A stretch of DNA of 64,000 nucleotides from Agrococcus lahaulensis DSM 17612 (GTDB lineage: Bacteria; Actinomycetota; Actinomycetes; Actinomycetales; Microbacteriaceae), in the NCBI RefSeq assembly GCF_000425105.1, contig NZ_AULD01000006.1:124001-188000 (forward strand), given 5' to 3'. This document shows positions 1-64,000 of this stretch, in pieces. The translations under genes were made by a program, and so were the position numbers. Positions within the stretch are counted from its first letter, which is position 1; each line of letters begins with the position of its first letter. The notes under the pieces were generated by a model. That model was not told the DNA's origin. It did no database searches and saw nothing but the letters and a program-made list of their open reading frames with translations.

Positions 1-142
1 CGTCGTGGAAGTCCGGATGCGCGGGGTTGGGCGCGGCGGAGAACATCTTCGTGCGCGTGCCGAGCTCGACGTGCACTTCGAAGCCGAGCACGGGCTCGAA
101 GCGCTCGAGCGCCTCGTCGAAGTCCATCAGCTTGTCCTTCAT
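1..142 (-). CDS. gatB: Asp-tRNA(Asn)/Glu-tRNA(Gln) amidotransferase subunit B, N-terminal fragment
   Basis: Only the first 47 codons are inside the window; the gene continues past base 1. The translation carries the GatB opening pattern, with [11 protein letters not shown] at residues 19-29 followed by KMFSAAPNP. GatB is the kinase-like subunit of GatCAB, which converts misacylated Glu-tRNA(Gln) or Asp-tRNA(Asn) to the correct aminoacyl-tRNA. The ATG at 140-142 overlaps the gatA stop as ATGA, which points to translational coupling in a gatC-gatA-gatB operon. The identity is firm from the motif and context, although most of the protein cannot be seen. Confidence 0.93.
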
Positions 143-1668
143 CGGGCGCCTCCTGCGAGCTCGGGTGCCTTGGTGGCGAGGATGCCGCCCCAGCGCTGCG
201 CGAGGAGCGCCTCGATCGCGGCGCCTGCCCGGTAGAGCCGCTCGTCCTCGAACATCGGCGCGAGCAGCTGCAGTCCGACGGGCAGCCCGTCGTCGCCGAG
301 GCCCATCGGCAGCCCCATGCCGGGGATGCCCGCGAGGTTCGCCGGGATCGTCGTGATGTCGTTGACGTACATCGCGAGCGGGTCGTCGAGCTTCTCGCTG
401 AGCTTGAACGCCGTGGTCGGCGCAGCGGGGCTGATGAGGATGTCGGCCTGCTCGAACGCGGCGTCGAAGTCGCGCTGGATGAGCGTGCGCACCTTCTGCG
501 CCGAGCCGTAGTAGGCGTCGTAGTAGCCCGCGGAGAGCGCGTAGGTGCCGAGGATGATGCGGCGCTTGACCTCGGTGCCGAAGCCGACCTCGCGCGTCGC
601 GGCCATGACGTCCTCGACCGTCTGCCCGGCCTGCTCGACCCGCAGCCCGAACCGCACCGAGTCGAAGCGCGCGAGGTTGCTGGATGCCTCCGCGGGGAGG
701 ATGAGGTAGTACGCGGCGACCGAGTACGCGAACGACGGGCACGACACCTCGACGACCTCAGCCCCCGCATCCGTCAGCACCCGCACGGTCTCCTGGAAGC
801 GCGCCTGCACGTCAGCGGCGATGCCCTCGGAGTCGAGCTCCTTGACGACGCCGACCCTGACGCCCGCGAGGTCGCCCCTCGACGCGCCCTCGCGCGCCGC
901 CGCCGCGAACGACGGCCACTCGCGCTCGAGGCTCGTCGAGTCGAGCGGGTCGTGGCCGCCGATGACGTCGTGGATGAGCGCCGAGTCGAGCACGGTGCGG
1001 GTCACGGGGCCGACCTGGTCGAGGCTCGAGGCGAGCGCGATCGCGCCGTAGCGGCTCACGCCGCCGTAGGTCGGCTTCATGCCGACCGTGCCCGTGACGG
1101 CCGCGGGCTGCCGGATGGAGCCGCCGGTGTCGGAGCCGAGCGCGAAGGGCGCCTCGAACGCCGCGACCGCGGCCGCCGAGCCGCCGCCCGAGCCGCCGGG
1201 GATGCGCTCGAGGTCCCACGGGTTCCGGGTCGGGCCGTAGGCGGAGTGCTCGGTCGACGAGCCCATCGCGAACTCGTCCATATTCGTCTTGCCGAGCGCG
1301 ACGAGGCCGGCGTGCCCCAGGCGGGCGACGACGGTCGCGTCGTAGGGCGGGATCCAGCCCTCGAGGATGCGCGAGCCCGCGGTCGAGGGCATGCCGACCG
1401 TGCAGAGCACGTCCTTGATCGCGACTGGGGCGCCGGCGAGCTCGTGGAGCTCCTCACCGGCGGCGCGGCGCTCGTCGATCGCCCTCGCCTGCTCGAGCGC
1501 GGCCTCGTTGACGTGGAGGAAGGCGTGCACGTCGCCGTCGACCTCGGCGATGCGGTCGAGGTGGGCCTGCGTCGCCTCGACCGACGAGACCTCGCCGCTG
1601 CGCAGGAGCGCCGCGAGCTCATGGCCCGCGAGGCGGGTGAGATCCCCGCTCTGTGCCTGCTCCATCAC
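139..1668 (-). CDS. gatA: Asp-tRNA(Asn)/Glu-tRNA(Gln) amidotransferase subunit A
   Basis: This 509-aa protein is an amidase-signature enzyme, the glutaminase subunit of GatCAB that releases ammonia for transamidation. The Ser-cis-Ser-Lys triad is visible: the lysine in VAIKDV (about residue 85), the glycine/serine-rich GGSGGGSAA stretch, and the nucleophile region [12 protein letters not shown]. The length is close to the family norm. The start at 1668 overlaps the gatC stop, and its own stop overlaps the gatB start, so all three subunits are chained by ATGA junctions. A second ATG at 1665 is a possible alternative start. Confidence 0.97.
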
Positions 1669-1964
1669 TGCTCCTCCCCCAGGATCGCCGAGACGCGGAA
1701 GCGCTCGCCGTCGTGGCTCGGGGCGCCGGCGAAGATCTGCTCGGCCGAGAGCGTCTCGCCGACGACGTCGTCGCGCATGACGTTCGAGAGCGGCACGGGG
1801 TGGCTCGTGGCGGGCACGTCGGGGCCGGCGATCTCGCTCACGGTCGCGATCGCGTCGACGATCGCGGACAGCTCGCTCGTGAGGCTCGTCACCTCGTCGT
1901 CGGTGAGCGCGATGCGAGCGAGTCCAGCCAGGTGCTGGACGTCGTCGCGGGTGATCTCGGACAT
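1665..1964 (-). CDS. gatC: Asp-tRNA(Asn)/Glu-tRNA(Gln) amidotransferase subunit C
   Basis: This 99-aa protein shows the GatC pattern: an N-terminal [13 protein letters not shown] helix and a C-terminal part containing the MRDDVV motif that wraps around GatA. GatC stabilises the GatA-GatB complex. A GAGGAG ribosome binding site lies just upstream of the ATG at 1962-1964. A TAGGAT hexamer (1999-2004), overlapping the stop of the upstream ydcF-like gene, could be the -10 of the operon promoter. First gene of the gatC-gatA-gatB unit. Confidence 0.96.
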
Positions 1965-2001
1965 GCGTCTCCTCGTCGGCAGCGGGGGTTCGCCCTCGAT
2001 C

Positions 2002-2973
2002 CTACGGCTCGACGACGAGCGCCCAGACCGCGAGCGCCTCGATCGCGAGTGCCGCCGCGAGGCACCACCGGCGCGCGTCGGCGGCGATCGCGAGCGCCTC
2101 GCGCACGACGGCGCCGGGCCGGTACGAGGGGCGCGTCCACGCGCCGACCACGGCGCCGTCGATGCCGAGCTCGGCGAGCAGCCACGCGGTGCGATAGGCG
2201 TGGTAGCCACTCGTGACGACCGCGAGCGGCGCCCGCTCCGCCGCGAGGAAGGGCCGCGAGAGCTCGAGGTTCTCGCGCGTCGAGGTCGACGCCTGCTCGA
2301 GGTCGATCGCGCCGGGCGGCACGCCGAGCCGCTCGGTGAGGTGCTCGGCCATCGCCGACGCCTCGGTGCGCACCTCGTCGGGCCCCTGGCCGCCGGCGAC
2401 GACGATGCGGGCGTCGGGCCGGCCGGGCAGCGCTGCGCGCCAGACCTCCGCCCCCCGCTCGACGCGTCGGCGCAGCAGCGGGCCGACCTCGCGCCCCCGG
2501 AGCCCCGCGCCGAGGATGAGCACGGCGCCGGGCGGCTCGCGCAGCGGCGCTCGCGCGTGCAGCAGCATCGCGCCGACGAGCACCGCGAAGCCGAGGCCCG
2601 CCGCCCAGAGCGGCGATGCGAGCAGCAGCGCGGCGCGCGCGAGCGCCGGCTCGATCCCGACCGCGGCGACGATGCCGGCGCCGAGCAGCAGCATGCCGAC
2701 TCCGAGCGCCGCGATGAGCCGGTCGACGAGCCGCACGCGCACGAGCCGCGTGAGCACGAGGCCGTGCCACGCCGAAGCGCCGCCGAGCGTGGTGGTCGCG
2801 ATCGCCGCGGCGACGACGACGGTGCCCCAGAGCGGCTCGCGAGCGTCGGCGTCGAGCCAGCGCGCGACCGGCGCAGCCACGAGGACGCCGGCGATCGCGA
2901 CGATCGCGATCACGACCGCACCGGAGACGATCGCGGGAGCCAGCACGCGCATCCGCCCCCGCACCGCCGTCAC
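2002..2973 (-). CDS. YdcF/ElyC-like DUF218 membrane protein
   Basis: This 323-aa protein has about four hydrophobic segments in residues 10-145, followed by a soluble DUF218 domain with VLILGAGL, IVVAGGQGPDEV and the TSTRENLELS signature, and a final hydrophobic helix near the C-terminus. DUF218 proteins (YdcF, SanA, ElyC) are implicated in envelope barrier or peptidoglycan precursor functions, but the reaction is unsettled. The GTG start at 2973 follows TAGGGT (2980-2985) by 6 nt, so the transcript is probably leaderless. It is transcribed divergently from the SOS-box radical SAM gene. The family call is solid; the role is unknown. Confidence 0.85.
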   Translation of the reverse strand: MTAVRGRMRVLAPAIVSGAVVIAIVAIAGVLVAAPVARWLDADAREPLWGTVVVAAAIATTTLGGASAWHGLVLTRLVRVRLVDRLIAALGVGMLLLGAGIVAAVGIEPALARAALLLASPLWAAGLGFAVLVGAMLLHARAPLREPPGAVLILGAGLRGREVGPLLRRRVERGAEVWRAALPGRPDARIVVAGGQGPDEVRTEASAMAEHLTERLGVPPGAIDLEQASTSTRENLELSRPFLAAERAPLAVVTSGYHAYRTAWLLAELGIDGAVVGAWTRPSYRPGAVVREALAIAADARRWCLAAALAIEALAVWALVVEP

Positions 2974-3013
2974 GCTGCGACCCTAACCGGGCGGCGCGCC
3001 GCTTGCGGCAAGA

Positions 3014-3029
3014 TCGAACGTGTGTTCGA
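3014..3029. promoter_or_regulatory. LexA SOS box
   Basis: TCGAAC at 3014-3019 and GTTCGA at 3024-3029 form a perfect 16-bp palindrome with a 4-nt spacer (GTGT). This is the actinobacterial LexA operator consensus as I know it. It directly abuts the first ATG (3030) of the radical SAM gene, so LexA binding would block initiation. No other perfect copy was noticed in the window. Confidence 0.88.
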
Positions 3030-4112
3030 ATGATGGCCATGCGATGGGAGACGCAAGCCGCGACGCACGTCGACGACGACGCGCTGCCGGGCCTCGAGGA
3101 GCGCTCGAGCGTGCTCGAGTCATGGCCGACTCCGGGGTTCGACGGCATGTCGTTCCTCGAGATCACGGCGAAGAGCGCGCTCAACCACGTCGCGGGCGAC
3201 GGCTTCATGGGCGGCGCGTGGACGATCAACCCCTACCGCGGCTGCCAGCACGCGTGCCGCTACTGCTTCGCGCGCAACACGCACACCTACCTCGACCTCG
3301 ACGCGGGCGCCGACTTCGACTCCCGCATCGTCGTGAAGGCCAATCTCGTCGAGGTGCTCGAGCGCGAGCTCGCGGGGCCGCGCCGCGACGTCGACGCCGT
3401 GCAGCTGGGCACGAACACCGACCCGTACCAGCGCGCGGAGGGCCGCTACCGGCTCATGCCGGGCGTGCTGCGCGCGCTCGCACGGCACGGCGCCTCGATC
3501 TCGATCCTCACGAAGGGCACGCTGCTGCGGCGCGACCTGCCGCTGCTGCAGTCGATCGCGCGCGACGTGCCGGTCTCGATCGCGATGTCGATCGCGATCT
3601 TCGACGACGAGCTGCAGCAGGAGGTCGAGCCCGGCACCCCGACGACGCGCTCGCGGCTCGAGACGGTGCGCGCCGTCCGCGAGGCGGGGCTCGACTGCGC
3701 CGTCTTCGCGATGCCGATCATGCCGGGGCTCACCGACACGCGCGAGCACCTCGAGCGAGCGTTCGCGGCGATCGCCGAGGCGGGCGCGACGAGCGCGATC
3801 GCGAGCGCCCTGCACCTGCGACCCGGCGCGCGCGAGTGGTACCTGGAGTGGCTCCGCGCCGAGCATCCCGAGCTGCTGCCGCTCTACGACCGGGTCTACC
3901 GAGACGCGCGCGGCCGCTTCGGGTCCTACGCGCACCCCGACTACCGCTCGTGGCTGCGTGACCGCATCCGCCCGCTGCAGCGCCGCTATGGGCTCGGCCG
4001 CACCGTCGTCGCCCCCGGCACCGGCATCTCGGCCGTCGCGCCGAGCAACCGCGCGAAGCAGCTGCCGAGCACGTCGGGCGAGCCGATGCTCGCGGCGGCG
4101 ACGCTCTTCTGA
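3030..4112 (+). CDS. Rv2578c-family radical SAM protein, SOS-box regulated
   Basis: This 360-aa protein has the radical SAM CxxxCxxC cluster at C72, C76 and C79 (in GCQHACRYCF), next to the INPYRGC motif typical of the photolyase-like/Rv2578c subfamily. Residues further on include LGTNTDPYQ and ITKGTL, also typical of this subfamily. The substrate is unknown; relatives of spore photoproduct lyase suggest nucleic-acid repair or modification. The first ATG (3030) follows the SOS box without a gap, and ATGs at 3033 and 3039 are alternatives, so the start is uncertain by up to three codons. From memory, the M. tuberculosis homologue Rv2578c also lies in the DNA-damage regulon, which fits the operator here. 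Confidence 0.9.
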   Translation: MMAMRWETQAATHVDDDALPGLEERSSVLESWPTPGFDGMSFLEITAKSALNHVAGDGFMGGAWTINPYRGCQHACRYCFARNTHTYLDLDAGADFDSRIVVKANLVEVLERELAGPRRDVDAVQLGTNTDPYQRAEGRYRLMPGVLRALARHGASISILTKGTLLRRDLPLLQSIARDVPVSIAMSIAIFDDELQQEVEPGTPTTRSRLETVRAVREAGLDCAVFAMPIMPGLTDTREHLERAFAAIAEAGATSAIASALHLRPGAREWYLEWLRAEHPELLPLYDRVYRDARGRFGSYAHPDYRSWLRDRIRPLQRRYGLGRTVVAPGTGISAVAPSNRAKQLPSTSGEPMLAAATLF

Positions 4113-4126
4113 GCGGCGGCGCCGCC

Positions 4127-5122
4127 TCAGTGCAGCGGGAAGCGGGCGTGCTCGTCGAGCGTCAGCAGGTCGTCGAGGTAGCCGAGGTTCCCCTCCGGTT
4201 CCGATTCCACGCCCTCCGTGAGGTGCCACGTGCCCCACTCGAGCTTCATGTAGGTGAGCGCGGTGGGCCAGATGTCGCGCTCCTCCTGCGTGAGGTGCGC
4301 CTCGGAGAGGTATCCGCCGCGGAACGCGGCCCACTCGTCGCTGCCGAGCGCGCTCCCGCCGGAGCCCACGTGCTCAAGCGGGAACAGCAGCGCCGCGACC
4401 GCGAGGTCGAGGATACGCGGCGCGAACGCGGCGTTCTCGAGGTCGAGCGCGAGCGCGCCCTGGTCGTCGAACAGCAGGTTGACCGCGCGGTGGTCGAGCG
4501 AGACGGGCATCGCGGGGACGTCGGCCGCGCGCATCCGCTCGAGCAGGTCGGCGAAGCCGTCGAGCTGGGCGATCCAGCGCGATGCATCGGAGTGCGGCCA
4601 GTGTTGCGCGGCGCTGTCGCGGATCGCGTCGATGTCCTCGTCGATCGAGCGCCGGTCCGCGCTGCCCCACTCGAACGGTGGGAAGCCGTCGATGGCAAGC
4701 CCGGCAGAGGCTGCGTGCATGCGGCCGAGCAGCCGCCCGGCCGCCCCGAGGTCGTCTGCGCCGCCATCCCATTCGCGGCCGCGGAGCCGCGGGTATGCGA
4801 CCCAGTTCTCGTCATCGGCGATCTCGTCACCGGCCCCGCCGCCGGTGGTGGCGGCGTCGAACGGCTCCGCCTGATCACCGCTGCCGACCGCGACGGGCGG
4901 CACGAGCGGGGCCACCGTGCGGATGCCGTGCGCGACGAGCGCCCGCTGCCACGCCTCGAGCGGTACGGGAGCGCTCCACGTGCGCTTCACGACCGCCGCG
5001 ACGTCGCCGTCGCCGCCGTGCACGCGCGCCGGCCAGACCTCGCTCCAGGGCGAGAGCGACTCGCCCGGCTCGATCGTGAGCACCTCGCCGAACGCCGCCT
5101 GGACCTCGTCTCGCTGAGCCAT
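4127..5122 (-). CDS. Aminoglycoside phosphotransferase-fold kinase (APH family)
   Basis: This 331-aa protein has a protein-kinase-like catalytic core. SLDHRAVNLLF (about residues 207-217) corresponds to the HGDxxxxN catalytic loop, with Asp displaced to DH, and LALDLENAA corresponds to the metal-binding DxD/DFE segment. VAAVVKRTW near residue 45 could hold the ATP-anchoring lysine. The substrate is unknown; such proteins phosphorylate small molecules, and not necessarily antibiotics. TAGGTT (5130-5135) lies 7 nt before the ATG, which suggests a leaderless transcript. It converges with the radical SAM gene across 14 bp. Confidence 0.75.
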   Translation of the reverse strand: MAQRDEVQAAFGEVLTIEPGESLSPWSEVWPARVHGGDGDVAAVVKRTWSAPVPLEAWQRALVAHGIRTVAPLVPPVAVGSGDQAEPFDAATTGGGAGDEIADDENWVAYPRLRGREWDGGADDLGAAGRLLGRMHAASAGLAIDGFPPFEWGSADRRSIDEDIDAIRDSAAQHWPHSDASRWIAQLDGFADLLERMRAADVPAMPVSLDHRAVNLLFDDQGALALDLENAAFAPRILDLAVAALLFPLEHVGSGGSALGSDEWAAFRGGYLSEAHLTQEERDIWPTALTYMKLEWGTWHLTEGVESEPEGNLGYLDDLLTLDEHARFPLH

Positions 5123-5179
5123 GCCCCAGAACCTACGCGCGCATCCGCCGAGTCTGCTGAGATCGGCGTCCGCAGCGCG

Positions 5180-9257
<4,078 letters not shown>

Positions 9258-9265
9258 GCGCGACG

Positions 9266-9763
9266 GTGGCGTCGCTGACGCAGCTCTGCGGCGCCATCGC
9301 CGCGCTCGGGGCGGCGCTCATCGCTCTCGCGGTGGGCGCCGCCGCTCCGCTGTGGCTCGCCGTGCCGCTCCTCGCAGCCGGCGCCGGCCAAGCGGTCGTC
9401 TCGGTGCTCGCGCTCCGCGGCGCGCGGCTCCCGCTCGCGGCCGTCGCCGCTCCGCTGCTGCTCCCGACCCTCGCGTGGCTCGCGACGCTGCTCGTCGTGC
9501 GCGATGCCGCCGCGACCCTGCCGCTCGGGCCGATGCTCGCCGAGTCGGCGCTCGCGCTCACCGCCGCCGGCCTGCTCGCGCGACGACCGCGCACGGACGA
9601 CGCCCCGGGGCCGATCGCGGCGCTGCTCGTCCTCGTCGGCGCGGCAGTCGTCGTCGCTCCCGTCGCGACGATCGCGCTCACCGGCACGCACGCGGGCGCC
9701 TTCGCGCAGCCGCACGGCGAGCACGGCGCCGTGCTCGAGGTCGAGGAGCACGTCGGGCACTAG
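9266..9763 (+). CDS. Small hypothetical membrane protein
   Basis: This 165-aa protein, rich in Ala, Leu and Val, has about five hydrophobic stretches and ends with a short His/Glu-rich tail (HGEHGAVLEVEEHVGH). I recognise no family. The GTG at 9266 lies 8 bp after the DUF4383 stop, giving a likely operon with it. The His-rich tail could bind metal, but that is only a suggestion. It converges with the NTF2-like gene across 11 bp. Confidence 0.6.
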   Translation: MASLTQLCGAIAALGAALIALAVGAAAPLWLAVPLLAAGAGQAVVSVLALRGARLPLAAVAAPLLLPTLAWLATLLVVRDAAATLPLGPMLAESALALTAAGLLARRPRTDDAPGPIAALLVLVGAAVVVAPVATIALTGTHAGAFAQPHGEHGAVLEVEEHVGH

Positions 9764-9774
9764 CCCGAGCTCGC

Positions 9775-10146
9775 TCAGCCCTCGACGGGACCGGCGAGCG
9801 TCTGCTGGTAGAGCGCGAGCCGCCACTCGCCGTCGACGCGCACGTACGCGCTCGACATGCGGGCGACGAGCTCCATCCCCTCGCGCCGCGCGACGCCCGT
9901 GTAGACGAGCGCCGCCGACTCCGCCCCCACGGCGACGACGCGCGGCTCGCGGATCTCGAACGACGCCCACGGCGGCGCGTGGCCGAGCGAGGCGACGACC
10001 GCCGCGCGGTCGAGCACCGAGCCGTCGACGAGCACCATCAGCCCGTCGTCGGTCATGAGGCGGCCGTAGAACCCATCGCCCGTCGACTCGCACAGCGAGC
10101 GCCAGCCGGCGCGCTCGAGTTCGAGCAGCTCGTCGAGCACGCTCAC
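9775..10146 (-). CDS. NTF2-like/DUF4440 domain protein
   Basis: This 123-aa single-domain protein has the cystatin/NTF2-like layout: [21 protein letters not shown] at the start, then [22 protein letters not shown], and a C-terminal [10 protein letters not shown] strand typical of DUF4440/SnoaL-like proteins. Members are small-molecule-binding or minor catalytic proteins, and no reaction can be assigned. The GTG at 10146 overlaps the mnmA stop as GTGA, so it is translated with mnmA. Confidence 0.75.
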
Positions 10147-11267
10147 GCCGCGTCCGCCTCGGCGAGACGCTCGGCAGCGTCCGCCGCCACCGTGCGGTCG
10201 ATCGTCACCTGCCCCAGCACGCGCGTGCCCTCGTAGAGCACCGCCGACTGCCCGGTCGCGACGCCCGAGAGCGGCTCGGCCGGATCGATGACGAGCTCGT
10301 CGCCGACCATCCGCCCGCGAGCCGGCGCAGGGTCGGCGTGGGCGCGGATCTGCACCTCGACGTCGAGGCCGTCGGCGAGCTGCGGATGCGGTGCGCCGGC
10401 GTGCGAGATCCGGGTGCCGGCGAGGCGCACGACCGCGAGCGCCTCCTTCGGGCCGACGACGAGCTGCCGCGACTGCGGCTTGACCTCGAGCACGAAGCGC
10501 GGGCGGCCGTCGGGCGAGGGCACGCCGAGCGACATGCCGCGCCGCTGGCCGACTGTGTAGCCGTGCACGCCCTCGTGCGAGCCGACGACGCGACCCTCGC
10601 GATCGACGATCTCGCCCGGCTCGGCGCCGAGCCGCTCGGCGAGGAAGCCGCGCGTGTCGCCGTCGGGGATGAAGCAGATGTCGTGGCTGTCGGGCTTCTG
10701 CGCGAGCAGGAACCCGCGCTCGGCCGCCTCGGCTCGCACCGCCGCCTTCGTCGGGGTGTCGGCGAGCGGGAACCAGCAGCGCTCGAGCTGCGCGCCCGTG
10801 AGGACCCCGAGCACGTACGACTGGTCCTTCGCCCAGTCCGCCGCGCGGTGCAGCTCGGGTCCGCGCTCGGTGTGCTCGACGCGCGCGTAGTGGCCCGTGA
10901 CGACGCGGTCGAAGCCGAGCCCGATCGCGCGGTCGAGGAGCGCCTCGAACTTGATCTTCTCGTTGCACCTCAGGCATGGGTTCGGCGTGCGGCCCGCGGC
11001 GTACTCGTCGACGAAGTCCTGCACGACGGCGTCTGCGAAGCGCTCGGAGAAGTCCCACACGTAGAACGGGATGCCGAGCCGGTCGGCGACGCGACGCGCA
11101 TCCATCGCGTCCTCGACGGTGCAGCAGCCGCGGCTGCCCGTGCGGAGCGTGCCGGGCATGCGGCTGAGCGCGAGGTGCACGCCGACGACCTCGTGCCCGG
11201 CGTCGACGGCGCGCGCGGCAGCGACGGCGGAGTCGACCCCGCCGGACATCGCGGCCAGCACCTTCAT
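10143..11267 (-). CDS. mnmA: tRNA-specific 2-thiouridylase
   Basis: This 374-aa enzyme inserts sulfur at U34 of tRNA for Lys, Glu and Gln. It shows the PP-loop SGGVDSA at residues 8-14, a catalytic cysteine in CLRCN (C101), and the second cysteine C198 in [14 protein letters not shown] and the KDQSYVL motif are also typical. TAGCCT (11275-11280) lies 7 nt before the ATG, so the mRNA is probably leaderless. A cysteine desulfurase gene 1.4 kb away on the same strand could supply the sulfur. It is coupled to a downstream NTF2-like protein. Confidence 0.97.
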
Positions 11268-11324
11268 CCCGACAAGGCTATCGAGCACCAGCGATCTCGT
11301 GGCCGGAGGTGCCAGGCTGTCAGC

Positions 11325-12095
11325 GTGACCGCTGCGCCGCTCACGATCTCGGTCGTGATCCCCGTGCTCGACGACGAGCGCGCGCTCGCGCGCTGCCTCG
11401 AGCGGTTCGCCGCGCAGTCGGTCGCGCCGCTCGAGGTGGTCGTGGTCGACAACGGCAGCGCCGACGGCTCGGCTGACGTCGCGCGCGCCGCGGGCGCGCG
11501 CGTCGTGGAGGAGCCGGTGCGCGGCATCCCCGCGGCGGCGGCAGCGGGCTACGACGCGGCGGTCGGCGACGTCATCGCGCGCTGCGATGCCGACTCGGTC
11601 GTCCCGCCCGACTGGGTCGAGCGCATCCGGGACGCCTTCGCCGCCGATCCCGCGCTCGAGGGCCTCACCGGGCCCGGCCGATTCATCGACCTGCCGCGCC
11701 CGTGGCGCGGTGTCGCGAGCGTCGCCTACGCCATCGGCACGTTCGGCGCGAGCGGCGCGGCGATCGCGAACGTGCCGCTGTGGGGCTCGAACATGGCGCT
11801 GCGCCGCACCGCGTGGGCGGCGGTCTCGGCGGAGGTGGAGCGGCTCGACGCAAGCGTGCACGACGACCTCGACCTCACGATGCGGCTCGGCCCGCGCGCG
11901 CGGCTGCGCTTCGAGCCGCGGCTGCAGGTCGGCGCCGAGGGGCGCATGTTCCACAGCCGGGATGCCGCTCGCCGACGCGTCGCGATGGCGATGCGCACCT
12001 TCCGCCGCAACTGGGCGATCGACGGCTCGGCGGGCCGCCGCTGGCTGCACCGCGTCTCGGGCCGCGGGCTGCTCGTCGGGGAGGCGCAGCGATGA
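11325..12095 (+). CDS. Family 2 glycosyltransferase
   Basis: This 256-aa GT-A fold enzyme shows [14 protein letters not shown] at the N-terminus, [15 protein letters not shown], the metal-binding DAD in [11 protein letters not shown], and [10 protein letters not shown]. The acceptor is unknown. It has no membrane segment of its own, but the next gene, overlapping by ATGA, encodes a membrane protein, so the pair may act on a lipid-linked or surface glycan. The GTG at 11325 was chosen because it precedes the conserved start of the fold; a GGAGGT sequence lies about 14 nt upstream. Confidence 0.88.
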
Positions 12096-12685
12096 GCTGG
12101 CTCGAGGGGCAGGACCGCTGGCTGGCGACCGACTGGCTGCGCGTCGCGATCGCCGTCTCGGTGCCGGCCGCCTACCTCGTCGCGGGCGGACCGGCGGCCG
12201 CCGCGATGCTGCTCGCGCTCGGCGGCACGATGGCGCTGCGCTTCGCGCGCATGAGCGTGCCCGCCGACGTCGTCGGCCAGGTCGTGCTCGGCGCCTCCGC
12301 GTGGTTCGCCGCGATCGGGGCCTACCAGGTCGTGCCCGGCCTCGACCTCGCGGCGCACCTCGCGAGCGGCGCCGTGCTCGCGCTGCTGACGCGCACGATC
12401 CTGCTGGGCACGGGGCTGCTGCCCGCGGAGCCAGGCGGCCGGGCGGCCCGCGTGCTCCACGTCACGACGGCGGTCGCGATGCTCGGCCTGCTGTGGGAGC
12501 TCGGCGAGTGGGCGGGCCACGCGCTCATCACGCCCGACATCGGCGTCGGCTACGAGGACACGCTCACCGACCTCGTCGCCGACGCGATCGGCGCCCTCAT
12601 CACCGTGCTCGCGGTCGAGGCGGGTGAGCGGCGCGAGCGCGGCCGGGCGACCGCCGACCCCGCCGGCGAGCTGCGCGAGCGCTGA
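12092..12685 (+). CDS. Hypothetical membrane protein coupled to the glycosyltransferase
   Basis: This 197-aa protein has five or six predicted membrane helices. The last is preceded by [18 protein letters not shown], a DxxxDxxxDxxGA pattern reminiscent of VanZ/DUF2238-like membrane proteins. The start overlaps the glycosyltransferase stop (ATGA), implying linked function, perhaps anchoring or substrate translocation. A charged tail closes the protein. Family membership is tentative. Confidence 0.65.
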
Positions 12686-12696
12686 CCCGCGCGCCC

Positions 12697-13824
12697 TCAG
12701 CCGAGCGACCGCGCGCGCTCGATCGCGCCGGGGAGCGCCGCGAGCAGCGCGTCGACCTCGGCCGCCGTCGTCGTGCGGCCGAGCGAGAGCCGCAGCGGCG
12801 CCGCGCCCTCGACGCCGCACGCGCGCACGACGTGCGACTCGCGAGCGACGCCCGCCGAGCACGCCGAGCCGTTCGAGACGGCGAAGCCCGCCTCGTCGAG
12901 CAGGAACTGCAGCGCCTCGCCGCTCGCGCCCTCGACGACGAGGTGGGCGATGTGCGGCAGCCGCTCCTCGGCGGTGAGGATCCGCACGCCGGGCAGGGTC
13001 CGGGCGAGCGAGCGGATGCGGTCGGTCATGGCTGAGAGGCGCGTCGCCTCGGCGTCGAGCTCGGCGAGCGCCTCCTCCGCGGCGAGCGCGAAGAGCGAGG
13101 CCCCGAGCGCGTCCTGCGTGCCCGAGCGGAGGCCGCGCTGCTGCCCGCCGCCGTGGTGCAGCGCCTCGAGCCGCACATCGCGGCCCACGACGAGCGCGCC
13201 GACCCCGTGCGGTCCGCCGATCTTGTGGCTCGCGACGCTCATGAGCGATGCGCCGGAGTCCACGAACCGCAGCGGCACGTGCCCGAAGGCGCCCACGGCG
13301 TCGAGGTGGAGGGGCACGCCCGCGCGCGCCGACGCATCCGCCGCCTCGCGCACGGGCTGGAGCGAGCCGACCTCGTTGCTCGCGACGAGCATCGTCGCGA
13401 CCGCGGCGCCGCCCTGCTCGAGCGCCGCGCGGAAGGCGTCGAGGTCGGTCACCGCCTGCTCGTCGACGCGCACCCAGCGCACGGGCGCGCCGTGCGCCTC
13501 GAGCCACGCGACGGCGTCGAGCGTCGCGTGGTGCTCGGCGACGGGCACGACGATCGCGCCTGCGGCCCCGGCGTCGCGAGCCGCCCACCACGCGCCCTTG
13601 AGCGCGAGGTTGATCGACTCGGTGCCGCCGGAGGTGAGCACGACCTCGGTCGGGTGGCACCCGAGGGCGATCGCGAGGCGCTCGCGCGCCTCCTCGAGCA
13701 CCGCCCGGGCGCGCTGGCCCTCGCGGTGCGTCGACGCGGGGTTCGCGAGCGGCGCCGCCGTCGCGAGCGCCTGCCGCACCGACTCGCGCATCGGCGTCGA
13801 GGCGGCGTGATCGAACTGGTGCAC
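12697..13824 (-). CDS. Cysteine desulfurase (NifS/IscS type)
   Basis: This 375-aa PLP enzyme converts cysteine to alanine and passes persulfide sulfur on. Visible features are DHAASTP at the start, TSGGTESINLAL, the PLP lysine K201 in SHKIGGPHG, and the catalytic loop cysteine C322 in NGSACSAGV. The proximity to mnmA suggests a role in tRNA thiolation as well as iron-sulfur assembly. The GTG at 13824 is 8 nt from a TAGGGT hexamer that overlaps the oppositely oriented -10 of glgX. The exact paralogue (iscS or nifS) cannot be assigned. Confidence 0.93.
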   Translation of the reverse strand: MHQFDHAASTPMRESVRQALATAAPLANPASTHREGQRARAVLEEARERLAIALGCHPTEVVLTSGGTESINLALKGAWWAARDAGAAGAIVVPVAEHHATLDAVAWLEAHGAPVRWVRVDEQAVTDLDAFRAALEQGGAAVATMLVASNEVGSLQPVREAADASARAGVPLHLDAVGAFGHVPLRFVDSGASLMSVASHKIGGPHGVGALVVGRDVRLEALHHGGGQQRGLRSGTQDALGASLFALAAEEALAELDAEATRLSAMTDRIRSLARTLPGVRILTAEERLPHIAHLVVEGASGEALQFLLDEAGFAVSNGSACSAGVARESHVVRACGVEGAAPLRLSLGRTTTAAEVDALLAALPGAIERARSLG

Positions 13825-13831
13825 GCTCCCC

Positions 13832-13838
13832 TACCCTA
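13832..13838. promoter_or_regulatory. Bidirectional promoter with overlapping -10 hexamers
   Basis: The plus strand reads TACCCT (13832-13837), 7 nt before the glgX GTG. The minus strand reads TAGGGT (13838-13833), 8 nt before the cysteine desulfurase GTG. The two -10 elements share five base pairs, and the two start codons are only 20 bp apart, so both mRNAs would be leaderless and RNA polymerase could serve only one gene at a time. The -35 regions would lie inside the opposite genes. Confidence 0.75.
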
Positions 13839-13844
13839 GAGCGC

Positions 13845-15983
13845 GTGAGTGCGGGCGACGAGCGGGTGCGGGGCATCGCGCCCACCGCGATCGGCCACCG
13901 GCTCACCGTCTGGTCGCGCCACGCGACGGCGATGGAGCTGCGGGTGTTCGACGCGGGCGACCCCGACTGGCTGCTGCACGCGCTCCCGATGGAGCGCGTC
14001 GGCGACGAGTTCACGATCGACACCGAGCTGCTGCAGGTCGGCACGCCGTACGCGATCGGCGTGGAGGGGCCGGTGGGGCCCCGGCACGCCTTCGATCCGG
14101 CGCGGAACGCCATCCCGCCGCACGCGCGCGGCATCGTGCGCACGCCCCACGGCCAGCACCGCGCGACGGTCACCGACGACGCCTTCGACTGGGGCGACGC
14201 CCCGCGGCCGCGCGTCCGCCGCGACCGGCAGGTGATCTACGAGGCGCACGTCAAGGGCATGACGAAGCTGAGCCCCCACATGCCGCCCGAGCTCCGCGGC
14301 ACCTACGCGGGCCTCGCGCATCCGTCGACCATCCGGTACCTGCAGGAGCTCGGCGTCACGACCGTGCAGCTGCTGCCGATCCACCTGTTCGTCTCCGAGC
14401 AGCGCCTGATCCGCCAGGGCAGGGTCAACCACTGGGGCTACAACTCGCTCAGCTGGTTCGCGCCGCACAGCGCCTACGCCTCGCGGCAAGCGCAGTTCGA
14501 CGGCACGGGCGGCGTGCTGCGCGAGGTCAAGGGCATGGTGCGCCTGCTGCACGAGGCGGGGCTGCAGGTCTTCCTCGACGTCGTCTACAACCACACGTCG
14601 GAGGAGGGCGCCGACGGCCCGCCGTCGAGCCTGCGGCTCATCGACAACGCGTCGTACTACCGCCTCGACGACGAAGGACGGCCCATCGACTGGACCGGCT
14701 GCGGCAACACCCTCGACGCCTCCGAGCCCGCCGCGCAGGAGCTCGTGCTCGACTCGCTGCGCTACTGGCACCGCGAGATGCAGATCGACGGCTTCCGCTT
14801 CGACCTCGCGGTCACGCTCGGGCGGGGCACCGACGGCGCCTTCGACCCTCGGCACCCGCTGCTCCAGCGCATCCTCGCCGACCCCGCGCTCTCGGGGGCG
14901 ACGATGATCGCCGAGCCGTGGGACATCGGCCCCGACGGCTGGCAGACCGGGCGCTTCCCCACCGGCTTCTCGGAGTGGAACGACCGCTTCCGCGACACCG
15001 CCCGGCAGTTCTGGCTCAGCGACTACCGCTCCTTCCGGCAGGGCGGCGACGGCGCGACGGGCGTCGGCCCGCTCGCGCACGCCGTCTCGGGCTCGGAGGG
15101 CCTGTTCGCCTCCGAGCGCGGACCCGTCGAGAGCGTCAGCTTCATCACCGCGCACGACGGGTTCACGCTCGCCGACCTCGTGCGCTACGACCGCAAGCAC
15201 AACGAGGCCAACGGCGAGGACGGCCGCGACGGCGCCGACGACAACCGCTCCTTCAACCACGGCGTCGAGGGGCCGAGCGACGACATCGGCATCGAGCTCG
15301 ACCGCCGGAAGTCGATGCGCAACCTGCTCGGCACGCTGCTCGTCTCGGCCGGCCTCCCGATGCTCACGATGGGCGACGAGATCGGTCGCTCCCAGCGCGG
15401 CAACAACAACCCCTACAACCAGGACTCGGCCCTGACGTGGATGCGGTGGGAGCGGGAGGACTGGCAGGACGCGTTCCTCGAGCAGACGAAGCGCCTCCTG
15501 CGGCTGCGGCGCGAGCACCCGGCCCTCCGGCCCCGCGAGTACGGCCAGGGCGGGCAGCGCGTCGCGGGCGCCTCGCGCCTCGACTGGTACAACGCGGCCG
15601 GGCTGCACATGACGATCGACGACTGGGACCACTCGCAGGAGCGCACGCTGCAGATGCTCGCCGAGTCGACGTCGGTCGACGAGCCCTACTCGCGCGTGCT
15701 CGTCGTCTTCCACGGCTCGCCGCGCGAGCGGATCGTCGTCGTGCCGGAGGCCGACGGCGCGACCGGCTTCGAGCTGCTGTGGGACTCGGCGCTCGACGGC
15801 GCGGGCGACGAGCTCGTCGCGCCGGGCGGCGAGATCTCGATCACGCCGATGAGCCTCCGCGTCTACGCCGTGCACGGGATGCCCGCGGCCGGAGCGCCGG
15901 AGCCGACGGTCGCGCGCTACCGCACGCCGCCGTCGGCCCCGACGACCGAGCAGGGCTCCCCGAGCGGTCAGCCCTTCGCGTAG
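13845..15983 (+). CDS. glgX: Glycogen debranching enzyme GlgX
   Basis: This 712-aa GH13 isoamylase hydrolyses alpha-1,6 branches of glycogen. A CBM48-like N-terminus (GHRLTVWSRHATAMELRVF) precedes the barrel. The nucleophile is D320 in GFRFDLAVTL and the acid/base is E357 in IAEPWDIG; HDGFTLADLV and GNNNPYNQDS follow in the usual order. The GTG start is set by the -10 TACCCT 7 nt upstream. It is divergent from cysteine desulfurase and overlaps glgP tail-to-tail by 16 bp. It probably works with GlgP on limit dextrins. Confidence 0.95.
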   Translation: MSAGDERVRGIAPTAIGHRLTVWSRHATAMELRVFDAGDPDWLLHALPMERVGDEFTIDTELLQVGTPYAIGVEGPVGPRHAFDPARNAIPPHARGIVRTPHGQHRATVTDDAFDWGDAPRPRVRRDRQVIYEAHVKGMTKLSPHMPPELRGTYAGLAHPSTIRYLQELGVTTVQLLPIHLFVSEQRLIRQGRVNHWGYNSLSWFAPHSAYASRQAQFDGTGGVLREVKGMVRLLHEAGLQVFLDVVYNHTSEEGADGPPSSLRLIDNASYYRLDDEGRPIDWTGCGNTLDASEPAAQELVLDSLRYWHREMQIDGFRFDLAVTLGRGTDGAFDPRHPLLQRILADPALSGATMIAEPWDIGPDGWQTGRFPTGFSEWNDRFRDTARQFWLSDYRSFRQGGDGATGVGPLAHAVSGSEGLFASERGPVESVSFITAHDGFTLADLVRYDRKHNEANGEDGRDGADDNRSFNHGVEGPSDDIGIELDRRKSMRNLLGTLLVSAGLPMLTMGDEIGRSQRGNNNPYNQDSALTWMRWEREDWQDAFLEQTKRLLRLRREHPALRPREYGQGGQRVAGASRLDWYNAAGLHMTIDDWDHSQERTLQMLAESTSVDEPYSRVLVVFHGSPRERIVVVPEADGATGFELLWDSALDGAGDELVAPGGEISITPMSLRVYAVHGMPAAGAPEPTVARYRTPPSAPTTEQGSPSGQPFA

Positions 15984-18508
15984 GCGACGAGGCCGAGCTC
16001 GACCTCGGAGTCGAGCATCGGGTGCTGCGGCACGACGCGCACGGTGTAGCCGAAGGTGCCGGCGACCGGGAGCTGCACCTGCACCTCGAAGCGGTGCGCG
16101 TCGCCCTCGACCGCGACGGGCTCGAGCGCGTAGCGGCGCGTGCTGCGCAGCTCCCCCTCCTCGGTGATCCTGCCGGCGACGACCTCGACCTTGACGTCCG
16201 ACTCCGGGATGCCGTCGAGCGCGACGTAGGCGCGCACGAGCACGGTGTCGCCGATGATCGGGGGCGTGTCGACCCCCTCGACCTCGACGTGGCGCACCTC
16301 GATGCGCCCGAACGACTCCCGCATCCGCCCCGTGAACGCCGCGAGCTCGCGCCCCGCCCGGTGGCCGTCGGCCGTCGCGAGCGCCGAGGCGCGCGCCGCC
16401 GGCGCGTAGAGCCGCGAGACGTACTCGGCGAGCATCCGCTCGGCCGAGAGCTCGGGGCTCAGGGTCGCGAGCGTGTGGCGGATCGACTCGATCCACGCGG
16501 TCGGCAGGCCGCGCTCGTCGCGCTCGTAGAAGCGCGGCGCGACCTGGTGCTCGATGATCTCGTAGAGCGCGTTGGCCTCGAACGCGTCGCGCTGCGCCGC
16601 ATCCATCTGCTCGTGCGCCGACGGGATCGCCCAGCCGTTCTTGCCGTCGAAGTACTCGTCCCACCAGCCGTCGAGGATCGACAGGTTGAGCGAGCCGTTG
16701 AGCGCAGCCTTCATGCCCGACGTGCCGCACGCCTCGAGCGGCCGCAGCGGGTTGTTGAGCCACACGTCGCAGCCCGGGTAGAGCGACTTCGCCATCGAGA
16801 TGTCGTAGTTCTCGAGGAAGACGATGCGGCCGCGCACCTCGGGCTCCTGCGAGAAGCGCACGAGCTCCTGGATGAGGCCCTTGCCAGCCTCGTCGGCCGG
16901 GTGCGACTTGCCCGCGATGATGAGCTGTACGGGGCGCTCGGGGTGCGTGAGCAGCGCCCGCAGGCGGTCGCGGTCGTGGAGCATGAGCGTGAGCCGCTTG
17001 TAGGTCGGCACGCGGCGCGCGAACCCGATCGTCAGCACGTCGGGGTCGAGCATCGCGTCGATCCAGCGCGGGGCGACGCCCTCGTTGCGCTCGTGCTTGA
17101 CGCGCGTGCGGGCGCGCGCATCCTCGATCGTCTGCCGGCGCATCTCGTTGCGCGCCGCCCAGATCGTCTCGTCCGAGACGGCGTCGGAGGCCCAGTCGCA
17201 GCGCGTCGTGTCGAGCGTGCCGAGCTCGCGCTCGGCGAGGTGCTTGAGCACGGGCGAGGTCCAGGTGGATGCGTGCACGCCGTTGGTCACGGACGTGATC
17301 GGCAGCTCGTCGGTGTCGAAGCCGGGCCAGCGGTCCTGGAACATCGATCGGCTCACGGCGCCGTGGAGCTTCGAGACGCCGTTCGCGCGCTGCGCGATCG
17401 AGAAGCCGAGCTGCGCCATGTTGAAGATGTTCGGGTCGCTCTCGCGGCCGAGCGCGAGCACGCGATCGACATCGATGCCGGGCACGAGCTCGCCCGTGAG
17501 GTGGCGGCGCACGAGGTCGACGTCGAAGCGGTCGATGCCGGCGGGGACGGGCGTGTGCGTTGTGAAGACCGTGCCGGCGCGCACGACCGCGAGCGCCTCG
17601 TCGAAGCTCAGCCCCTCACGCGAGACGAGCTGCGACATGCGCTCGACGCCGAGGAAGCCCGCGTGGCCCTCGTTCGAGTGGAAGACGCCCGGCTTCGGCG
17701 CGCCCGTCAGCTCGCTGTAGACGTCGAGGGCGCGCACACCGCCGATGCCGAGCAGCAGCTCCTGCTGCAGCCGGTGCTCGCCGCCGCCGCCGTAGAGCCG
17801 GTCGGCGACGCCGCGCAGGTCGTCGTCGTTCTCGTGGATGTTCGTGTCGAGCAGCAGCAGCGGCACGCGGCCGATCGTCGCCTGCCAGATCCGGGCGTGG
17901 AGGGTGCGGCCGCCGGGCAGCGCGATCGAGACCGTCGCGTGCGTGCCGTCGGGCTGCCGCAGGATGAGCAGCGGGAGCCCGTCGGGGTCGAGCACCGGGT
18001 AGGCCTCCTGCTGCCAGCCCTCGCGCGAGATCGCCTGCTTGAAGTAACCGGCCTGGTAGAAGAGTCCGACGCCCACGATCGGCACGCCGAGGTCGCTCGC
18101 GGCCTTGAGGTGGTCGCCCGCGAGGATGCCGAGGCCGCCCGAGTACTGCGGCAGCGCGCTCGTGATGCCGAACTCGGGCGAGAAGTACGCGATCGACTCG
18201 GGCACGTCCTCGAGCGACTGGTACCAGCGCGCTTGCGACAGGTAGTCGTCGAGCTCGTCGGCGAGCGCGTCGACGCGGGCGACGAAGGCGTCGTCGGCCG
18301 CGAGCTGCTCGAGCCGCTCGGTGCCCACCCAGCCCAGTAGCTGCAGCGGGTCGTGCCCGGTCGCGCGCCAGCCCTCGAGCGAGATCTCGCGGAAGAGCTC
18401 GCGGGTCGGCTCGTGCCACGACCAGCGCAGGTTCGAGGCCAGCTGCTCGAGGCGGCGCAGGCGCTCGGGGAGGGACGTGCGGACGGTGAACTTGCGAATC
18501 GCTCTCAC
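15968..18508 (-). CDS. glgP: Alpha-glucan phosphorylase
   Basis: This 846-aa GT35 enzyme releases glucose-1-phosphate from alpha-1,4-glucan. It contains the short-form phosphorylase start FTVRTSLPERLRRLEQLA, YFSPEFGI, GLGILAGDHLKAASDL, HSNEGHAGF and the PLP lysine K600 in GTSGMKAALNG. The approximately 850-aa form with an N-terminal DUF3417 domain is usual in actinobacteria and in some cases acts on maltosyl units. TAGGCT (18517-18522) is 8 nt before the GTG start. The gene converges on glgX with overlapping 3' ends and diverges from glgE. Confidence 0.95.
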   Translation of the reverse strand: MRAIRKFTVRTSLPERLRRLEQLASNLRWSWHEPTRELFREISLEGWRATGHDPLQLLGWVGTERLEQLAADDAFVARVDALADELDDYLSQARWYQSLEDVPESIAYFSPEFGITSALPQYSGGLGILAGDHLKAASDLGVPIVGVGLFYQAGYFKQAISREGWQQEAYPVLDPDGLPLLILRQPDGTHATVSIALPGGRTLHARIWQATIGRVPLLLLDTNIHENDDDLRGVADRLYGGGGEHRLQQELLLGIGGVRALDVYSELTGAPKPGVFHSNEGHAGFLGVERMSQLVSREGLSFDEALAVVRAGTVFTTHTPVPAGIDRFDVDLVRRHLTGELVPGIDVDRVLALGRESDPNIFNMAQLGFSIAQRANGVSKLHGAVSRSMFQDRWPGFDTDELPITSVTNGVHASTWTSPVLKHLAERELGTLDTTRCDWASDAVSDETIWAARNEMRRQTIEDARARTRVKHERNEGVAPRWIDAMLDPDVLTIGFARRVPTYKRLTLMLHDRDRLRALLTHPERPVQLIIAGKSHPADEAGKGLIQELVRFSQEPEVRGRIVFLENYDISMAKSLYPGCDVWLNNPLRPLEACGTSGMKAALNGSLNLSILDGWWDEYFDGKNGWAIPSAHEQMDAAQRDAFEANALYEIIEHQVAPRFYERDERGLPTAWIESIRHTLATLSPELSAERMLAEYVSRLYAPAARASALATADGHRAGRELAAFTGRMRESFGRIEVRHVEVEGVDTPPIIGDTVLVRAYVALDGIPESDVKVEVVAGRITEEGELRSTRRYALEPVAVEGDAHRFEVQVQLPVAGTFGYTVRVVPQHPMLDSEVELGLVAYAKG

Positions 18509-18516
18509 GAGTCCAG

Positions 18517-18564
18517 AGCCTAGTCGGCGACTGTCCGCGTGCTTGCAGGCGCGGTGGGTAGGTT
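18517..18564. promoter_or_regulatory. Divergent glgP/glgE promoter region
   Basis: A minus-strand TAGGCT (18522-18517) serves glgP and a plus-strand TAGGTT (18559-18564) serves glgE, 8 and 6 nt from their GTG starts. The two promoters fill a 62-bp intergenic gap and probably give two leaderless transcripts. No repressor-like palindrome was noticed between them. Confidence 0.65.
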
Positions 18565-18570
18565 GTGCTC

Positions 18571-20574
18571 GTGGCGAAGCAGATGGATGTCCTGACCGGC
18601 CGGATCCCGGTGCTCGACCTGTACCCGCAGCAGCCGGGCAACACGTTCCCCGCCAAAGCGGTCGAGGGCGACGTGATCCCGTTCCGCGCGGTCGCGTTCC
18701 GCGAGGGACACGACCGCATCGGCGTGACGCTCGTGCTGCGCTCCCCCTCGGGGCGGGAGCGGCGGGTGCCGATGGAGCCCCTGCTCGACGGCTTCGACCG
18801 CTGGCAGGCGCTCGCGCAGGTCGACGAGCGCGGCACGTGGCGATGGCACGTCGAGTCGTGGGCCGACGAGTGGGCGACGTGGCACCACAACGCCGAGATC
18901 AAGATCCCGGCCGGCATCGACACCGAGCTCATGGCGACGATCGGCGCGCAGCTGCTGACGCGCGCGGCCGGCATCGCGACCGGCGCGGACCGGACGGCCC
19001 TCACGCGCGCGGCAAAGGCGATCGGCGACGACCGCACGCCGATCCTGGAGCGCTGGGCCGCGGTCAACGACCCCGCCCTCCTCGAGGCCGTCGACCGCAA
19101 CCGTCCGCGGTCGCTCGAGACCGCATCCGCCGAGCTCGAGCTACGCGTCGAGCGCACGCGGGCGGCCGTCGGCGCCTGGTACGAGTTCTTCCCGCGCTCC
19201 GAGGGCGCCGAGCGGCGCAGCGACGGCTCCTGGCGCTCCGGCACGTTCGAGACCGCCGCGAAGCGCCTCCCGGCCGTCAAGGCGATGGGCTTCGACGTGC
19301 TGTACCTGCCGCCCGTGCACCCGATCGGCGAGGTCAACCGCAAGGGCCGCAACAACACCCTCACGCCGCAGCCGGGCGACCCGGGCAGCCCGTGGGCGAT
19401 CGGCTCGAAGCACGGCGGTCACGACGCGATCCACCCGGACCTCGGCACGATCGACGACTTCCGCGCGTTCGTGGCGAAGGCGGCGGATGCCGGGCTCGAG
19501 GTCGCGATGGACCTCGCCCTCCAGGCCGCGCCCGACCACCCGTGGGTCGCCGAGCATCCTGAGTGGTTCACGACCCTCCCCGACGGCTCGATCGCGTTCG
19601 CCGAGAACCCGCCGAAGAAGTACCAGGACATCTACCCCGTCAACTTCGACAACGACCCCGAGGGGATCGTCGCCGAGGTGCGGCGCATCATCGACCAGTG
19701 GATCGCGTGCGGCGTGCGCATCTTCCGCGTCGACAACCCGCACACGAAGCCGCTGTGGTTCTGGGAGCGCATCATCCGCGAGGTGAACGAGGAGCACGGC
19801 GACATCGTCTTCCTCGCCGAGGCGTTCACGCGGCCCGCGGTCATGCAGGCGCTCGGCAAGGTCGGCTTCCAGCAGTCCTACACGTACTTCGCCTGGCGCA
19901 ACACGAAGGCCGAGCTCGAGGAGTACCTGCGGGAGGTCACGGGCGAGCAGGCCGCGTGGTTCAAGCCCGCGTTCTGGGTCAACACGCCCGACATCCTCAC
20001 CGAGTACCTGCAGTTCGGCGGCGTGCCGGCGTTCAAGGTGCGCGCGGCGATCGCCTCGACGGCCGTGCCGACGTGGGGCATGTACGCGGGCTACGAGCTC
20101 ATCGAGGCGGTCGCGCGGCCCGGCGCCGAGGAGGCGATCGACAACGAGAAGTACGAGTACAAGCCGCGCGACTGGGAGCAGGCGGAGCGCAACGGCACGA
20201 CGATCGCGCCGTACATCACGCGCCTCAACGAGATCCGCGCGCAGCACCCGGCGATCCGGCAGCTGTGGGCGCTCGACGTGCACTGGTCGGACGACGACGC
20301 GATCCTCGTCTACTCGAAGCGCGTCGAGGGCCGCTTCACGGAGTCGGGCGAGGACGACACGGTCATCGTCGTCGCGAACGTCGACCCGCACTCGGCGCGC
20401 CAGACGACGGTGCACCTCGACCTCACGAAGCTCGGCCTGAAGCCCGGCGACCGGTTCGAGGCGCACGACCTCATCACCGGCGAGACCTGGACGTGGAGCG
20501 ACCACAACTTCGTGCGGCTCGACGCCTTCGTGGAGCCGGCGCACATCATCCACGTACGACGATCGGAGGCATGA
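18571..20574 (+). CDS. glgE: Alpha-1,4-glucan:maltose-1-phosphate maltosyltransferase
   Basis: This 667-aa GH13_3 enzyme extends alpha-glucan with maltose-1-phosphate. The N-terminal domain opens with GRIPVLDLYPQQPGNTFPAK. The catalytic nucleophile is D388 in FRVDNPHTKP and the acid/base is E417 in LAEAFTRP; KKYQDIYPVNFDN is also GlgE-specific. The GTG at 18571 was chosen because TAGGTT ends 6 nt upstream; a GTG at 18565 is in frame. The stop overlaps the glgB start. The usual partners treS and pep2, which make maltose-1-phosphate, are not in this window, so the donor may come from elsewhere or from a GlgM-type transferase. Confidence 0.97.
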   Translation: MAKQMDVLTGRIPVLDLYPQQPGNTFPAKAVEGDVIPFRAVAFREGHDRIGVTLVLRSPSGRERRVPMEPLLDGFDRWQALAQVDERGTWRWHVESWADEWATWHHNAEIKIPAGIDTELMATIGAQLLTRAAGIATGADRTALTRAAKAIGDDRTPILERWAAVNDPALLEAVDRNRPRSLETASAELELRVERTRAAVGAWYEFFPRSEGAERRSDGSWRSGTFETAAKRLPAVKAMGFDVLYLPPVHPIGEVNRKGRNNTLTPQPGDPGSPWAIGSKHGGHDAIHPDLGTIDDFRAFVAKAADAGLEVAMDLALQAAPDHPWVAEHPEWFTTLPDGSIAFAENPPKKYQDIYPVNFDNDPEGIVAEVRRIIDQWIACGVRIFRVDNPHTKPLWFWERIIREVNEEHGDIVFLAEAFTRPAVMQALGKVGFQQSYTYFAWRNTKAELEEYLREVTGEQAAWFKPAFWVNTPDILTEYLQFGGVPAFKVRAAIASTAVPTWGMYAGYELIEAVARPGAEEAIDNEKYEYKPRDWEQAERNGTTIAPYITRLNEIRAQHPAIRQLWALDVHWSDDDAILVYSKRVEGRFTESGEDDTVIVVANVDPHSARQTTVHLDLTKLGLKPGDRFEAHDLITGETWTWSDHNFVRLDAFVEPAHIIHVRRSEA

Positions 20575-22772
20575 TGCTCGACGACGCAACCCTCCGCCGC
20601 CTCGCCGAGGGCGCGCATCCGCTGCCCCACGACCTGCTCGGCGCGCATCCGATCGACGCCGACACGCACCTCGTGCGCGCCGTGCGCCACCTCGCCGACG
20701 CCGTCGCGGTCGTGGGCGAGGCCGAGACGCCCATGGCGCACCTCGGGCACGGGGTGTGGGAGGCGACCGTGACCGGCCCCATCCGCCCCTACCGCCTGCG
20801 CACGACGTACGGCGACGGCGGCTCGTGGGAGTCGGAGGACCCGTACCGCTTCACGCCGACGCTCGGCGAGCTCGATCTGCACCTGTGGCGCGAGGGCCGG
20901 CACGAGCAGGCGTGGAAGGTGCTCGGCTCGCGGCTGCGCGAGCACGAGGGGGTGCGGGGCGCCGCGTTCGCGGTCTGGGCGCCCAACGCGCACGCGGTGC
21001 GCATCATCGGCGACTTCAACGACTGGGTCGGCCGCGGCCACGCGATGCGATCGATGGGCGCGAGCGGCGTCTGGGAGCTGTTCGTGCCGGGCGAGCTCGA
21101 GCACGCCGCCTACAAGTACGAGATCCTCACCGACCACGGCTGGGTGACGCGCGCCGACCCGATGGCGCGCTACACCGAGGTGCCGCCCGCGACCGCGTCG
21201 AAGATCGGCACGAGCCGCTTCGCGTGGAGCGATGACGAGTGGATGCGGTCCCGGGCCGCGCGGGACCCCCACAACTCCCCCATGTCGGTCTACGAGCTGC
21301 ACTTCGGCTCGTGGCGGCCGGGCCTCGACTACCGCGAGATGGCCGACGCGCTCATCGAGCACCTCGAGGTCACGGGCTTCACGCACGTCGAGTTCATGCC
21401 GCTCGCCGAGCACCCCTTCGGCGGCTCGTGGGGCTACCAGGTGACCGGCTACTACGCGCCGACGAGCCGCTTCGGCCACCCCGACGACCTGCGCTACCTC
21501 ATCGACCGGCTGCACCGCGCCGGCTACGGCGTGATCATGGACTGGGTGCCTGGCCACTTCCCGAAGGACGAGTGGGCGCTCGCGCGCTTCGACGGCCGGC
21601 CGCTCTACGAGCACCCCGACCCGCGACGCGGCGACCAGCCCGACTGGGGCACGCACGTGTTCGACTTCGGCCGGCCGGAGGTGAAGAACTTCCTCGTCGC
21701 GAACGCCGTCTACTGGATGGAGGAGTTCCACATCGACGGGCTGCGCGTCGACGCGGTCGCCTCGATGCTCTACCTCGACTACTCGCGCAAGGACGGCGAG
21801 TGGCTGCCGAACGTGCATGGCGGGCGCGAGCACCTCGAGGCGATCTCGCTGCTGCAGGAGGTCAACGCCACCGTCTACCGCCGCTGCCCCGGCATCGTCA
21901 TGATCGCCGAGGAGTCGACCTCGTGGCCGGGCGTCACGAAGCCGACCGACGTCGACGGGCTCGGCTTCGGGCTCAAGTGGAACATGGGCTGGATGCACGA
22001 CACGCTCCAGTACATGGCGGTCGATCCGCTGTACCGCTCGCACCACCACGGCGACATCACGTTCTCGTTCCTCTACGCGTTCTCGGAGCAGTTCGTGCTG
22101 CCGATCAGCCACGACGAGGTCGTGCACGGCAAGGGGTCGCTGCTGAACAAGATGCCGGGCGACCAGTGGCAGAAGCTCGCGTCGGTGCGCGCCTACCTGA
22201 CGTTCATGTGGGCGCACCCCGGCAAGCAGCTGCTGTTCATGGGGCAGGAGTTCGGGCAGCCGAGCGAGTGGAGCGAGGCGCGCGGCCTCGACTGGTGGAT
22301 CCTCGACCAGCCGGTGCACCAGGGCCTCATGTCGCTCGTCGGGCAGCTCAACCGCGTCTACCGCGAGACCGAGGCGCTCTGGCTGCGCGACAACGAGCCG
22401 GGCGGCTTCGAATGGATCGACGGCGGCAACTCCTCCGACAACGTCGTGGCGTTCCTGCGCTGGGGCGCCGACCGCGACCCGGTCGCGGCGATCGTCAACT
22501 TCTCGGGTCGCCCGATCGAGGGCTACCGGATGGGGCTGCCGTTCGCGGGCGAGTGGGAGGAGGTCGTGAACTCCGACGCGGTGGAGTTCGGCGGCTCCGG
22601 CGTCGGCAACCTCGGCACCGTCCACGCGGTCGACGAGCCGTGGGGCGGCCGGCCCGCGTCGGCGACGATCACGATCCCGCCGCTCGCGGGCCTGCTCCTG
22701 AAGCCGAAGGCAGCGCCCGTCTCCGCCCCGGCCGCTGCCGCGAACGAGGCGACCGCCTCCCCCACGAAGTGA
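20571..22772 (+). CDS. glgB: 1,4-alpha-glucan branching enzyme
   Basis: This 733-aa GH13_9 enzyme makes alpha-1,6 branches. Two N-terminal CBM48-type modules (GAHPIDADTHLVRAVRH, then AFAVWAPNAHAVRIIGDFN) precede the barrel. The nucleophile is D394 in GLRVDAVASMLYLDYSR and the acid/base is E447 in MIAEESTSWPGV; SHDEVVHGKGS follows. The start codon overlaps the glgE stop (ATGATG, with a GGAGG ribosome binding site), so GlgE and GlgB are made together, as expected for the GlgE pathway. A low-complexity Ala/Pro tail ends the protein, directly before a large repeat array. Confidence 0.97.
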   Translation: MMLDDATLRRLAEGAHPLPHDLLGAHPIDADTHLVRAVRHLADAVAVVGEAETPMAHLGHGVWEATVTGPIRPYRLRTTYGDGGSWESEDPYRFTPTLGELDLHLWREGRHEQAWKVLGSRLREHEGVRGAAFAVWAPNAHAVRIIGDFNDWVGRGHAMRSMGASGVWELFVPGELEHAAYKYEILTDHGWVTRADPMARYTEVPPATASKIGTSRFAWSDDEWMRSRAARDPHNSPMSVYELHFGSWRPGLDYREMADALIEHLEVTGFTHVEFMPLAEHPFGGSWGYQVTGYYAPTSRFGHPDDLRYLIDRLHRAGYGVIMDWVPGHFPKDEWALARFDGRPLYEHPDPRRGDQPDWGTHVFDFGRPEVKNFLVANAVYWMEEFHIDGLRVDAVASMLYLDYSRKDGEWLPNVHGGREHLEAISLLQEVNATVYRRCPGIVMIAEESTSWPGVTKPTDVDGLGFGLKWNMGWMHDTLQYMAVDPLYRSHHHGDITFSFLYAFSEQFVLPISHDEVVHGKGSLLNKMPGDQWQKLASVRAYLTFMWAHPGKQLLFMGQEFGQPSEWSEARGLDWWILDQPVHQGLMSLVGQLNRVYRETEALWLRDNEPGGFEWIDGGNSSDNVVAFLRWGADRDPVAAIVNFSGRPIEGYRMGLPFAGEWEEVVNSDAVEFGGSGVGNLGTVHAVDEPWGGRPASATITIPPLAGLLLKPKAAPVSAPAAAANEATASPTK

Positions 22773-22790
22773 CCGCCGCCACCCGCGTCC

Positions 22791-23220
22791 GAGTGGCGTC
22801 GCCCGCTCGTGAGTGGCGCCTCCCGCACGTGAGTGGCGCCTCCCGCGTCTGAGTGGCGCCTCCCGCGTCTGAGTGGCGCCTCCCGCGTCTGAGTGGCGCC
22901 TCCCGCGTCTGAGTGGTCACGTCCGCGTCTGACCGGTCACTTCCGCGTCTGACCGGTCACTTCCGCGTCTGAGTGGTCACTTCCGCGTCTGAGTGGTCAC
23001 TTCCGCGTCTGAGTGGTCACTCCGCGCGTGGACGGTCGATTGGAGCGCGAACGACTGCTCACGTGCAGGCGTGGCCGAGCCCATCCCGGGCTGACCACTC
23101 ACATCCCGGACTGACCACTCACGCGCTGGACTGACCGCTCACGCGCTGAGTTGACCACTCACCTGCCGCAGGCACCACTCACCTGCCGGAGGCGCCACTC
23201 ACCTGCCGGAGGCGCCACTC
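22791..23220. repeat. Mirrored tandem array of 20-bp repeats between convergent genes
   Basis: The left arm has twelve units in strict 20-bp steps from 22791: six with the core GAGTGGCG(C/T)C, then GA(G/C)(T/C)GGTCAC-core units from 22911. A spacer of about 60 bp (23031-23090) follows. The right arm, from 23091, has seven units in the opposite orientation with the same 20-bp step: inner units read CTGACCACTCAC and outer units read GGCGCCACTCAC. The variant types are therefore arranged symmetrically (outer GCC type, inner TCAC type). This fills the 472-bp gap between glgB and the thioredoxin-TPR gene. No open reading frame of note is seen in it. Confidence 0.93.
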
Positions 23221-23244
23221 GAGCCGCAGCCGGCCCGGCGGGCG

Positions 23245-24183
23245 TCAGTAGAGGAGGGCGGTGAGGCGCTTGCGGGCCGCGACCACGCGCGGGTCGTCGA
23301 GGCCGACGATCTCGAAGTGGTCGAGGAGCCGCAGTCGCACGTCCTGCTTCTCGTCGCCCGACAGGGTCGCCATGAGCTCGAGCAGCCGCAGGAACGCATC
23401 CTCGACGTGGCCGCCCGAGAGGTCGAGGTCGGCCGCGAGCATCTGCGCCTCGACGTCGCGCGGATCCGCGGCCGCGGCCGCGCGCACCTCGTCGGCGCTC
23501 TTGCCCTGCAGGCGCGAGAGCAGGCTCACCTGCGCGAGGCCGGCGATCGCCTCCGCGTCGCGCGGGTTCTGCGCGATCGCCTTCTCGAACGCCGCGATCG
23601 CGGCCGGCAGGTCGCCGGTCTCGAGCGCGTCGTACGCCTCCTGGTGCAGCGGCGGCACCGGCTCGAGCGCGGGCTCCGCGGGAGCCTCCTCGCCGTCGCC
23701 GACGGGGACGCGCCCCGTGATGCCCTGCTCCTCGGCGAACGCGAGCACCTGCTCGAGGACGTCCTTCACCTGCTCCTCCGGCAGCGCGCCGGTGAAGAGC
23801 GGCGCCGGCCGGCCCCCGATGACAGCCGCGACCGTCGGGATCGACTGCGCGTTGAACGCCTGCACGAGCTGCGGGTTGGTGTCGGCGTCGACCTTCGCGA
23901 GCACGAGGCGGCCGCCGTGGCCCTCGATGAGGCGCTCGAGCACGGGCGAGAGCTGCTTGCACGGCCCGCACCACTCGGCCCAGATGTCGATGATGACCGG
24001 CACGCGGTTCGAGAGCTCGACGACCTGCGCGAAGTCCGCGTCGGTGACGTCGATGATCGCGCTCGGCACCCCAGCGGGCGCTCCGCCGCTCGCGGGCGCG
24101 GTCACTGGCTGCTCGTGGCGGGCGGCGAGGGCCGACAGGTCGACCGCTCCCCCCATCGACGCTGGCAGTCGAGCCTCCGACAT
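23245..24183 (-). CDS. Thioredoxin-TPR protein, CnoX/YbbN-like
   Basis: This 312-aa protein has a thioredoxin domain (about residues 40-150) with an intact redox motif WCGPC (C72 and C75), and a C-terminal helical region with TPR-like units such as ALETGDLPAAIAAFEKAIAQNP. E. coli CnoX lacks a classical redox pair; the version here keeps CGPC, so oxidoreductase activity is plausible beside the chaperone-like role. The stop-start junction with the upstream large membrane gene is TGATG, implying coupling. Confidence 0.87.
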   Translation of the reverse strand: MSEARLPASMGGAVDLSALAARHEQPVTAPASGGAPAGVPSAIIDVTDADFAQVVELSNRVPVIIDIWAEWCGPCKQLSPVLERLIEGHGGRLVLAKVDADTNPQLVQAFNAQSIPTVAAVIGGRPAPLFTGALPEEQVKDVLEQVLAFAEEQGITGRVPVGDGEEAPAEPALEPVPPLHQEAYDALETGDLPAAIAAFEKAIAQNPRDAEAIAGLAQVSLLSRLQGKSADEVRAAAAADPRDVEAQMLAADLDLSGGHVEDAFLRLLELMATLSGDEKQDVRLRLLDHFEIVGLDDPRVVAARKRLTALLY

Positions 24184-26135
24184 CACTGGACCTCCCTTGC
24201 GCTGACGAGCGACTGGCTGTAGCCGACGACCTGGATCTGCGTGCCCTCCGGCGCATCGGCCGGCGGCACCGAGAAGAGCACCTGGATCTGGTAGGTCGTC
24301 TCGATCCCGGTGTCCGACTGCTGCACGCCGGCGAGGATGCCCGCACCGGCCTGCGCCTCGATCTCGACGCCGCTCTCCCTCGGCGTCGTGCGCTGCGTCT
24401 CGAGGAACGACGTCGCGAGCAGCGCGCCGCCCTCGTTCGTCACGAGCAGCATCGGCGCCTGCTCGTCCTCGGCGACGCTCCACTCGAGGTTCGAGAGCTC
24501 GAACTCCGGCAGCGCGCGCATCGCGTCCTTCGCGGGACGACCGATCTCGGCGCGCAGCGCATCCCCCTCCTCGCGGAACCACGCGTTGTACTGCGACTCC
24601 GCGCCGTTCAGGATGACGTCGGCGTACGCGGCGGTGATCTCGTTCGGCTGGTGCAGCAGCAGCGGGGTGTCGCCCGGCAGGCTCGCGGCACCGATCGTCG
24701 GGCTCGCGACGGCCGGCAGCTGCACGCCCGAGGCGAGCGTCATCATGTAGACGAGCCGGTAGTTCGAGCGCGCGTCGGGCTGCTGGAACATGAGCGCCGA
24801 CTGCGCCTGCGCACCGTCCTGCCAGCCGACGACGGCCATGACCGAGCGCGGCCACACCTCCGTCTGCTGCGGCAGCAGGAGCTCGACGTCGCCGTCGGGA
24901 ATGCCCGGCGCCTCCGCGAGCTCGGCGTTCTGCGAGCGCACCTGGTAGTTCGTCCTGCGGGCCTCGAGCATCGGCCCGGCGAGCCGGCGCTCGGCGATCC
25001 CGGCGTCGAGCGCCGCGTCGGCCTCGGCGACCGTCTCGCGCGTCGACTCGAGCACGCGGTCGAACTGGTTCTCCGTCAGGGCGACGGGCGGGAGCGTCTC
25101 CTCGAGCGTCGAGGGCGTCGGCGCGTCCGTCGGGACAGCCTCCGACTCGCCGCTCGGCCAGTACTGCGGTCCGCAGCCCGTGAGGCCGACGATCGCGACG
25201 ACCGGCAGCGCGACGAGGCCGAAGCGGCCGCGGCGCGAGCGCGTCGCGCGGCGCTCGCGCGTGCCCGACTCGCGCTCGGGGGCGTCGGGGGCGGATGCGG
25301 TCCCGGCCTCGGGCGCGGACGCCGCGGCACCCGGCTCGGCGTCGGGACCAGGCGAGCTCTCCGACGCGGCGTCCTCGCTCGACGGCGTCGAAGCATCCGC
25401 CTCGATCGCGCCGCGCTCCCCACCGGGAGTCGCCGGCGAGATGCGCTTCGCGGGCAGCGGCAGCCCCTCCTGCGCCTCGCGGCGCAGCGCGCGGCGCTCG
25501 GCGCGCGAGAGCTCGCGGTGGCTGCGGCGCTGCGGGCCGCGTCGGCGGCGATGGTGCCGGAGCGCGAGCAGCAGGAACAGCAGCGCGAGCGCGAGGAACA
25601 CGAGTCCGGCGGTGATGAGGGGGCCGAACAGCGGCGTCTTCGCGTCGAACGGCCACGCGACGCCGATCGCGGCGGGAGCGGCCTCCCCGGGCGCGCCCGT
25701 GATGGCGACCGCGTAGCCGACCGGCAGGTCGATCGTGAGCTCGAGCGAGCCCTCGCCCTGCGCCTCCTCGATCCACATGTCGTTGCCGGCGATCGCGGGC
25801 AGCGGCTCCTCGTCGCCGCGCTGCTCGTCGAGCACGAGGGCGTCGGTCTCGTCGACGCTCGCGATCGCGTGCGCGCTCTCGCCGATCCAGCCCTCGACGT
25901 CGTGCGAGCGGCCGACGACCGCGGTGACCGGTCCCTCGCCCTCGACGGTGAGCGTCTGCACGCCGTCGTGCGCGTTCATCGCCTCGCCCGGGATGACGAC
26001 GACCTGCGACTCGGTGGGCTCGGCCACCTGCGCGACGATCGTCTCCGGCGGTGCCCAGATCGTGCGCTGCCCGATGCCGAGGCCGAGCAGCACGAGCGAG
26101 ATCACGAGGCTCACGGCCGCGAGGATGTATCGCAC
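24183..26135 (-). CDS. Large hypothetical membrane protein with internal lipobox-like segment
   Basis: This 650-aa protein is of unknown function. Residues 1-24 form a signal anchor, an extracytoplasmic segment follows, and a second membrane helix spans about residues 168-192. A basic, then Ser/Pro/Ala-rich linker (about 195-300) leads to a third hydrophobic stretch ending in VGLTGCG, where C321 looks like a lipoprotein cysteine. The C-terminal 320 residues are soluble and acidic. The layout resembles a membrane protein fused to a lipoprotein, but the reading frame is uninterrupted. A TACCCT hexamer at 26213-26218 is a candidate -10. It is coupled to the thioredoxin-TPR gene. Confidence 0.7.
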   Translation of the reverse strand: MRYILAAVSLVISLVLLGLGIGQRTIWAPPETIVAQVAEPTESQVVVIPGEAMNAHDGVQTLTVEGEGPVTAVVGRSHDVEGWIGESAHAIASVDETDALVLDEQRGDEEPLPAIAGNDMWIEEAQGEGSLELTIDLPVGYAVAITGAPGEAAPAAIGVAWPFDAKTPLFGPLITAGLVFLALALLFLLLALRHHRRRRGPQRRSHRELSRAERRALRREAQEGLPLPAKRISPATPGGERGAIEADASTPSSEDAASESSPGPDAEPGAAASAPEAGTASAPDAPERESGTRERRATRSRRGRFGLVALPVVAIVGLTGCGPQYWPSGESEAVPTDAPTPSTLEETLPPVALTENQFDRVLESTRETVAEADAALDAGIAERRLAGPMLEARRTNYQVRSQNAELAEAPGIPDGDVELLLPQQTEVWPRSVMAVVGWQDGAQAQSALMFQQPDARSNYRLVYMMTLASGVQLPAVASPTIGAASLPGDTPLLLHQPNEITAAYADVILNGAESQYNAWFREEGDALRAEIGRPAKDAMRALPEFELSNLEWSVAEDEQAPMLLVTNEGGALLATSFLETQRTTPRESGVEIEAQAGAGILAGVQQSDTGIETTYQIQVLFSVPPADAPEGTQIQVVGYSQSLVSAREVQ

Positions 26136-26320
26136 GGGTCAGAGGTCCTTTCACGCTCGCCGCGGGATGCGGCGGGCCGTCCGGCCGGACGACGCAGAGC
26201 GGGCAAGCCTCCAGGGTACCGACGCTCCCTGGGTGCTGCCAAGCCCGCTCCCACGGGTCGCACCCGGGCGGCCGCGCGGCGTGCAGGGAGCGGCCCCGAG
26301 CGTCCGCCTAGGATGCGGTT

Positions 26321-27388
26321 GTGAAGATCCGCAACGCCTTCGTGCTCGGCCTCCTCGGCGGCCTCGGCGTGCTCCTCGCGATCGCCATCGGCGCGGCCGT
26401 GCAGCAGATCGGCACCGTGCTCGTCTGGGCGTTCGCGGGCATATTCCTCGCGCTCGGCGTCGAGCCGGTCATCCAGTTCCTCATCCGCCGCCGCGTGCCG
26501 CGCTGGGCGGCGGTGCTGCTGATCTTCATCGTGATCGTCGCGGCCCTCGTCGGCGCCGGGTGGCTCATCGTGCCGACGATCATCTCGCAGTTCTCCCTGC
26601 TCGTGCAGGCGATCGTCCAGGAGGTCGAGAGCGGCCTGCTCGACAGCGTGCTCGACTGGGTGCGCGACACGTTCCCGGCGTTCGACGTCGACGGCACGCT
26701 CGATCAGCTCGGCGGTGCGCTCACCGACTTCAACACGTGGTCGTCGCTGCCGCCGTGGATGGCCGAGGTGCTCGGCTCGATCGTCGCGAGCGTCGGGCAG
26801 GTCGCGTTCGCGATCGGCGGCGGCCTCATCGTCGTCGTGCTCATGCTCTACTTCACGGGCTCCCTGCCGGCGATCAAGTCGGGCATGTACCGGCTCGTGC
26901 CGGCGTCGTCGCGGCCGAAGTTCATCGAGATCGCCGAGCAGATCATGAAGTCCGTCGGCCGCTTCGTGCTCGGCCAGGGCGCGCTCGGCCTGCTGAACGG
27001 CACGCTCTCGCTCATCGTGCTCTCGATCGTCGGCTCCGAGCTCGCGGGCGTCTACGCCTTCATCGCGCTCATCGCCTCGACCATCCCGCTCGTCGGCACC
27101 ATCACCGCATCCGTCGTCATCTCGTTGCTCGTGCTGCTGCTCGACGGACCGCAGACGGCGCTGCCGGTCGCGATCTGGTACCTCGTCTACATGCAGCTCG
27201 AGGCCTACGTCATCAGCCCGCAGGTGATGAACCGCGCCGTGAAGGTGCCGGGCGTCGTCGTCGTGCTCGCGGCACTCACGGGCGGCACGCTGCTCGGGAT
27301 CCTCGGCGCGCTCGTCGCGATCCCGGTCGCGGCGGCGATCCAGCTGATCCTGAAGGAAGTCGTGATCCCGAAGCAGGACCTCAAGTAG
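26321..27388 (+). CDS. AI-2E family transporter
   Basis: This 355-aa polytopic protein has about eight membrane segments. It shows the family layout: two N-terminal helices, a QFSLLVQAIVQEVESGL amphipathic region, and the C-terminal IPLVGTITASVV and VISPQVMNRAVKVP motifs. Members export AI-2-like signals or act as sodium/proton antiporters, so the substrate is not predictable. The GTG start lies 6 nt after TAGGAT (26309-26314), implying a leaderless mRNA. The stop is separated by 1 bp from the convergent gene. Confidence 0.9.
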   Translation: MKIRNAFVLGLLGGLGVLLAIAIGAAVQQIGTVLVWAFAGIFLALGVEPVIQFLIRRRVPRWAAVLLIFIVIVAALVGAGWLIVPTIISQFSLLVQAIVQEVESGLLDSVLDWVRDTFPAFDVDGTLDQLGGALTDFNTWSSLPPWMAEVLGSIVASVGQVAFAIGGGLIVVVLMLYFTGSLPAIKSGMYRLVPASSRPKFIEIAEQIMKSVGRFVLGQGALGLLNGTLSLIVLSIVGSELAGVYAFIALIASTIPLVGTITASVVISLLVLLLDGPQTALPVAIWYLVYMQLEAYVISPQVMNRAVKVPGVVVVLAALTGGTLLGILGALVAIPVAAAIQLILKEVVIPKQDLK

Positions 27389-27389
27389 C

Positions 27390-27677
27390 TCAGGCGGCGC
27401 GCCAGCAGCCCGTGTGCCAGTGGCGGCGGTCCTCGATCGCCCGCTCGCCGAAGATCGAGTCGGCCCGCCAGACGACGACGTGCGCGGTGCCCGCCGCGAC
27501 CGACTGGCCGCAGCCGGGGCACGAGTAGTCCTTGAGCGCGGCGTGCGCGGCCATCGGCTGCACGTGCCACTCCCCGCCCGCTCGGCGCTCCACGCGCCGC
27601 ACGCCCTGCATGAGCCGCTCGACGTCGAGCGGCACGTGCTCGGCGGTGCGGCGACGGGACGGCCGCCGCGAGGGCAT
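27390..27677 (-). CDS. Small hypothetical protein with a putative zinc site
   Basis: This 95-aa basic protein has a CPGCG knuckle followed some 30 residues later by HWHTGCW, a CxxC...HxxC spacing that could bind zinc. I believe similar short proteins occur throughout Microbacteriaceae as conserved hypotheticals. The start overlaps the stop of the upstream transglycosylase-like gene (TGATG), so the two are probably co-translated. Function unknown. Confidence 0.65.
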   Translation of the reverse strand: MPSRRPSRRRTAEHVPLDVERLMQGVRRVERRAGGEWHVQPMAAHAALKDYSCPGCGQSVAAGTAHVVVWRADSIFGERAIEDRRHWHTGCWRAA

Positions 27678-28339
27678 CAGTACCAGCCGACCCGCTGCGA
27701 GTGGCCCCACGCGGCGCACGGGGTGCCGTAGCGGCCGGAGATGTAGCCGAGGCCCCAGGTGATCTGCGTCACCGGGTTCGTCTGCCAGTCGGCGCCGGCC
27801 GAGGCCATCTTCGAGCCGGGCAGCGACTGCGGGATGCCGTACGCGCCGCTCGAGCGGTTCTGCGCGTAGACGTTCCAGTTCGACTCCTTCTGCCACAGCG
27901 AGTAGAGGCAGGAGTACTGGTCCTCGCCCCAGCCGCGGCTGAGCACCATCTGGCGCGCGATCGCCTGCGCGGAGCCGGGGTCGGGCGCGGCGACCGCCGG
28001 GATCGGCACCGCCGCGCGCGCCGCCGTGCCGCCGCCACCGCCGGCAGCCGGGGCGGCCGCGGCGGGCGCCGGCTCGGGCGTCGGGGTCGGCGTCGGCGTC
28101 GGGGTGTGCACGACGATCGTGTCGCGGACGAGCGACGCGTGCTCGCCGGTGACCTCGCCGAGCTCCTGCCCCGGTCGCGGCTCGCTCAGCAGGGTCGCCG
28201 GCTCGGCGGCGACCTGCGCGCCAGGGCTCGCGGCGACGGAGACGAGCACGAAGCCCGCGGCGGCGACGAGCGAGACGCCCGAGAGCATGCCGCGAGTGCG
28301 CGTCGAGCGCGCGGAAGCGGTGGCAGATCGGGTGAACAC
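27677..28339 (-). CDS. Secreted lytic-transglycosylase-like protein
   Basis: This protein of about 220 aa has an N-terminal signal/anchor segment (SGVSLVAAAGFVLVSVAAS), a Thr-Pro repeat and Gly/Ala-rich linker, and a C-terminal lysozyme-like domain. That domain contains WQKESNWNVYAQNRSSGAYG, where the Glu in KES would be catalytic, and ends with a WGLGYISGRYGTPCAAW segment. It probably cleaves peptidoglycan outside the cell. The GTG at 28339 was chosen because TAACGT lies 8 nt upstream; an in-frame start at 28357 is possible. Confidence 0.85.
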   Translation of the reverse strand: MFTRSATASARSTRTRGMLSGVSLVAAAGFVLVSVAASPGAQVAAEPATLLSEPRPGQELGEVTGEHASLVRDTIVVHTPTPTPTPTPEPAPAAAAPAAGGGGGTAARAAVPIPAVAAPDPGSAQAIARQMVLSRGWGEDQYSCLYSLWQKESNWNVYAQNRSSGAYGIPQSLPGSKMASAGADWQTNPVTQITWGLGYISGRYGTPCAAWGHSQRVGWY

Positions 28340-28387
28340 GAGGATCGACGTTATCACGGAATGGTAACGACGCCGAGGGTGCGAGGG

Positions 28388-28936
28388 TCAGCGCACCGCC
28401 AGCATGAGCCCGACGACCGAGTCGAGCAGCGCATCCACCTCGTCCTCGTCGTAGCCGCCGAACTGGGCGTCGAACTGGGCGGTGCGCACCTCGCGGGCCG
28501 ACATGTCGGGCCCGTCCTCGAGGTAGTCGGCGATGCGGAGCGCGAACGCGTCTACCTCCGCGACCCGGTAGCCGCGCGAGATGCGGCTCACGCGCCGGAA
28601 CCGCTCGCCGTCGGGACGGCGCAGCTGCGCGAGCACCTGCACGGCGCGCTCGCGGATCTGCGCGTACCAGGCCTCCTCGCCGTGCTCGGCGATGCCGCGC
28701 TCGTGCTCGCGCCGCGCGAACGCCTCCTCGAGCCGCTCGAGCGCCGCGTCGACGTGCGCGGGCGAGTAGCCGCCCTTCTGCATCGGGAAGCTCGTGCGCC
28801 GGATGCTCGACGAGTCGATCGCCGTGGCCGCGCGGGCGTCGGTCGCGTAGGCCCGTCGAGCATCCTCGAGGAAGTCCTCGACCTGCTCGATGTCGTAGCC
28901 GGGCTGCGACCGCTTCGCCCTCGGGAACGTGCTCAT
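28388..28936 (-). CDS. DivIVA domain-containing protein
   Basis: This 182-aa protein is built from three or four units that pair an FP or RV-type opening with a GY...VD/FL turn: STFPRAKRSQPGYDIEQVEDFL, TSFPMQKGGYSPAHVDAAL, VSRISRGYRVAEVDAFAL and QFGGYDEDEVDALL. This is the membrane-curvature-sensing DivIVA N-terminal motif, repeated, without the long coiled coil of true DivIVA/Wag31. Start choices are ATG 28936, 28945 or 28948. It lies just downstream of cdsA, so a link to polar membrane or envelope growth is plausible. Confidence 0.82.
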   Translation of the reverse strand: MSTFPRAKRSQPGYDIEQVEDFLEDARRAYATDARAATAIDSSSIRRTSFPMQKGGYSPAHVDAALERLEEAFARREHERGIAEHGEEAWYAQIRERAVQVLAQLRRPDGERFRRVSRISRGYRVAEVDAFALRIADYLEDGPDMSAREVRTAQFDAQFGGYDEDEVDALLDSVVGLMLAVR

Positions 28937-28965
28937 CGTCACCATCATGCCAGGGGCGGCTCGCG

Positions 28966-29895
28966 TCAGGCGTGCACCACCTGGAAGAGCGCCATCATGA
29001 CGACCGCGCTCGGCAGGATCGAGTCGAGCCGATCGAGGAACCCGCCGTGGCCCGGCAGGAACGACCCGATGTCCTTGATGCCGAGGTCGCGCTTGATGAT
29101 CGACTCGGCGAGGTCGCCGACCGTCGCGGTGACGACGAGGAGCGCGGCGAGGATGAGGCCGAACCACCACTCCTGCCCCAGCAGCCACACCGAGAGCGCG
29201 ATGCCCGCGAGGGTCGCGGCGAGCGCCCCGCCTGCGAGGCCCTCCCACGTCTTGCCGGGGCTGATGCGCGGGGCGAGCTTGTGCTTGCCGAGCAGCACGC
29301 CGGCGGCGAGCGCACCCGTGTCGATCACGCTCGTCATCGCGATCATCGCGAGCGTCCACCACTGGCCGCCCTCCTGCGCGGTCAGCAGCACGGCGAAGCT
29401 GCCGAGCACCGCGACGTAGGCGATGCAGAGCGCGCCGCCGGTGACGTCGGCGAAGACGGCGGATGCGCCGGTGCGGGTGCGCACGTCGGCGAGCTCGAGC
29501 ACGCGCACGAGCGCGACGAGCGCGATCGCGCCGAGCGTCGACCACCACAGCCCCGCGGCGCCGAAGTACCACGTGATCGGGACGATCGCGCTGCCGAGCA
29601 GCACGAGCGGGATGCGCGGCACGTCGCGGCCGGCGAACCGCAGGGCGCTCGCCAGCTCGTAGAGCGCGAACCCGACCATGACGGTGCCGAGGAGCATGAA
29701 GAGGGTCTTGACCCACAGCAGGCTCGCGAGCAGCAGGCCGCCGAGCAGGAGGCCGATGCCGATCGCGGCCGCGAGATCGCGACCCGTGCGCTTGTTGACG
29801 CGCGCGCGGGCCGCCTCGATCTGATCCCTGGCCGCGTGGATCTGCGCCTGGATCTGGGCGTCGATCTCGGCAGCGCTGCGATGCTCCTTGCGCAT
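28966..29895 (-). CDS. cdsA: Phosphatidate cytidylyltransferase
   Basis: This 309-aa membrane enzyme makes CDP-diacylglycerol from CTP and phosphatidate. The N-terminal 45 residues are a charged cytoplasmic helix, followed by about eight membrane segments. The C-terminal family signature is intact: GDLAESIIKRDLGIKDIG, then LPGHGGFLDRLDS. It follows frr by 22 bp on the same strand, the usual order (pyrH, frr, cdsA). Confidence 0.96.
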   Translation of the reverse strand: MRKEHRSAAEIDAQIQAQIHAARDQIEAARARVNKRTGRDLAAAIGIGLLLGGLLLASLLWVKTLFMLLGTVMVGFALYELASALRFAGRDVPRIPLVLLGSAIVPITWYFGAAGLWWSTLGAIALVALVRVLELADVRTRTGASAVFADVTGGALCIAYVAVLGSFAVLLTAQEGGQWWTLAMIAMTSVIDTGALAAGVLLGKHKLAPRISPGKTWEGLAGGALAATLAGIALSVWLLGQEWWFGLILAALLVVTATVGDLAESIIKRDLGIKDIGSFLPGHGGFLDRLDSILPSAVVMMALFQVVHA

Positions 29896-29917
29896 CCGTC
29901 GCCTCCCGAGCCCTCGA

Positions 29918-30472
29918 TCAGACCTCGAGGAGCTCGGCCTCCTTCTTCTTGAGCGCCTCGTCGACGCCCTCGATCGCCTGCTTGGTGATCTGCTCGAGCT
30001 CCTTCTCGGCGCGCGCGATCTCGTCGTCGCCGACCTCGCCGGTGAGCTTGTCGAGGTCGGTCATCGCCTGGCGGCGCACGTTGCGGATGGCGACGCGGGC
30101 CTGCTCCGCCTTGTCCTTGACGATCTTCACGTAGTCCTTGCGGCGCTCGGCCGTGAGCTCGGGCATCGTGATGCGCACGATCTGGCCGTCGTTCGAGGGC
30201 GTGACGCCGAGGTGCGGCGCGTTGACGATCGCGCGCTCGATCTCCTTGAGCGCCGACTTGTCGAACGGCGTGATGACGAGCACGCGCGCCTCGGGCTGCT
30301 GGAACGACGCGAGCTGCATGAGCGGCGTCGGCGTGCCGTAGTACTCGACGTTGAGGCGCTGGAACAGCGCCGGGTTGGCGCGGCCGGCGCTCACCGTCTG
30401 GAAGTCGTCCTTCGCGACCTCGATCGACTGCGCCATCTTCTCCTTGGCCGAAGCCAGAACGTCGCTGATCAC
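29918..30472 (-). CDS. frr: Ribosome recycling factor
   Basis: This 184-aa protein has the full RRF layout: a three-helix bundle with [20 protein letters not shown] and VRNVRRQ-type ([14 protein letters not shown]) helices. Together with EF-G it splits post-termination ribosomes. The length is that of the family. It lies between pyrH and cdsA with short gaps, as in most bacteria. Confidence 0.98.
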
Positions 30473-30517
30473 GTGGTTCCTTCCGTTGCTGTGGATTCTA
30501 GTGCGCGAACCGCGGGA

Positions 30518-31231
30518 TCAGGCGCGCACGAGCGTGCCGACCGGCTCGCCGAGGATCGCCTTCGCGAGCGCGCCGTCGCCGTCCATGCCGAAGACGCGCA
30601 TGGGCATCCGGTTGTCCATGCACAGGCTGAACGCCGTCGAGTCGACGACCTTGAGGCCGCGCACGAGCGCGTCCTGGTAGGTGATCTCGTCGAAGCGGGT
30701 GGCGGTCGCGTCGAGCTTCGGGTCGGCGCTGTAGACGCCGTCGACGCCGTTCTTGGCGACGAGCACCTGGTCGGCGTCGATCTCGAGGGCGCGCTGCGCC
30801 GCGACGGTGTCGGTCGAGAAGTAGGGCAGTCCGGCGCCAGCGCCGAAGATGACGACGCGGCCCTTTTCGAGGTGGCGCTCGGCGCGGCGCGGGATGTACG
30901 GCTCGGCGACCTGGGTCATCTGGATGGCCGACTGCACGCGCGTCTCGGCGCCCGCCTGCTCGAGGAAGTCCTGCAGCGCGAGGGAGTTCATGACCGTGCC
31001 GAGCATGCCCATGTAGTCGGCGCGGCCGCGATCCATGCCGCGCTGGCTGAGCTCGGCCCCCCGGAAGAAGTTGCCGCCGCCGACGACGATCGCGACCTCG
31101 ACGGTCTCGGCCGCCTCGGCGATCTGCTTGGCGATCGAGGCGACGACGTCGGGGTTCACGCCGAGGCTGCCGCCGCCGAACGACTCGCCCGAGAGCTTCA
31201 GGAGGACTCGGCGGCGCGACTGTGCTGGCAT
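30518..31231 (-). CDS. pyrH: UMP kinase
   Basis: This 237-aa amino-acid-kinase-fold enzyme phosphorylates UMP to UDP. Visible motifs are [40 protein letters not shown] and [12 protein letters not shown] hairpin terminator lies between tsf and this gene, so pyrH-frr-cdsA probably uses its own promoter or read-through. A GGAGGA ribosome binding site lies just upstream of the start. Confidence 0.98.
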
Positions 31232-31294
31232 GGACTCCTCCTGGATCGTGACCCCCGGCGGGCCCTCAGAAGCCTACCGCGAGCGGGAACGCGA

Positions 31295-31320
31295 GAGGGC
31301 CGGGGTCTCCCCCGGCCCTC
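31295..31320 (-). terminator. Hairpin terminator after tsf
   Basis: GAGGGCCGGGG (31295-31305) and CCCCGGCCCTC (31310-31320) form a perfect 11-bp stem with a 4-nt loop, 20 bp past the tsf stop. No U-tract is visible, as is common in high-GC actinobacteria. It would separate rpsB-tsf from pyrH. Confidence 0.82.
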
Positions 31321-31340
31321 CCGTGATGCGTGCGTGCTGC

Positions 31341-32168
31341 TTACGCGCCGACCTTGAAGCGCGCGAAGCCGGTGACCGTGAGGCCGGCGGCCTCGAGGAC
31401 CTTGCCGACGGTCTGCTTGCTGTCGCGGGCGTAGTCCTGGTCGAGCAGGACGATCTGCTTGAAGAAGCCGTTGAGGCGGCCCTCGATGATCTTCGGGAGG
31501 GCGCCCTCGGGCTTGCCCTCGCCGCGGGCGATCTCCGAGACGAGCTCGCGCTCCTTCTCGACCTGCTCGGCCGGCACCTCGTCGCGCGAGACGAAGGTCG
31601 GGTCGAACATCGCGATGTGCTGCGCGACGGCGCGCGCCGTCTCGGCGTCCTCGCCCGAGTAGGCGACCACGACGCCGACCTGCGGGGGCAGGTCCTTCGA
31701 CGTGCGGTGCAGGTAGACGGCGTGCTGGTCGCCCTCGACGCGCGTGACCTTCGTGAGCTCGACCTTCTCGCCGATGGTGGCGGCCTGCTCCTCGATGATC
31801 GACTTGACGGTGCCCGACTCGGCCGGCGCGGCGAGCGCCGACTCGAGGTCGGCAGCGCCCGCGGCGGCGACCGCCGCGACGACGCGCTCCGAGAGCGCGA
31901 TGAACTTCTCGTTCTTCGCGACGAAGTCGGTCTCGCAGCCGAGCGCGATCATCGTGACGGCGCCCTCGCCCTCGGCGACGGCGACGAGGCCCTCGCTCGT
32001 GGAGCGGTCGGCACGCTTCGCGTTGCCCTTCGCGCCCTTGAGGCGGAGGATCTCGGTCGCCTTCTCGACGTCGCCGCCGGCCTCCTCGAGGGCCGCCTTC
32101 GTGTCGCTCATGCCGGTGCCGAGCTGCTCGCGCAGCATCTTGAGGTCGGCGATGCTGATGTTGGCCAT
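31341..32168 (-). CDS. tsf: Translation elongation factor Ts
   Basis: This 275-aa nucleotide exchange factor for EF-Tu has the UBA-like start IADLKMLREQLGTGMSDTKAALEEAGGD, the core motif LGCETDFVAKNEKF, and the C-terminal LLDQDYARDSKQTV. It follows rpsB by 10 bp in the conserved rpsB-tsf operon, with an AGGAG ribosome binding site before the ATG. Confidence 0.98.
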   Translation of the reverse strand: MANISIADLKMLREQLGTGMSDTKAALEEAGGDVEKATEILRLKGAKGNAKRADRSTSEGLVAVAEGEGAVTMIALGCETDFVAKNEKFIALSERVVAAVAAAGAADLESALAAPAESGTVKSIIEEQAATIGEKVELTKVTRVEGDQHAVYLHRTSKDLPPQVGVVVAYSGEDAETARAVAQHIAMFDPTFVSRDEVPAEQVEKERELVSEIARGEGKPEGALPKIIEGRLNGFFKQIVLLDQDYARDSKQTVGKVLEAAGLTVTGFARFKVGA

Positions 32169-32178
32169 GCGCTGCTCC

Positions 32179-33030
32179 TTAGTTCGACTCGGACGCGGTG
32201 GCGTCCTCGGTGGTCTCGGCGGCGGGCGCCTCGGCCGGCGCCTCCTCGGCGGCGGGCGCGGCGGCCTGCTCGGCGTTCGCCTGCTCCAGCAGCTCGCGCT
32301 CCCACTCGGCCATCGGCTCGACCTCGGCGTCCGCACCGCCGCCGTGGCGCTGCATGAGGCCCTCGGCGGCCGCGTCGGCGACGATCTTCGTCAGCAGCGC
32401 GACCGAGCGGATCGCGTCGTCGTTGCCCGGGATCGGGTAGGCGACGTCGTCGGGGTCGCAGTTCGTGTCGAGGATGGCGATGATCGGGATGCCGAGCTTC
32501 TTCGCCTCGTCGACCGCGAGGTGCTCCTTGTTCGTGTCGACGACCCAGAGCGCGGACGGCGTGCGCTGCAGGTTGCGGATGCCGCCGAGCGACTTCTGCA
32601 GCTTGAGGAGCTCGCGCTTCTTGAGCAGCAGCTCCTTCTTCGTGTAGCCCTGGGTCGTGTCCTCGAAGTCGAGCTCCTCGAGCTCCTTCATGCGGCTCAG
32701 GCGCTTCGAGACCGTGTTGAAGTTCGTCAGCAGGCCACCGAGCCAGCGCTGGTTGACGTAGGGCTGGCCCACGCGCGTCGCCTGCTCGGCGATCGACTCC
32801 TGCGCCTGCTTCTTGGTGCCGACGAAGAGCACGCTGCCGCCGTGGGCGACCGTCTCCTTGACGAAGTCGTACGCCTTGTCGATGTGGGCGAGCGACTGCT
32901 GCAGGTCGATGATGTAGATGCCGGAGCGCTCCGTGAAGATGAATCGCTTCATCTTGGGGTTCCAGCGTCGGGTCTGGTGCCCGAAGTGCACGCCGCTGTC
33001 GAGCAGCTGGCGAGTCGTGACGACGGCCAT
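32179..33030 (-). CDS. rpsB: 30S ribosomal protein S2
   Basis: This 283-aa S2 protein shows [44 protein letters not shown] and [19 protein letters not shown]. The last 40 or so residues form an Ala/Glu-rich acidic tail beyond the conserved fold. An AGAAGGAGG ribosome binding site precedes the ATG. A structured leader of about 160 nt lies upstream. Confidence 0.98.
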
Positions 33031-33203
33031 GGCCGCCTCCTTCTTCTGTTCTGGTTGCCGGCTCGACCGGTCGGCCGAGCCCCTGGCGCCCTGACGCACC
33101 ACCACCAGGCGCTCGAGCACGGGGCTGAGCAGCTGGACCAACGGGGGTGTCGTCGCGACGGGCGCGCGTAGTCATCGCCGAGAGGCGACGCCCTCCCATG
33201 CTA
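33031..33203 (-). promoter_or_regulatory. rpsB promoter and structured leader
   Basis: TAGCAT (33203-33198) is a likely -10, giving a leader of about 160 nt. In the RNA sense an 11-nt arm (33115-33105) can pair with 33086-33076 with one mismatch, and smaller hairpins lie 5' of it. Autoregulatory S2 leaders are known in other bacteria; that this one acts so is inference. No open reading frame was recognised here. Confidence 0.55.
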
Positions 33204-33294
33204 CACGCCGCGGGGCCCGCCGTCGCGGGTGCGTTCTCCACCGGTGCCGCGCGCATCCGCCCCGCCCCGCCGCCCTCCGCGGCACGCTGTCGGG

Positions 33295-33807
33295 ATGCGC
33301 GCCCTCGCGATCCTGCTCGCGCTCGCCGTCGCGCCGTGGGCGTGGCCGGTCGAGCCGGCGGTCGTGGCGCGCGCGTTCGACATGGCGGCCGGGCCCTACG
33401 GTCCCGGGCATCGCGGCATCGACCTCGAGGCGGCACCGGGGTCGGCGGTCGTCGCGCCCGACGACGGCACGGTGCGCTTCGCCGGCCCGGTCGCCGGCCG
33501 GCCGGTCGTCTCGATCGAGCACGCGGGCGGGCTCGTGTCGAGCTTCGAGCCGGTCGAGCCCGCCGTCGCGCGCGGCGATGCCGTGCGCCGGGGCGAGCGG
33601 ATCGGCACGCTGCTGCCCGGCCACGTGCCGGGCGCGACGAGGCTGCACGTCGGGGCGCGGCTCGCCGGGCAGTACGTCGACCCGCTGCCGCTCCTCGGCG
33701 TCGAGCGGCCGGTGCTGCTGCCCATGCGGGGCGGCAAGCGCACCCTGGCACGCGGATGCGCTCGGGCGCGCGGGTGCGCTCAAGCGCGCGGGTGGGCGGT
33801 GCGGTAG
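33295..33807 (+). CDS. M23-like peptidase domain protein, secreted
   Basis: This 170-aa protein has a signal peptide (MRALAILLALAVAPWAWP) and a LytM/M23 fold core: HRGIDLEAAPGSAVVAPDDG, then VVSIEHAGGLVSSFEPV and RLHVGARLAGQYVDPLPLL. The zinc ligands HxxxD (HRGID) and HxG (LHVGA) are present, so peptidase activity is possible, although the domain is short. The Arg/Ala-rich C-terminus overlaps the xerC 3' end by 28 bp. The ATG at 33295 directly precedes the signal peptide. Confidence 0.82.
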   Translation: MRALAILLALAVAPWAWPVEPAVVARAFDMAAGPYGPGHRGIDLEAAPGSAVVAPDDGTVRFAGPVAGRPVVSIEHAGGLVSSFEPVEPAVARGDAVRRGERIGTLLPGHVPGATRLHVGARLAGQYVDPLPLLGVERPVLLPMRGGKRTLARGCARARGCAQARGWAVR

Positions 33808-34682
33808 GCCTCGGCGAGGCGCTCGAGCGAGACGTGCGTGTAGATCTGCGTCGTGCCGAGGCTCGAGTGGCCGAGCATCTCCTGCACCGCGCGGAGGTCG
33901 GCGCCCCCGTCGAGGAGGTGCGTCGCCGCGGTGTGGCGGAGGGTGTGCGGCCCGTGCGGGCCCGAGCCCGGCGTCGCCTCGAGGAGCGACGTCACGAGCT
34001 CGTGCACCCGCCGCTGCCCGAGCCTGCCGCCCCGGGCGCCGAGGAAGAGCGCCGGCTGCGAGCGCGCGGCGCTCACGAGCTGCGGCCGGCCGCTGCGGAG
34101 CCAGTCGACGACCGCGTCGAGCGCGGGCCGGCCGAAGGGGACGACGCGCTCCTTCGAGCCCTTGCCCGTGACGCGCACGGTGAGCCGCTCGAGGTCGACG
34201 TCGTCGACGTCGAGCCCGACGAGCTCGCTGACCCGCAGCGCGCTCGCGTAGAGCAGCTCGACGACGGCGACGTCGCGGAGCGCCGTCGCGTCGCCCTCGG
34301 CAGCCGCTGCGTGGAGCGACGCCAGCACGGCGTCGATCGCCTGCCGGGAGAGCACGCGAGGCAAGTGGCGATCGCGCTTCGGCGTGCGCAGCCGCGCCGC
34401 GACGTCGTCGCCGCCGTGCGCGGCGAGCCACCGGCTGAACCCGCGCGCCGCGGCCGATCGCCGCGCGATGGTGGACTTGCCCATGCCCGCTTGGGCGCTC
34501 GCGAAGAGCCAGTCGCGGAGCGCGTCGAGGTCGACGTCAGCGGCATCGCGGATGCCGGCGCGCCCGCAGTGCTCCTCGAGGCTCCGGAGGTCGCCGCGGT
34601 AGCCCCGCACGGTGTTCGCGGAGTAGCCGCGCTCGCGCGCGAGGTGGGCGAGGTAGCCCTCGATCGCCTCCGCGAGGTCCAT
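33780..34682 (-). CDS. xerC: Tyrosine recombinase XerC
   Basis: This 300-aa protein resolves chromosome dimers with XerD at dif. The N-terminal SAM-like domain (YLAHLARERGYSANTVRGYRGDL) is followed by the catalytic residues Arg (SALRVSEL), Lys (GKGSKERVVP), HxxR (HTLRHTAATH), His (LGHSSL) and Tyr (IYTHV). Its position next to dprA and rpsB is the standard actinobacterial one and argues against a phage integrase. The start abuts the stop of the upstream phosphoesterase. Confidence 0.95.
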   Translation of the reverse strand: MDLAEAIEGYLAHLARERGYSANTVRGYRGDLRSLEEHCGRAGIRDAADVDLDALRDWLFASAQAGMGKSTIARRSAAARGFSRWLAAHGGDDVAARLRTPKRDRHLPRVLSRQAIDAVLASLHAAAAEGDATALRDVAVVELLYASALRVSELVGLDVDDVDLERLTVRVTGKGSKERVVPFGRPALDAVVDWLRSGRPQLVSAARSQPALFLGARGGRLGQRRVHELVTSLLEATPGSGPHGPHTLRHTAATHLLDGGADLRAVQEMLGHSSLGTTQIYTHVSLERLAEAYRTAHPRA

Positions 34683-35591
34683 TCAGGCGCCGTCCGCCGG
34701 AGCAGGCTTGCGGCTGAAGCGGTCGAGCCGCTCGGCGGGGTCGAGCGCGTCGACTGCGCGCGCGAGCTCGGCGGGCACCGTCTCGCGCGACTCCTGCGGC
34801 AGCGCTGGCACGACCGAGTGCGCGATCGCATCGGCGTAGACCTCGATGAGGTTGAACGACTGCGTCGCGTCGATCCCGTGCATCGCGGGCGGCGGGCCGG
34901 CGAGGTCATCGGCGTAGCTCGTCGCGCTCGCGAGCACGACCGGCACCTCGGCGAACGTGCCGGACCCGCCGATGTGGAGGTGTCCGGAGAGGATCGCGCG
35001 CACGTCGGCGCCGTCGACCACCTCGCGCAGCCGCTCCTCGTCGCGGAACTCGAGCAGCCGCATGAGCCGAGTCCGGTACGGCAGCGGCGGGTGGTGCATG
35101 ACGAGCACGGCGCCGAGCGGGGGCGGGTCCTCGAGCGCGTCGGCGAGCCACTCGGCCTGCCCCTCGTCGAAGCCGCCGTGGTGCCAACCGGGCAGGCTCG
35201 AGTCGAGCGCGATGACGCGCAACCCGCCCACCTCGACGATCGAGTCGATCGGGTCGAGCGGCGCCCCGCCGAGGCTGAGCGCCTCGCGCATCGCGGGCCG
35301 CTCGTCGTGATTGCCGGCCGTCCAGACGATCGGCGCGCCGAGCTCCGCCGCGACCGGTTCGAGGATCTCGCGCGCGAGCGCGTACGCGGCGGGCTCCCCC
35401 AGATCGGCCACGTCGCCCGAGACGACGATGACGTCGGCATCGGCGGCCGCGACGCGCAGTCGCGCCGCGGTATCGCGGAGGTGGGCCTCGGTGTCGACCA
35501 GTCCCGCGAGCGGCGCACCGCCCGCGAGCAGGTGCGTGTCGCTGAGGTGGGCGATCACGACCGCCGCGTCCGGATGCATGCCGTAGGTCAC
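34683..35591 (-). CDS. Calcineurin-like metallophosphoesterase (CpdA/Rv0805-like)
   Basis: This 302-aa phosphoesterase has the five metal-binding blocks in order: IAHLSDTHL, VVSGDVADLG, WTAGNHD, VLVMHHPPLP and LSGHLHIGG. The closest known proteins are cyclic-nucleotide phosphodiesterases such as CpdA and Rv0805, so cAMP turnover is a reasonable guess. The GTG at 35591 lies 6 nt after TAGCCT (35598-35603), implying a leaderless mRNA that continues into xerC. It sits between dprA and xerC. Confidence 0.88.
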   Translation of the reverse strand: MTYGMHPDAAVVIAHLSDTHLLAGGAPLAGLVDTEAHLRDTAARLRVAAADADVIVVSGDVADLGEPAAYALAREILEPVAAELGAPIVWTAGNHDERPAMREALSLGGAPLDPIDSIVEVGGLRVIALDSSLPGWHHGGFDEGQAEWLADALEDPPPLGAVLVMHHPPLPYRTRLMRLLEFRDEERLREVVDGADVRAILSGHLHIGGSGTFAEVPVVLASATSYADDLAGPPPAMHGIDATQSFNLIEVYADAIAHSVVPALPQESRETVPAELARAVDALDPAERLDRFSRKPAPADGA

Positions 35592-35654
35592 GCGCTCAGG
35601 CTAGCCATGCGCCCATCCCCGGCGCCCGAGCGCGCCGGAGCGGCCCTTGATCGT

Positions 35655-36860
35655 TCAAGTCGCGACCTTCACCCACCCGTGGCCGCGCTCGATCGCGCGG
35701 CCGCCGAGCTCGAGCAGCGAGACGCTCGCGACGACCTCGCCCCGCGCCATGCCGGTGCGCACCGCGAGCTCGTCGATGTCGCGCGCCGCCCTCGCGCTCA
35801 GCGCGTCGAGCACGCGCAGCTCGTCGCTCGAGAGTCCGCCGATCGCGAGCTGCTCGTCACCCGGGCCGTCGACGAGCTCGACGATGTGCTCGGCTCGCTC
35901 GATCACCGTCGCTCCGTAGTCGCGCAGCAGCCGGTGGCAGCCGGTGCTCGCGCCGGAGGTCACAGGCCCGGGCACCGCGCCGAGCGGCCGCCCGAGCGCC
36001 GCGGCGTGCCCGGCGGTGTTGATGGACCCCGAGCGGCTCCCCGCCTCGACGACGACGGTCGCGCTCGCGAGCGCCGCGATGAGTCGGTTGCGGGCGAGGA
36101 ACCGCCATCGCGTGGGCGGCACGCCGCTCGGCGCCTCCGCGATGACGCAGCCCGCCGCGGCGACGCGGTGGAGCAGCTCGTCGTGGCCCGCCGGGTAGAA
36201 GCGGTCGAGTCCGCCTGCGAGCACCGCGACGGTCGTGCCGCCCGCCGCCATCGCGGAGCGGTGCGCCGTGCCGTCGATGCCGTAGGCGCCGCCCGAGACG
36301 ACCGCGAACCCGCGATCGACGAGCCCTGCGGCCAGCTGCCCGGTCACGAGCTCGCCGTAGCCCGACGATGCGCGCGAGCCGACGAGCGCGGCCGAGCGCT
36401 CGCAACGCTCGAGCATCGCCGGATCGCCGCGCACCCAGAGTCCGGCGGGAGCATGCGGCCCGAGGTCGTCGATGGCCGTCGGCCAGCTGGGATCGGCGCG
36501 CGTGAGCAGCACCTGCCCGAAGGCGGCGCCCTGCGCGAAGGCGGCAAGGATCCGCTCGGCCTCGAGCCGCGGCCGCCAGCGCTCGACGCCCGCCGCGACC
36601 GCTCGCGCCGCCTCGGCGTCGGCGAGCTCGTCGGCCCACGTCGCCGCGCCAGCACCCTCGACGAGCAGCTCGAGCGCGCGCACATCGCCGACGAGCTCGC
36701 GAGCGACGCCGACCGCGCCGTCGCCGGGTTCGGGCAGCACCGTCCACGCCCCGGCCGCGAAGCGGGCCACGACCTCTGCGTCGGTCGACTCGACGCCAGA
36801 CGGCATGGTCGGCACCACGGCCGCCCTGAGCCGGTCGAGCTGGATGCGGTACGGCTTCAT
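35655..36860 (-). CDS. dprA: DNA-processing protein DprA
   Basis: This 401-aa protein loads RecA on single-stranded DNA during uptake or recombination. The Rossmann core shows VGSRASSGYG, VVSGGAYGIDGTAHRSA, AVLAGGLDRFYP and VVEAGSRSGSINTA. A C-terminal winged-helix (VLDALSARAARDIDEL) and an extended N-terminal SAM-like region surround it. The start overlaps the yifB stop as ATGA. No other competence genes are nearby. Confidence 0.95.
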   Translation of the reverse strand: MKPYRIQLDRLRAAVVPTMPSGVESTDAEVVARFAAGAWTVLPEPGDGAVGVARELVGDVRALELLVEGAGAATWADELADAEAARAVAAGVERWRPRLEAERILAAFAQGAAFGQVLLTRADPSWPTAIDDLGPHAPAGLWVRGDPAMLERCERSAALVGSRASSGYGELVTGQLAAGLVDRGFAVVSGGAYGIDGTAHRSAMAAGGTTVAVLAGGLDRFYPAGHDELLHRVAAAGCVIAEAPSGVPPTRWRFLARNRLIAALASATVVVEAGSRSGSINTAGHAAALGRPLGAVPGPVTSGASTGCHRLLRDYGATVIERAEHIVELVDGPGDEQLAIGGLSSDELRVLDALSARAARDIDELAVRTGMARGEVVASVSLLELGGRAIERGHGWVKVAT

Positions 36861-38368
36861 GCGGGGATCCCCTTCCTCAGTGCGAGCGCGCCCCCGACGT
36901 GCGTGCGCGACGGCCCGTCGTCGCCGTCGAGGTCGGCCATCGTCCACGCCACGCGCACGGCGCGGTCGAGCCCGCGCATCGTGAGGGCGCCGCGCTCGAC
37001 GGCCTGCTCGAGCGGCTGCAGGAGCTCCCGCCCGAGCGGCAGGTTGCGCCGCAGCCACGGCCCAGGCACGTGGCCCATCGCCCGCCACGGGGTTCCCGCG
37101 AGCCGACGAGCGGCGCGCGCTCTCGCGTCGGCCACCCGGGCAGCCGCCTCCGCGCTCGATCGTCGCGCGCCGTCGGCGCCTGGCAGCACCCGGTCGACGC
37201 GCACCTGCAGGTCGACGCGATCGAGGAGGGGGCCAGAGAGCCGGCTGAAGTAGCGGCGGCGCTGCTGCGGCGGGCACGTGCAGTCGCCGCTGCCGAAGAG
37301 GCCGCACGGGCACGGGTTGGCGGCGAGCAGCAGCTGGAAGCGGGCCGGGAAGGTCGCGACGCCCGCCGCGCGGTGGATCGTGATCGTGCCCGACTCGAGC
37401 GGCTGGCGCAGCATGTCGAGCACGGTGCGCGGGAACTCCGGCGCCTCGTCGAGGAAGAGGACGCCGTGCGTCGCGCGCGCGGCGGCGCCGGGCCGGATGG
37501 TGCCCGATCCGCCGCCCACGAGCGAGACCGCGGTGGCCGAGTGGTGCGGATGCTCGAACGGCGGTAGCACGTCGAGCGTCGATGGCGGCGGCTCGCCCGC
37601 GAGCGAGCGCAGCGATGCGACCTCGAGCGCCTCCTGCTCGGTGAGCGGCGGCAGGATCCCCGGCAGCCGCATGGCGAGCATCGTCTTCCCGGCGCCGGGC
37701 GGCCCGACCATGAGCAGATGGTGGGAGCCGGCGGCCGCGATCTCGAGCGCCTCGACGGCGTCGCGGTTGCCGACGACGTCGGCGAGGTCGAGGTCCGCGT
37801 GCGTGCGCGGCACGGGCGCGGCCGCCGGCACGGGCTCGACGGGCTCCGGGTCGAGCTCGGCGCCGAGCAGCGCAGCGGCGTGCGCGAGGCTCGGCGCGCC
37901 GAGCACGCGGACGCCGGCCACGAGCGAGGCCTCGTCGACCGACGCGGTCGGCACCACCACGCGCGTCATGCCGGCCTCGGCCGCGGCCCGGGCGAGCGGC
38001 AGCGTGCCTGCGACGGGTCGCAGCCGCCCGTCGAGCCCGAGCTCGCCGAGCAGCGCCGTCTCGCCGTCGTCGGGCGGCACGACGCGCATCGCTCGCAGCA
38101 CGGCGATGCCCATCGCGAGGTCGAAGTGCGTGCCGGCCTTGGGCAGCGACGCGGGCGTGAGGTTGATGACGGTCTTGCCGTGCGGCGGGGTGAGGCCGGC
38201 GCGCGCGATCGCGCTCCACGTGCGGTGCTGCGCCTGCTGCACGGCGCGATCGGGCAGCCCCACGATGTGCACGCGCGGCAGCCCGCTCGCGGCGTGCACC
38301 TCGATCTGCACGCCGACGCCCGCGAGCCCCTGCAGCGCGATGCACGCCGCGCGGCCGAAGCCGCTCAC
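36857..38368 (-). CDS. YifB/ComM-type AAA ATPase (Mg-chelatase-like)
   Basis: This 503-aa protein has an N-terminal Lon-protease-like ChlI domain (VGLPDRAVQQAQHR, INLTPASLPKAGTHFDLAM), a Walker A GPPGAGKT, a Walker B VLFLDEAPEF, the ANPCPCG finger, and a C-terminal Mg-chelatase helix region. ComM-type helicases promote branch migration during transformation. It is linked by GTGA to yraN upstream and by ATGA to dprA downstream, so yraN-yifB-dprA is one translational unit. Confidence 0.95.
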   Translation of the reverse strand: MSGFGRAACIALQGLAGVGVQIEVHAASGLPRVHIVGLPDRAVQQAQHRTWSAIARAGLTPPHGKTVINLTPASLPKAGTHFDLAMGIAVLRAMRVVPPDDGETALLGELGLDGRLRPVAGTLPLARAAAEAGMTRVVVPTASVDEASLVAGVRVLGAPSLAHAAALLGAELDPEPVEPVPAAAPVPRTHADLDLADVVGNRDAVEALEIAAAGSHHLLMVGPPGAGKTMLAMRLPGILPPLTEQEALEVASLRSLAGEPPPSTLDVLPPFEHPHHSATAVSLVGGGSGTIRPGAAARATHGVLFLDEAPEFPRTVLDMLRQPLESGTITIHRAAGVATFPARFQLLLAANPCPCGLFGSGDCTCPPQQRRRYFSRLSGPLLDRVDLQVRVDRVLPGADGARRSSAEAAARVADARARAARRLAGTPWRAMGHVPGPWLRRNLPLGRELLQPLEQAVERGALTMRGLDRAVRVAWTMADLDGDDGPSRTHVGGALALRKGIPA

Positions 38369-38718
38369 TCGATGCCCCGCAGGTGCTCGACGCGCCAGCG
38401 CCCCGATCGCGGCGCGATGACCGCGACCGCGTCCATGCGGATCGGCCCGCGGTGGCGGTGCTCGCCAAGCCACACGCCCACGAGGGTGCGCAGCCGCCGC
38501 ACCTTGTCGGGCGTGATCGCCTCGAAGGGATGCCCGAACTCCGTGCCGCGGCGCGTCTTCACCTCGACGAAGACGAGCGTCTCGCCGTCGAGGGCGATGA
38601 TGTCGATCTCGCCGTGCGGGCAGCGCCAGCGCCGGTCGACGATGCGCATGCCCGCGCGCTCGAGGTGCACGCTCGCGGCGGCCTCGCCGTCGAGCCCCAG
38701 CTCATCCTTCGCCCGCAT
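38365..38718 (-). CDS. YraN family (UPF0102) nuclease-like protein
   Basis: This 117-aa protein has the restriction-endonuclease-like core: GEIDIIALDGETLVFVEVKTRRG, with the E...D...ExK arrangement. YraN is broadly conserved beside rnhB and dprA, and its activity is not well defined. It overlaps yifB by GTGA. The 89-bp gap up to DUF2469 holds no evident feature. Confidence 0.93.
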   Translation of the reverse strand: MRAKDELGLDGEAAASVHLERAGMRIVDRRWRCPHGEIDIIALDGETLVFVEVKTRRGTEFGHPFEAITPDKVRRLRTLVGVWLGEHRHRGPIRMDAVAVIAPRSGRWRVEHLRGIE

Positions 38719-38807
38719 GGGCGAGAGGAAAGCGGAGCTCGCGCGTCGGGCGCGCGAGCATGGCGCGAGGCTGTGGAGAACGCGCGGGCGCTCAGCGCCC
38801 GCCAGCG

Positions 38808-39131
38808 TCACTCCTCGATCGCGAGGTCCTTCGGCAGCTCGAGGTCGCGGGAGGCGAGCTCCTCGACGTTGACGTCCTTGAACGTCAGGATCCGCGCCGA
38901 CTTGATGAAGCGGTCGGAGCGGTAGATGTCCCACACCCAGACGTCGGTGAGCTCGAGCTCGAAGTAGAAGTCCGTGCCGGCGTCGTGCCGCGTCACCTTG
39001 ACGTCGTTCGCGAGGTAGAACCGTCGCTCGGTCTCCACGACGTGCTTGAACATGCCGACGACGTCGCGGTACTCCTTGAAGAGGGCCAGCTCGACCTCGC
39101 GGTCGTAGTCCTCGATGTCCTCGGGCTCCAC
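38808..39131 (-). CDS. DUF2469 family protein
   Basis: This 107-aa acidic protein is the actinobacterial DUF2469 family: EDIEDYDREVELALFKEYRDV near the start and LELTDVWVWDIYRSDRFIKS in the second half. It lies between rnhB and yraN in actinobacteria, function unknown. The start is GTG at 39131, 6 nt from TAGGAT (39138-39143), so it is probably leaderless. Here a plus-strand VWA gene separates it from rnhB. Confidence 0.93.
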   Translation of the reverse strand: MEPEDIEDYDREVELALFKEYRDVVGMFKHVVETERRFYLANDVKVTRHDAGTDFYFELELTDVWVWDIYRSDRFIKSARILTFKDVNVEELASRDLELPKDLAIEE

Positions 39132-39258
39132 CCTGCCATCCTATGCGCTCACCGGCCCGCGTCGGTTCCGGCCGGCCACCGTCCGCAGTGCGGTCCCGCC
39201 GCGCGCGCGCTTCGCAGATGCTGAGCGGCCGCCCGCACCAGTCGACGACACCAGCGCG

Positions 39259-39264
39259 TAGATT
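39259..39264 (+). promoter_or_regulatory. -10 element of the VWA gene
   Basis: TAGATT at 39259-39264 places transcription start near 39271, giving a leader of about 26 nt with an AGAAGGAG ribosome binding site. It is thus one of the few genes here with a clear leader. It is divergent from DUF2469 across 165 bp. Confidence 0.5.
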
Positions 39265-39296
39265 CTTCCTCAGCATCTTTGCGAGAAGGAGTGCAT

Positions 39297-41129
39297 ATGC
39301 GGCGCAGCCTCGCTGCACTGATCGTGGGCGCGATGTGCGTGGCGGGACTGGGCTCGGCAGCGGCGCTCAACGCCTCGCCGTCCCGGGCTGCCGGTACCCC
39401 GGGTGCTGACGGCGCGCTCGTCGTCGTGCTGGACGCCTCGGGCTCGATGGCGGAGCCCACCGCCGGCGGCGGCTCCCGCATGGCCGCGGCGCAGAGTGCC
39501 GCGGGTGTCGTGATCGGCGGCATCCCCGCCGGCAACCGCGTCGGCCTGCGCGTCTTCGGCGCGAGCATGCTCGCAGGCCAGCCGGGGGCGTGCACCGACT
39601 CGCAGCTGCTCGTGCCGATCGCGACGGACAACCGGCACCAGCTGCGGTCGGCGATCGACGGCATCGCACCGTACGGCGAGACGCCCATCGGCTTCGCCCT
39701 CCAGCAGGCGGAGCAGGACCTCGGCGACAGCGGGCAGCGCGCCATCCTGCTCGTCTCGGACGGCATCGCCAACTGCGAGCCGGACCCGTGCGTCGTCGCC
39801 GGCGAGCTCGCGCAGGGCGACATGCAGCTGCGGATCGACGTGATCGGCTTCGACGTCGACGCTGCCGCTCGCCAGCAGCTCGAGTGCGTCGCGGATCGGG
39901 GCCGCGGCGACTACCTCGACGTCTCCGAGGCGGCGAGCCTCCAGCACGCGCTCGAGCGGCTCTCCGACCGCGCGTTCCGCCCGTTCAACGTGGTCGGCGA
40001 GGCGGTCGTGGGCACCGCGGACGCCGAGTCCGCGCCGACGCTGCGGCCCGGCGTGCAGTACGTCGACGCGGTCCGCACCACTTCGGACGCCGCGCGATAC
40101 CTCGTGCGACGGACCACGCCTGGCTCCGTCGTGCACGTCGGCCTCGCCGGACGGCTTCCGCACGACGGCAGCCTCACGGTCGAGGCATCGCTGTCGACGC
40201 CGACGGGCGAGCCATGCGACGCCACGAGCATCGCGGCGCTCAGCGGCGATCGCTTCTCCGTGTTCAGCGGACGGCTCTCCGCGGCCGAGGGCTCCCCGGA
40301 GCACACCTGCGCGACGGCGGAGGCGCTCGTCCTGACGCTCGAGGCGACGGTGCCGCCGCCCGTGCCCGTCGCGTTCGAGCTGCGCATCCGGGAGCAGCCG
40401 TGGCCGGACGTCGAGGCCCTCCCACCGCCGGTCGATGCCGAGCGCGGCTGGTCGCTCGCGGCGACGCCGGACGCCGCCGCGGGCGCCGTGGTCGGCGGGT
40501 CGAGCCTCAACGACGCACCGCTCGTTCGACCCGGCTCCTACTCGACCGACATGCTGCCGAGCGAGTTCCAGTTCTTCCGCGTGCACGCCGACTGGGGCCA
40601 GACCGTCCGCGTCGATGCGCGGCTCGACCCCGATCTGCCTGCACCCCCGAACGCTTGGGGCATCCTGCAGGTGCTCGACCCCGTTGGTGCGGATGTCGCG
40701 GCGCTGCTCGCCACCACAGCGGACGGCACTCGGTGGTCGCAGACGCTGCCCGAGCCCGGCGCAGCCGTCGCGACGACGACGAGCCCGGTGCGCTTCGATG
40801 CGAATCCCGGCCTGGTCCGCCGAGCGCTCATGGATGGCGAGCACGTCGTGGCGGTGGGCTTCGGCGCCGACGCTGGCGCGGTGCCGGCGCGACTCCTCGT
40901 GACGATCGAGGTGGTCGGCGAGGTGAGCGGAGCACCGGGCGCCTCCGGGCGGCCGACCGCGGCAGGCGACCGGCAGGAACCGGGGACGGCGAGCGACGCC
41001 GCGGATCTCGCGGCGGTCCCATGGCCATTCATCGCGACCATGTTCGGCATCGGCCTCGTGCTCATCGCTCTTGTAGCACTCGCCGTCTGGCTCGTGCAGC
41101 GCCGAGGACGACGCTCCTTCGACCGCTGA
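39297..41129 (+). CDS. Secreted/membrane-anchored von Willebrand factor A domain protein
   Basis: This 610-aa protein has a signal peptide (residues 1-32), a VWA domain with the MIDAS motif DASGS (D46, S48, S50), an ILLVSDGIANCEPDPC strand, a long beta-rich extracytoplasmic part (about 230-570), and one membrane helix near residues 580-605 followed by a basic tail. It would be anchored with the VWA domain outside the cell, binding a protein or metal ligand; no partner is adjacent. It interrupts the conserved rnhB-DUF2469 neighbourhood on the opposite strand and stops 1 bp from rnhB, which suggests a later insertion. Confidence 0.85.
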   Translation: MRRSLAALIVGAMCVAGLGSAAALNASPSRAAGTPGADGALVVVLDASGSMAEPTAGGGSRMAAAQSAAGVVIGGIPAGNRVGLRVFGASMLAGQPGACTDSQLLVPIATDNRHQLRSAIDGIAPYGETPIGFALQQAEQDLGDSGQRAILLVSDGIANCEPDPCVVAGELAQGDMQLRIDVIGFDVDAAARQQLECVADRGRGDYLDVSEAASLQHALERLSDRAFRPFNVVGEAVVGTADAESAPTLRPGVQYVDAVRTTSDAARYLVRRTTPGSVVHVGLAGRLPHDGSLTVEASLSTPTGEPCDATSIAALSGDRFSVFSGRLSAAEGSPEHTCATAEALVLTLEATVPPPVPVAFELRIREQPWPDVEALPPPVDAERGWSLAATPDAAAGAVVGGSSLNDAPLVRPGSYSTDMLPSEFQFFRVHADWGQTVRVDARLDPDLPAPPNAWGILQVLDPVGADVAALLATTADGTRWSQTLPEPGAAVATTTSPVRFDANPGLVRRALMDGEHVVAVGFGADAGAVPARLLVTIEVVGEVSGAPGASGRPTAAGDRQEPGTASDAADLAAVPWPFIATMFGIGLVLIALVALAVWLVQRRGRRSFDR

Positions 41130-41130
41130 C

Positions 41131-41763
41131 TCAGCGGTGGAGCCAGGTGCGCCGGTGCAGCACCGTCGGCCCGAGCGCCGAGATCGCCGCGAGGTGCTCG
41201 GCCGAGCCGTAGCCCTTGTTGGACGCCCAGGCATAGCCCGCGTGCACGGCGTCGGCCTCGACCATCCGCTCGTCGCGCTCGACCTTCGCGACGAGCGCGG
41301 CGCCCGAGACGGATGCGCAGTCGCGGTCGGCCTTCGCGCGCAGCACCGTGCGCACGGGCACGCGGAGGGCCGGCGCGAGCCAGTCGTGCGTGCCGTCGAG
41401 CAGGATCGCGGCGCTCGGCACGTGCACGCCGAGCGCGTGGAGCGCGACGAGCGCGCGGCGACCGGCGAGGCCCAGCGCGACCTGGATGCCGAAGCGGTCG
41501 ATCTCGTCGTTCGAAGCGTGCCCGACGGCGCTCACGCCCCACTCGCGCACGAGCGGCGCCGTCGCCGTGCGGCGCAGCGCCGTCATGGCCTTCGAGTCGC
41601 GGAGGTGCTCGGGGTGCGGCCCGCAGCCGTCGCGGAGCGCGAGCGCGCCGACGCTCACGGGACCGGCGAGCGCGCCGCGACCCACCTCATCCATGCCGAT
41701 GACGACGGGCGTCTCGGCCCACAGCTCGCGCTCGTGGTCGAGCGTCGGCGACACGACCGTCAT
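41131..41763 (-). CDS. rnhB: Ribonuclease HII
   Basis: This 210-aa enzyme removes ribonucleotides and RNA primers from DNA-RNA hybrids. Active-site blocks are GMDEVGRGALAGPV (Asp-Glu), LDGTHDWL (Asp) and KADRDCASVSGAALVAKVERD (Asp). The ATG overlaps the lepB stop (ATGA). The usual neighbour order lepB-rnhB is retained. Confidence 0.96.
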   Translation of the reverse strand: MTVVSPTLDHERELWAETPVVIGMDEVGRGALAGPVSVGALALRDGCGPHPEHLRDSKAMTALRRTATAPLVREWGVSAVGHASNDEIDRFGIQVALGLAGRRALVALHALGVHVPSAAILLDGTHDWLAPALRVPVRTVLRAKADRDCASVSGAALVAKVERDERMVEADAVHAGYAWASNKGYGSAEHLAAISALGPTVLHRRTWLHR

Positions 41764-42539
41764 GCCGACGGCACCGCCTCGGCGCTCACCGGTCCGAGCG
41801 CCGAGCCCCGCGGCTCGACGCCGACGAACGTCGACTCGAAGTCGTCGAGCCACGCCCAGCGCTCGAGCGGCCAGGAGACGAGGATCGCGCGGCCGACGAG
41901 CGACTGCATCGGCACGAAGCCGCCGCCCGGCGCGTCGATGTGGGCGCGCGAGTCGCCTGAGTGGTTGCGGTTGTCGCCCATCACCCAGACGTGGCCCTCG
42001 GGCACCGTGACGTCGAAGCCCTGCGCGCTCGCCGGCTGCCCCGCGACGTCGAGGTGCAGGTAGGGCTCGTCGAGCGGGACGCCGTTCACCATGAGCTGCC
42101 CGAAGTCGTTGCAGCACTGCACGCGGTCGCCGGGGAGGCCGATCACGCGCTTGATGAGGTAGCCGTGGTCGTCCTCGGGCGCGAGGCCGACGAAGGTGAG
42201 GAACCAGTCGATCGCGCCGACGATGCCGCTCTTCTCCGGCTGCGCGGCCGGCTCGGGGAGCCACCCACCCGGATCCTCGAAGACCACGATCTCGCCGCGG
42301 TCGACGGGCACGAGCGTCGGCGTCAGCAGGCTCACGATGATCCGGTCGTCGACCTGCAGGGTGTCGTTCATCGACTCCGACGGGATCCAGAAGGGCCGGA
42401 TGAGGAACGTCTTGACGAGGAACGAGACGAGCAGCGCGACGAGGAAGATGACCACGATGTCGCGGAGGAACAGCACCGCCCCTCGCCGTCGGGACGGGCC
42501 CGCGGCACGGGTCTCGCCCGTGTCGACCGTGTCCGCCAT
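41760..42539 (-). CDS. lepB: Signal peptidase I
   Basis: This 259-aa membrane protease cleaves Sec and Tat signal peptides. One membrane helix (about residues 22-45) leads to the catalytic Ser56 in PSESMNDTL and the general-base Lys130 in YLIKRVIGLPGD; VMGDNRNHSGDSR follows. The ATG at 42539 has TAGACT at 42562-42567 as a candidate -10. Coupled to rnhB. A strong terminator separates it from rplS. Confidence 0.96.
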   Translation of the reverse strand: MADTVDTGETRAAGPSRRRGAVLFLRDIVVIFLVALLVSFLVKTFLIRPFWIPSESMNDTLQVDDRIIVSLLTPTLVPVDRGEIVVFEDPGGWLPEPAAQPEKSGIVGAIDWFLTFVGLAPEDDHGYLIKRVIGLPGDRVQCCNDFGQLMVNGVPLDEPYLHLDVAGQPASAQGFDVTVPEGHVWVMGDNRNHSGDSRAHIDAPGGGFVPMQSLVGRAILVSWPLERWAWLDDFESTFVGVEPRGSALGPVSAEAVPSA

Positions 42540-42645
42540 CCCGCGCCCTTTCGCCTCGGCAAGTCTAGGCGAGCGGGGATGCCGCCAGCCGTCGGACGCG
42601 TCGCGCGATGTCACGATTCCGTGACGAACCGGGCGCGAACGCGGA

Positions 42646-42672
42646 AGCGGGGCCGGCGTCGCCGGCCCCGCT
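42646..42672 (-). terminator. Hairpin terminator after rplS
   Basis: AGCGGGGCCGGC (42646-42657) pairs perfectly with GCCGGCCCCGCT (42661-42672) across a 3-nt loop, a 12-bp stem 10 bp past the rplS stop. No U-tract. It should end the rplS transcript before lepB. Confidence 0.85.
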
Positions 42673-42682
42673 CCACGAGGGA

Positions 42683-43033
42683 TCAGGAGAAGTCGCGCTT
42701 CTCGCGGATCTTGGCGGCCTTGCCGCGCAGGCCGCGGAGGTAGTAGAGCTTCGCGCGGCGCACGTCGCCGCGGCTCACGACCTCGATCTTGTCGATGACC
42801 GGCGAGTGCACCGGGAAGGTGCGCTCGACGCCGACCTGGAACGAGACCTTGCGGACCGTGAAGGTCTCGCGCACGCCGTGGCCCTGGCGGCCGATGACGA
42901 CGCCCTGGAAGATCTGCACGCGCGAGCGCGAGCCTTCGATGATGTTGACGTGCACCTTGACGTTGTCGCCGGGGCGGAAGTCGGGGACGTCGGTGCGGAG
43001 GCTGGCTGCGTCGACCTTGTCGAGGATGTGCAT
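42683..43033 (-). CDS. rplS: 50S ribosomal protein L19
   Basis: This 116-aa protein contains the L19 signatures [41 protein letters not shown] and a C-terminal [16 protein letters not shown]. It sits at the 30S-50S interface. It is flanked by a perfect hairpin terminator downstream and a structured leader of about 110 nt upstream. Confidence 0.98.
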
Positions 43034-43130
43034 GGCGGTATCGCTCTCTGCAGCCGCCACAGGTCGGCCGCGTCATGGGTTCGGGGTTGCGGTGCCCGCT
43101 CTCTCCCCTGTGGCAGAGGCCGCGCTCAGG
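43034..43130 (-). promoter_or_regulatory. rplS 5' leader with long-range stem
   Basis: In the RNA sense GCCACAGG (43114-43107) can pair with CCTGTGGC (43063-43056), an 8-bp perfect stem closing a loop of about 43 nt, 22 nt before the start codon. L19 leaders with structured RNA are known in other phyla; a regulatory role here is inference. Confidence 0.45.
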
Positions 43131-43175
43131 CGGAAGCCGTGCGAGGCACCAACGAGCAATCTTGCCACACCCGAG

Positions 43176-43195
43176 GCCCGCGCGCCAACGCGGGC
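43176..43195 (-). terminator. Possible terminator after the trmD-adjacent membrane gene
   Basis: GCCCGCG (43176-43182) and CGCGGGC (43189-43195) form a 7-bp stem with a 6-nt loop, 8 bp past the membrane gene stop. No U-tract; moderate support. Confidence 0.5.
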
Positions 43196-43202
43196 GGCGC
43201 GC

Positions 43203-43814
43203 TCAGCGCAGCTCTTCGCCCTCGAGGCCGATGACGCGCCCCGACTGCGGCCCCTCGATGCGCTCGAACGACGCATCCGCCTGACGGGCCTGCTGCTCGA
43301 GCAGCGGCGCCTGCAGGTCGTTCACGGCGCGCTCGACCCGGGCGCGCGTCTCGCGGCCGAGCTCGAGCACCTGGAGCCAGAACAGCACGACGCCGCCGAT
43401 GATCGTCGCCATGATCCCGATCGCGGTGAACGACTGGGAGGCCGTGAGCCAGCCGTCGCCGAGCCACGCGGTGAGCGCGCTCCCCGTGCGGCCGCCGGCG
43501 GTGTCGACCACCGTGACGCCCAGCAGCGCGATCACGAGCAGCCACGGCCCGAGCAGCCTCACGTCGCGCCACTGGGCCGCGCGGGGCTTCCGCACCTGCT
43601 TGCGCGCGATCGTGATGCCGACCACCGCGCCGATGAGGATCGCGAGCCCCGGTCCGAGGAAGGCCTGCAGCAGCAGCGCGTCGCCGAGCGGCGCGCCCGC
43701 GAGCGCGCGGCCGAACATGATCCACACCGGCAGCACGACGATCGCGCCGATCATCACCCAGAAGAACGCGCGCAGCGCCCAGTGCCGCTGCGTCGAGGGG
43801 GCGGTGGAGGCCAT
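43203..43814 (-). CDS. Hypothetical membrane protein downstream of trmD
   Basis: This 203-aa protein has four predicted membrane helices (about residues 13-33, 46-70, 86-106 and 127-147) and a charged C-terminal helix (LELGRETRARVERAVNDLQAPLLEQQ). I recognise no family. It has its own leaderless-type promoter, TAGATT (43821-43826), 6 nt from the ATG, so it is not simply part of the trmD operon although it follows on the same strand by 51 bp. A hairpin follows the stop. Confidence 0.7.
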   Translation of the reverse strand: MASTAPSTQRHWALRAFFWVMIGAIVVLPVWIMFGRALAGAPLGDALLLQAFLGPGLAILIGAVVGITIARKQVRKPRAAQWRDVRLLGPWLLVIALLGVTVVDTAGGRTGSALTAWLGDGWLTASQSFTAIGIMATIIGGVVLFWLQVLELGRETRARVERAVNDLQAPLLEQQARQADASFERIEGPQSGRVIGLEGEELR

Positions 43815-43865
43815 GGCTCGAATCTACCGACCGCGCTCGGGCGCCGCTCGGGTGTTCGCTGAGGG

Positions 43866-44570
43866 CTACGCGTCGGCGCCGTCGGCCGGCAGCAGATCCG
43901 GCCGCACCCGCCGCGTGCGCTCGAGCGCCTGCTCGCGCCGCCAGGCGGCGATCGCCCCGTGGTTGCCGCCGCGGAGCACCTCGGGCACCTCGAGCCCGCG
44001 CCACACGGCGGGCTTCGTGTAGGACGGGTGCTCGAGCAGACCGTCCTCGTGGCTCTCCTCGACGAGCGAGGCCGGGTTGCCGACGACGCCCGGCACGAGC
44101 CGGCCGATCGCCTCGATCATCGCCATCGCGGCGACCTCGCCGCCGTTGAGCACGTAGTCGCCGAGGCTCACCTCGATGACGCGCGCCCGCGTGGCGACGT
44201 GCTCGGCGACGCGAGCGTCGATCCCCTCGTAGCGGCCGCACGCGAAGATCAGCCGCGACTCCTCGGCGAGCTCGCGCGCGAGCGACTGCGTGAAGGGCAC
44301 GCCCGCAGGCGTCGGGAAGACGACCACGGCATCCGACTCGCCCTCCCCGAGCAGCGCGTCGAAGGCCTCACCCCACGGCTCGGGCCGCATGACCATGCCG
44401 GCGCCGCCGCCGTAGGGCGTGTCGTCGACGGTGCGGTGGCGGTCGTGCGTGTGCTCGCGCAAGTCGTGCACGTGCAGCTCGAGCAGCTGCTCGCGGCGCG
44501 CGCGGCCGAGCAGCGAGACGTCGAGCACGCCGAAGAACTCGGGGAAGATCGTGACGATGTCGACGCGCAC
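43866..44570 (-). CDS. trmD: tRNA (guanine37-N1)-methyltransferase
   Basis: This 234-aa SPOUT enzyme methylates G37, preventing frameshifting. The trefoil-knot motifs are [35 protein letters not shown] and [14 protein letters not shown]. The GTG at 44570 lies 3 bp after the rimM stop. Last of the rpsP-khpA-rimM-trmD run. Confidence 0.97.
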
Positions 44571-44573
44571 GGG

Positions 44574-45269
44574 CTACGCCCGCTCGTCGTCGGCGGTCTC
44601 CGAGGTCTCGGGGGCGTCGGGGCCGGATGCGTCGGCGGGCTCCGCGGGCTCGCTCGGCTCGGCGTCGGCCACCTCGGCATCGCTCGCCTCGGGGTTGCTC
44701 GCCTCGGGCCCGGCCGCCTCGGCGGGCGCCTCCTCCTCGAGCTCCTCGAGCAGGCCGGGCGGCGGCGTGATGACGATGCGGCCGGCGCGCAGGTCGACCT
44801 CCGGCACGATCGCTTTGACGAAGGGGATCATCACCTCGTCGCCGGCGATCTCGACGATGAGCATGTCCTGCCCGGGCATCGCGTCGACGCGCACCACGCG
44901 GCCGACGCGCGCGCCGTCGCGCCAGACGTCGAGGCCGGCGAGCTGGTGCACATACCAGGCGTCGGGCTCGGTCGGCAGCTCGGTCGCGTCCTGCTCGACC
45001 CACAGCACGGCCTTGACGAGCGTCTCGGCCTCCGTGCGGTCGCCGATGCCCTTGAAGAAGGCGACGGGGCTGCCGTTGTAGACGCGCAGCTCGACGAGCT
45101 CGATCGACTTGCCGTGCCACTTCGACGACGTCGGCACCTGCAGCGCGAAGCGCGCGCCGGGCACGAACCGGCGGCCGGGGTCGTCGGTGTAGAGCTCGAT
45201 CTTCAGAGCGCCCTTGAGCCCGTGGGCTCTCGCTATCCGTCCGACGCGCAGCTGGGTGCGGGCCGGCAC
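44574..45269 (-). CDS. rimM: 16S rRNA maturation protein RimM
   Basis: This 231-aa protein has a RimM N-domain (VGRIARAHGLKGALKIELYTDD) and a PRC-barrel (DAWYVHQLAGLDVW, IPFVKAIVPEVDL). A tail of roughly 60 residues is very rich in Glu, Ala, Asp and Pro and goes beyond the normal length of about 170 aa. The GTG at 45269 was taken as start, 7 bp after the khpA stop; an upstream in-frame ATG at 45332 would overlap khpA heavily. Confidence 0.93.
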   Translation of the reverse strand: MPARTQLRVGRIARAHGLKGALKIELYTDDPGRRFVPGARFALQVPTSSKWHGKSIELVELRVYNGSPVAFFKGIGDRTEAETLVKAVLWVEQDATELPTEPDAWYVHQLAGLDVWRDGARVGRVVRVDAMPGQDMLIVEIAGDEVMIPFVKAIVPEVDLRAGRIVITPPPGLLEELEEEAPAEAAGPEASNPEASDAEVADAEPSEPAEPADASGPDAPETSETADDERA

Positions 45270-45276
45270 GGCGGGC

Positions 45277-45513
45277 CTAGCGATCGGTGTCCACCACGTC
45301 CACGCGGACGCGGCGTCCTCCGGGGAGCGCACCGATCACGGTGCGCAGGGCGCCGGCGGTGCGACCGCCGCGCCCGATGACGCGGCCGAGGTCCTCGGGG
45401 TGCACCCGCACCTCGAGGACCTCGCCGCGCTGCGAGTCGCGCGCGCCGACGCGCACGTCGTCAGGGCGATCGACGATCCCCTTGACCAGGTGCTCGAGAG
45501 CGTCGCGCAGCAT
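45277..45513 (-). CDS. khpA: KH-domain RNA-binding protein KhpA
   Basis: This 78-aa protein carries one KH domain with the GRVIGRGGRTAGALRTV loop. KhpA proteins bind RNA and influence cell division and translation. It follows rpsP by 1 bp and precedes rimM by 7 bp, the standard arrangement. Confidence 0.93.
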   Translation of the reverse strand: MLRDALEHLVKGIVDRPDDVRVGARDSQRGEVLEVRVHPEDLGRVIGRGGRTAGALRTVIGALPGGRRVRVDVVDTDR

Positions 45514-45514
45514 C

Positions 45515-45940
45515 TCAGGACTCGGTCGACTCGGCCGAGGCGTCAGCCTCGGTCTCGGCGGCCTCGGCCGCGGGGGCCGCGGCGGGCTTCTCGGCCTTGG
45601 GCTTGAGCACCGGCTTCTTGGCCTCGTCGGCGACGAAGGCCTTCTTCCCCTCGGGCTGCTTGACCTGGTTCTCGGTCGAGCCCTCGCCCGTGTGCTTGCC
45701 CCAGTCGCCCGTGAGCTTGAGGAGCGCGGCGACCTGCTCGGTCGGCTGCGCGCCGACGCCGAGCCAGTACTGCGCCCGCTCGCTGTCGATCTCGATGAGC
45801 GAGGGGTTCTCGGTCGGGTGGTACTTGCCGATCTCCTCGATGACGCGACCGTCGCGCTTGGTGCGCGAGTCGGCCACGACGACGCGGTAGAAGGGCGCGC
45901 GGATCTTGCCGAAGCGCTTCAGACGGATCTTGACTGCCAC
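45515..45940 (-). CDS. rpsP: 30S ribosomal protein S16
   Basis: This 141-aa S16 shows the conserved core ([44 protein letters not shown]). A Lys/Ala/Glu-rich extension of about 50 residues follows the fold. The GTG at 45940 is preceded by an AGGAG ribosome binding site. The 183-bp gap up to the YbdK gene holds both promoters; I cannot assign the rpsP -10 with confidence. Confidence 0.96.
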
Positions 45941-46123
45941 AGTTCTCCTGCTTTGTTCTCTCGTGATTGCACCGCGGCCTGCGCACGTGGGAGATGCGCG
46001 ACCCGTAGAGCTGGGAGAGCGACGCGCGCCGGATAGAGGGTCGGGCGCGTGCTCGACCCCCCATTCTGTCACATCCTCGATCCGCTCGCGCGCCACTCAG
46101 GTTCGCGGTCCTACGCTTCCCGC

Positions 46124-47218
46124 ATGGACTTCGCCTCCTCGAAGCGCTCGACCCTCGGCGTCGAGTGGGAGCTCGCCCTCATCGACCCCGCGACGGGCGA
46201 CATCGCGCCGCACGCGAAGGAGCTGCTCGCCGCGATCGACGACCCGCGCTTCGACAAGGAGTTCCTGCGGGGCATGATCGAGCTCATCACGGGCGTGCAC
46301 GAGACGACGGATGCGGCGGTCGACGAGCTGCGCGGCATGCGTGACCGCGCGGTCGCCGAGGCGGAGCGCATGGGGCTCGCGCTCGTGGGCACCGGCACGC
46401 ACCCCACGAGCCGCTGGCGGCAGCAGGAGCAGGCGGACGACCCGCGCTACCGGCGCGTCGTCGAGAAGGCGGGCGACTGGGGGCGCCGGCTCATCATCTT
46501 CGGCGTGCACAACCACGTCGGCGTCGAGGATCGCGCGAAGGCCGTGCCGCTCCTGCGCACGATGCTCGACAAGCTGCCGCTCATCCTCGCGCTCTCTGCC
46601 TCGAGCCCGTTCTGGCAGGGCGTCGACACGGGCTTCGCCTCGCACCGCACGATGCTGTTCCAGCAGCTGCCGACCGGCGGGCTGCCGCCGATGCTCGTCG
46701 ACTGGCCCGAGTACGAGCGCACGCTCGAGGACATGCTGCGCGCCGGCGTGATCGACGAGCTCGGTGAGCTGCGCTGGGACGTGCGCCCCTCCCCCGAGAT
46801 CGGCACGATCGAGGTGCGGGTCGCCGACGGCGCGCCGTCGATCGACGACCTCGCCGCCGTCACGGCGCTCACCCACTGCCTCATCGAGGAGGCGTCGCGC
46901 GACCTCGACGAGGGGAGGGCGCAGCTCCACCTGCCCTACTGGCTCGTGAAGGAGAACAAGTGGCGCGCGGCGCGCGACGGCCTCGAGGCGACCGTCATCG
47001 TCGACGAGCAGGGCACGCTGCAGCGCGCCGCCGACGCGATCGCCGAGGCGGCCGACCGGCTCGCGCCGATCGCCGCCGACCTCGGCGCGACGCGCTCGCT
47101 CGGCGCCGTCGAGCGCGTGCTCGCGACCGGCGGCTGGCCCGCGCGGCAGCGCGCCGCCTTCGAGCGCGGCGGGCACGCGGCCGTGATGGCCGAGCTCGCC
47201 GAGGCGATGCGCGCGTAG
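46124..47218 (+). CDS. YbdK-family carboxylate-amine ligase (glutamate-cysteine ligase type 2)
   Basis: This 364-aa GCS2-family protein has TLGVEWELALID at the start, FGVHNHVGVEDR, and SSPFWQGVDTGFASHRTM. Members show weak gamma-glutamylcysteine ligase activity; in mycothiol-using actinobacteria the natural substrate is unclear. The ATG lies 6 nt after TACGCT (46112-46117), so it is probably leaderless. It converges on the LLM gene with 4 bp between stops. Confidence 0.9.
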   Translation: MDFASSKRSTLGVEWELALIDPATGDIAPHAKELLAAIDDPRFDKEFLRGMIELITGVHETTDAAVDELRGMRDRAVAEAERMGLALVGTGTHPTSRWRQQEQADDPRYRRVVEKAGDWGRRLIIFGVHNHVGVEDRAKAVPLLRTMLDKLPLILALSASSPFWQGVDTGFASHRTMLFQQLPTGGLPPMLVDWPEYERTLEDMLRAGVIDELGELRWDVRPSPEIGTIEVRVADGAPSIDDLAAVTALTHCLIEEASRDLDEGRAQLHLPYWLVKENKWRAARDGLEATVIVDEQGTLQRAADAIAEAADRLAPIAADLGATRSLGAVERVLATGGWPARQRAAFERGGHAAVMAELAEAMRA

Positions 47219-47222
47219 CCCG

Positions 47223-48032
47223 CTAGGCGTCCTTGCCGTCGCGCCAGCGGAGGAACGACTCGACGCGCTCGAGGTCGTAGCCGTCCGGGGTGTCGTCGCC
47301 CGAGAGCGGGATCGTGAACAGCCGCGTGCCTGCTGCGTGCAGCGCGTCGAGCCGGTCGAAGCCGACGCCGCCGACCCCGTCGCGCACGCTCGCGCCGTTC
47401 GAGACCTCGATCTCGGCGATGTCGCGGCCGCGCGCCTCGCACGCGCGCCGCAGCACGTCGAGCTTGTGCGGCAGCTCGTCGGGGCCGACGAACGAGTGCC
47501 AGATGTCGGCGTGCTCCGCGACCATCGGCAGCGTCTTCTGCTCGCCCTTTCCGCCGATGAGGATCGGCATCGCGCCGACGGGCGGCGGGTTGAGCTTCTC
47601 CCAGCGGGCACGGATCCGCGGGAGCGCCGCGGCGAGGTCGTTGAGCCGCGAGCCCACGGTGCCGAAGTCGTAGCCGTACTCCAGGTAGTCGCGCTCGAAC
47701 CATCCGCTGCCGATGCCGAAGATGAAGCGGCCGTTCGAGATGTGGTCGATCGTGCGGGCGACGTCGGCGAGCAGGTCGGGGTTGCGGTAGGAGTTGCAGA
47801 ACACGAGCGGGCCGAGCTGCACGCGCTCAGTGGTCGCCGCCCACGCCGCGAGCTGCGTCGTCGCCTCGAAGTGCGGGCCGTCGGGGTCGCCCGTGAGCGG
47901 GAAGAAGTGGTCCCAGCCGAAGACGGCGTCGACGGCCATCTCCTCGAGCCGGTGGGCCGCATCGATCGTCTGCTGCATCGTGACGTGCTGCGGCGAGAGC
48001 TGCACGCCGATCCTCGTGGGTCGATCCGTCAT
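47223..48032 (-). CDS. LLM-class F420-dependent oxidoreductase
   Basis: This 269-aa luciferase-like TIM-barrel protein shows NSYRNPDLLADVARTID, RFIFGIGSGWFERDY, and ILIGGKGEQKTL, which bind the flavin/F420 phosphate. The substrate is unknown. TAGGGT (48040-48045) is 7 nt from the ATG, suggesting a leaderless mRNA. It is divergent from the GNAT gene across 40 bp. Confidence 0.88.
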   Translation of the reverse strand: MTDRPTRIGVQLSPQHVTMQQTIDAAHRLEEMAVDAVFGWDHFFPLTGDPDGPHFEATTQLAAWAATTERVQLGPLVFCNSYRNPDLLADVARTIDHISNGRFIFGIGSGWFERDYLEYGYDFGTVGSRLNDLAAALPRIRARWEKLNPPPVGAMPILIGGKGEQKTLPMVAEHADIWHSFVGPDELPHKLDVLRRACEARGRDIAEIEVSNGASVRDGVGGVGFDRLDALHAAGTRLFTIPLSGDDTPDGYDLERVESFLRWRDGKDA

Positions 48033-48039
48033 GGACTCG

Positions 48040-48066
48040 ACCCTACGGGTCGTCGCACCCTACCCT
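48040..48066. promoter_or_regulatory. Divergent LLM/GNAT promoter pair
   Basis: The minus-strand TAGGGT (48045-48040) and the plus-strand TACCCT (48061-48066) are 7 and 6 nt from their start codons. The two -10 elements lie within 27 bp of each other in a 40-bp gap. Confidence 0.62.
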
Positions 48067-48072
48067 TGGCGG

Positions 48073-49173
48073 GTGCCTGACCTCTCCCCCATCGCCGAGC
48101 GCGCCGCCGCGCCCGAGACCCTCCCCGAGATCACCGCCGGCGACCTGTCGTGGCGCGCCGCGACGATCGACGACGCGCAGCTCGTCGCCGACTTCAACAA
48201 CGCGATGAGCGAGGCCGACGACCTGCCGTTCCGCGAGACGGTCGACGAGGTGCGCGAGGAGCTCGAGGCGCCGTGGGTCGACCTGTCGACGCAATCGATG
48301 CTCGGCCTTGACGACGAGGCGCAGCTGCGCGCCGTGGGCTTCGTCATGACGACGCCCGGCGACGTCCGCACGGTGCGCGCGTTCGTCTCCGGCGGCGTGC
48401 ATCCCGATCGGCGGGGCGAGGGCATCGGCCGCGAGCTGCTCGCGTGGCAGGTCGCGCGCGCCCGGCAGCTGCTGGCAGCCTCCGGCAAGGAGCTGCCCGG
48501 CCGCATCGCCGCCTACGCGGAGGACACCGACACCGCGCGCCACCGCATCTTCGAGCACGCGGGCTTCGCGGCGCGCCGCTACTTCGCCGACCTCAAGCGC
48601 CCGCTCGGCGAGGGCGCGCCGCCCATCCCCGAGGTCGAGCTGAACGGCTCGCTGCGGCTCGCGGACTTCTCCCCCGAGCTCGACGACGCGACCCGGCTCG
48701 CGCACAACGACGCGTTCCGCGACCACTGGGGCAGCGAGCCGCAGACGCCGGAGCAGTGGCAGAGCGGCCGCAGCGAGTTCGCGCCCGAGTGGTCGCACGT
48801 CGTCGTCGACGACTCGCCGGACGTGGAGGCGCTGCTCGCGGACGAGCGGACGGATGCGTCGACGGCCGACGCGCTGCGCGCCGGCGCGCCGCTCGTGGTC
48901 GCGTACGCGTACAACAGCAGGTTCGAGGCCGACTTCGAGGTGCGCGGGTACTCGTTCGGCTACACGGGCCTGCTCGGCACGCGCCGCGCGTACCGCGGCA
49001 GGAAGGCCGCGATCGCGGCGCTCGCCGCGAGCATGCGCTCGTTCGAGGACGCCGGCATGGAGGCCGCGGTGCTCGACGTCGACACCGAGAACCCGAGCGG
49101 CGCGCACGGCCTCTACGCGAGCCTCGGCTACGTCCAGGAGCACGGCTCGCGGATGTACAGCATCGAGCTGTAG
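48073..49173 (+). CDS. Double-GNAT-domain acetyltransferase
   Basis: This 366-aa protein has two GNAT-type halves. The first carries the acetyl-CoA-binding GGVHPDRRGEGIGRELL, and the second carries YTGLLGTRRAYRGRKAAIAALAA with a C-terminal GAHGLYASLGY. Mycothiol synthase (MshD) has a similar two-domain shape, but I cannot claim it on this evidence. TACCCT is 6 nt from the GTG. The stop is followed at once by the second 20-bp repeat array. Confidence 0.85.
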   Translation: MPDLSPIAERAAAPETLPEITAGDLSWRAATIDDAQLVADFNNAMSEADDLPFRETVDEVREELEAPWVDLSTQSMLGLDDEAQLRAVGFVMTTPGDVRTVRAFVSGGVHPDRRGEGIGRELLAWQVARARQLLAASGKELPGRIAAYAEDTDTARHRIFEHAGFAARRYFADLKRPLGEGAPPIPEVELNGSLRLADFSPELDDATRLAHNDAFRDHWGSEPQTPEQWQSGRSEFAPEWSHVVVDDSPDVEALLADERTDASTADALRAGAPLVVAYAYNSRFEADFEVRGYSFGYTGLLGTRRAYRGRKAAIAALAASMRSFEDAGMEAAVLDVDTENPSGAHGLYASLGYVQEHGSRMYSIEL

Positions 49174-49175
49174 CC

Positions 49176-49415
49176 GAGCGGTCACTTCCGCGCCCGAGCG
49201 GTCAGTTCCGCGTTCGAGCGGTCACTTCCGCGCTCGAGCGGTCACTTCCGCGCTCGAGCGGTCACTTCCTGGTGCAGTGACCACTCACAGGCGGAAGTGA
49301 CCACTCACAGACGGAACTGACCACTCACAGACGGAACTGACCACTCACGGGCGGAGCCGACCACTCACGCGCGGAAGTGACCCCTCGCGGGCCGAGATGA
49401 CCGCTCTGCGGGTGG
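49176..49415. repeat. Second mirrored 20-bp repeat array between convergent genes
   Basis: Five direct units in 20-bp steps from 49176 (core GAGCGGTCACTTCCGCG) run straight into about seven inverted units from 49276 (core AGTGACCACTCAC). The central GGTCACT and AGTGACC are perfectly complementary with a 9-nt loop near 49270, so one very long hairpin or cruciform is possible. The unit is the same family as the array at 22791-23220. It fills most of the 252-bp gap between the GNAT and NAD(P)-binding genes. No gene is seen here. Confidence 0.9.
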
Positions 49416-49425
49416 TGGGCGGGCG

Positions 49426-50085
49426 TCAGGCCGCGAGGGAGGCGAGGGCGTCGCGCACCGGGGTGTCACCCGCGTTGCAGCGGATCGAGCGGCGCGTGAC
49501 CGCCGGGTTGTCGACGGTCTCGGCGATGAGGCGGGCGACGGTCGCGCGCGGGATCTCGCCCGACTCGATCGAGCCCTCCGGCTCGTCGACCTCGATGCCC
49601 GTCTCGTCGTCGAGCGTGAGGCCCGACGGCTGCAGGATGACCCAGTCGGCGACGCGCTCGCGGATCGCCTCGTCGACGAGCGCCTTCGCCTCCGCGTACG
49701 CGTAGAACGGCTCGTCCGGCGAGAGGCCGTGCTCGAGGCTCGCGCCGAAGTACGAGACCATCAGGAGCCGCGCGCCCGAGCGGGCCACCGCATCCACGAC
49801 CTTCATCGCCGCATCGCGGTCGACCGCCCACGTGCGCTCGGGGCTCCCGCCTCCGGCGCCCGCCGACCAGACGACGACGTCGAAGCCGTCGAGCAGCTCG
49901 TCGATGCCCGCTTGGTCGAGCGACTCGAGGTCGGCGACGACCGGCTCCGCACCGGTCTGCTGCACGTCGGAGACGTGATCGGCGTTGCGGATGACGGCGT
50001 GGACGGAGTGACCGGCCTCCACGAGCATGGGCTCCGCGAGGAGCGCGACCTTGCCGTGACCGCCGAGGATGAGGATGCGTGCCAT
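49426..50085 (-). CDS. NAD(P)-binding, NmrA/SDR-like protein
   Basis: This 219-aa Rossmann protein has ARILILGGHGKVALL for dinucleotide binding and FDVVVWSAGAGGG, then MVSYFGAS and YAEAKALVDEA, the YxxxK of extended SDRs. It lies downstream of the iron ABC operon with a 33-bp gap, but it has its own leaderless-type promoter (TAGCGT at 50092-50097, 6 nt from ATG). Substrate unknown. Confidence 0.85.
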   Translation of the reverse strand: MARILILGGHGKVALLAEPMLVEAGHSVHAVIRNADHVSDVQQTGAEPVVADLESLDQAGIDELLDGFDVVVWSAGAGGGSPERTWAVDRDAAMKVVDAVARSGARLLMVSYFGASLEHGLSPDEPFYAYAEAKALVDEAIRERVADWVILQPSGLTLDDETGIEVDEPEGSIESGEIPRATVARLIAETVDNPAVTRRSIRCNAGDTPVRDALASLAA

Positions 50086-50117
50086 GCCGCCACGCTACGC
50101 GCGCGACCTGGACGGAG

Positions 50118-50876
50118 TCAGGGCGTGAAGACCGCGAACGGGCGATCGTCGATGCGGTGCACGCGCACGGGCGTGTCGAAGACGCGCTCGAGCACGGCGT
50201 CCTGCATGACCTCGTCGACGGTGCCCTCGACGCAGATCTGCCCGTCCTTGAGGGCGAGGATGCGGTCGGCGAAGGCCGCGGCCATGTTGAGGTCGTGGAG
50301 CACGATGACGATCGTGCGGCCGAGGTCGTCGGCGGCCGCGCGCAGCTCGCGCATCATCGCGACCGCGTGCTTCGGGTCGAGGCTCGCGAGCGGCTCGTCG
50401 AGCAGCACGACCTCGGTGTCCTGCGCGAGCACCATCGCGACGAACGCGCGCTGCCGCTGCCCGCCCGAGAGCGCGTCGAGCTGGCGGTCGGCGAGGTCCT
50501 CGAGGTGCAGGAAGCGGATCGCGCGATCGATGTGCTGCTGGTCGCCGAACGTGAGGCGGCCGCCCGACCACGGGAAGCGGCCGAATGCGACGAGCTCGCG
50601 CACCGTGAGCCGCGCTTCCAGCCGGTTCTCCTGCCGCAGGATCGAGACGATCCGGGCGAGGTCGGCCGACTTCGTCGCCTGCACGTCGTGGCCCATGACG
50701 CGCACGGAGCCCGCCGAGGGGTCCAGGAGGCGCCCGATGACCGACAGCAGCGTCGACTTGCCCGCGCCGTTCGGGCCCACGAGCGCCGTGATGCCGCCCG
50801 CGGGCACCTCGCTCGAGACGGGCCCGAGCACGACGTGCTCGGCGTAGCGCTTCGAGACCTGCTCGATGGCGATCAC
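50118..50876 (-). CDS. Iron-siderophore ABC transporter, ATP-binding protein
   Basis: This 252-aa FecE/FepC-type ATPase has Walker A GPNGAGKST, the Q-loop ILRQENRL, signature LSGGQRQRAFVA, Walker B VVLLDEPLASLD and the H-loop VLHDLNMA. The GTG overlaps the permease stop by GTGA. It energises uptake of a ferric siderophore. Confidence 0.95.
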   Translation of the reverse strand: MIAIEQVSKRYAEHVVLGPVSSEVPAGGITALVGPNGAGKSTLLSVIGRLLDPSAGSVRVMGHDVQATKSADLARIVSILRQENRLEARLTVRELVAFGRFPWSGGRLTFGDQQHIDRAIRFLHLEDLADRQLDALSGGQRQRAFVAMVLAQDTEVVLLDEPLASLDPKHAVAMMRELRAAADDLGRTIVIVLHDLNMAAAFADRILALKDGQICVEGTVDEVMQDAVLERVFDTPVRVHRIDDRPFAVFTP

Positions 50877-51898
50877 TTCGGCCTCCTCCGGCCCAGCAGC
50901 AGCGCGAGGAACGCGATGCCGCCGACGACTTCGATGATGACGGTGACGAGCCCCGCGGCGTCGAACACGTGGCGCATGACGAGCTGCGCGCCCGCGAGGG
51001 CGAGCACGCCGAGGCCGACGGCCATCGGCAGCACGTGCGCGTGCTTGTGAGAGCCCGCGAGGCGGTACGCGAGCGTCGCGACGAGGAACCCGAAGAACGT
51101 CATGGGTCCCGCGAGCGCGGTCGCGAACGCGACGAGCACCGAGACGCAGATGAGCGCGACGATGAGCTCGCGGCGGTGGTCGACGCCGAGGGCCGTGGCC
51201 CCGTCGCGCCCGAGCAGGACGACGTCGAGCCGGCGCCGACGCATCCACACCACCGCCCCGACCGCGCCGCAGACGGCGAGCGCGAGCGGCAGGTGGTCGG
51301 GCTGCACCGACGAGAGCCTGCCGAAGAGCTCGAGGCTCAGCAGGTCGTAGTCGGTCGGCGAGAGGATGCGCTGCACGAACGACGAGACGGAGTCGAACGC
51401 GAGGCCGATGACGACGCCCACGAGCAGGAGGGTCAGCACCCCGCCGCCCGAGCGGTCGAGCAGCCACGTGTAGAGCGCGGTCGCGGCGATCACCATGAGC
51501 GCCGTCTGCGCGAGCAGCTTCGGCAGGCCGTCGGTCGCCGCGATCGCCGAGCCGCCGAACACGAAGACGGTGAGCGTCTGCATGAGCGTGTACATCGAGT
51601 CGAAGCCGATGATCGACGGGGTCAGGATGCGGTTCGACGTCACGGTGTGGAAGATGACGGTCGCGACGGCGTGCGCGAACGAGGCGACGAGGATGCCCCC
51701 CACGAGCGTCGCGCGGCGCGGCATCGCGAGCTCGAGCGGGCCGCGCACGTCGACGAGCAGCACCGCGACGAGCGCGGCGAGCGCGAGCGACCAGACGATC
51801 GCGAGCCGCAGCGCCGGGCGGGTGCCGGTGGGAGCGCTCGGCGCGCGGTCGCTCAGCGCGCGCGGAGCCGGGGCGCGCGGCGGCAGGGCGTCAGGCAC
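50873..51898 (-). CDS. Iron-siderophore ABC transporter, permease 2 (FecCD family)
   Basis: This 341-aa protein has eight to ten membrane helices. FecCD blocks include RILTPSIIGFDSMY, the coupling segment GRDGATALGVDHRREL, and the FFGFLVATLAYRLAGSHKH stretch. The start overlaps the preceding permease by 8 bp. It would form a heterodimer with the other permease. Confidence 0.92.
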   Translation of the reverse strand: MPDALPPRAPAPRALSDRAPSAPTGTRPALRLAIVWSLALAALVAVLLVDVRGPLELAMPRRATLVGGILVASFAHAVATVIFHTVTSNRILTPSIIGFDSMYTLMQTLTVFVFGGSAIAATDGLPKLLAQTALMVIAATALYTWLLDRSGGGVLTLLLVGVVIGLAFDSVSSFVQRILSPTDYDLLSLELFGRLSSVQPDHLPLALAVCGAVGAVVWMRRRRLDVVLLGRDGATALGVDHRRELIVALICVSVLVAFATALAGPMTFFGFLVATLAYRLAGSHKHAHVLPMAVGLGVLALAGAQLVMRHVFDAAGLVTVIIEVVGGIAFLALLLGRRRPK

Positions 51899-52865
51899 GC
51901 TGCCTCCCGCGCAGGAGGAAGGCGACGAAGGCGACGGCGCCGACGGCGCCCATGATGACGGATGCGGGGATCTCCATGGGCGCGACGATCGTGCGGCCGA
52001 TGAGGTCGCACGCGAGCAGCAGCGCGACGCCGGCGATCGCGATCCACGGGAGGCTGCGGCGCAGGTCGTCGCCGAGCAGGAGGCGCATGACGTTCGGCAC
52101 GACGAGCCCGAGGAAGGGGATGAAGCCCACCACGACGCTCGTGACGCCCGAGCAGAGCGCGACGCCCGAGATGCCGATGAGCGTGATGACGCGGTAGTCG
52201 ATGCCGAGGTTCGTGGCGATGCCCTCGCCGAGCCCCGCGATCGTGAAGCGGTCGGCCATGATCCACACGACGATCGCGACGAGCGCGGCGGCCCAGAGCG
52301 GCTCGTAGAAGCCCTGCACGATGCCGCTGAAGCCGCCCGAGCTCCACGCGGCCATCGACTGCAGCAGGTCGGCGCGAGCGGCGAGGAACTGCGTGACGCC
52401 GCCGATGATCGCGCCGAGCATGATGCCGACGAGCGGCACGATGAGCGGCCCGCGCGTGCGCACGCGGCGCAGGATCGCGAGGAAGACGAGGGTGCCGACG
52501 AAGGCCGCGGCGGTCGCGAAGACCATCCGCACCATGACCGGGGCGTCCGGCCACGTGATGAGGATGAGCAGCATGCCGAGCCCCGCCCACTGCGAGGTGC
52601 CCGCGGTCGTCGGCTCGACGAAGCGGTTCTGGGTGATGAGCTGCATGACGACGCCCGAGACGCTCATCGCGACGCCCGCGAAGATGAGCGCGAGCGTGCG
52701 CGGCACGCGTGAGATGAGGAACATCTCGAGCTGCGCGGGATCGGTGAAGAGGCCGGTCAACGAGATCCCGTAGCCGCCCACGAGGAGGGAGGCGACGACG
52801 AGGAGCGCGGTCACGCCAGCGAGCGCCGGCAGCAGCCGGCGCTCGCTGGCGGTCCTGACGGTCAC
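51891..52865 (-). CDS. Iron-siderophore ABC transporter, permease 1 (FecCD family)
   Basis: This 324-aa protein shows SRVPRTLALIFAGVAMSVSG, QLITQNRFVEPTTAGTSQW and GFIPFLGLVVPNVMRLLLGDD, the coupling and pore motifs of BtuC/FepD proteins. The GTG at 52865 lies 7 bp after the substrate-binding protein stop. It is the first permease of the operon. Confidence 0.93.
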   Translation of the reverse strand: MTVRTASERRLLPALAGVTALLVVASLLVGGYGISLTGLFTDPAQLEMFLISRVPRTLALIFAGVAMSVSGVVMQLITQNRFVEPTTAGTSQWAGLGMLLILITWPDAPVMVRMVFATAAAFVGTLVFLAILRRVRTRGPLIVPLVGIMLGAIIGGVTQFLAARADLLQSMAAWSSGGFSGIVQGFYEPLWAAALVAIVVWIMADRFTIAGLGEGIATNLGIDYRVITLIGISGVALCSGVTSVVVGFIPFLGLVVPNVMRLLLGDDLRRSLPWIAIAGVALLLACDLIGRTIVAPMEIPASVIMGAVGAVAFVAFLLRGRQRA

Positions 52866-52872
52866 AAGGGGA

Positions 52873-53823
52873 TCAGTCGGCCATCGCCTGGGCGACCTGG
52901 TCGAACGCGCGGGTGTAGGCCTGCACGCCCTCGGTGCGGTAGAAGTCGTCCTCGAGGTAGACGATGTGGCCCTCCTGCACGAAGCGGGTGCCCGCGAGGG
53001 CGGGGTTGCCCTCGATGACCTGCTTCGCGGGCTGCGCGTCCTCGGTGCCGGTGCCGGCGTCGCGGTCGAGCACGATCGCCCAGTCGGGGTCGGCCTGCGC
53101 GATCGTCTCGGGCGCGAGGCCCGAGTCCTGGTGGATGTCGCCCGCCTCACCCGCGAAGACGTCGGTCATGTCGATCGCGTCGGAGAGGCGCGAGATGCGC
53201 TCCGCGCCGTTGTCGAGCTTGCCGCCGTTGACGATGCCGAGGAAGACGCTCTGCCCCGCTGCCGCCTCGGTGGCCGCCTCGACGGACGCGTCCAGCTCCT
53301 CGATGATCGCGGTCGCCTCGTCCTCGCGCTCGAAGATCGCGCCGAGCGAGGTCGTCTGCTGGCGCAGCGCCTCGACGTAGCCGCCCTCGTGCTCGTCGTT
53401 CGCGGCGATGTCGATCGTCGGGGCGATCGCCTCGAGGTCCTCGGTGTACTCGCCGAAGCGGTAGCCGCCGATGATGAGGTCGGGCTCGGCCTCGGCGAGC
53501 GCCTCGAAGTCGGGCTCGCGGTGCGTGCCGACGTCGGCGATCGACTCGTCCTCCACCCACTCCGCGAAGCGCTCGGGCGCGACGAGCTGCACGGGCAGCG
53601 CGACCGGCGTGATGCCCCACTCGAGCAGCGTCTCCATGGCGGTGTTGTCGAGCACCGCGACGCGCTCGGGCAGCACCTCGACCTGCACCTCGCCGAGGTT
53701 CGACGGGACGGTGACCGTCTCGGCGGCGGCGTCGGTCTCGGCGGGCGCCGCGTTGGCGCTGCAGCCGGCCAGGAGCGCGATCGCGGCGGCGGCCGCGATC
53801 GTCGTGCGGATGGCACGGGACAT
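52873..53823 (-). CDS. Siderophore-binding lipoprotein
   Basis: This 316-aa lipoprotein has a lipobox LLAGC with C21 and the FepB/FecB fold: VLPERVAVLDNTAMETLLEWG, then the EPDLIIGGYRF block. The ligand is probably a ferric siderophore, type unknown. The operon runs binding protein, permease 1, permease 2, ATPase, preceded by a DtxR-type box over the promoter. Codon 1 is ATG at 53823; a GGAG motif is about 7 nt upstream. Confidence 0.93.
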   Translation of the reverse strand: MSRAIRTTIAAAAAIALLAGCSANAAPAETDAAAETVTVPSNLGEVQVEVLPERVAVLDNTAMETLLEWGITPVALPVQLVAPERFAEWVEDESIADVGTHREPDFEALAEAEPDLIIGGYRFGEYTEDLEAIAPTIDIAANDEHEGGYVEALRQQTTSLGAIFEREDEATAIIEELDASVEAATEAAAGQSVFLGIVNGGKLDNGAERISRLSDAIDMTDVFAGEAGDIHQDSGLAPETIAQADPDWAIVLDRDAGTGTEDAQPAKQVIEGNPALAGTRFVQEGHIVYLEDDFYRTEGVQAYTRAFDQVAQAMAD

Positions 53824-53873
53824 GGAGGTACTCCATTTCGGAAGGGTGGGATCTCGGCGCATCGATGCGCGAG

Positions 53874-53892
53874 TAAGGCAACCCTAACCTTG
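53874..53892. promoter_or_regulatory. DtxR/IdeR-like iron box overlapping the siderophore operon promoter
   Basis: The minus strand has AGGTTAG (53890-53884) followed by GGTT and CCTTA, matching the DtxR/IdeR consensus at about 14 of 19 positions with one perfect half-site. The -10 TAGGGT (53886-53881) lies inside the box and a -35 TTGCAC (53910-53905) lies 18 bp upstream. Binding of iron-loaded DtxR would block the promoter when iron is plentiful. Confidence 0.75.
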
Positions 53893-53900
53893 CCGGAAGC

Positions 53901-53916
53901 GCGCGTGCAAACGCGC
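53901..53916 (-). terminator. Weak hairpin after ffh
   Basis: GCGCGT (53901-53906) and ACGCGC (53911-53916) form a 6-bp stem with a GCAA loop, 18 bp past the ffh stop. It also contains the -35 of the siderophore operon. Support is modest. Confidence 0.4.
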
Positions 53917-53934
53917 CGCCGCACCTCGTCCGGA

Positions 53935-55476
53935 CTACCGGTTGCCGAGCATCCGCTGGAGCGTCTCCTGCTCCGTGTCAGAGAGCTCGCCGAACGCGCC
54001 CTCCGCCTTCGGCTTGCCGAACGCGCTGCCCTGCGCCGGGGCTGCGGGCTGCTCGGTGCGCTTCGCGGGGTTGCCGGAGCGCTTGAGCTGCTTGCCCTGC
54101 GGCTTGCCGCCCTTCTTCGGCGCGCGCATGCCGGGAGGCATCGGACCCATCCCCGGCATGTTGGGCATCCCGCCCTTCGCGACCGTCTTCATCATCTTGG
54201 CGGCCTGCTCGAAGCGCGCGATGAGCTGGTTGACGTCGGTGACCGTGACGCCCGCGCCCTTCGCGATGCGCAGGCGCCGCGAGCCATTGAGGATCTTCGA
54301 CTGCTTGCGCTCCTGCGGCGTCATCGACTGGATGATCGCCTCGGTGCGCACGAGCTCCTTCTCGTCGAAGGAGTCGATCGCCTCGCGCATGCCCTTCGCG
54401 CCCGGCAGCATGCCGAGCATCTGCTTGAAGTTGCCGGCCTTCCGCAGCTGCTGCATCTGCTTGAGGAAGTCCTCGAGCGTGAAGCCGTCGGTCGCGATCG
54501 CCTCCGCGAGGCGGTGGGCCTCCTCCTCGTCGAAGGCCTTCTGCGCCTGCTCGATGAGCGTGAGGATGTCGCCGAGGTCGAGGATGCGGCTCGCCATGCG
54601 GTCGGGGTGGAACGGCTCGAAGTCGTCGAGCGTCTCGCCCGTCGAGGCGAAGAGGATGGGCTTGCCCGTCAGTCCGCGGATCGAGAGCGCGGCACCGCCG
54701 CGCGCGTCGCCGTCGAGCTTCGTCAGCACGACGCCGGTGAAGTCGACGCCCTCCTGGAACGCCTTCGCGGTCGCGACGGCGTCCTGGCCGATCATCGCAT
54801 CGATGACGAAGAGCACCTCGTCGGGCTGCACGGCCTTCCGGATGTTCGCGGCCTGCTTCATCATCTCGGCGTCGACGCCGAGGCGGCCGGCGGTGTCGAC
54901 GATGACGATGTCGTACTGGCGGCGCTTCGCCTCCGCCACACCGTCGCGCGCGACCTTCACCGGGTCGCCGATGCCGTTGCCCGACTCGGGCGCGAAGACC
55001 TGCACGCCCGCCTGGCTGCCGACGACCTGCAGCTGCGTCACGGCGTTCGGGCGCTGGAGGTCGCTCGCGACGAGCAGCGGCTGGTGGCCCTGCGCGCGCA
55101 GGTGCTTCGCGAGCTTGCCCGCGAGCGTCGTCTTGCCCGCGCCCTGGAGGCCCGCGAGCATGATGACGGTCGGCGGGGTCTTCGCGAGCTCGAGCCTGCG
55201 GCTGTCGCCGCCGAGGATCGCGATGAGCTCGTCGTTGACGATCTTGACGACCTGCTGGGCGGGGTTGAGCGCCTCCGAGACCTCGGCGCCGAGCGCCCGC
55301 TCGCGCACCGCGGCGGTGAACGACTTGACGACGTCGAGCGCGACATCGGCGTCGAGCAGCGCCCGCCGGATCTCGCGGACGGTGCCGTCGACGTCGGCCG
55401 CCGAGAGCTTGCCCTTCGTGCGGAGCTTCGCGAGGGTCTCGGTGAGCCGAGTGGAGAGAGAGCCGAAGGTCGCCAT
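53935..55476 (-). CDS. ffh: Signal recognition particle protein Ffh
   Basis: This 513-aa GTPase targets nascent membrane proteins. The NG domain shows GLQGAGKTTLAGKLA, VASDLQRPNAV, VDTAGRLGVD and TKLDGDARGG. The M domain (from about residue 300) holds LEDFLKQMQQL, SMTPQERKQSKILNGSRRLRIAKGAG and a Met/Pro/Gly-rich segment. A basic C-terminal tail (KKGGKPQGKQLKRSG) is longer than in E. coli. TAGACT (55487-55492) is 10 nt before the ATG. Confidence 0.97.
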   Translation of the reverse strand: MATFGSLSTRLTETLAKLRTKGKLSAADVDGTVREIRRALLDADVALDVVKSFTAAVRERALGAEVSEALNPAQQVVKIVNDELIAILGGDSRRLELAKTPPTVIMLAGLQGAGKTTLAGKLAKHLRAQGHQPLLVASDLQRPNAVTQLQVVGSQAGVQVFAPESGNGIGDPVKVARDGVAEAKRRQYDIVIVDTAGRLGVDAEMMKQAANIRKAVQPDEVLFVIDAMIGQDAVATAKAFQEGVDFTGVVLTKLDGDARGGAALSIRGLTGKPILFASTGETLDDFEPFHPDRMASRILDLGDILTLIEQAQKAFDEEEAHRLAEAIATDGFTLEDFLKQMQQLRKAGNFKQMLGMLPGAKGMREAIDSFDEKELVRTEAIIQSMTPQERKQSKILNGSRRLRIAKGAGVTVTDVNQLIARFEQAAKMMKTVAKGGMPNMPGMGPMPPGMRAPKKGGKPQGKQLKRSGNPAKRTEQPAAPAQGSAFGKPKAEGAFGELSDTEQETLQRMLGNR

Positions 55477-55582
55477 GGTGCTCCCGAGTCTACCGGCGGG
55501 GCGCGCGCCCGGCTCGGCCTCCTCGAGTGGGCGGGCCTGGCATGCTGGTGCTGCGTTCGCGTCGACACCGGGAGGGGATCGG

Positions 55583-56746
55583 ATGCGCCTTCGAGGGATG
55601 CCGCCGAGCCACGCGCGCTCGCTCGGGCGCAGCGTGCGCGAGCACGGCTTCACGATCACGGCGCTCGCCCGCCACTCCGCCCGCGTGCGCCGCGATCACC
55701 TCGCGCTCGTCGTCGACGGCTGGAGCGCGACCTTCGGCGAGCTGTGGGAAGCGGCGGAGGGCGCCGCCTCGGTGCTCTTCCGCGAGCCGCTCGAGCGGCG
55801 GCCCCGGCCGGTCGTCATCGCGTGCGACGGACCGGCGATGGTCATCGCGCTCCTCGCCGGCTCCCGGCTCGGGCTCGACGTCATGCCGATCCGCCCCGCC
55901 CTGCTCGACGAGCTCCGCGACGCCGTGCCCGCCGACGCGCTCCTCATCCACGACGGTGAGGCGCCGGAGTGGCACGCGGGGCCGACCGTGACGGCCACCA
56001 GCATCCTCGAGTGGTCGCGCGCCGACGGGTCGGGGCTCGCGTCGACGCGGCGCCGCGTGCGCATCGCGCTCCCCGCCCTCTCGTCCGCGGGCACCGTGAC
56101 GACCCACGTGCAGGGCGCGCTCGGCATCCAGGGCCTGCGCCAGCTCGCCGGGCTCCACGACCGCCTCGGCGTCGAGGGCACCGACGTCATCCTCGCGTGC
56201 GCGCCGCTGCACCGCGGCAAGGGGCTGCAGCTGCTCGGCATGTCGCTCCTCACAGGCGCGACGCTCGTGAGTGCCGCGCACACGCCGGCGGCCGATCGCA
56301 TCCGCATCATCGAGGAGCGCTTCGTCTCGGTGCTCTCCGCCTCCCCCGGCCAGCTCGCCGGCATGCTCGACGAGCTCGACCGCACCGGCCAGGCGCCGCC
56401 GCGGCTGCGCCGCATCCTGCTCGCGGGGCAGGACCTCGACGCCGACCTCGTGCGGCGCGTGCACGCGACGTGGGGCCCGATCGTGCTGACCGCCTACGGC
56501 ACGGTGCAGACCGGCACCGTCGCGATGGCGACGCCCGAGCTGCTCTCGAAGCACCCGGGCACCGTCGGCCTGCCGCTGCCGGGCAGCGAGTTCGGCATCG
56601 TCGGCCACAAGGGGCGAGGGGATGCGAGCGGGCTGCTGTGGGTGCGCGGCGCGCACGCGACGGTCATCACCGAGGACCAGGCGCGCATCGAGGGCGGCAG
56701 GCTCACGATCACCGGGCCGCTGCAGCATCCCGACACGGCGGAGTGA
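55583..56746 (+). CDS. Divergent AMP-binding (adenylate-forming) domain protein, probably inactive
   Basis: This 387-aa protein has the fold of ANL enzymes (LVVDGWSATFGELWEAAEG, then AYGTVQTGTVAM), but the P-loop TSGSTGxPK is replaced by ALSSAGTVTTHVQGAL, with no lysine. The C-terminal lobe with the catalytic lysine (about 100 residues) is absent. It may bind an acyl or nucleotide ligand without catalysis. It lies between ffh and ftsY on the opposite strand. The ATG at 55583 has a GGGAGGGGA ribosome binding site. MenE is an alternative, but its motifs are not there. Confidence 0.72.
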   Translation: MRLRGMPPSHARSLGRSVREHGFTITALARHSARVRRDHLALVVDGWSATFGELWEAAEGAASVLFREPLERRPRPVVIACDGPAMVIALLAGSRLGLDVMPIRPALLDELRDAVPADALLIHDGEAPEWHAGPTVTATSILEWSRADGSGLASTRRRVRIALPALSSAGTVTTHVQGALGIQGLRQLAGLHDRLGVEGTDVILACAPLHRGKGLQLLGMSLLTGATLVSAAHTPAADRIRIIEERFVSVLSASPGQLAGMLDELDRTGQAPPRLRRILLAGQDLDADLVRRVHATWGPIVLTAYGTVQTGTVAMATPELLSKHPGTVGLPLPGSEFGIVGHKGRGDASGLLWVRGAHATVITEDQARIEGGRLTITGPLQHPDTAE

Positions 56747-56749
56747 CCA

Positions 56750-56821
56750 CCCCGCTGGTCGGGTAGCCGGCGCAGCGCTGTCGTCTCGATACGGCCCTGC
56801 GGGCCTACTCGACGAGCGGGG
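56750..56821. repeat. Inverted-repeat element in a convergent intergenic gap
   Basis: The arms CCCGCTGGTCGGGTAG (from 56751) and CTACTCGACGAGCGGG (56805-56820) are imperfect inverted repeats, with TCTCGATACGG in between. From memory, TCTCGATACG-containing elements are widespread interspersed repeats in Microbacteriaceae. The element lies between the AMP-binding gene and ftsY. Confidence 0.75.
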
Positions 56822-56842
56822 GCTAGCCGACGAGCTGCTCGA

Positions 56843-56867
56843 CGCGGAGGTCCAGTGGACCTCCGCG
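56843..56867. terminator. Perfect hairpin, possibly a bidirectional terminator
   Basis: CGCGGAGGTCC (56843-56853) pairs perfectly with GGACCTCCGCG (56857-56867) across a 3-nt AGT loop. It sits between convergent genes and would serve ftsY (stop 24 bp away) and the AMP-binding gene. No U-tract. Confidence 0.75.
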
Positions 56868-56890
56868 CTGACTGGCGGCTGCGGCTGCTC

Positions 56891-57760
56891 TCAACCCACC
56901 AGCTGCTCGACGAAGACGTGCGGCGTGAACCCCGTCAGGTCGTCGATGCCCTCGCCCTGCCCGATCAGCTTGATCGGGATGCCGGTGCGCTCCTGCACCG
57001 CGAGGATGAAGCCGCCCTTCGCGCTCCCGTCGAGCTTCGTCACGACGAGCCCCGTGATGCCGGCGTGCTCGATGAACGCCATCGCCTGGTTCACGCCGTT
57101 CTGCCCCGTCGTCGCGTCCAGCACGAGCAGCACCTCCGCGATCGGCGACTGCTTCTCGATCACGCGCTTGATCTTGCCGAGCTCATCCATGAGCCCGCCC
57201 TTCGTGTGCAGGCGGCCGGCGGTGTCGATGATGCACATCGCGTGCCCGTGCGCCTTCGCCGCCTCGACGGTCTGGAAGGCGACGGATGCGGGGTCCTGGC
57301 CCTCGCGCTCGGGCCGCACGATCGCGCTCCCCGCGCGCTGCGCCCACGTGCCGAGCTGCTCGACCGCCGCGGCGCGGAAGGTGTCGGCCGCGCCCACGAC
57401 GACCGACTGGCCGTTGCGCACGAGGAACCGCGCGAGCTTGCCGATCGTCGTCGTCTTGCCGACGCCGTTGACGCCGACGACGAGGATGACGGCGGGCCGC
57501 TCCTTGAGCGAGAGGGTCGGGTCGAACTCGGCGAAGCGCTCCTCGAGCCGCTCGCGCAGCATGCGCTTGAGGTCCTTCGGGTCGTCGACCATGAGCCGGT
57601 CGACGTCGGCACGGAGCGCGTCGATGAGCTGCTCGGTGATGTCGGGACCGAAGTCGGCCGTGATGAGGGCCGTCTCGAGGTCGTCCCACGTCTCCTCGGT
57701 GATCGTCTCGCGCTGGAACATGCCCCGGAGGGCGCCGGTGAGAGACCACTTCGCTGCCAT
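56891..57760 (-). CDS. ftsY: Signal recognition particle receptor FtsY
   Basis: This 289-aa GTPase docks the SRP-ribosome complex at the membrane. The NG domain shows GVNGVGKTTTIGKLA, AADTFRAAAVEQL, DTAGRLHTKGG and TKLDGSAKGG. The acidic N-terminal A domain is missing, as in many actinobacteria, so membrane binding must use the short N-terminal helix. TAGCAT (57767-57772) is 6 nt from the ATG, implying a leaderless mRNA. It is divergent from terC. Confidence 0.97.
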   Translation of the reverse strand: MAAKWSLTGALRGMFQRETITEETWDDLETALITADFGPDITEQLIDALRADVDRLMVDDPKDLKRMLRERLEERFAEFDPTLSLKERPAVILVVGVNGVGKTTTIGKLARFLVRNGQSVVVGAADTFRAAAVEQLGTWAQRAGSAIVRPEREGQDPASVAFQTVEAAKAHGHAMCIIDTAGRLHTKGGLMDELGKIKRVIEKQSPIAEVLLVLDATTGQNGVNQAMAFIEHAGITGLVVTKLDGSAKGGFILAVQERTGIPIKLIGQGEGIDDLTGFTPHVFVEQLVG

Positions 57761-57803
57761 GGCTCCATGCTAGGCGGGCCGCCCGCTAGACTCGTCCCCT
57801 GGC

Positions 57804-57902
57804 GAAGGGGAGTATCCCGTCACGCCGCGATCGTCATCACGGAGCCCCGGGGCTCCCGGTCGCGGCGGCGCGATCCGCGCGGGAGAGACGTTCGCGCCCT
57901 TC
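57804..57902 (+). promoter_or_regulatory. yybP-ykoY manganese riboswitch
   Basis: The sequence opens with GAAGGGGAGTA (57804-57814) and closes with GAGACGTTCGCGCCCTTC (57885-57902). P1 is GAAGGG pairing with CCCTTC. Inner helices pair CCGCGATCG (57825-57833) with CGGTCGCGG (57857-57865). This is the diagnostic yybP-ykoY layout, which senses Mn2+ and often controls TerC or Mn-export genes. A TAGACT -10 lies at 57787-57792, close to the riboswitch 5' end. The downstream GAGAGG ribosome binding site (57914-57919) suggests translational control. Confidence 0.9.
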
Positions 57903-57927
57903 CCGTACCCATTGAGAGGCGCAGCCC

Positions 57928-59199
57928 TTGACCCCGTACCAGATCTTCGAGATCGCCTCCATGGCGGTGCTCGTCGCGATCCTCATCTTCGACCTGCTCA
58001 TCGTCGTGAAGCGGCCGCACGTGCCGTCGATGAAGGAGGCGACCGGCTGGGTCGCGCTCTACGTGTCGCTCGCGCTCGTGTTCGCCGGCGCGCTGTTCGT
58101 CTCGGGCGAGCCGGTGAAGGCCGGGGAGTTCGTGACGGGCTGGCTGCTCGAGTACTCGCTGTCGATCGACAACCTCTTCGTCTTCATCATCATCCTGAGC
58201 CGCTTCGCGGTGCCGAAGGAGATGCAGCAGCGGGTGCTCATGATCGGCATCCTCATCGCGATCGTGCTGCGCGGCATCTTCATCGTCGTCGGCGTGCAGT
58301 TCGTCGAGCGCTTCTCGTGGCTCTTCTACATCTTCGGCGCCTACCTCGTGTACGTCGCGTGGCAGCAGGCATTCGGCCACGACGACGACGCGGGCGAGAA
58401 GGACAACTTCGCCGTCCGCATGCTGAAGAAGCGCTTCAACTTCACCGACACGTGGAACGGCGGCAAGATCCGGCTGAAGTCGGAGGGCGTGACCTACTTC
58501 ACGCCGTTCCTCATGGTGATCATCGCGCTCGGCACGACCGACCTGCTGTTCGCGATCGACTCGATCCCGGCCATCTTCTCGGTGACGACCGACCCGTTCC
58601 TCGTCTTCGCGTGCAACATCTTCGCGCTCATGGGCCTCCGCCAGCTCTACTTCCTGCTCGGCGGTCTGCTCGATCGGCTCGTCTACCTCCACTACGGCAT
58701 CGCCGCGATCCTCGGCTTCATCGGCGTGAAGCTCGTCTTCCACGCCATGGAGGCGAACGACCTGCCGTTCATCAACGGCGGCGAGCCCATCACGTGGGTC
58801 CCCCACATCGAGACGTGGCACTCGCTCATCGTCATCCTCGCCTCGATGGTCATCGCGACCGTCGCCTCGCTCATCCGCATCCGGGTGAAGGGCAAGGAGA
58901 CGGGCGACACGTCGCTCCACATCGGCCCCTCGGAGGCCGAGCTGGGCGCCGACGGGCACTACCACATCGTCGACGCGATGGGCACGACGTTCCACCGCCC
59001 GCTGCGCGTCGAGCACAACGACACGGGCACGCTCACGGTCGTCGACGCGCACGGCAAGGAGGCGCCGGTCGCCGACTTCTCGGCCGACGTCGTGCGCGAG
59101 GCCGCTCGCGAGGACATGCCTGCCGAGGACCTCGAAGAGCTGCGCCGCCGCATCCGCGAGGGCCGCGAGTTCGACGAGCGCGACGACCGCCAGGTCTGA
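57928..59199 (+). CDS. TerC family membrane protein, Mn-riboswitch controlled
   Basis: This 423-aa protein has about nine membrane helices and a hydrophilic C-terminal domain (from about residue 325). TerC signatures are WLLEYSLSIDNLFVFIII and IALGTTDLLFAIDSIPAIF, acidic residues that suggest metal transport. TTG at 57928 is the start, 8 nt after GAGAGG. Riboswitch control supports a role in manganese homeostasis, probably export or Mn delivery to secreted proteins. The AlkA-like gene starts 3 bp after the stop, so it shares the same control. Confidence 0.93.
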   Translation: MTPYQIFEIASMAVLVAILIFDLLIVVKRPHVPSMKEATGWVALYVSLALVFAGALFVSGEPVKAGEFVTGWLLEYSLSIDNLFVFIIILSRFAVPKEMQQRVLMIGILIAIVLRGIFIVVGVQFVERFSWLFYIFGAYLVYVAWQQAFGHDDDAGEKDNFAVRMLKKRFNFTDTWNGGKIRLKSEGVTYFTPFLMVIIALGTTDLLFAIDSIPAIFSVTTDPFLVFACNIFALMGLRQLYFLLGGLLDRLVYLHYGIAAILGFIGVKLVFHAMEANDLPFINGGEPITWVPHIETWHSLIVILASMVIATVASLIRIRVKGKETGDTSLHIGPSEAELGADGHYHIVDAMGTTFHRPLRVEHNDTGTLTVVDAHGKEAPVADFSADVVREAAREDMPAEDLEELRRRIREGREFDERDDRQV

Positions 59200-59202
59200 C
59201 GC

Positions 59203-60027
59203 ATGACCGGGGCGCCGGGCATCCTCGCGTGGCTGCGGCCGCGCGCGGTGCCCGGCGTCGAGGTCGTGGGGCCGGGCGGCTACCGGCGAGCGCTGCCCGG
59301 ACCACGAGTCGCGACCGCGACGGTGGAGGGCGAGGTCGCGACGACCGACGATCCCGACCTCGCGCGCGTCTTCGACCTCGACGGCGCGGATGCGCGGCAC
59401 GAGGCGGATGCGCGGCTCGCGTGGGCGGCGGCGCGGCACGGCGTGCCCGCGCTCGCGGACGCGATCGAGGCGGCGCCCGCGCTCGCGCAGCCGGGCTGCG
59501 CGGACGCGCACGAGATGCTCGTGCGCGCGATCGTCGGGCAGCAGATCAGCGTCGCCGCCGCGACGCAGCAGCTCGCGCTGCTCGCGGCGCTCGGCGATCC
59601 CCTGCCCGCGGCGCTTGCGGGCGAGGGGATCGAGCGCTGCTTCCCGACGATGGCGCAGGTCGCCGACGGCGCCGAGGTGCTGCGTGGCCCCGCGGCGAAG
59701 ACCGCCGCCGTGCGGCGCGCCGCCGAGGCGGTCGCGACGGGCGCGATCGACCTCTCCCCCGCATCCGAGCTCGAGGTGATGCGCGCGCGACTCCTCGAGC
59801 TCAAGGGCATCGGACCCTGGACGGTCGGATACCTCTCGCTGCGGCTGGGCGACCCCGACGTGCTGCTGCTCGGCGACGTCGCGGTGCGGAAGGGCGCACG
59901 GCTGCTCGGCATCGACGACCTCGCCGGCTTCGCCGCGGACTGCGCGGGGCACCGCTCGGCGCTCATGCTGCGCTGCTGGGCCGCGTCGGCGCCGGCCGCA
60001 CCAGCGGCCGCTCCCCCGGCGGCATAG
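59203..60027 (+). CDS. AlkA-type DNA-3-methyladenine glycosylase
   Basis: This 274-aa HhH-GPD protein removes alkylated bases. The motif LKGIGPWTVGYLSLRLG is the helix-hairpin-helix, and D225 in LLGDVAVRKG is the catalytic aspartate. GQQISVAAATQQLA is also typical. No Ada methyltransferase domain precedes it. It lies 3 bp from terC and should be co-transcribed under manganese control, an uncommon pairing. Confidence 0.9.
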   Translation: MTGAPGILAWLRPRAVPGVEVVGPGGYRRALPGPRVATATVEGEVATTDDPDLARVFDLDGADARHEADARLAWAAARHGVPALADAIEAAPALAQPGCADAHEMLVRAIVGQQISVAAATQQLALLAALGDPLPAALAGEGIERCFPTMAQVADGAEVLRGPAAKTAAVRRAAEAVATGAIDLSPASELEVMRARLLELKGIGPWTVGYLSLRLGDPDVLLLGDVAVRKGARLLGIDDLAGFAADCAGHRSALMLRCWAASAPAAPAAAPPAA

Positions 60028-60036
60028 GCGGGCGGG

Positions 60037-61146
60037 TCAGCGCCGCGTCGCGGTGACCGTGAACTTCGGGTTGCGGCTCACCTGCCGCGTGCGGCCGATC
60101 GCGTCGAGCGCGGCGCGGTAGCCGAGGTGGCTGTTCCAGACGCACCACAGCTCGCCGCCGGGCGCGAGCGCGCGGCCCGCGTCGGCGATGAGCCGCGAGG
60201 CTGCGCCGGTGTGCACGGCGGCGCCGATGTGGAACGGCGGGTTGAGCAGGATGAGGCCGGCGCTCCCGTCGGGCACGCCCTCGAGGCCGTCGGCCTGCCG
60301 CGCCTCGACGCGCTCGGCGACGCCGTTGGCCGCCGCGGTCGCGCGGGTCGAGGCGATCGCTGCGGCCGAGGCGTCGGTCGCGAGCACCTGCACGTCGGGG
60401 CGGCCCTGCGCGAGTGCGACGCCGAGCACCCCCGTGCCGCACGCGAGGTCGATCGCGTGCGACGCATCCGGCATCTCGTCCAGGTGCGCGAGCAGCGACT
60501 GCGCCCCGATGTCGATCGAGGTGCCGGCGAACGCGGCGCCGTGGGCGACGACGGTGAGCGGTCCGCGATCCGTCCGGTGGGTGCGGGAGCGCGGCCAGCT
60601 GATGCCGGGCCGCAGCGGCCGCTCGGCGCGCAGCACGCGCGACTTGCGGCGGCCGAGGCTCGCCCGCACGTGCCGGAAGCTGCGGCCGAGCAGCGCGTTC
60701 ATGCTCATCGACATGTGCTTGACGCGGCCGCCCGCGATGAGCACGACGTCGTCGGCCGCGTGCGTCGCGACGAGCTCGGCGATCTCGTCGAGCGCGTCGA
60801 GCGAGCGCGGCAGCTGCAGCAGCACGAGCCGCGCGCCGTCGACGAGGGATGCGTCGAGGCCGTGGTGCGCGAAGCCGGCGAGCCCCGTGCGCTCGGCGTT
60901 CGCATCGAGCGCGCGCTCGCCGACGATCGAGTCCTGGTGCACGCGCACGCGGCCCGCCCCCGCCGCGAGCGCGCCGAGCGTGAGGGCGCCGTGGCGGTCG
61001 CCGATCACGACGACCTCGCCGAGCGGTCCGAGCTCCGCCGCCTCGTCGAGGATGAGCGCGTCGGAGGCGTCGTGGGCCTGCAGCGTCGGGTCCTCGACGT
61101 CGGGCCAGCGGCGCAGGCCGGCGAAAAGGGCGTCGCGATCGGTCAC
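60037..61146 (-). CDS. RsmC/RlmG-like rRNA guanine methyltransferase
   Basis: This 369-aa SAM-dependent enzyme has a degenerate N-terminal half (GEVVVIGDRHGALTLGALA) and a catalytic C-terminal half with AIDLACGTGVLGVALA and the NPPFH motif, the two-domain layout of RsmC and RlmG. It probably methylates G in 16S or 23S rRNA. The GTG at 61146 has a GAGGAT sequence near -10 (a weak match to the local pattern). Confidence 0.87.
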   Translation of the reverse strand: MTDRDALFAGLRRWPDVEDPTLQAHDASDALILDEAAELGPLGEVVVIGDRHGALTLGALAAGAGRVRVHQDSIVGERALDANAERTGLAGFAHHGLDASLVDGARLVLLQLPRSLDALDEIAELVATHAADDVVLIAGGRVKHMSMSMNALLGRSFRHVRASLGRRKSRVLRAERPLRPGISWPRSRTHRTDRGPLTVVAHGAAFAGTSIDIGAQSLLAHLDEMPDASHAIDLACGTGVLGVALAQGRPDVQVLATDASAAAIASTRATAAANGVAERVEARQADGLEGVPDGSAGLILLNPPFHIGAAVHTGAASRLIADAGRALAPGGELWCVWNSHLGYRAALDAIGRTRQVSRNPKFTVTATRR

Positions 61147-61190
61147 CGCTCGATCCTCGCACGGGGCCGGACCGCGAAGCCGGTCGGTGC

Positions 61191-61619
61191 TCAGGGCGCG
61201 AGCACGTCGATGATCGGCAGACCCCGCCGCGACCATGCGGTGAGCAGCGCACGATCCCCGGCGATGCCCACGGCACCCGCAGCTCCGAGCTCGAGGGCGA
61301 CGGCGCACTGGATCGCGTCGTAGCCGCGCAGACCTTCCTCGACCGCGAGGCGAGCCCCGGCTGCGGCGAGCCCGCGGTCGACGACCCGGTGCTCGCACGC
61401 AGCGAGGATGCGATCCGCGGCTCGCAGGGCATCCGCGAGGACGGCACCGTCGAAGCGACCGGAGCGGTGCGCCGCCGCCAGAGCGGCATGCAGCTCCGTC
61501 GCCGTCACCGCGGCGACGACACGAGGAGTCGCCGCCTCCCACGCCGCTCGCGCTCGCGCGGTGCCCCGCTCTTCGAGGACGAGAGGGACGAGCGCCGACG
61601 TGTCGAAGCAGCCGATCAT
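61191..61619 (-). CDS. VapC-type PIN-domain toxin
   Basis: This 142-aa PIN domain has the first acidic residue at D6 (GCFDTSALVPL), a second in the TATELHAALAAA helix, and a C-terminal YDAIQCAVALELGA plus GDRALL containing the remaining acids. It is an endoribonuclease of type II toxin-antitoxin systems. Its start overlaps the stop of the antitoxin (ATGA). Confidence 0.88.
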   Translation of the reverse strand: MIGCFDTSALVPLVLEERGTARARAAWEAATPRVVAAVTATELHAALAAAHRSGRFDGAVLADALRAADRILAACEHRVVDRGLAAAGARLAVEEGLRGYDAIQCAVALELGAAGAVGIAGDRALLTAWSRRGLPIIDVLAP

Positions 61620-61891
61620 CGGCGCTGCGCGGGGATGAGGTCGGAAGCGCCGTCGGTGCCGCGGATCGGTTCGGGCAGATCGAGCAGCGGCGTCGCCGCA
61701 GGCTCGATCAGGCCCTGCGCCACGAGCCGTTCGAACGCGCTCGGAGCCTCGACCGGCACGATCCGGGCGATCACGCGGCCGTGCTCCGTCACCTCGATCG
61801 TCTCGCCGTCCTTCACCCGGTGGAGCTGCGCGCTGAGCCCATCTCGCAGGGCGCGGATGCCGACGCGGGCAGGCGTTGTGGCGCTTTCCAT
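61616..61891 (-). CDS. Phd/YefM-family antitoxin
   Basis: This 91-aa protein shows VGIRALRDGLSAQLHRVKDG and IEVTEHGRVIARIVPV, the Phd/YefM DNA-binding fold, followed by a toxin-binding tail. It is the cognate antitoxin of the PIN protein and precedes it, as usual. TACTAT (61898-61903) is 6 nt before the ATG, so autoregulation would act on a leaderless promoter. It diverges from the FAD gene across 90 bp. Confidence 0.88.
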   Translation of the reverse strand: MESATTPARVGIRALRDGLSAQLHRVKDGETIEVTEHGRVIARIVPVEAPSAFERLVAQGLIEPAATPLLDLPEPIRGTDGASDLIPAQRR

Positions 61892-61981
61892 GCGCCCATA
61901 GTAGCCACACCTGCCGCTGTCGCGACCATCCCGCGATCCTGGCCCTGGTGGCGCGAGGCGCTCACGACTACGTTGCCCGAC

Positions 61982-63343
61982 GTGACCACCGAACAGCGCT
62001 CCCGCGCGCCGCTGCCCTTCCTCGCTTCGCTGGCCGGTCGCGTGACGACCCCCGCCGATGCCGCCTATGACGCCGAGCGCGCCCCCTGGAACCTCTCGAT
62101 CGACCAGCGGCCGCTCGCGGTCGCGCACCCGGATGGCCTCGACGACCTGCGCGCGATCCTCGCGGCCGCACGCAGCGCGGGCGTCACGGTCGCCGTCCAG
62201 CCGAGCGGCCACGGCGCCTCCAGCGCGCTCGAGGGATCGATCCTCGTGCGCACCGCCGCCTTCGACCGCTTCGACATCGACGCCGACGCGCGCGTCGCGA
62301 CGATCGGCGCGGGCGTGCAGTGGGGCCCGGTGATCGACGCGCTCGACGGCACGGGACTCGTGATCCCCTCCGGCACGAGCCGCGTCGTGACGCCCGCCGG
62401 CTACCTCACGGGCGGCGGCCACTCGTGGCTCAGCCGCTGGGCGGGGCTCGGCGCCCAGTCGCTGCGTGCCGCGTGGATCCTCCGGCCGGACGGCACGCAC
62501 GAGCGCGTCGACGACGCATCCGACCCCGACACGATGTGGGCGCTCCGCGGCGCGGGCGGCCTCGTCGGCATCGTCACGCAGCTCGAGGTCGACCTGCTCG
62601 AGGCGCCGAGCATGGTCGGCGGCGTGCTGTCGTTCGACGCCGCCGACGGGCCGGCGGTCTTCCGCGCGGTGCGCGATGCGGCGGTGGATGCGCCCGAGGG
62701 CCTCGGCGCATTCATCTCGTCGATGCGGATGCCCGACGCGCCGATGCTGCCCGAGCACATCCGCGGGCGGAGCTTCGTCACCCTCGAGGTGCTCGCGCGC
62801 TCGGAGAGCGACCTCGAGCTGCTCGACGGGCTGCGCGCCGCCGCGACGCCGACCGAGGAGCGCCTCGGGCCGATCACGCAGGCCGGCATGGCGGCGATGT
62901 CGATGGAGCCCGAGGAGCCCTCGCCCGGCGGCGGCAGCTCCCACGCCCTCGCGGGGCTGCCCGACGCGGCGATCGACGGGTTCTTCGAGTGGCGCTCCCG
63001 CGAGGAGCAGCGGCCGCTCGTCGGGTTCACGCTCCGCATGCTCGGCGGCGTGCTCGACGAGCCGGAGCGGCCCGCGTTCGCGACGGTCGCGGGGGCTGCG
63101 TGGATCACGCACTCGCTCGTGCCGCAGTTCCCCGGCATGCCGCCCGAGCCCGGCCTCGCGGCGCTCGCCGGGCTCGACGCGCTGCTGCGCCCGCACCTCG
63201 CCGAGCGCGTGGTGCCGACGTTCCTCGGCCCCGGCGAGACGCTCGATCGCTGCGCCTCAGCGCCCGACCTCGCGCGGCTGCGAGCGATCCGCGACGCGGC
63301 CGACCCTGACGGCGTGCTGCACGAGGGGCGGCTGCCGCGCTGA
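61982..63343 (+). CDS. FAD-binding oxidoreductase (BBE-like)
   Basis: This 453-aa protein of the VAO/berberine-bridge family has a PP-loop-like FAD site QPSGHGASSALEG with H77, a candidate for covalent flavin attachment, and the motifs VATIGAGVQWGPVIDAL and TGGGHSWLSRWAGLG. A C-terminal DPDGVLHEG segment is also typical. Substrate unknown. TACGTT (61969-61974) is 7 nt before the GTG, so it is probably leaderless. Confidence 0.9.
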   Translation: MTTEQRSRAPLPFLASLAGRVTTPADAAYDAERAPWNLSIDQRPLAVAHPDGLDDLRAILAAARSAGVTVAVQPSGHGASSALEGSILVRTAAFDRFDIDADARVATIGAGVQWGPVIDALDGTGLVIPSGTSRVVTPAGYLTGGGHSWLSRWAGLGAQSLRAAWILRPDGTHERVDDASDPDTMWALRGAGGLVGIVTQLEVDLLEAPSMVGGVLSFDAADGPAVFRAVRDAAVDAPEGLGAFISSMRMPDAPMLPEHIRGRSFVTLEVLARSESDLELLDGLRAAATPTEERLGPITQAGMAAMSMEPEEPSPGGGSSHALAGLPDAAIDGFFEWRSREEQRPLVGFTLRMLGGVLDEPERPAFATVAGAAWITHSLVPQFPGMPPEPGLAALAGLDALLRPHLAERVVPTFLGPGETLDRCASAPDLARLRAIRDAADPDGVLHEGRLPR

Positions 63344-63426
63344 CCCTCGACTCGATCCGGGCATGACGATCGAATCGTCGCGAACGTTGGGCTGTGCTTC
63401 GCGCGGCGCCGACCTACCGTGGGGCC

Positions 63427-64000
63427 ATGAGCAGCATCGCCCGCAGCCCGATCCCCGTCGGCGGCCTCGCCGCCACCGTCGTCCTCCTCGCCGTCGCGGG
63501 CTGCGCGACTGCTGGTCCCGGCAGCTCCGGCGGGCCGGCCCCGTCTGCGACCGCCGCTCCCGCCGCCCCGGCTCAGCCGGTCGCGACGGGCGCCGACGCG
63601 CAGGCCCAGCTGGCCGGCCTGCCGATGCCGAGCGCCACGGAGCCCGTCATGGCGATCGGGCTCGCGCTCGACGACGGCGACCCGATCCTGTGCCTCGGCC
63701 CCGTCATGGAATCGGCGCCGCCGCAGTGCTCCGGCCCCGCGCTCGCGGGGTTCGACTGGGCGCAGGCCGAGCCCGTCGAGATGGACGGCGTGCGCTGGGC
63801 GCAGGTCGCGATGCAGGCGACCTACGACGCCGAAGCGCAGACCGTGACGCAGGCCGGCGAGCTGCTCGACCTCGCGGCGATCACGATGCCGGCGATCGAG
63901 TACCCGAAGGGCGACCTCGACGAGGCGACGATCGCGGCGGTGCAGGCCGACCTCATGACGATCCGGCGGCCGGATGTGTTCGGCGCCGCGGGACTCGACG
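63427..64000 (+). CDS. Hypothetical lipoprotein, truncated by the window edge
   Basis: The first 191 codons of a lipoprotein: a signal sequence with the lipobox VAGC and C26 as the lipid-modified cysteine, a Ser/Pro/Ala-rich spacer, then an acidic, weakly recognisable domain with DDGDPILCLGPVM. I recognise no family. TACCGT (63415-63420) lies 6 nt before the ATG. The gene runs out of the window with an open frame. Confidence 0.8.
   Translation, partial: MSSIARSPIPVGGLAATVVLLAVAGCATAGPGSSGGPAPSATAAPAAPAQPVATGADAQAQLAGLPMPSATEPVMAIGLALDDGDPILCLGPVMESAPPQCSGPALAGFDWAQAEPVEMDGVRWAQVAMQATYDAEAQTVTQAGELLDLAAITMPAIEYPKGDLDEATIAAVQADLMTIRRPDVFGAAGLD

Follow-up and report, generated by a model that had tools for sequence, protein, structure and literature searches.

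Inward-facing arrays of a 20-bp unit close behind Agrococcus gene ends: a possible family of REP-like extragenic 3'-end elements

Transposition of the REP-RAYT type accounts for many of the short extragenic repeat families of bacteria. REP elements (PMC3733652, PMC2817692) are extragenic, biased to positions downstream of genes, built of units in opposite orientation and implicated in termination. The RAYT-type gene is described as single-copy, vertically inherited and flanked by inverted repeats (PMC8049555, PMC2817692), and the AbiEi antitoxin of the AbiE type IV toxin-antitoxin system is reported to bind inverted repeats (PMC7319586).

The locus compared here lies between a glgB-like gene (a label taken from the preliminary description) and a convergent thioredoxin gene in the window, which is the whole 64-kb stretch of DNA analysed. 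Its parts, in window coordinates, are:

20574 to 22772, + strand: upstream glgB-like gene, ending 18 bp before the first unit
22791 to 23030, + strand: left arm, 12 units of 20 bp (sequence reading, TRF, unit parser)
22791 to 22910, + strand: outer six units of the left arm, GGCG(C/T)C type (unit parser)
22911 to 23030, + strand: inner six units of the left arm, GGTCA type (unit parser)
23031 to 23080, no strand: spacer of 50 bp separating the arms (parse)
23081 to 23220, - strand: right arm, 7 units (sequence reading, unit parser)
23081 to 23160, - strand: inner four units of the right arm, GGTCA type (unit parser)
23161 to 23220, - strand: outer three units of the right arm, GGCGCC/GGTGCC type (unit parser)
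23245 to 24069, - strand: convergent thioredoxin + TPR gene, ending 24 bp from the right arm

The 12 direct and 7 inverted units counted in the preliminary description between these two genes were confirmed by four concordant parses (sequence reading, repeat search, TRF and unit parser), with exact 20-bp steps in both arms. The unit parser also recovered the variant order given there, with GGCGCC-type units outside and GGTCA-type units inside in both arms. With a 120-nt reference and an identity threshold of 60%, the repeat search returned 11 copies in register, spaced by 20, and inverted arms at 22851-22979 and 23092-23220; TRF returned a period of 20 with 12.0 copies at 22777-23016 and three overlapping period-20 rows within 23082-23220. 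A wider parse held 21 units, 14 on the + strand (the two outermost weak) and 7 on the - strand. Rfam at gathering score gave no match in the 64-kb window.

A 17-mer of the unit, allowing at most 3 mismatches, matched the 64-kb window 15 times (0.54 expected; at least 15 matches in none of 100 shuffles), 6 times in the glgB-thioredoxin array and 9 times in a second array, which lies between another convergent pair:

48073 to 49173, + strand: gene for a GNAT acetyltransferase, ending 2 bp short of the second array
49176 to 49275, + strand: left arm of the second array, 5 units (TRF, parser)
49287 to 49406, - strand: right arm of the second array, 6 units (parser)
49426 to 50085, - strand: convergent NAD(P)-binding protein gene, ending 19 bp from the second array

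A seventh, degenerate - unit of the second array, at 49267, overlaps its left arm. Besides both window arrays, at least 8 further loci carry the array in the 2.68 Mb source genome.

From 15 Agrococcus genomes 100 arrays with 1,372 units were parsed, a lower bound, with at least 100 arrays in the genus. The first parse gave 105 array rows ('+-' 74, '-+' 1, '-+-' 1, '+-+' 1, single 28); five coding-like chain rows were dropped, with chains L262, L147 and L277 removed by hand, leaving the final 100. An earlier set of 43 arrays represents 20 orthologous loci, with the antisense chains at window position 22919 and in L083 and L138 dropped by hand. A two-unit GGTCA pattern matched 12 of 60 genomes including the source, 11 of them Agrococcus, with one match in one other genus. 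A pattern of three GAGYGG cores matched 16 of the 24 genus genomes, with 827 matches against 55 for the reversed control, nearly all of the latter from array-bearing genomes. Several dialects follow the GAGYGG core (GGTCA, GGCGCC, GGCGGC, GGCCA and others), several of which the GGTCA pattern misses. The same repeats occur in records of Agrococcus sp. HG114 and A. pavilionensis RW1.

Family-wide, the GGTCA search matched 12 of 299 genomes, 3 of them Agrococcus and 9 others with one match each (control, 6); matches in other genera of this sample are isolated and near control level. The three-core pattern in a wider sample matched 21 of 398 genomes, 7 of them Agrococcus; because the pattern itself fixes the 20-bp step, matches outside the genus, in genus g71, do not show that this family occurs there. 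Genus g71 (L249, L250, L251, L252) has short 20-bp-step arrays beside CCCTTCGACAAGCTCAGGGACCG elements in intergenic gaps. Massilia and Opitutaceae had single matches, and viral contigs had none to the GGTCA pattern. No publication on these arrays was among the matches listed in a literature search that covered subscription journals thinly.

Among 96 placeable arrays, 64 lay in convergent, 28 in codirectional and 4 in divergent gaps, as compared with 19, 83 and 67 in a background of 169 gaps (minimum length 100 bp) drawn from the window together with 38 stretches of DNA from six further Agrococcus genomes (p ~3e-21, with arrays at orthologous loci not independent; gene calls by the author's own codon-score caller). 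The gap held at least one gene 3' end for 92 of the 96. The end of two-armed codirectional arrays that faces the 3' end of the upstream gene was the closer one in 18/21, and the outer unit of convergent arrays lay a median of 34 bp from the gene end (at most 100 bp in 110 of 128). The placement between convergent genes remarked on in the preliminary description thus extends to that of a 3'-end element, with 64/96 arrays in convergent and 4/96 in divergent gaps.

What the data show is the layout of the element, its inward polarity, the step of 20 bp, the position at gene 3' ends, retention at orthologous loci, arms that are not matched, and terminator-like hairpins at some orthologous sites free of the array. 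The reading preferred here, tentatively and at somewhat less than an even chance, is that the arrays form a genus-level family of REP-like elements lying outside genes at their 3' ends, which would stop or insulate transcription in both directions. The element would consist of two polar tandem arrays of the 20-bp unit placed head to head close behind stop codons, so that RNA polymerase exiting either convergent gene would meet an identical polar string of units in sense, and transcription would putatively stop at the array. Against this stop, 3'-end placement is also typical of selfish repeats, which are tolerated there, and 4/96 arrays fall in divergent gaps (author's gene calls).

Both arms had at least 3 units in 73 of the 100 arrays, and one arm was recognisable in the other 27. 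All 73 two-armed arrays read '+ then -', with the units pointing inward. Unit steps were exactly 20 in 492 of 503 cases (43-array set) and the span of an arm was an exact multiple of 20 in 164 of 177 arms (larger set); the step that had been likened to about two helical turns is thus kept. The unit opens with an asymmetric core, GAGYGG, followed by a variable linker. Within arms, 1-3% of units deviated from the consensus of their arm at core positions 1, 2, 5 and 6, and 8-28% did so at positions 10-20; conservation of the core is partly made by the parser, which required at least 5 of 6 core letters, and the argument rests on arm contiguity. Linkers were homogenised within the arm (within-arm identity at positions 7-20, 0.732). 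The palindromic site AGTG-N2-CACT (AGTGNNCACT), proposed for each unit as a half-palindrome, was present in 80 of 1,372 units overall and in 3 of 21 in the glgB-thioredoxin array (wider parse), and the idea fails because the core is asymmetric. PhoP direct-repeat boxes, whose step is 11 bp, were rejected as a counterpart of the 20-bp step.

Arm-to-arm phase modulo 20 was non-random (R 0.49, p = 0.001, 29 arrays; p = 0.014 with one array per locus, n = 18; 14 periods tried), and this may reflect decayed units in the spacer. Phase, the strict 20-bp step and the asymmetric, near-invariant core all agree with arrays that bind an architectural or nucleoid protein, which would form a filament or a DNA-level insulator with no role at transcript ends. 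That explanation carries a small chance, since the strong 3'-end bias and the near absence from divergent gaps would be unexpected of a general site, and the phase may be no more than decayed spacer units. Under the preferred bidirectional stop or insulator, the asymmetric core would likewise probably be read by a protein and not be kept for RNA pairing.

The preliminary description had further proposed that gene conversion or pairing keeps the two arms matched. A cruciform or hairpin with arms matched by gene conversion is consistent with the mirrored variant order at the glgB-thioredoxin locus and its close orthologs, with an RNA fold of the whole array (22773-23244) far stabler than shuffles (z -10.5), and with opposite arms slightly more alike than permuted at positions 7-10 (0.760 vs. 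0.733). It is nevertheless very improbable. Opposite arms of the same locus had an identity of 0.585 at positions 7-20, as compared with 0.591 when permuted within the genome (n = 72), which leaves the linkers unmatched, and 34 of 46 comparisons placed the orthologous arm of another species closer than the own opposite arm. Real arm pairs did not form more stable RNA duplexes than swapped pairs (-110.1 vs. -113.8 kcal/mol, n = 30). Sense and antisense arms folded equally well (sense better in 35/69). Selection for an RNA hairpin was rejected on this lack of sense/antisense bias and on swapped arms pairing as well; there is no evidence in favour of pairing as a selected property, and the equal folding and the absence of selection for arm complementarity count against the bidirectional stop also.

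Of 33 arrays, 17 scored higher for mirrored than for reversed variant order (Wilcoxon p = 0.54), and mirrored order was rejected as a family rule. It was prominent at the glgB-thioredoxin locus, its ortholog L146, the small array L137 and, by eye, the G016 ortholog; the symmetric order was thus seen again in relatives at L146 and the G016 ortholog, and did not generalise. At positions 10-20 opposite arms were less alike than permuted (0.524 vs. 0.541, fraction 0.0025), and no deficit was seen in few-contig genomes (0.544 vs. 0.549, n = 35). A tendency of arms to avoid a match, suggested by the first 33 arrays, was rejected, being weaker in the larger set and absent in few-contig genomes; the apparent mismatch may stem from perfect inverted repeats being lost in assembly. 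Mutual templating of inner units (inner-inner 0.494 vs. outer-outer 0.644) was confounded by the start of the unit frame and left unused.

The strong RNA fold of the whole array (z -10.5) agrees with the bidirectional stop. No T-tailed terminator was predicted in 22500-23500, which counts against it. As part of that reading, the array would replace or back up a hairpin terminator. Of 55 orthologous rows free of the array, 18 had a single hairpin with 11 pairs or more (10/19 at the glgB-thioredoxin site, with L111, which has a few diverged units, set aside; 2/19 at the GNAT site; 6/17 at the L071 locus), and in the other 37 the gap was short, was filled by a different repeat family or had no hairpin of this size. 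Seven of eight array-bearing rows (L087-L089, L092, L153-L156, which include both window arrays) were without a hairpin of at least 11 pairs. A hairpin stood alongside the array in L092, L184 and L185, and that of L167 was the array's own dyad. Replacement of a hairpin by the array is not the rule, because 37/55 array-free rows are without one and some array rows have one.

Stems of the hairpins resembled the GGCGCC-type unit beyond shuffled stems (p < 0.05) in 7 of 18 and the TCA-type unit in none of 18; half of the G010 hairpin, GAGAGGCGCCTCCCGCACC, almost equals the unit. Only 13 of 60 arrays had a dyad hairpin exceeding shuffles; this and the lack of resemblance to the TCA-type unit count against the preferred reading. 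Arms at one locus in distant species end inward in hairpins of the unit and its inverse. The arrays may have arisen from terminator-like hairpins whose two halves were each copied in tandem, in which case the inward mirror layout would be automatic.

Orthologous arrays were identified through flanking genes with proteins 64-100% identical, and the arrays are therefore old and inherited in place. Copy numbers vary freely between orthologous arrays. In L167 (323-1222, G012) one arm has about 45 near-identical 20-bp units (GACTGGCGGCTCCCGTCGCT) vs. a degenerate arm of 11 units, and recent tandem growth or rapid slippage is therefore indicated. This near-identical arm and the free copy numbers are what neutral tandem-slippage debris without function would produce. 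Such debris has quite a slim chance of explaining the family, given the uniform inward orientation and a core and 20-bp step kept at orthologous loci of diverged species.

Other repeats were seen at the same sites. In other Agrococcus species a different family (GTAGGTCGAGGAGCGCGC ... CGTCACGAGACC and kin) fills the glgB-thioredoxin gap (L097, L102, L105, L106 and L107) and the GNAT gap (L163). L186 (G001, L071 locus) has one more repeat in a convergent gap, marked by GAGTGTCG / CGACACTC motifs.

Ten parsed arrays had arms 0.7-2 kb apart, all at one locus with the order ANTAR response regulator, arm, gene of about 293 codons, arm, 4HBT thioesterase. The source-genome copy of this nuclease-like gene is L066 (G000:C5 near 108.1 kb), and further copies are in L058 (5328-6206), L077, L275 and orthologs. 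At the ANTAR-thioesterase locus, checked in 18 of the 24 genus genomes (all but G003, G007, G010, G015, G019 and G022), the gene was present in 16, with flanking units on both sides, recognised by pattern or by eye, in 16/16. A synteny check of seven further genomes gave the gene and flanking units in G008, G009, G017, G021 and G023 (degenerate and read by eye in G008, G009, G017 and G023), and neither gene nor arms at the locus in G002 and G013. No GAGYGG array was found in these two genomes, and stretches of only 100 and 160 kb of them were shown to be free of the GATTGG dialect. The GGTCA pattern misses the GGCGCC dialect at this locus.

The nuclease-like protein matched DUF559 at 7.6e-5, just over the cut-off, and MTES_1575 below its cut-off; its residues from about 7 to 115-137 matched AbiEi models weakly, and its C-terminus matched solved structures 3hrl (0.013) and 3r3p (0.058) not significantly. 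The fold of DUF559 endonucleases is Vsr-like. No stop occurred in the matched stretch of 15 gene copies (dN/dS 0.12-0.20, six pairs), and residues D221, E232, D234, H238 and R250 of the C-terminal part were invariant. The gene was broken in G006, a genome with many arrays. A 40% identical paralog, L067 (G000:C1 near 338.9 kb), had no array within the stretch read.

A GATTGG unit was found in G009, G021 and G023, with a step of 20 bp again in G021, whose arms were found via the ANTAR-thioesterase locus and not via the 20-bp pattern. In 600 kb of the distant species G021, with 90 convergent pairs, the only runs of at least 3 units and the only GATTGG hairpins flank the nuclease-like gene. Ten runs of at least 2 GABYGG at spacing 20 were found there, two of which belong to the locus (control, 3), along with a single unrelated 20-bp tandem. 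With arrays as dense as in G016, some 2.4-2.6 further G021 arrays would be expected per 600 kb, and none was found (p ~0.09, author's estimate). Searches of 120 kb in G009 and 240 kb in G023 gave no GATTGG run.

These observations bear on a rival reading, that the repeats are mobile or have been domesticated, in analogy to REPIN-RAYT. The AbiEi/Vsr-like nuclease would then recognise the unit and drive the copying or spread of arrays, and 3'-end placement would reflect tolerance and no part in termination. Such a family is possible, on the unlikely side. It agrees with the confinement of all wide-spaced arrays to the nuclease locus, with the joint presence of gene and units in 16/18 genomes and their joint absence from G002 and G013, with the 15 stop-free copies, their dN/dS and the five invariant residues, and with the restriction of longer runs to this locus in G021. 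It is weakened by the broken gene in array-rich G006, by absence data from two genomes with GATTGG excluded in 100 and 160 kb only, by the shorter runs and unrelated tandem in G021 and the p of ~0.09 for finding no further arrays, by the weak family assignment, and by the paralog without an array. The G021 flanks, as the only arrays in 600 kb, suggest that a REPIN-RAYT-like partnership may have arisen from unrelated parts, and the nuclease-like gene may be the source of the arrays.

The two readings could be joined in a repeat-plus-nuclease system paralleling REPIN-RAYT, which is rather unlikely. A vertically inherited protein that joins an AbiEi-like DNA-binding domain to a nuclease of Vsr/DUF559 type, and whose gene is bracketed by arrays, would read GAGYGG (or GATTGG), would have seeded arrays from its own flanks and would keep them copied, phased and species-specific, with the host using the arrays as two-way transcription boundaries. 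Under the preferred reading of a bidirectional stop or insulator, too, the resident nuclease-like protein would be the natural candidate reader of the core. The Agrococcus arrays would offer a tractable case for how actinobacteria separate convergent transcription units.

As compared with bidirectional intrinsic terminators, the arrays share the position in convergent gaps, the inverted symmetry and the stable RNA fold, but they have no T tail, extend over hundreds of bp and have tandem arms that are not matched. Like AbiEi, the resident protein has a weak N-terminal model match; unlike AbiEi, it has a nuclease-like C-terminus, and this resembles Vsr-like/DUF559 endonucleases, including the mobile-intron protein of PDB 3r3p, in a C-terminal match with structure matches that are not significant.

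Like REP, BIME and REPIN, the arrays are extragenic and downstream of genes (92/96), with units in opposite orientation. Unlike REP and BIME, the unit is not a palindrome of 20-40 bp, and long same-strand blocks take the place of alternating units. Unlike REP, the six dialect consensus units begin with GAGYGG and have no GTAG or CGTC tag; CGTC occurs at positions 16-19, in the variable linker, in most left-arm units of the window. The Y1 tyrosine transposase PF01797 was found in none of the 24 genus genomes (controls positive in 5/14). With no palindromic unit, no tag and no Y1 transposase, the arrays are therefore of the extragenic-repeat kind and not a REP. They resemble REPIN-RAYT in form, with a vertically inherited gene flanked by inverted repeats, but the gene is an unrelated, nuclease-like one, and unlike the single-copy RAYT it has the 40% identical paralog L067 in the source genome, only the flanked gene being single-copy. 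If true, a family that differs in its unit and its resident enzyme, and that combines a constant inward arrangement with fast-changing dialects, would mean that systems of this kind can arise repeatedly in bacterial genomes.
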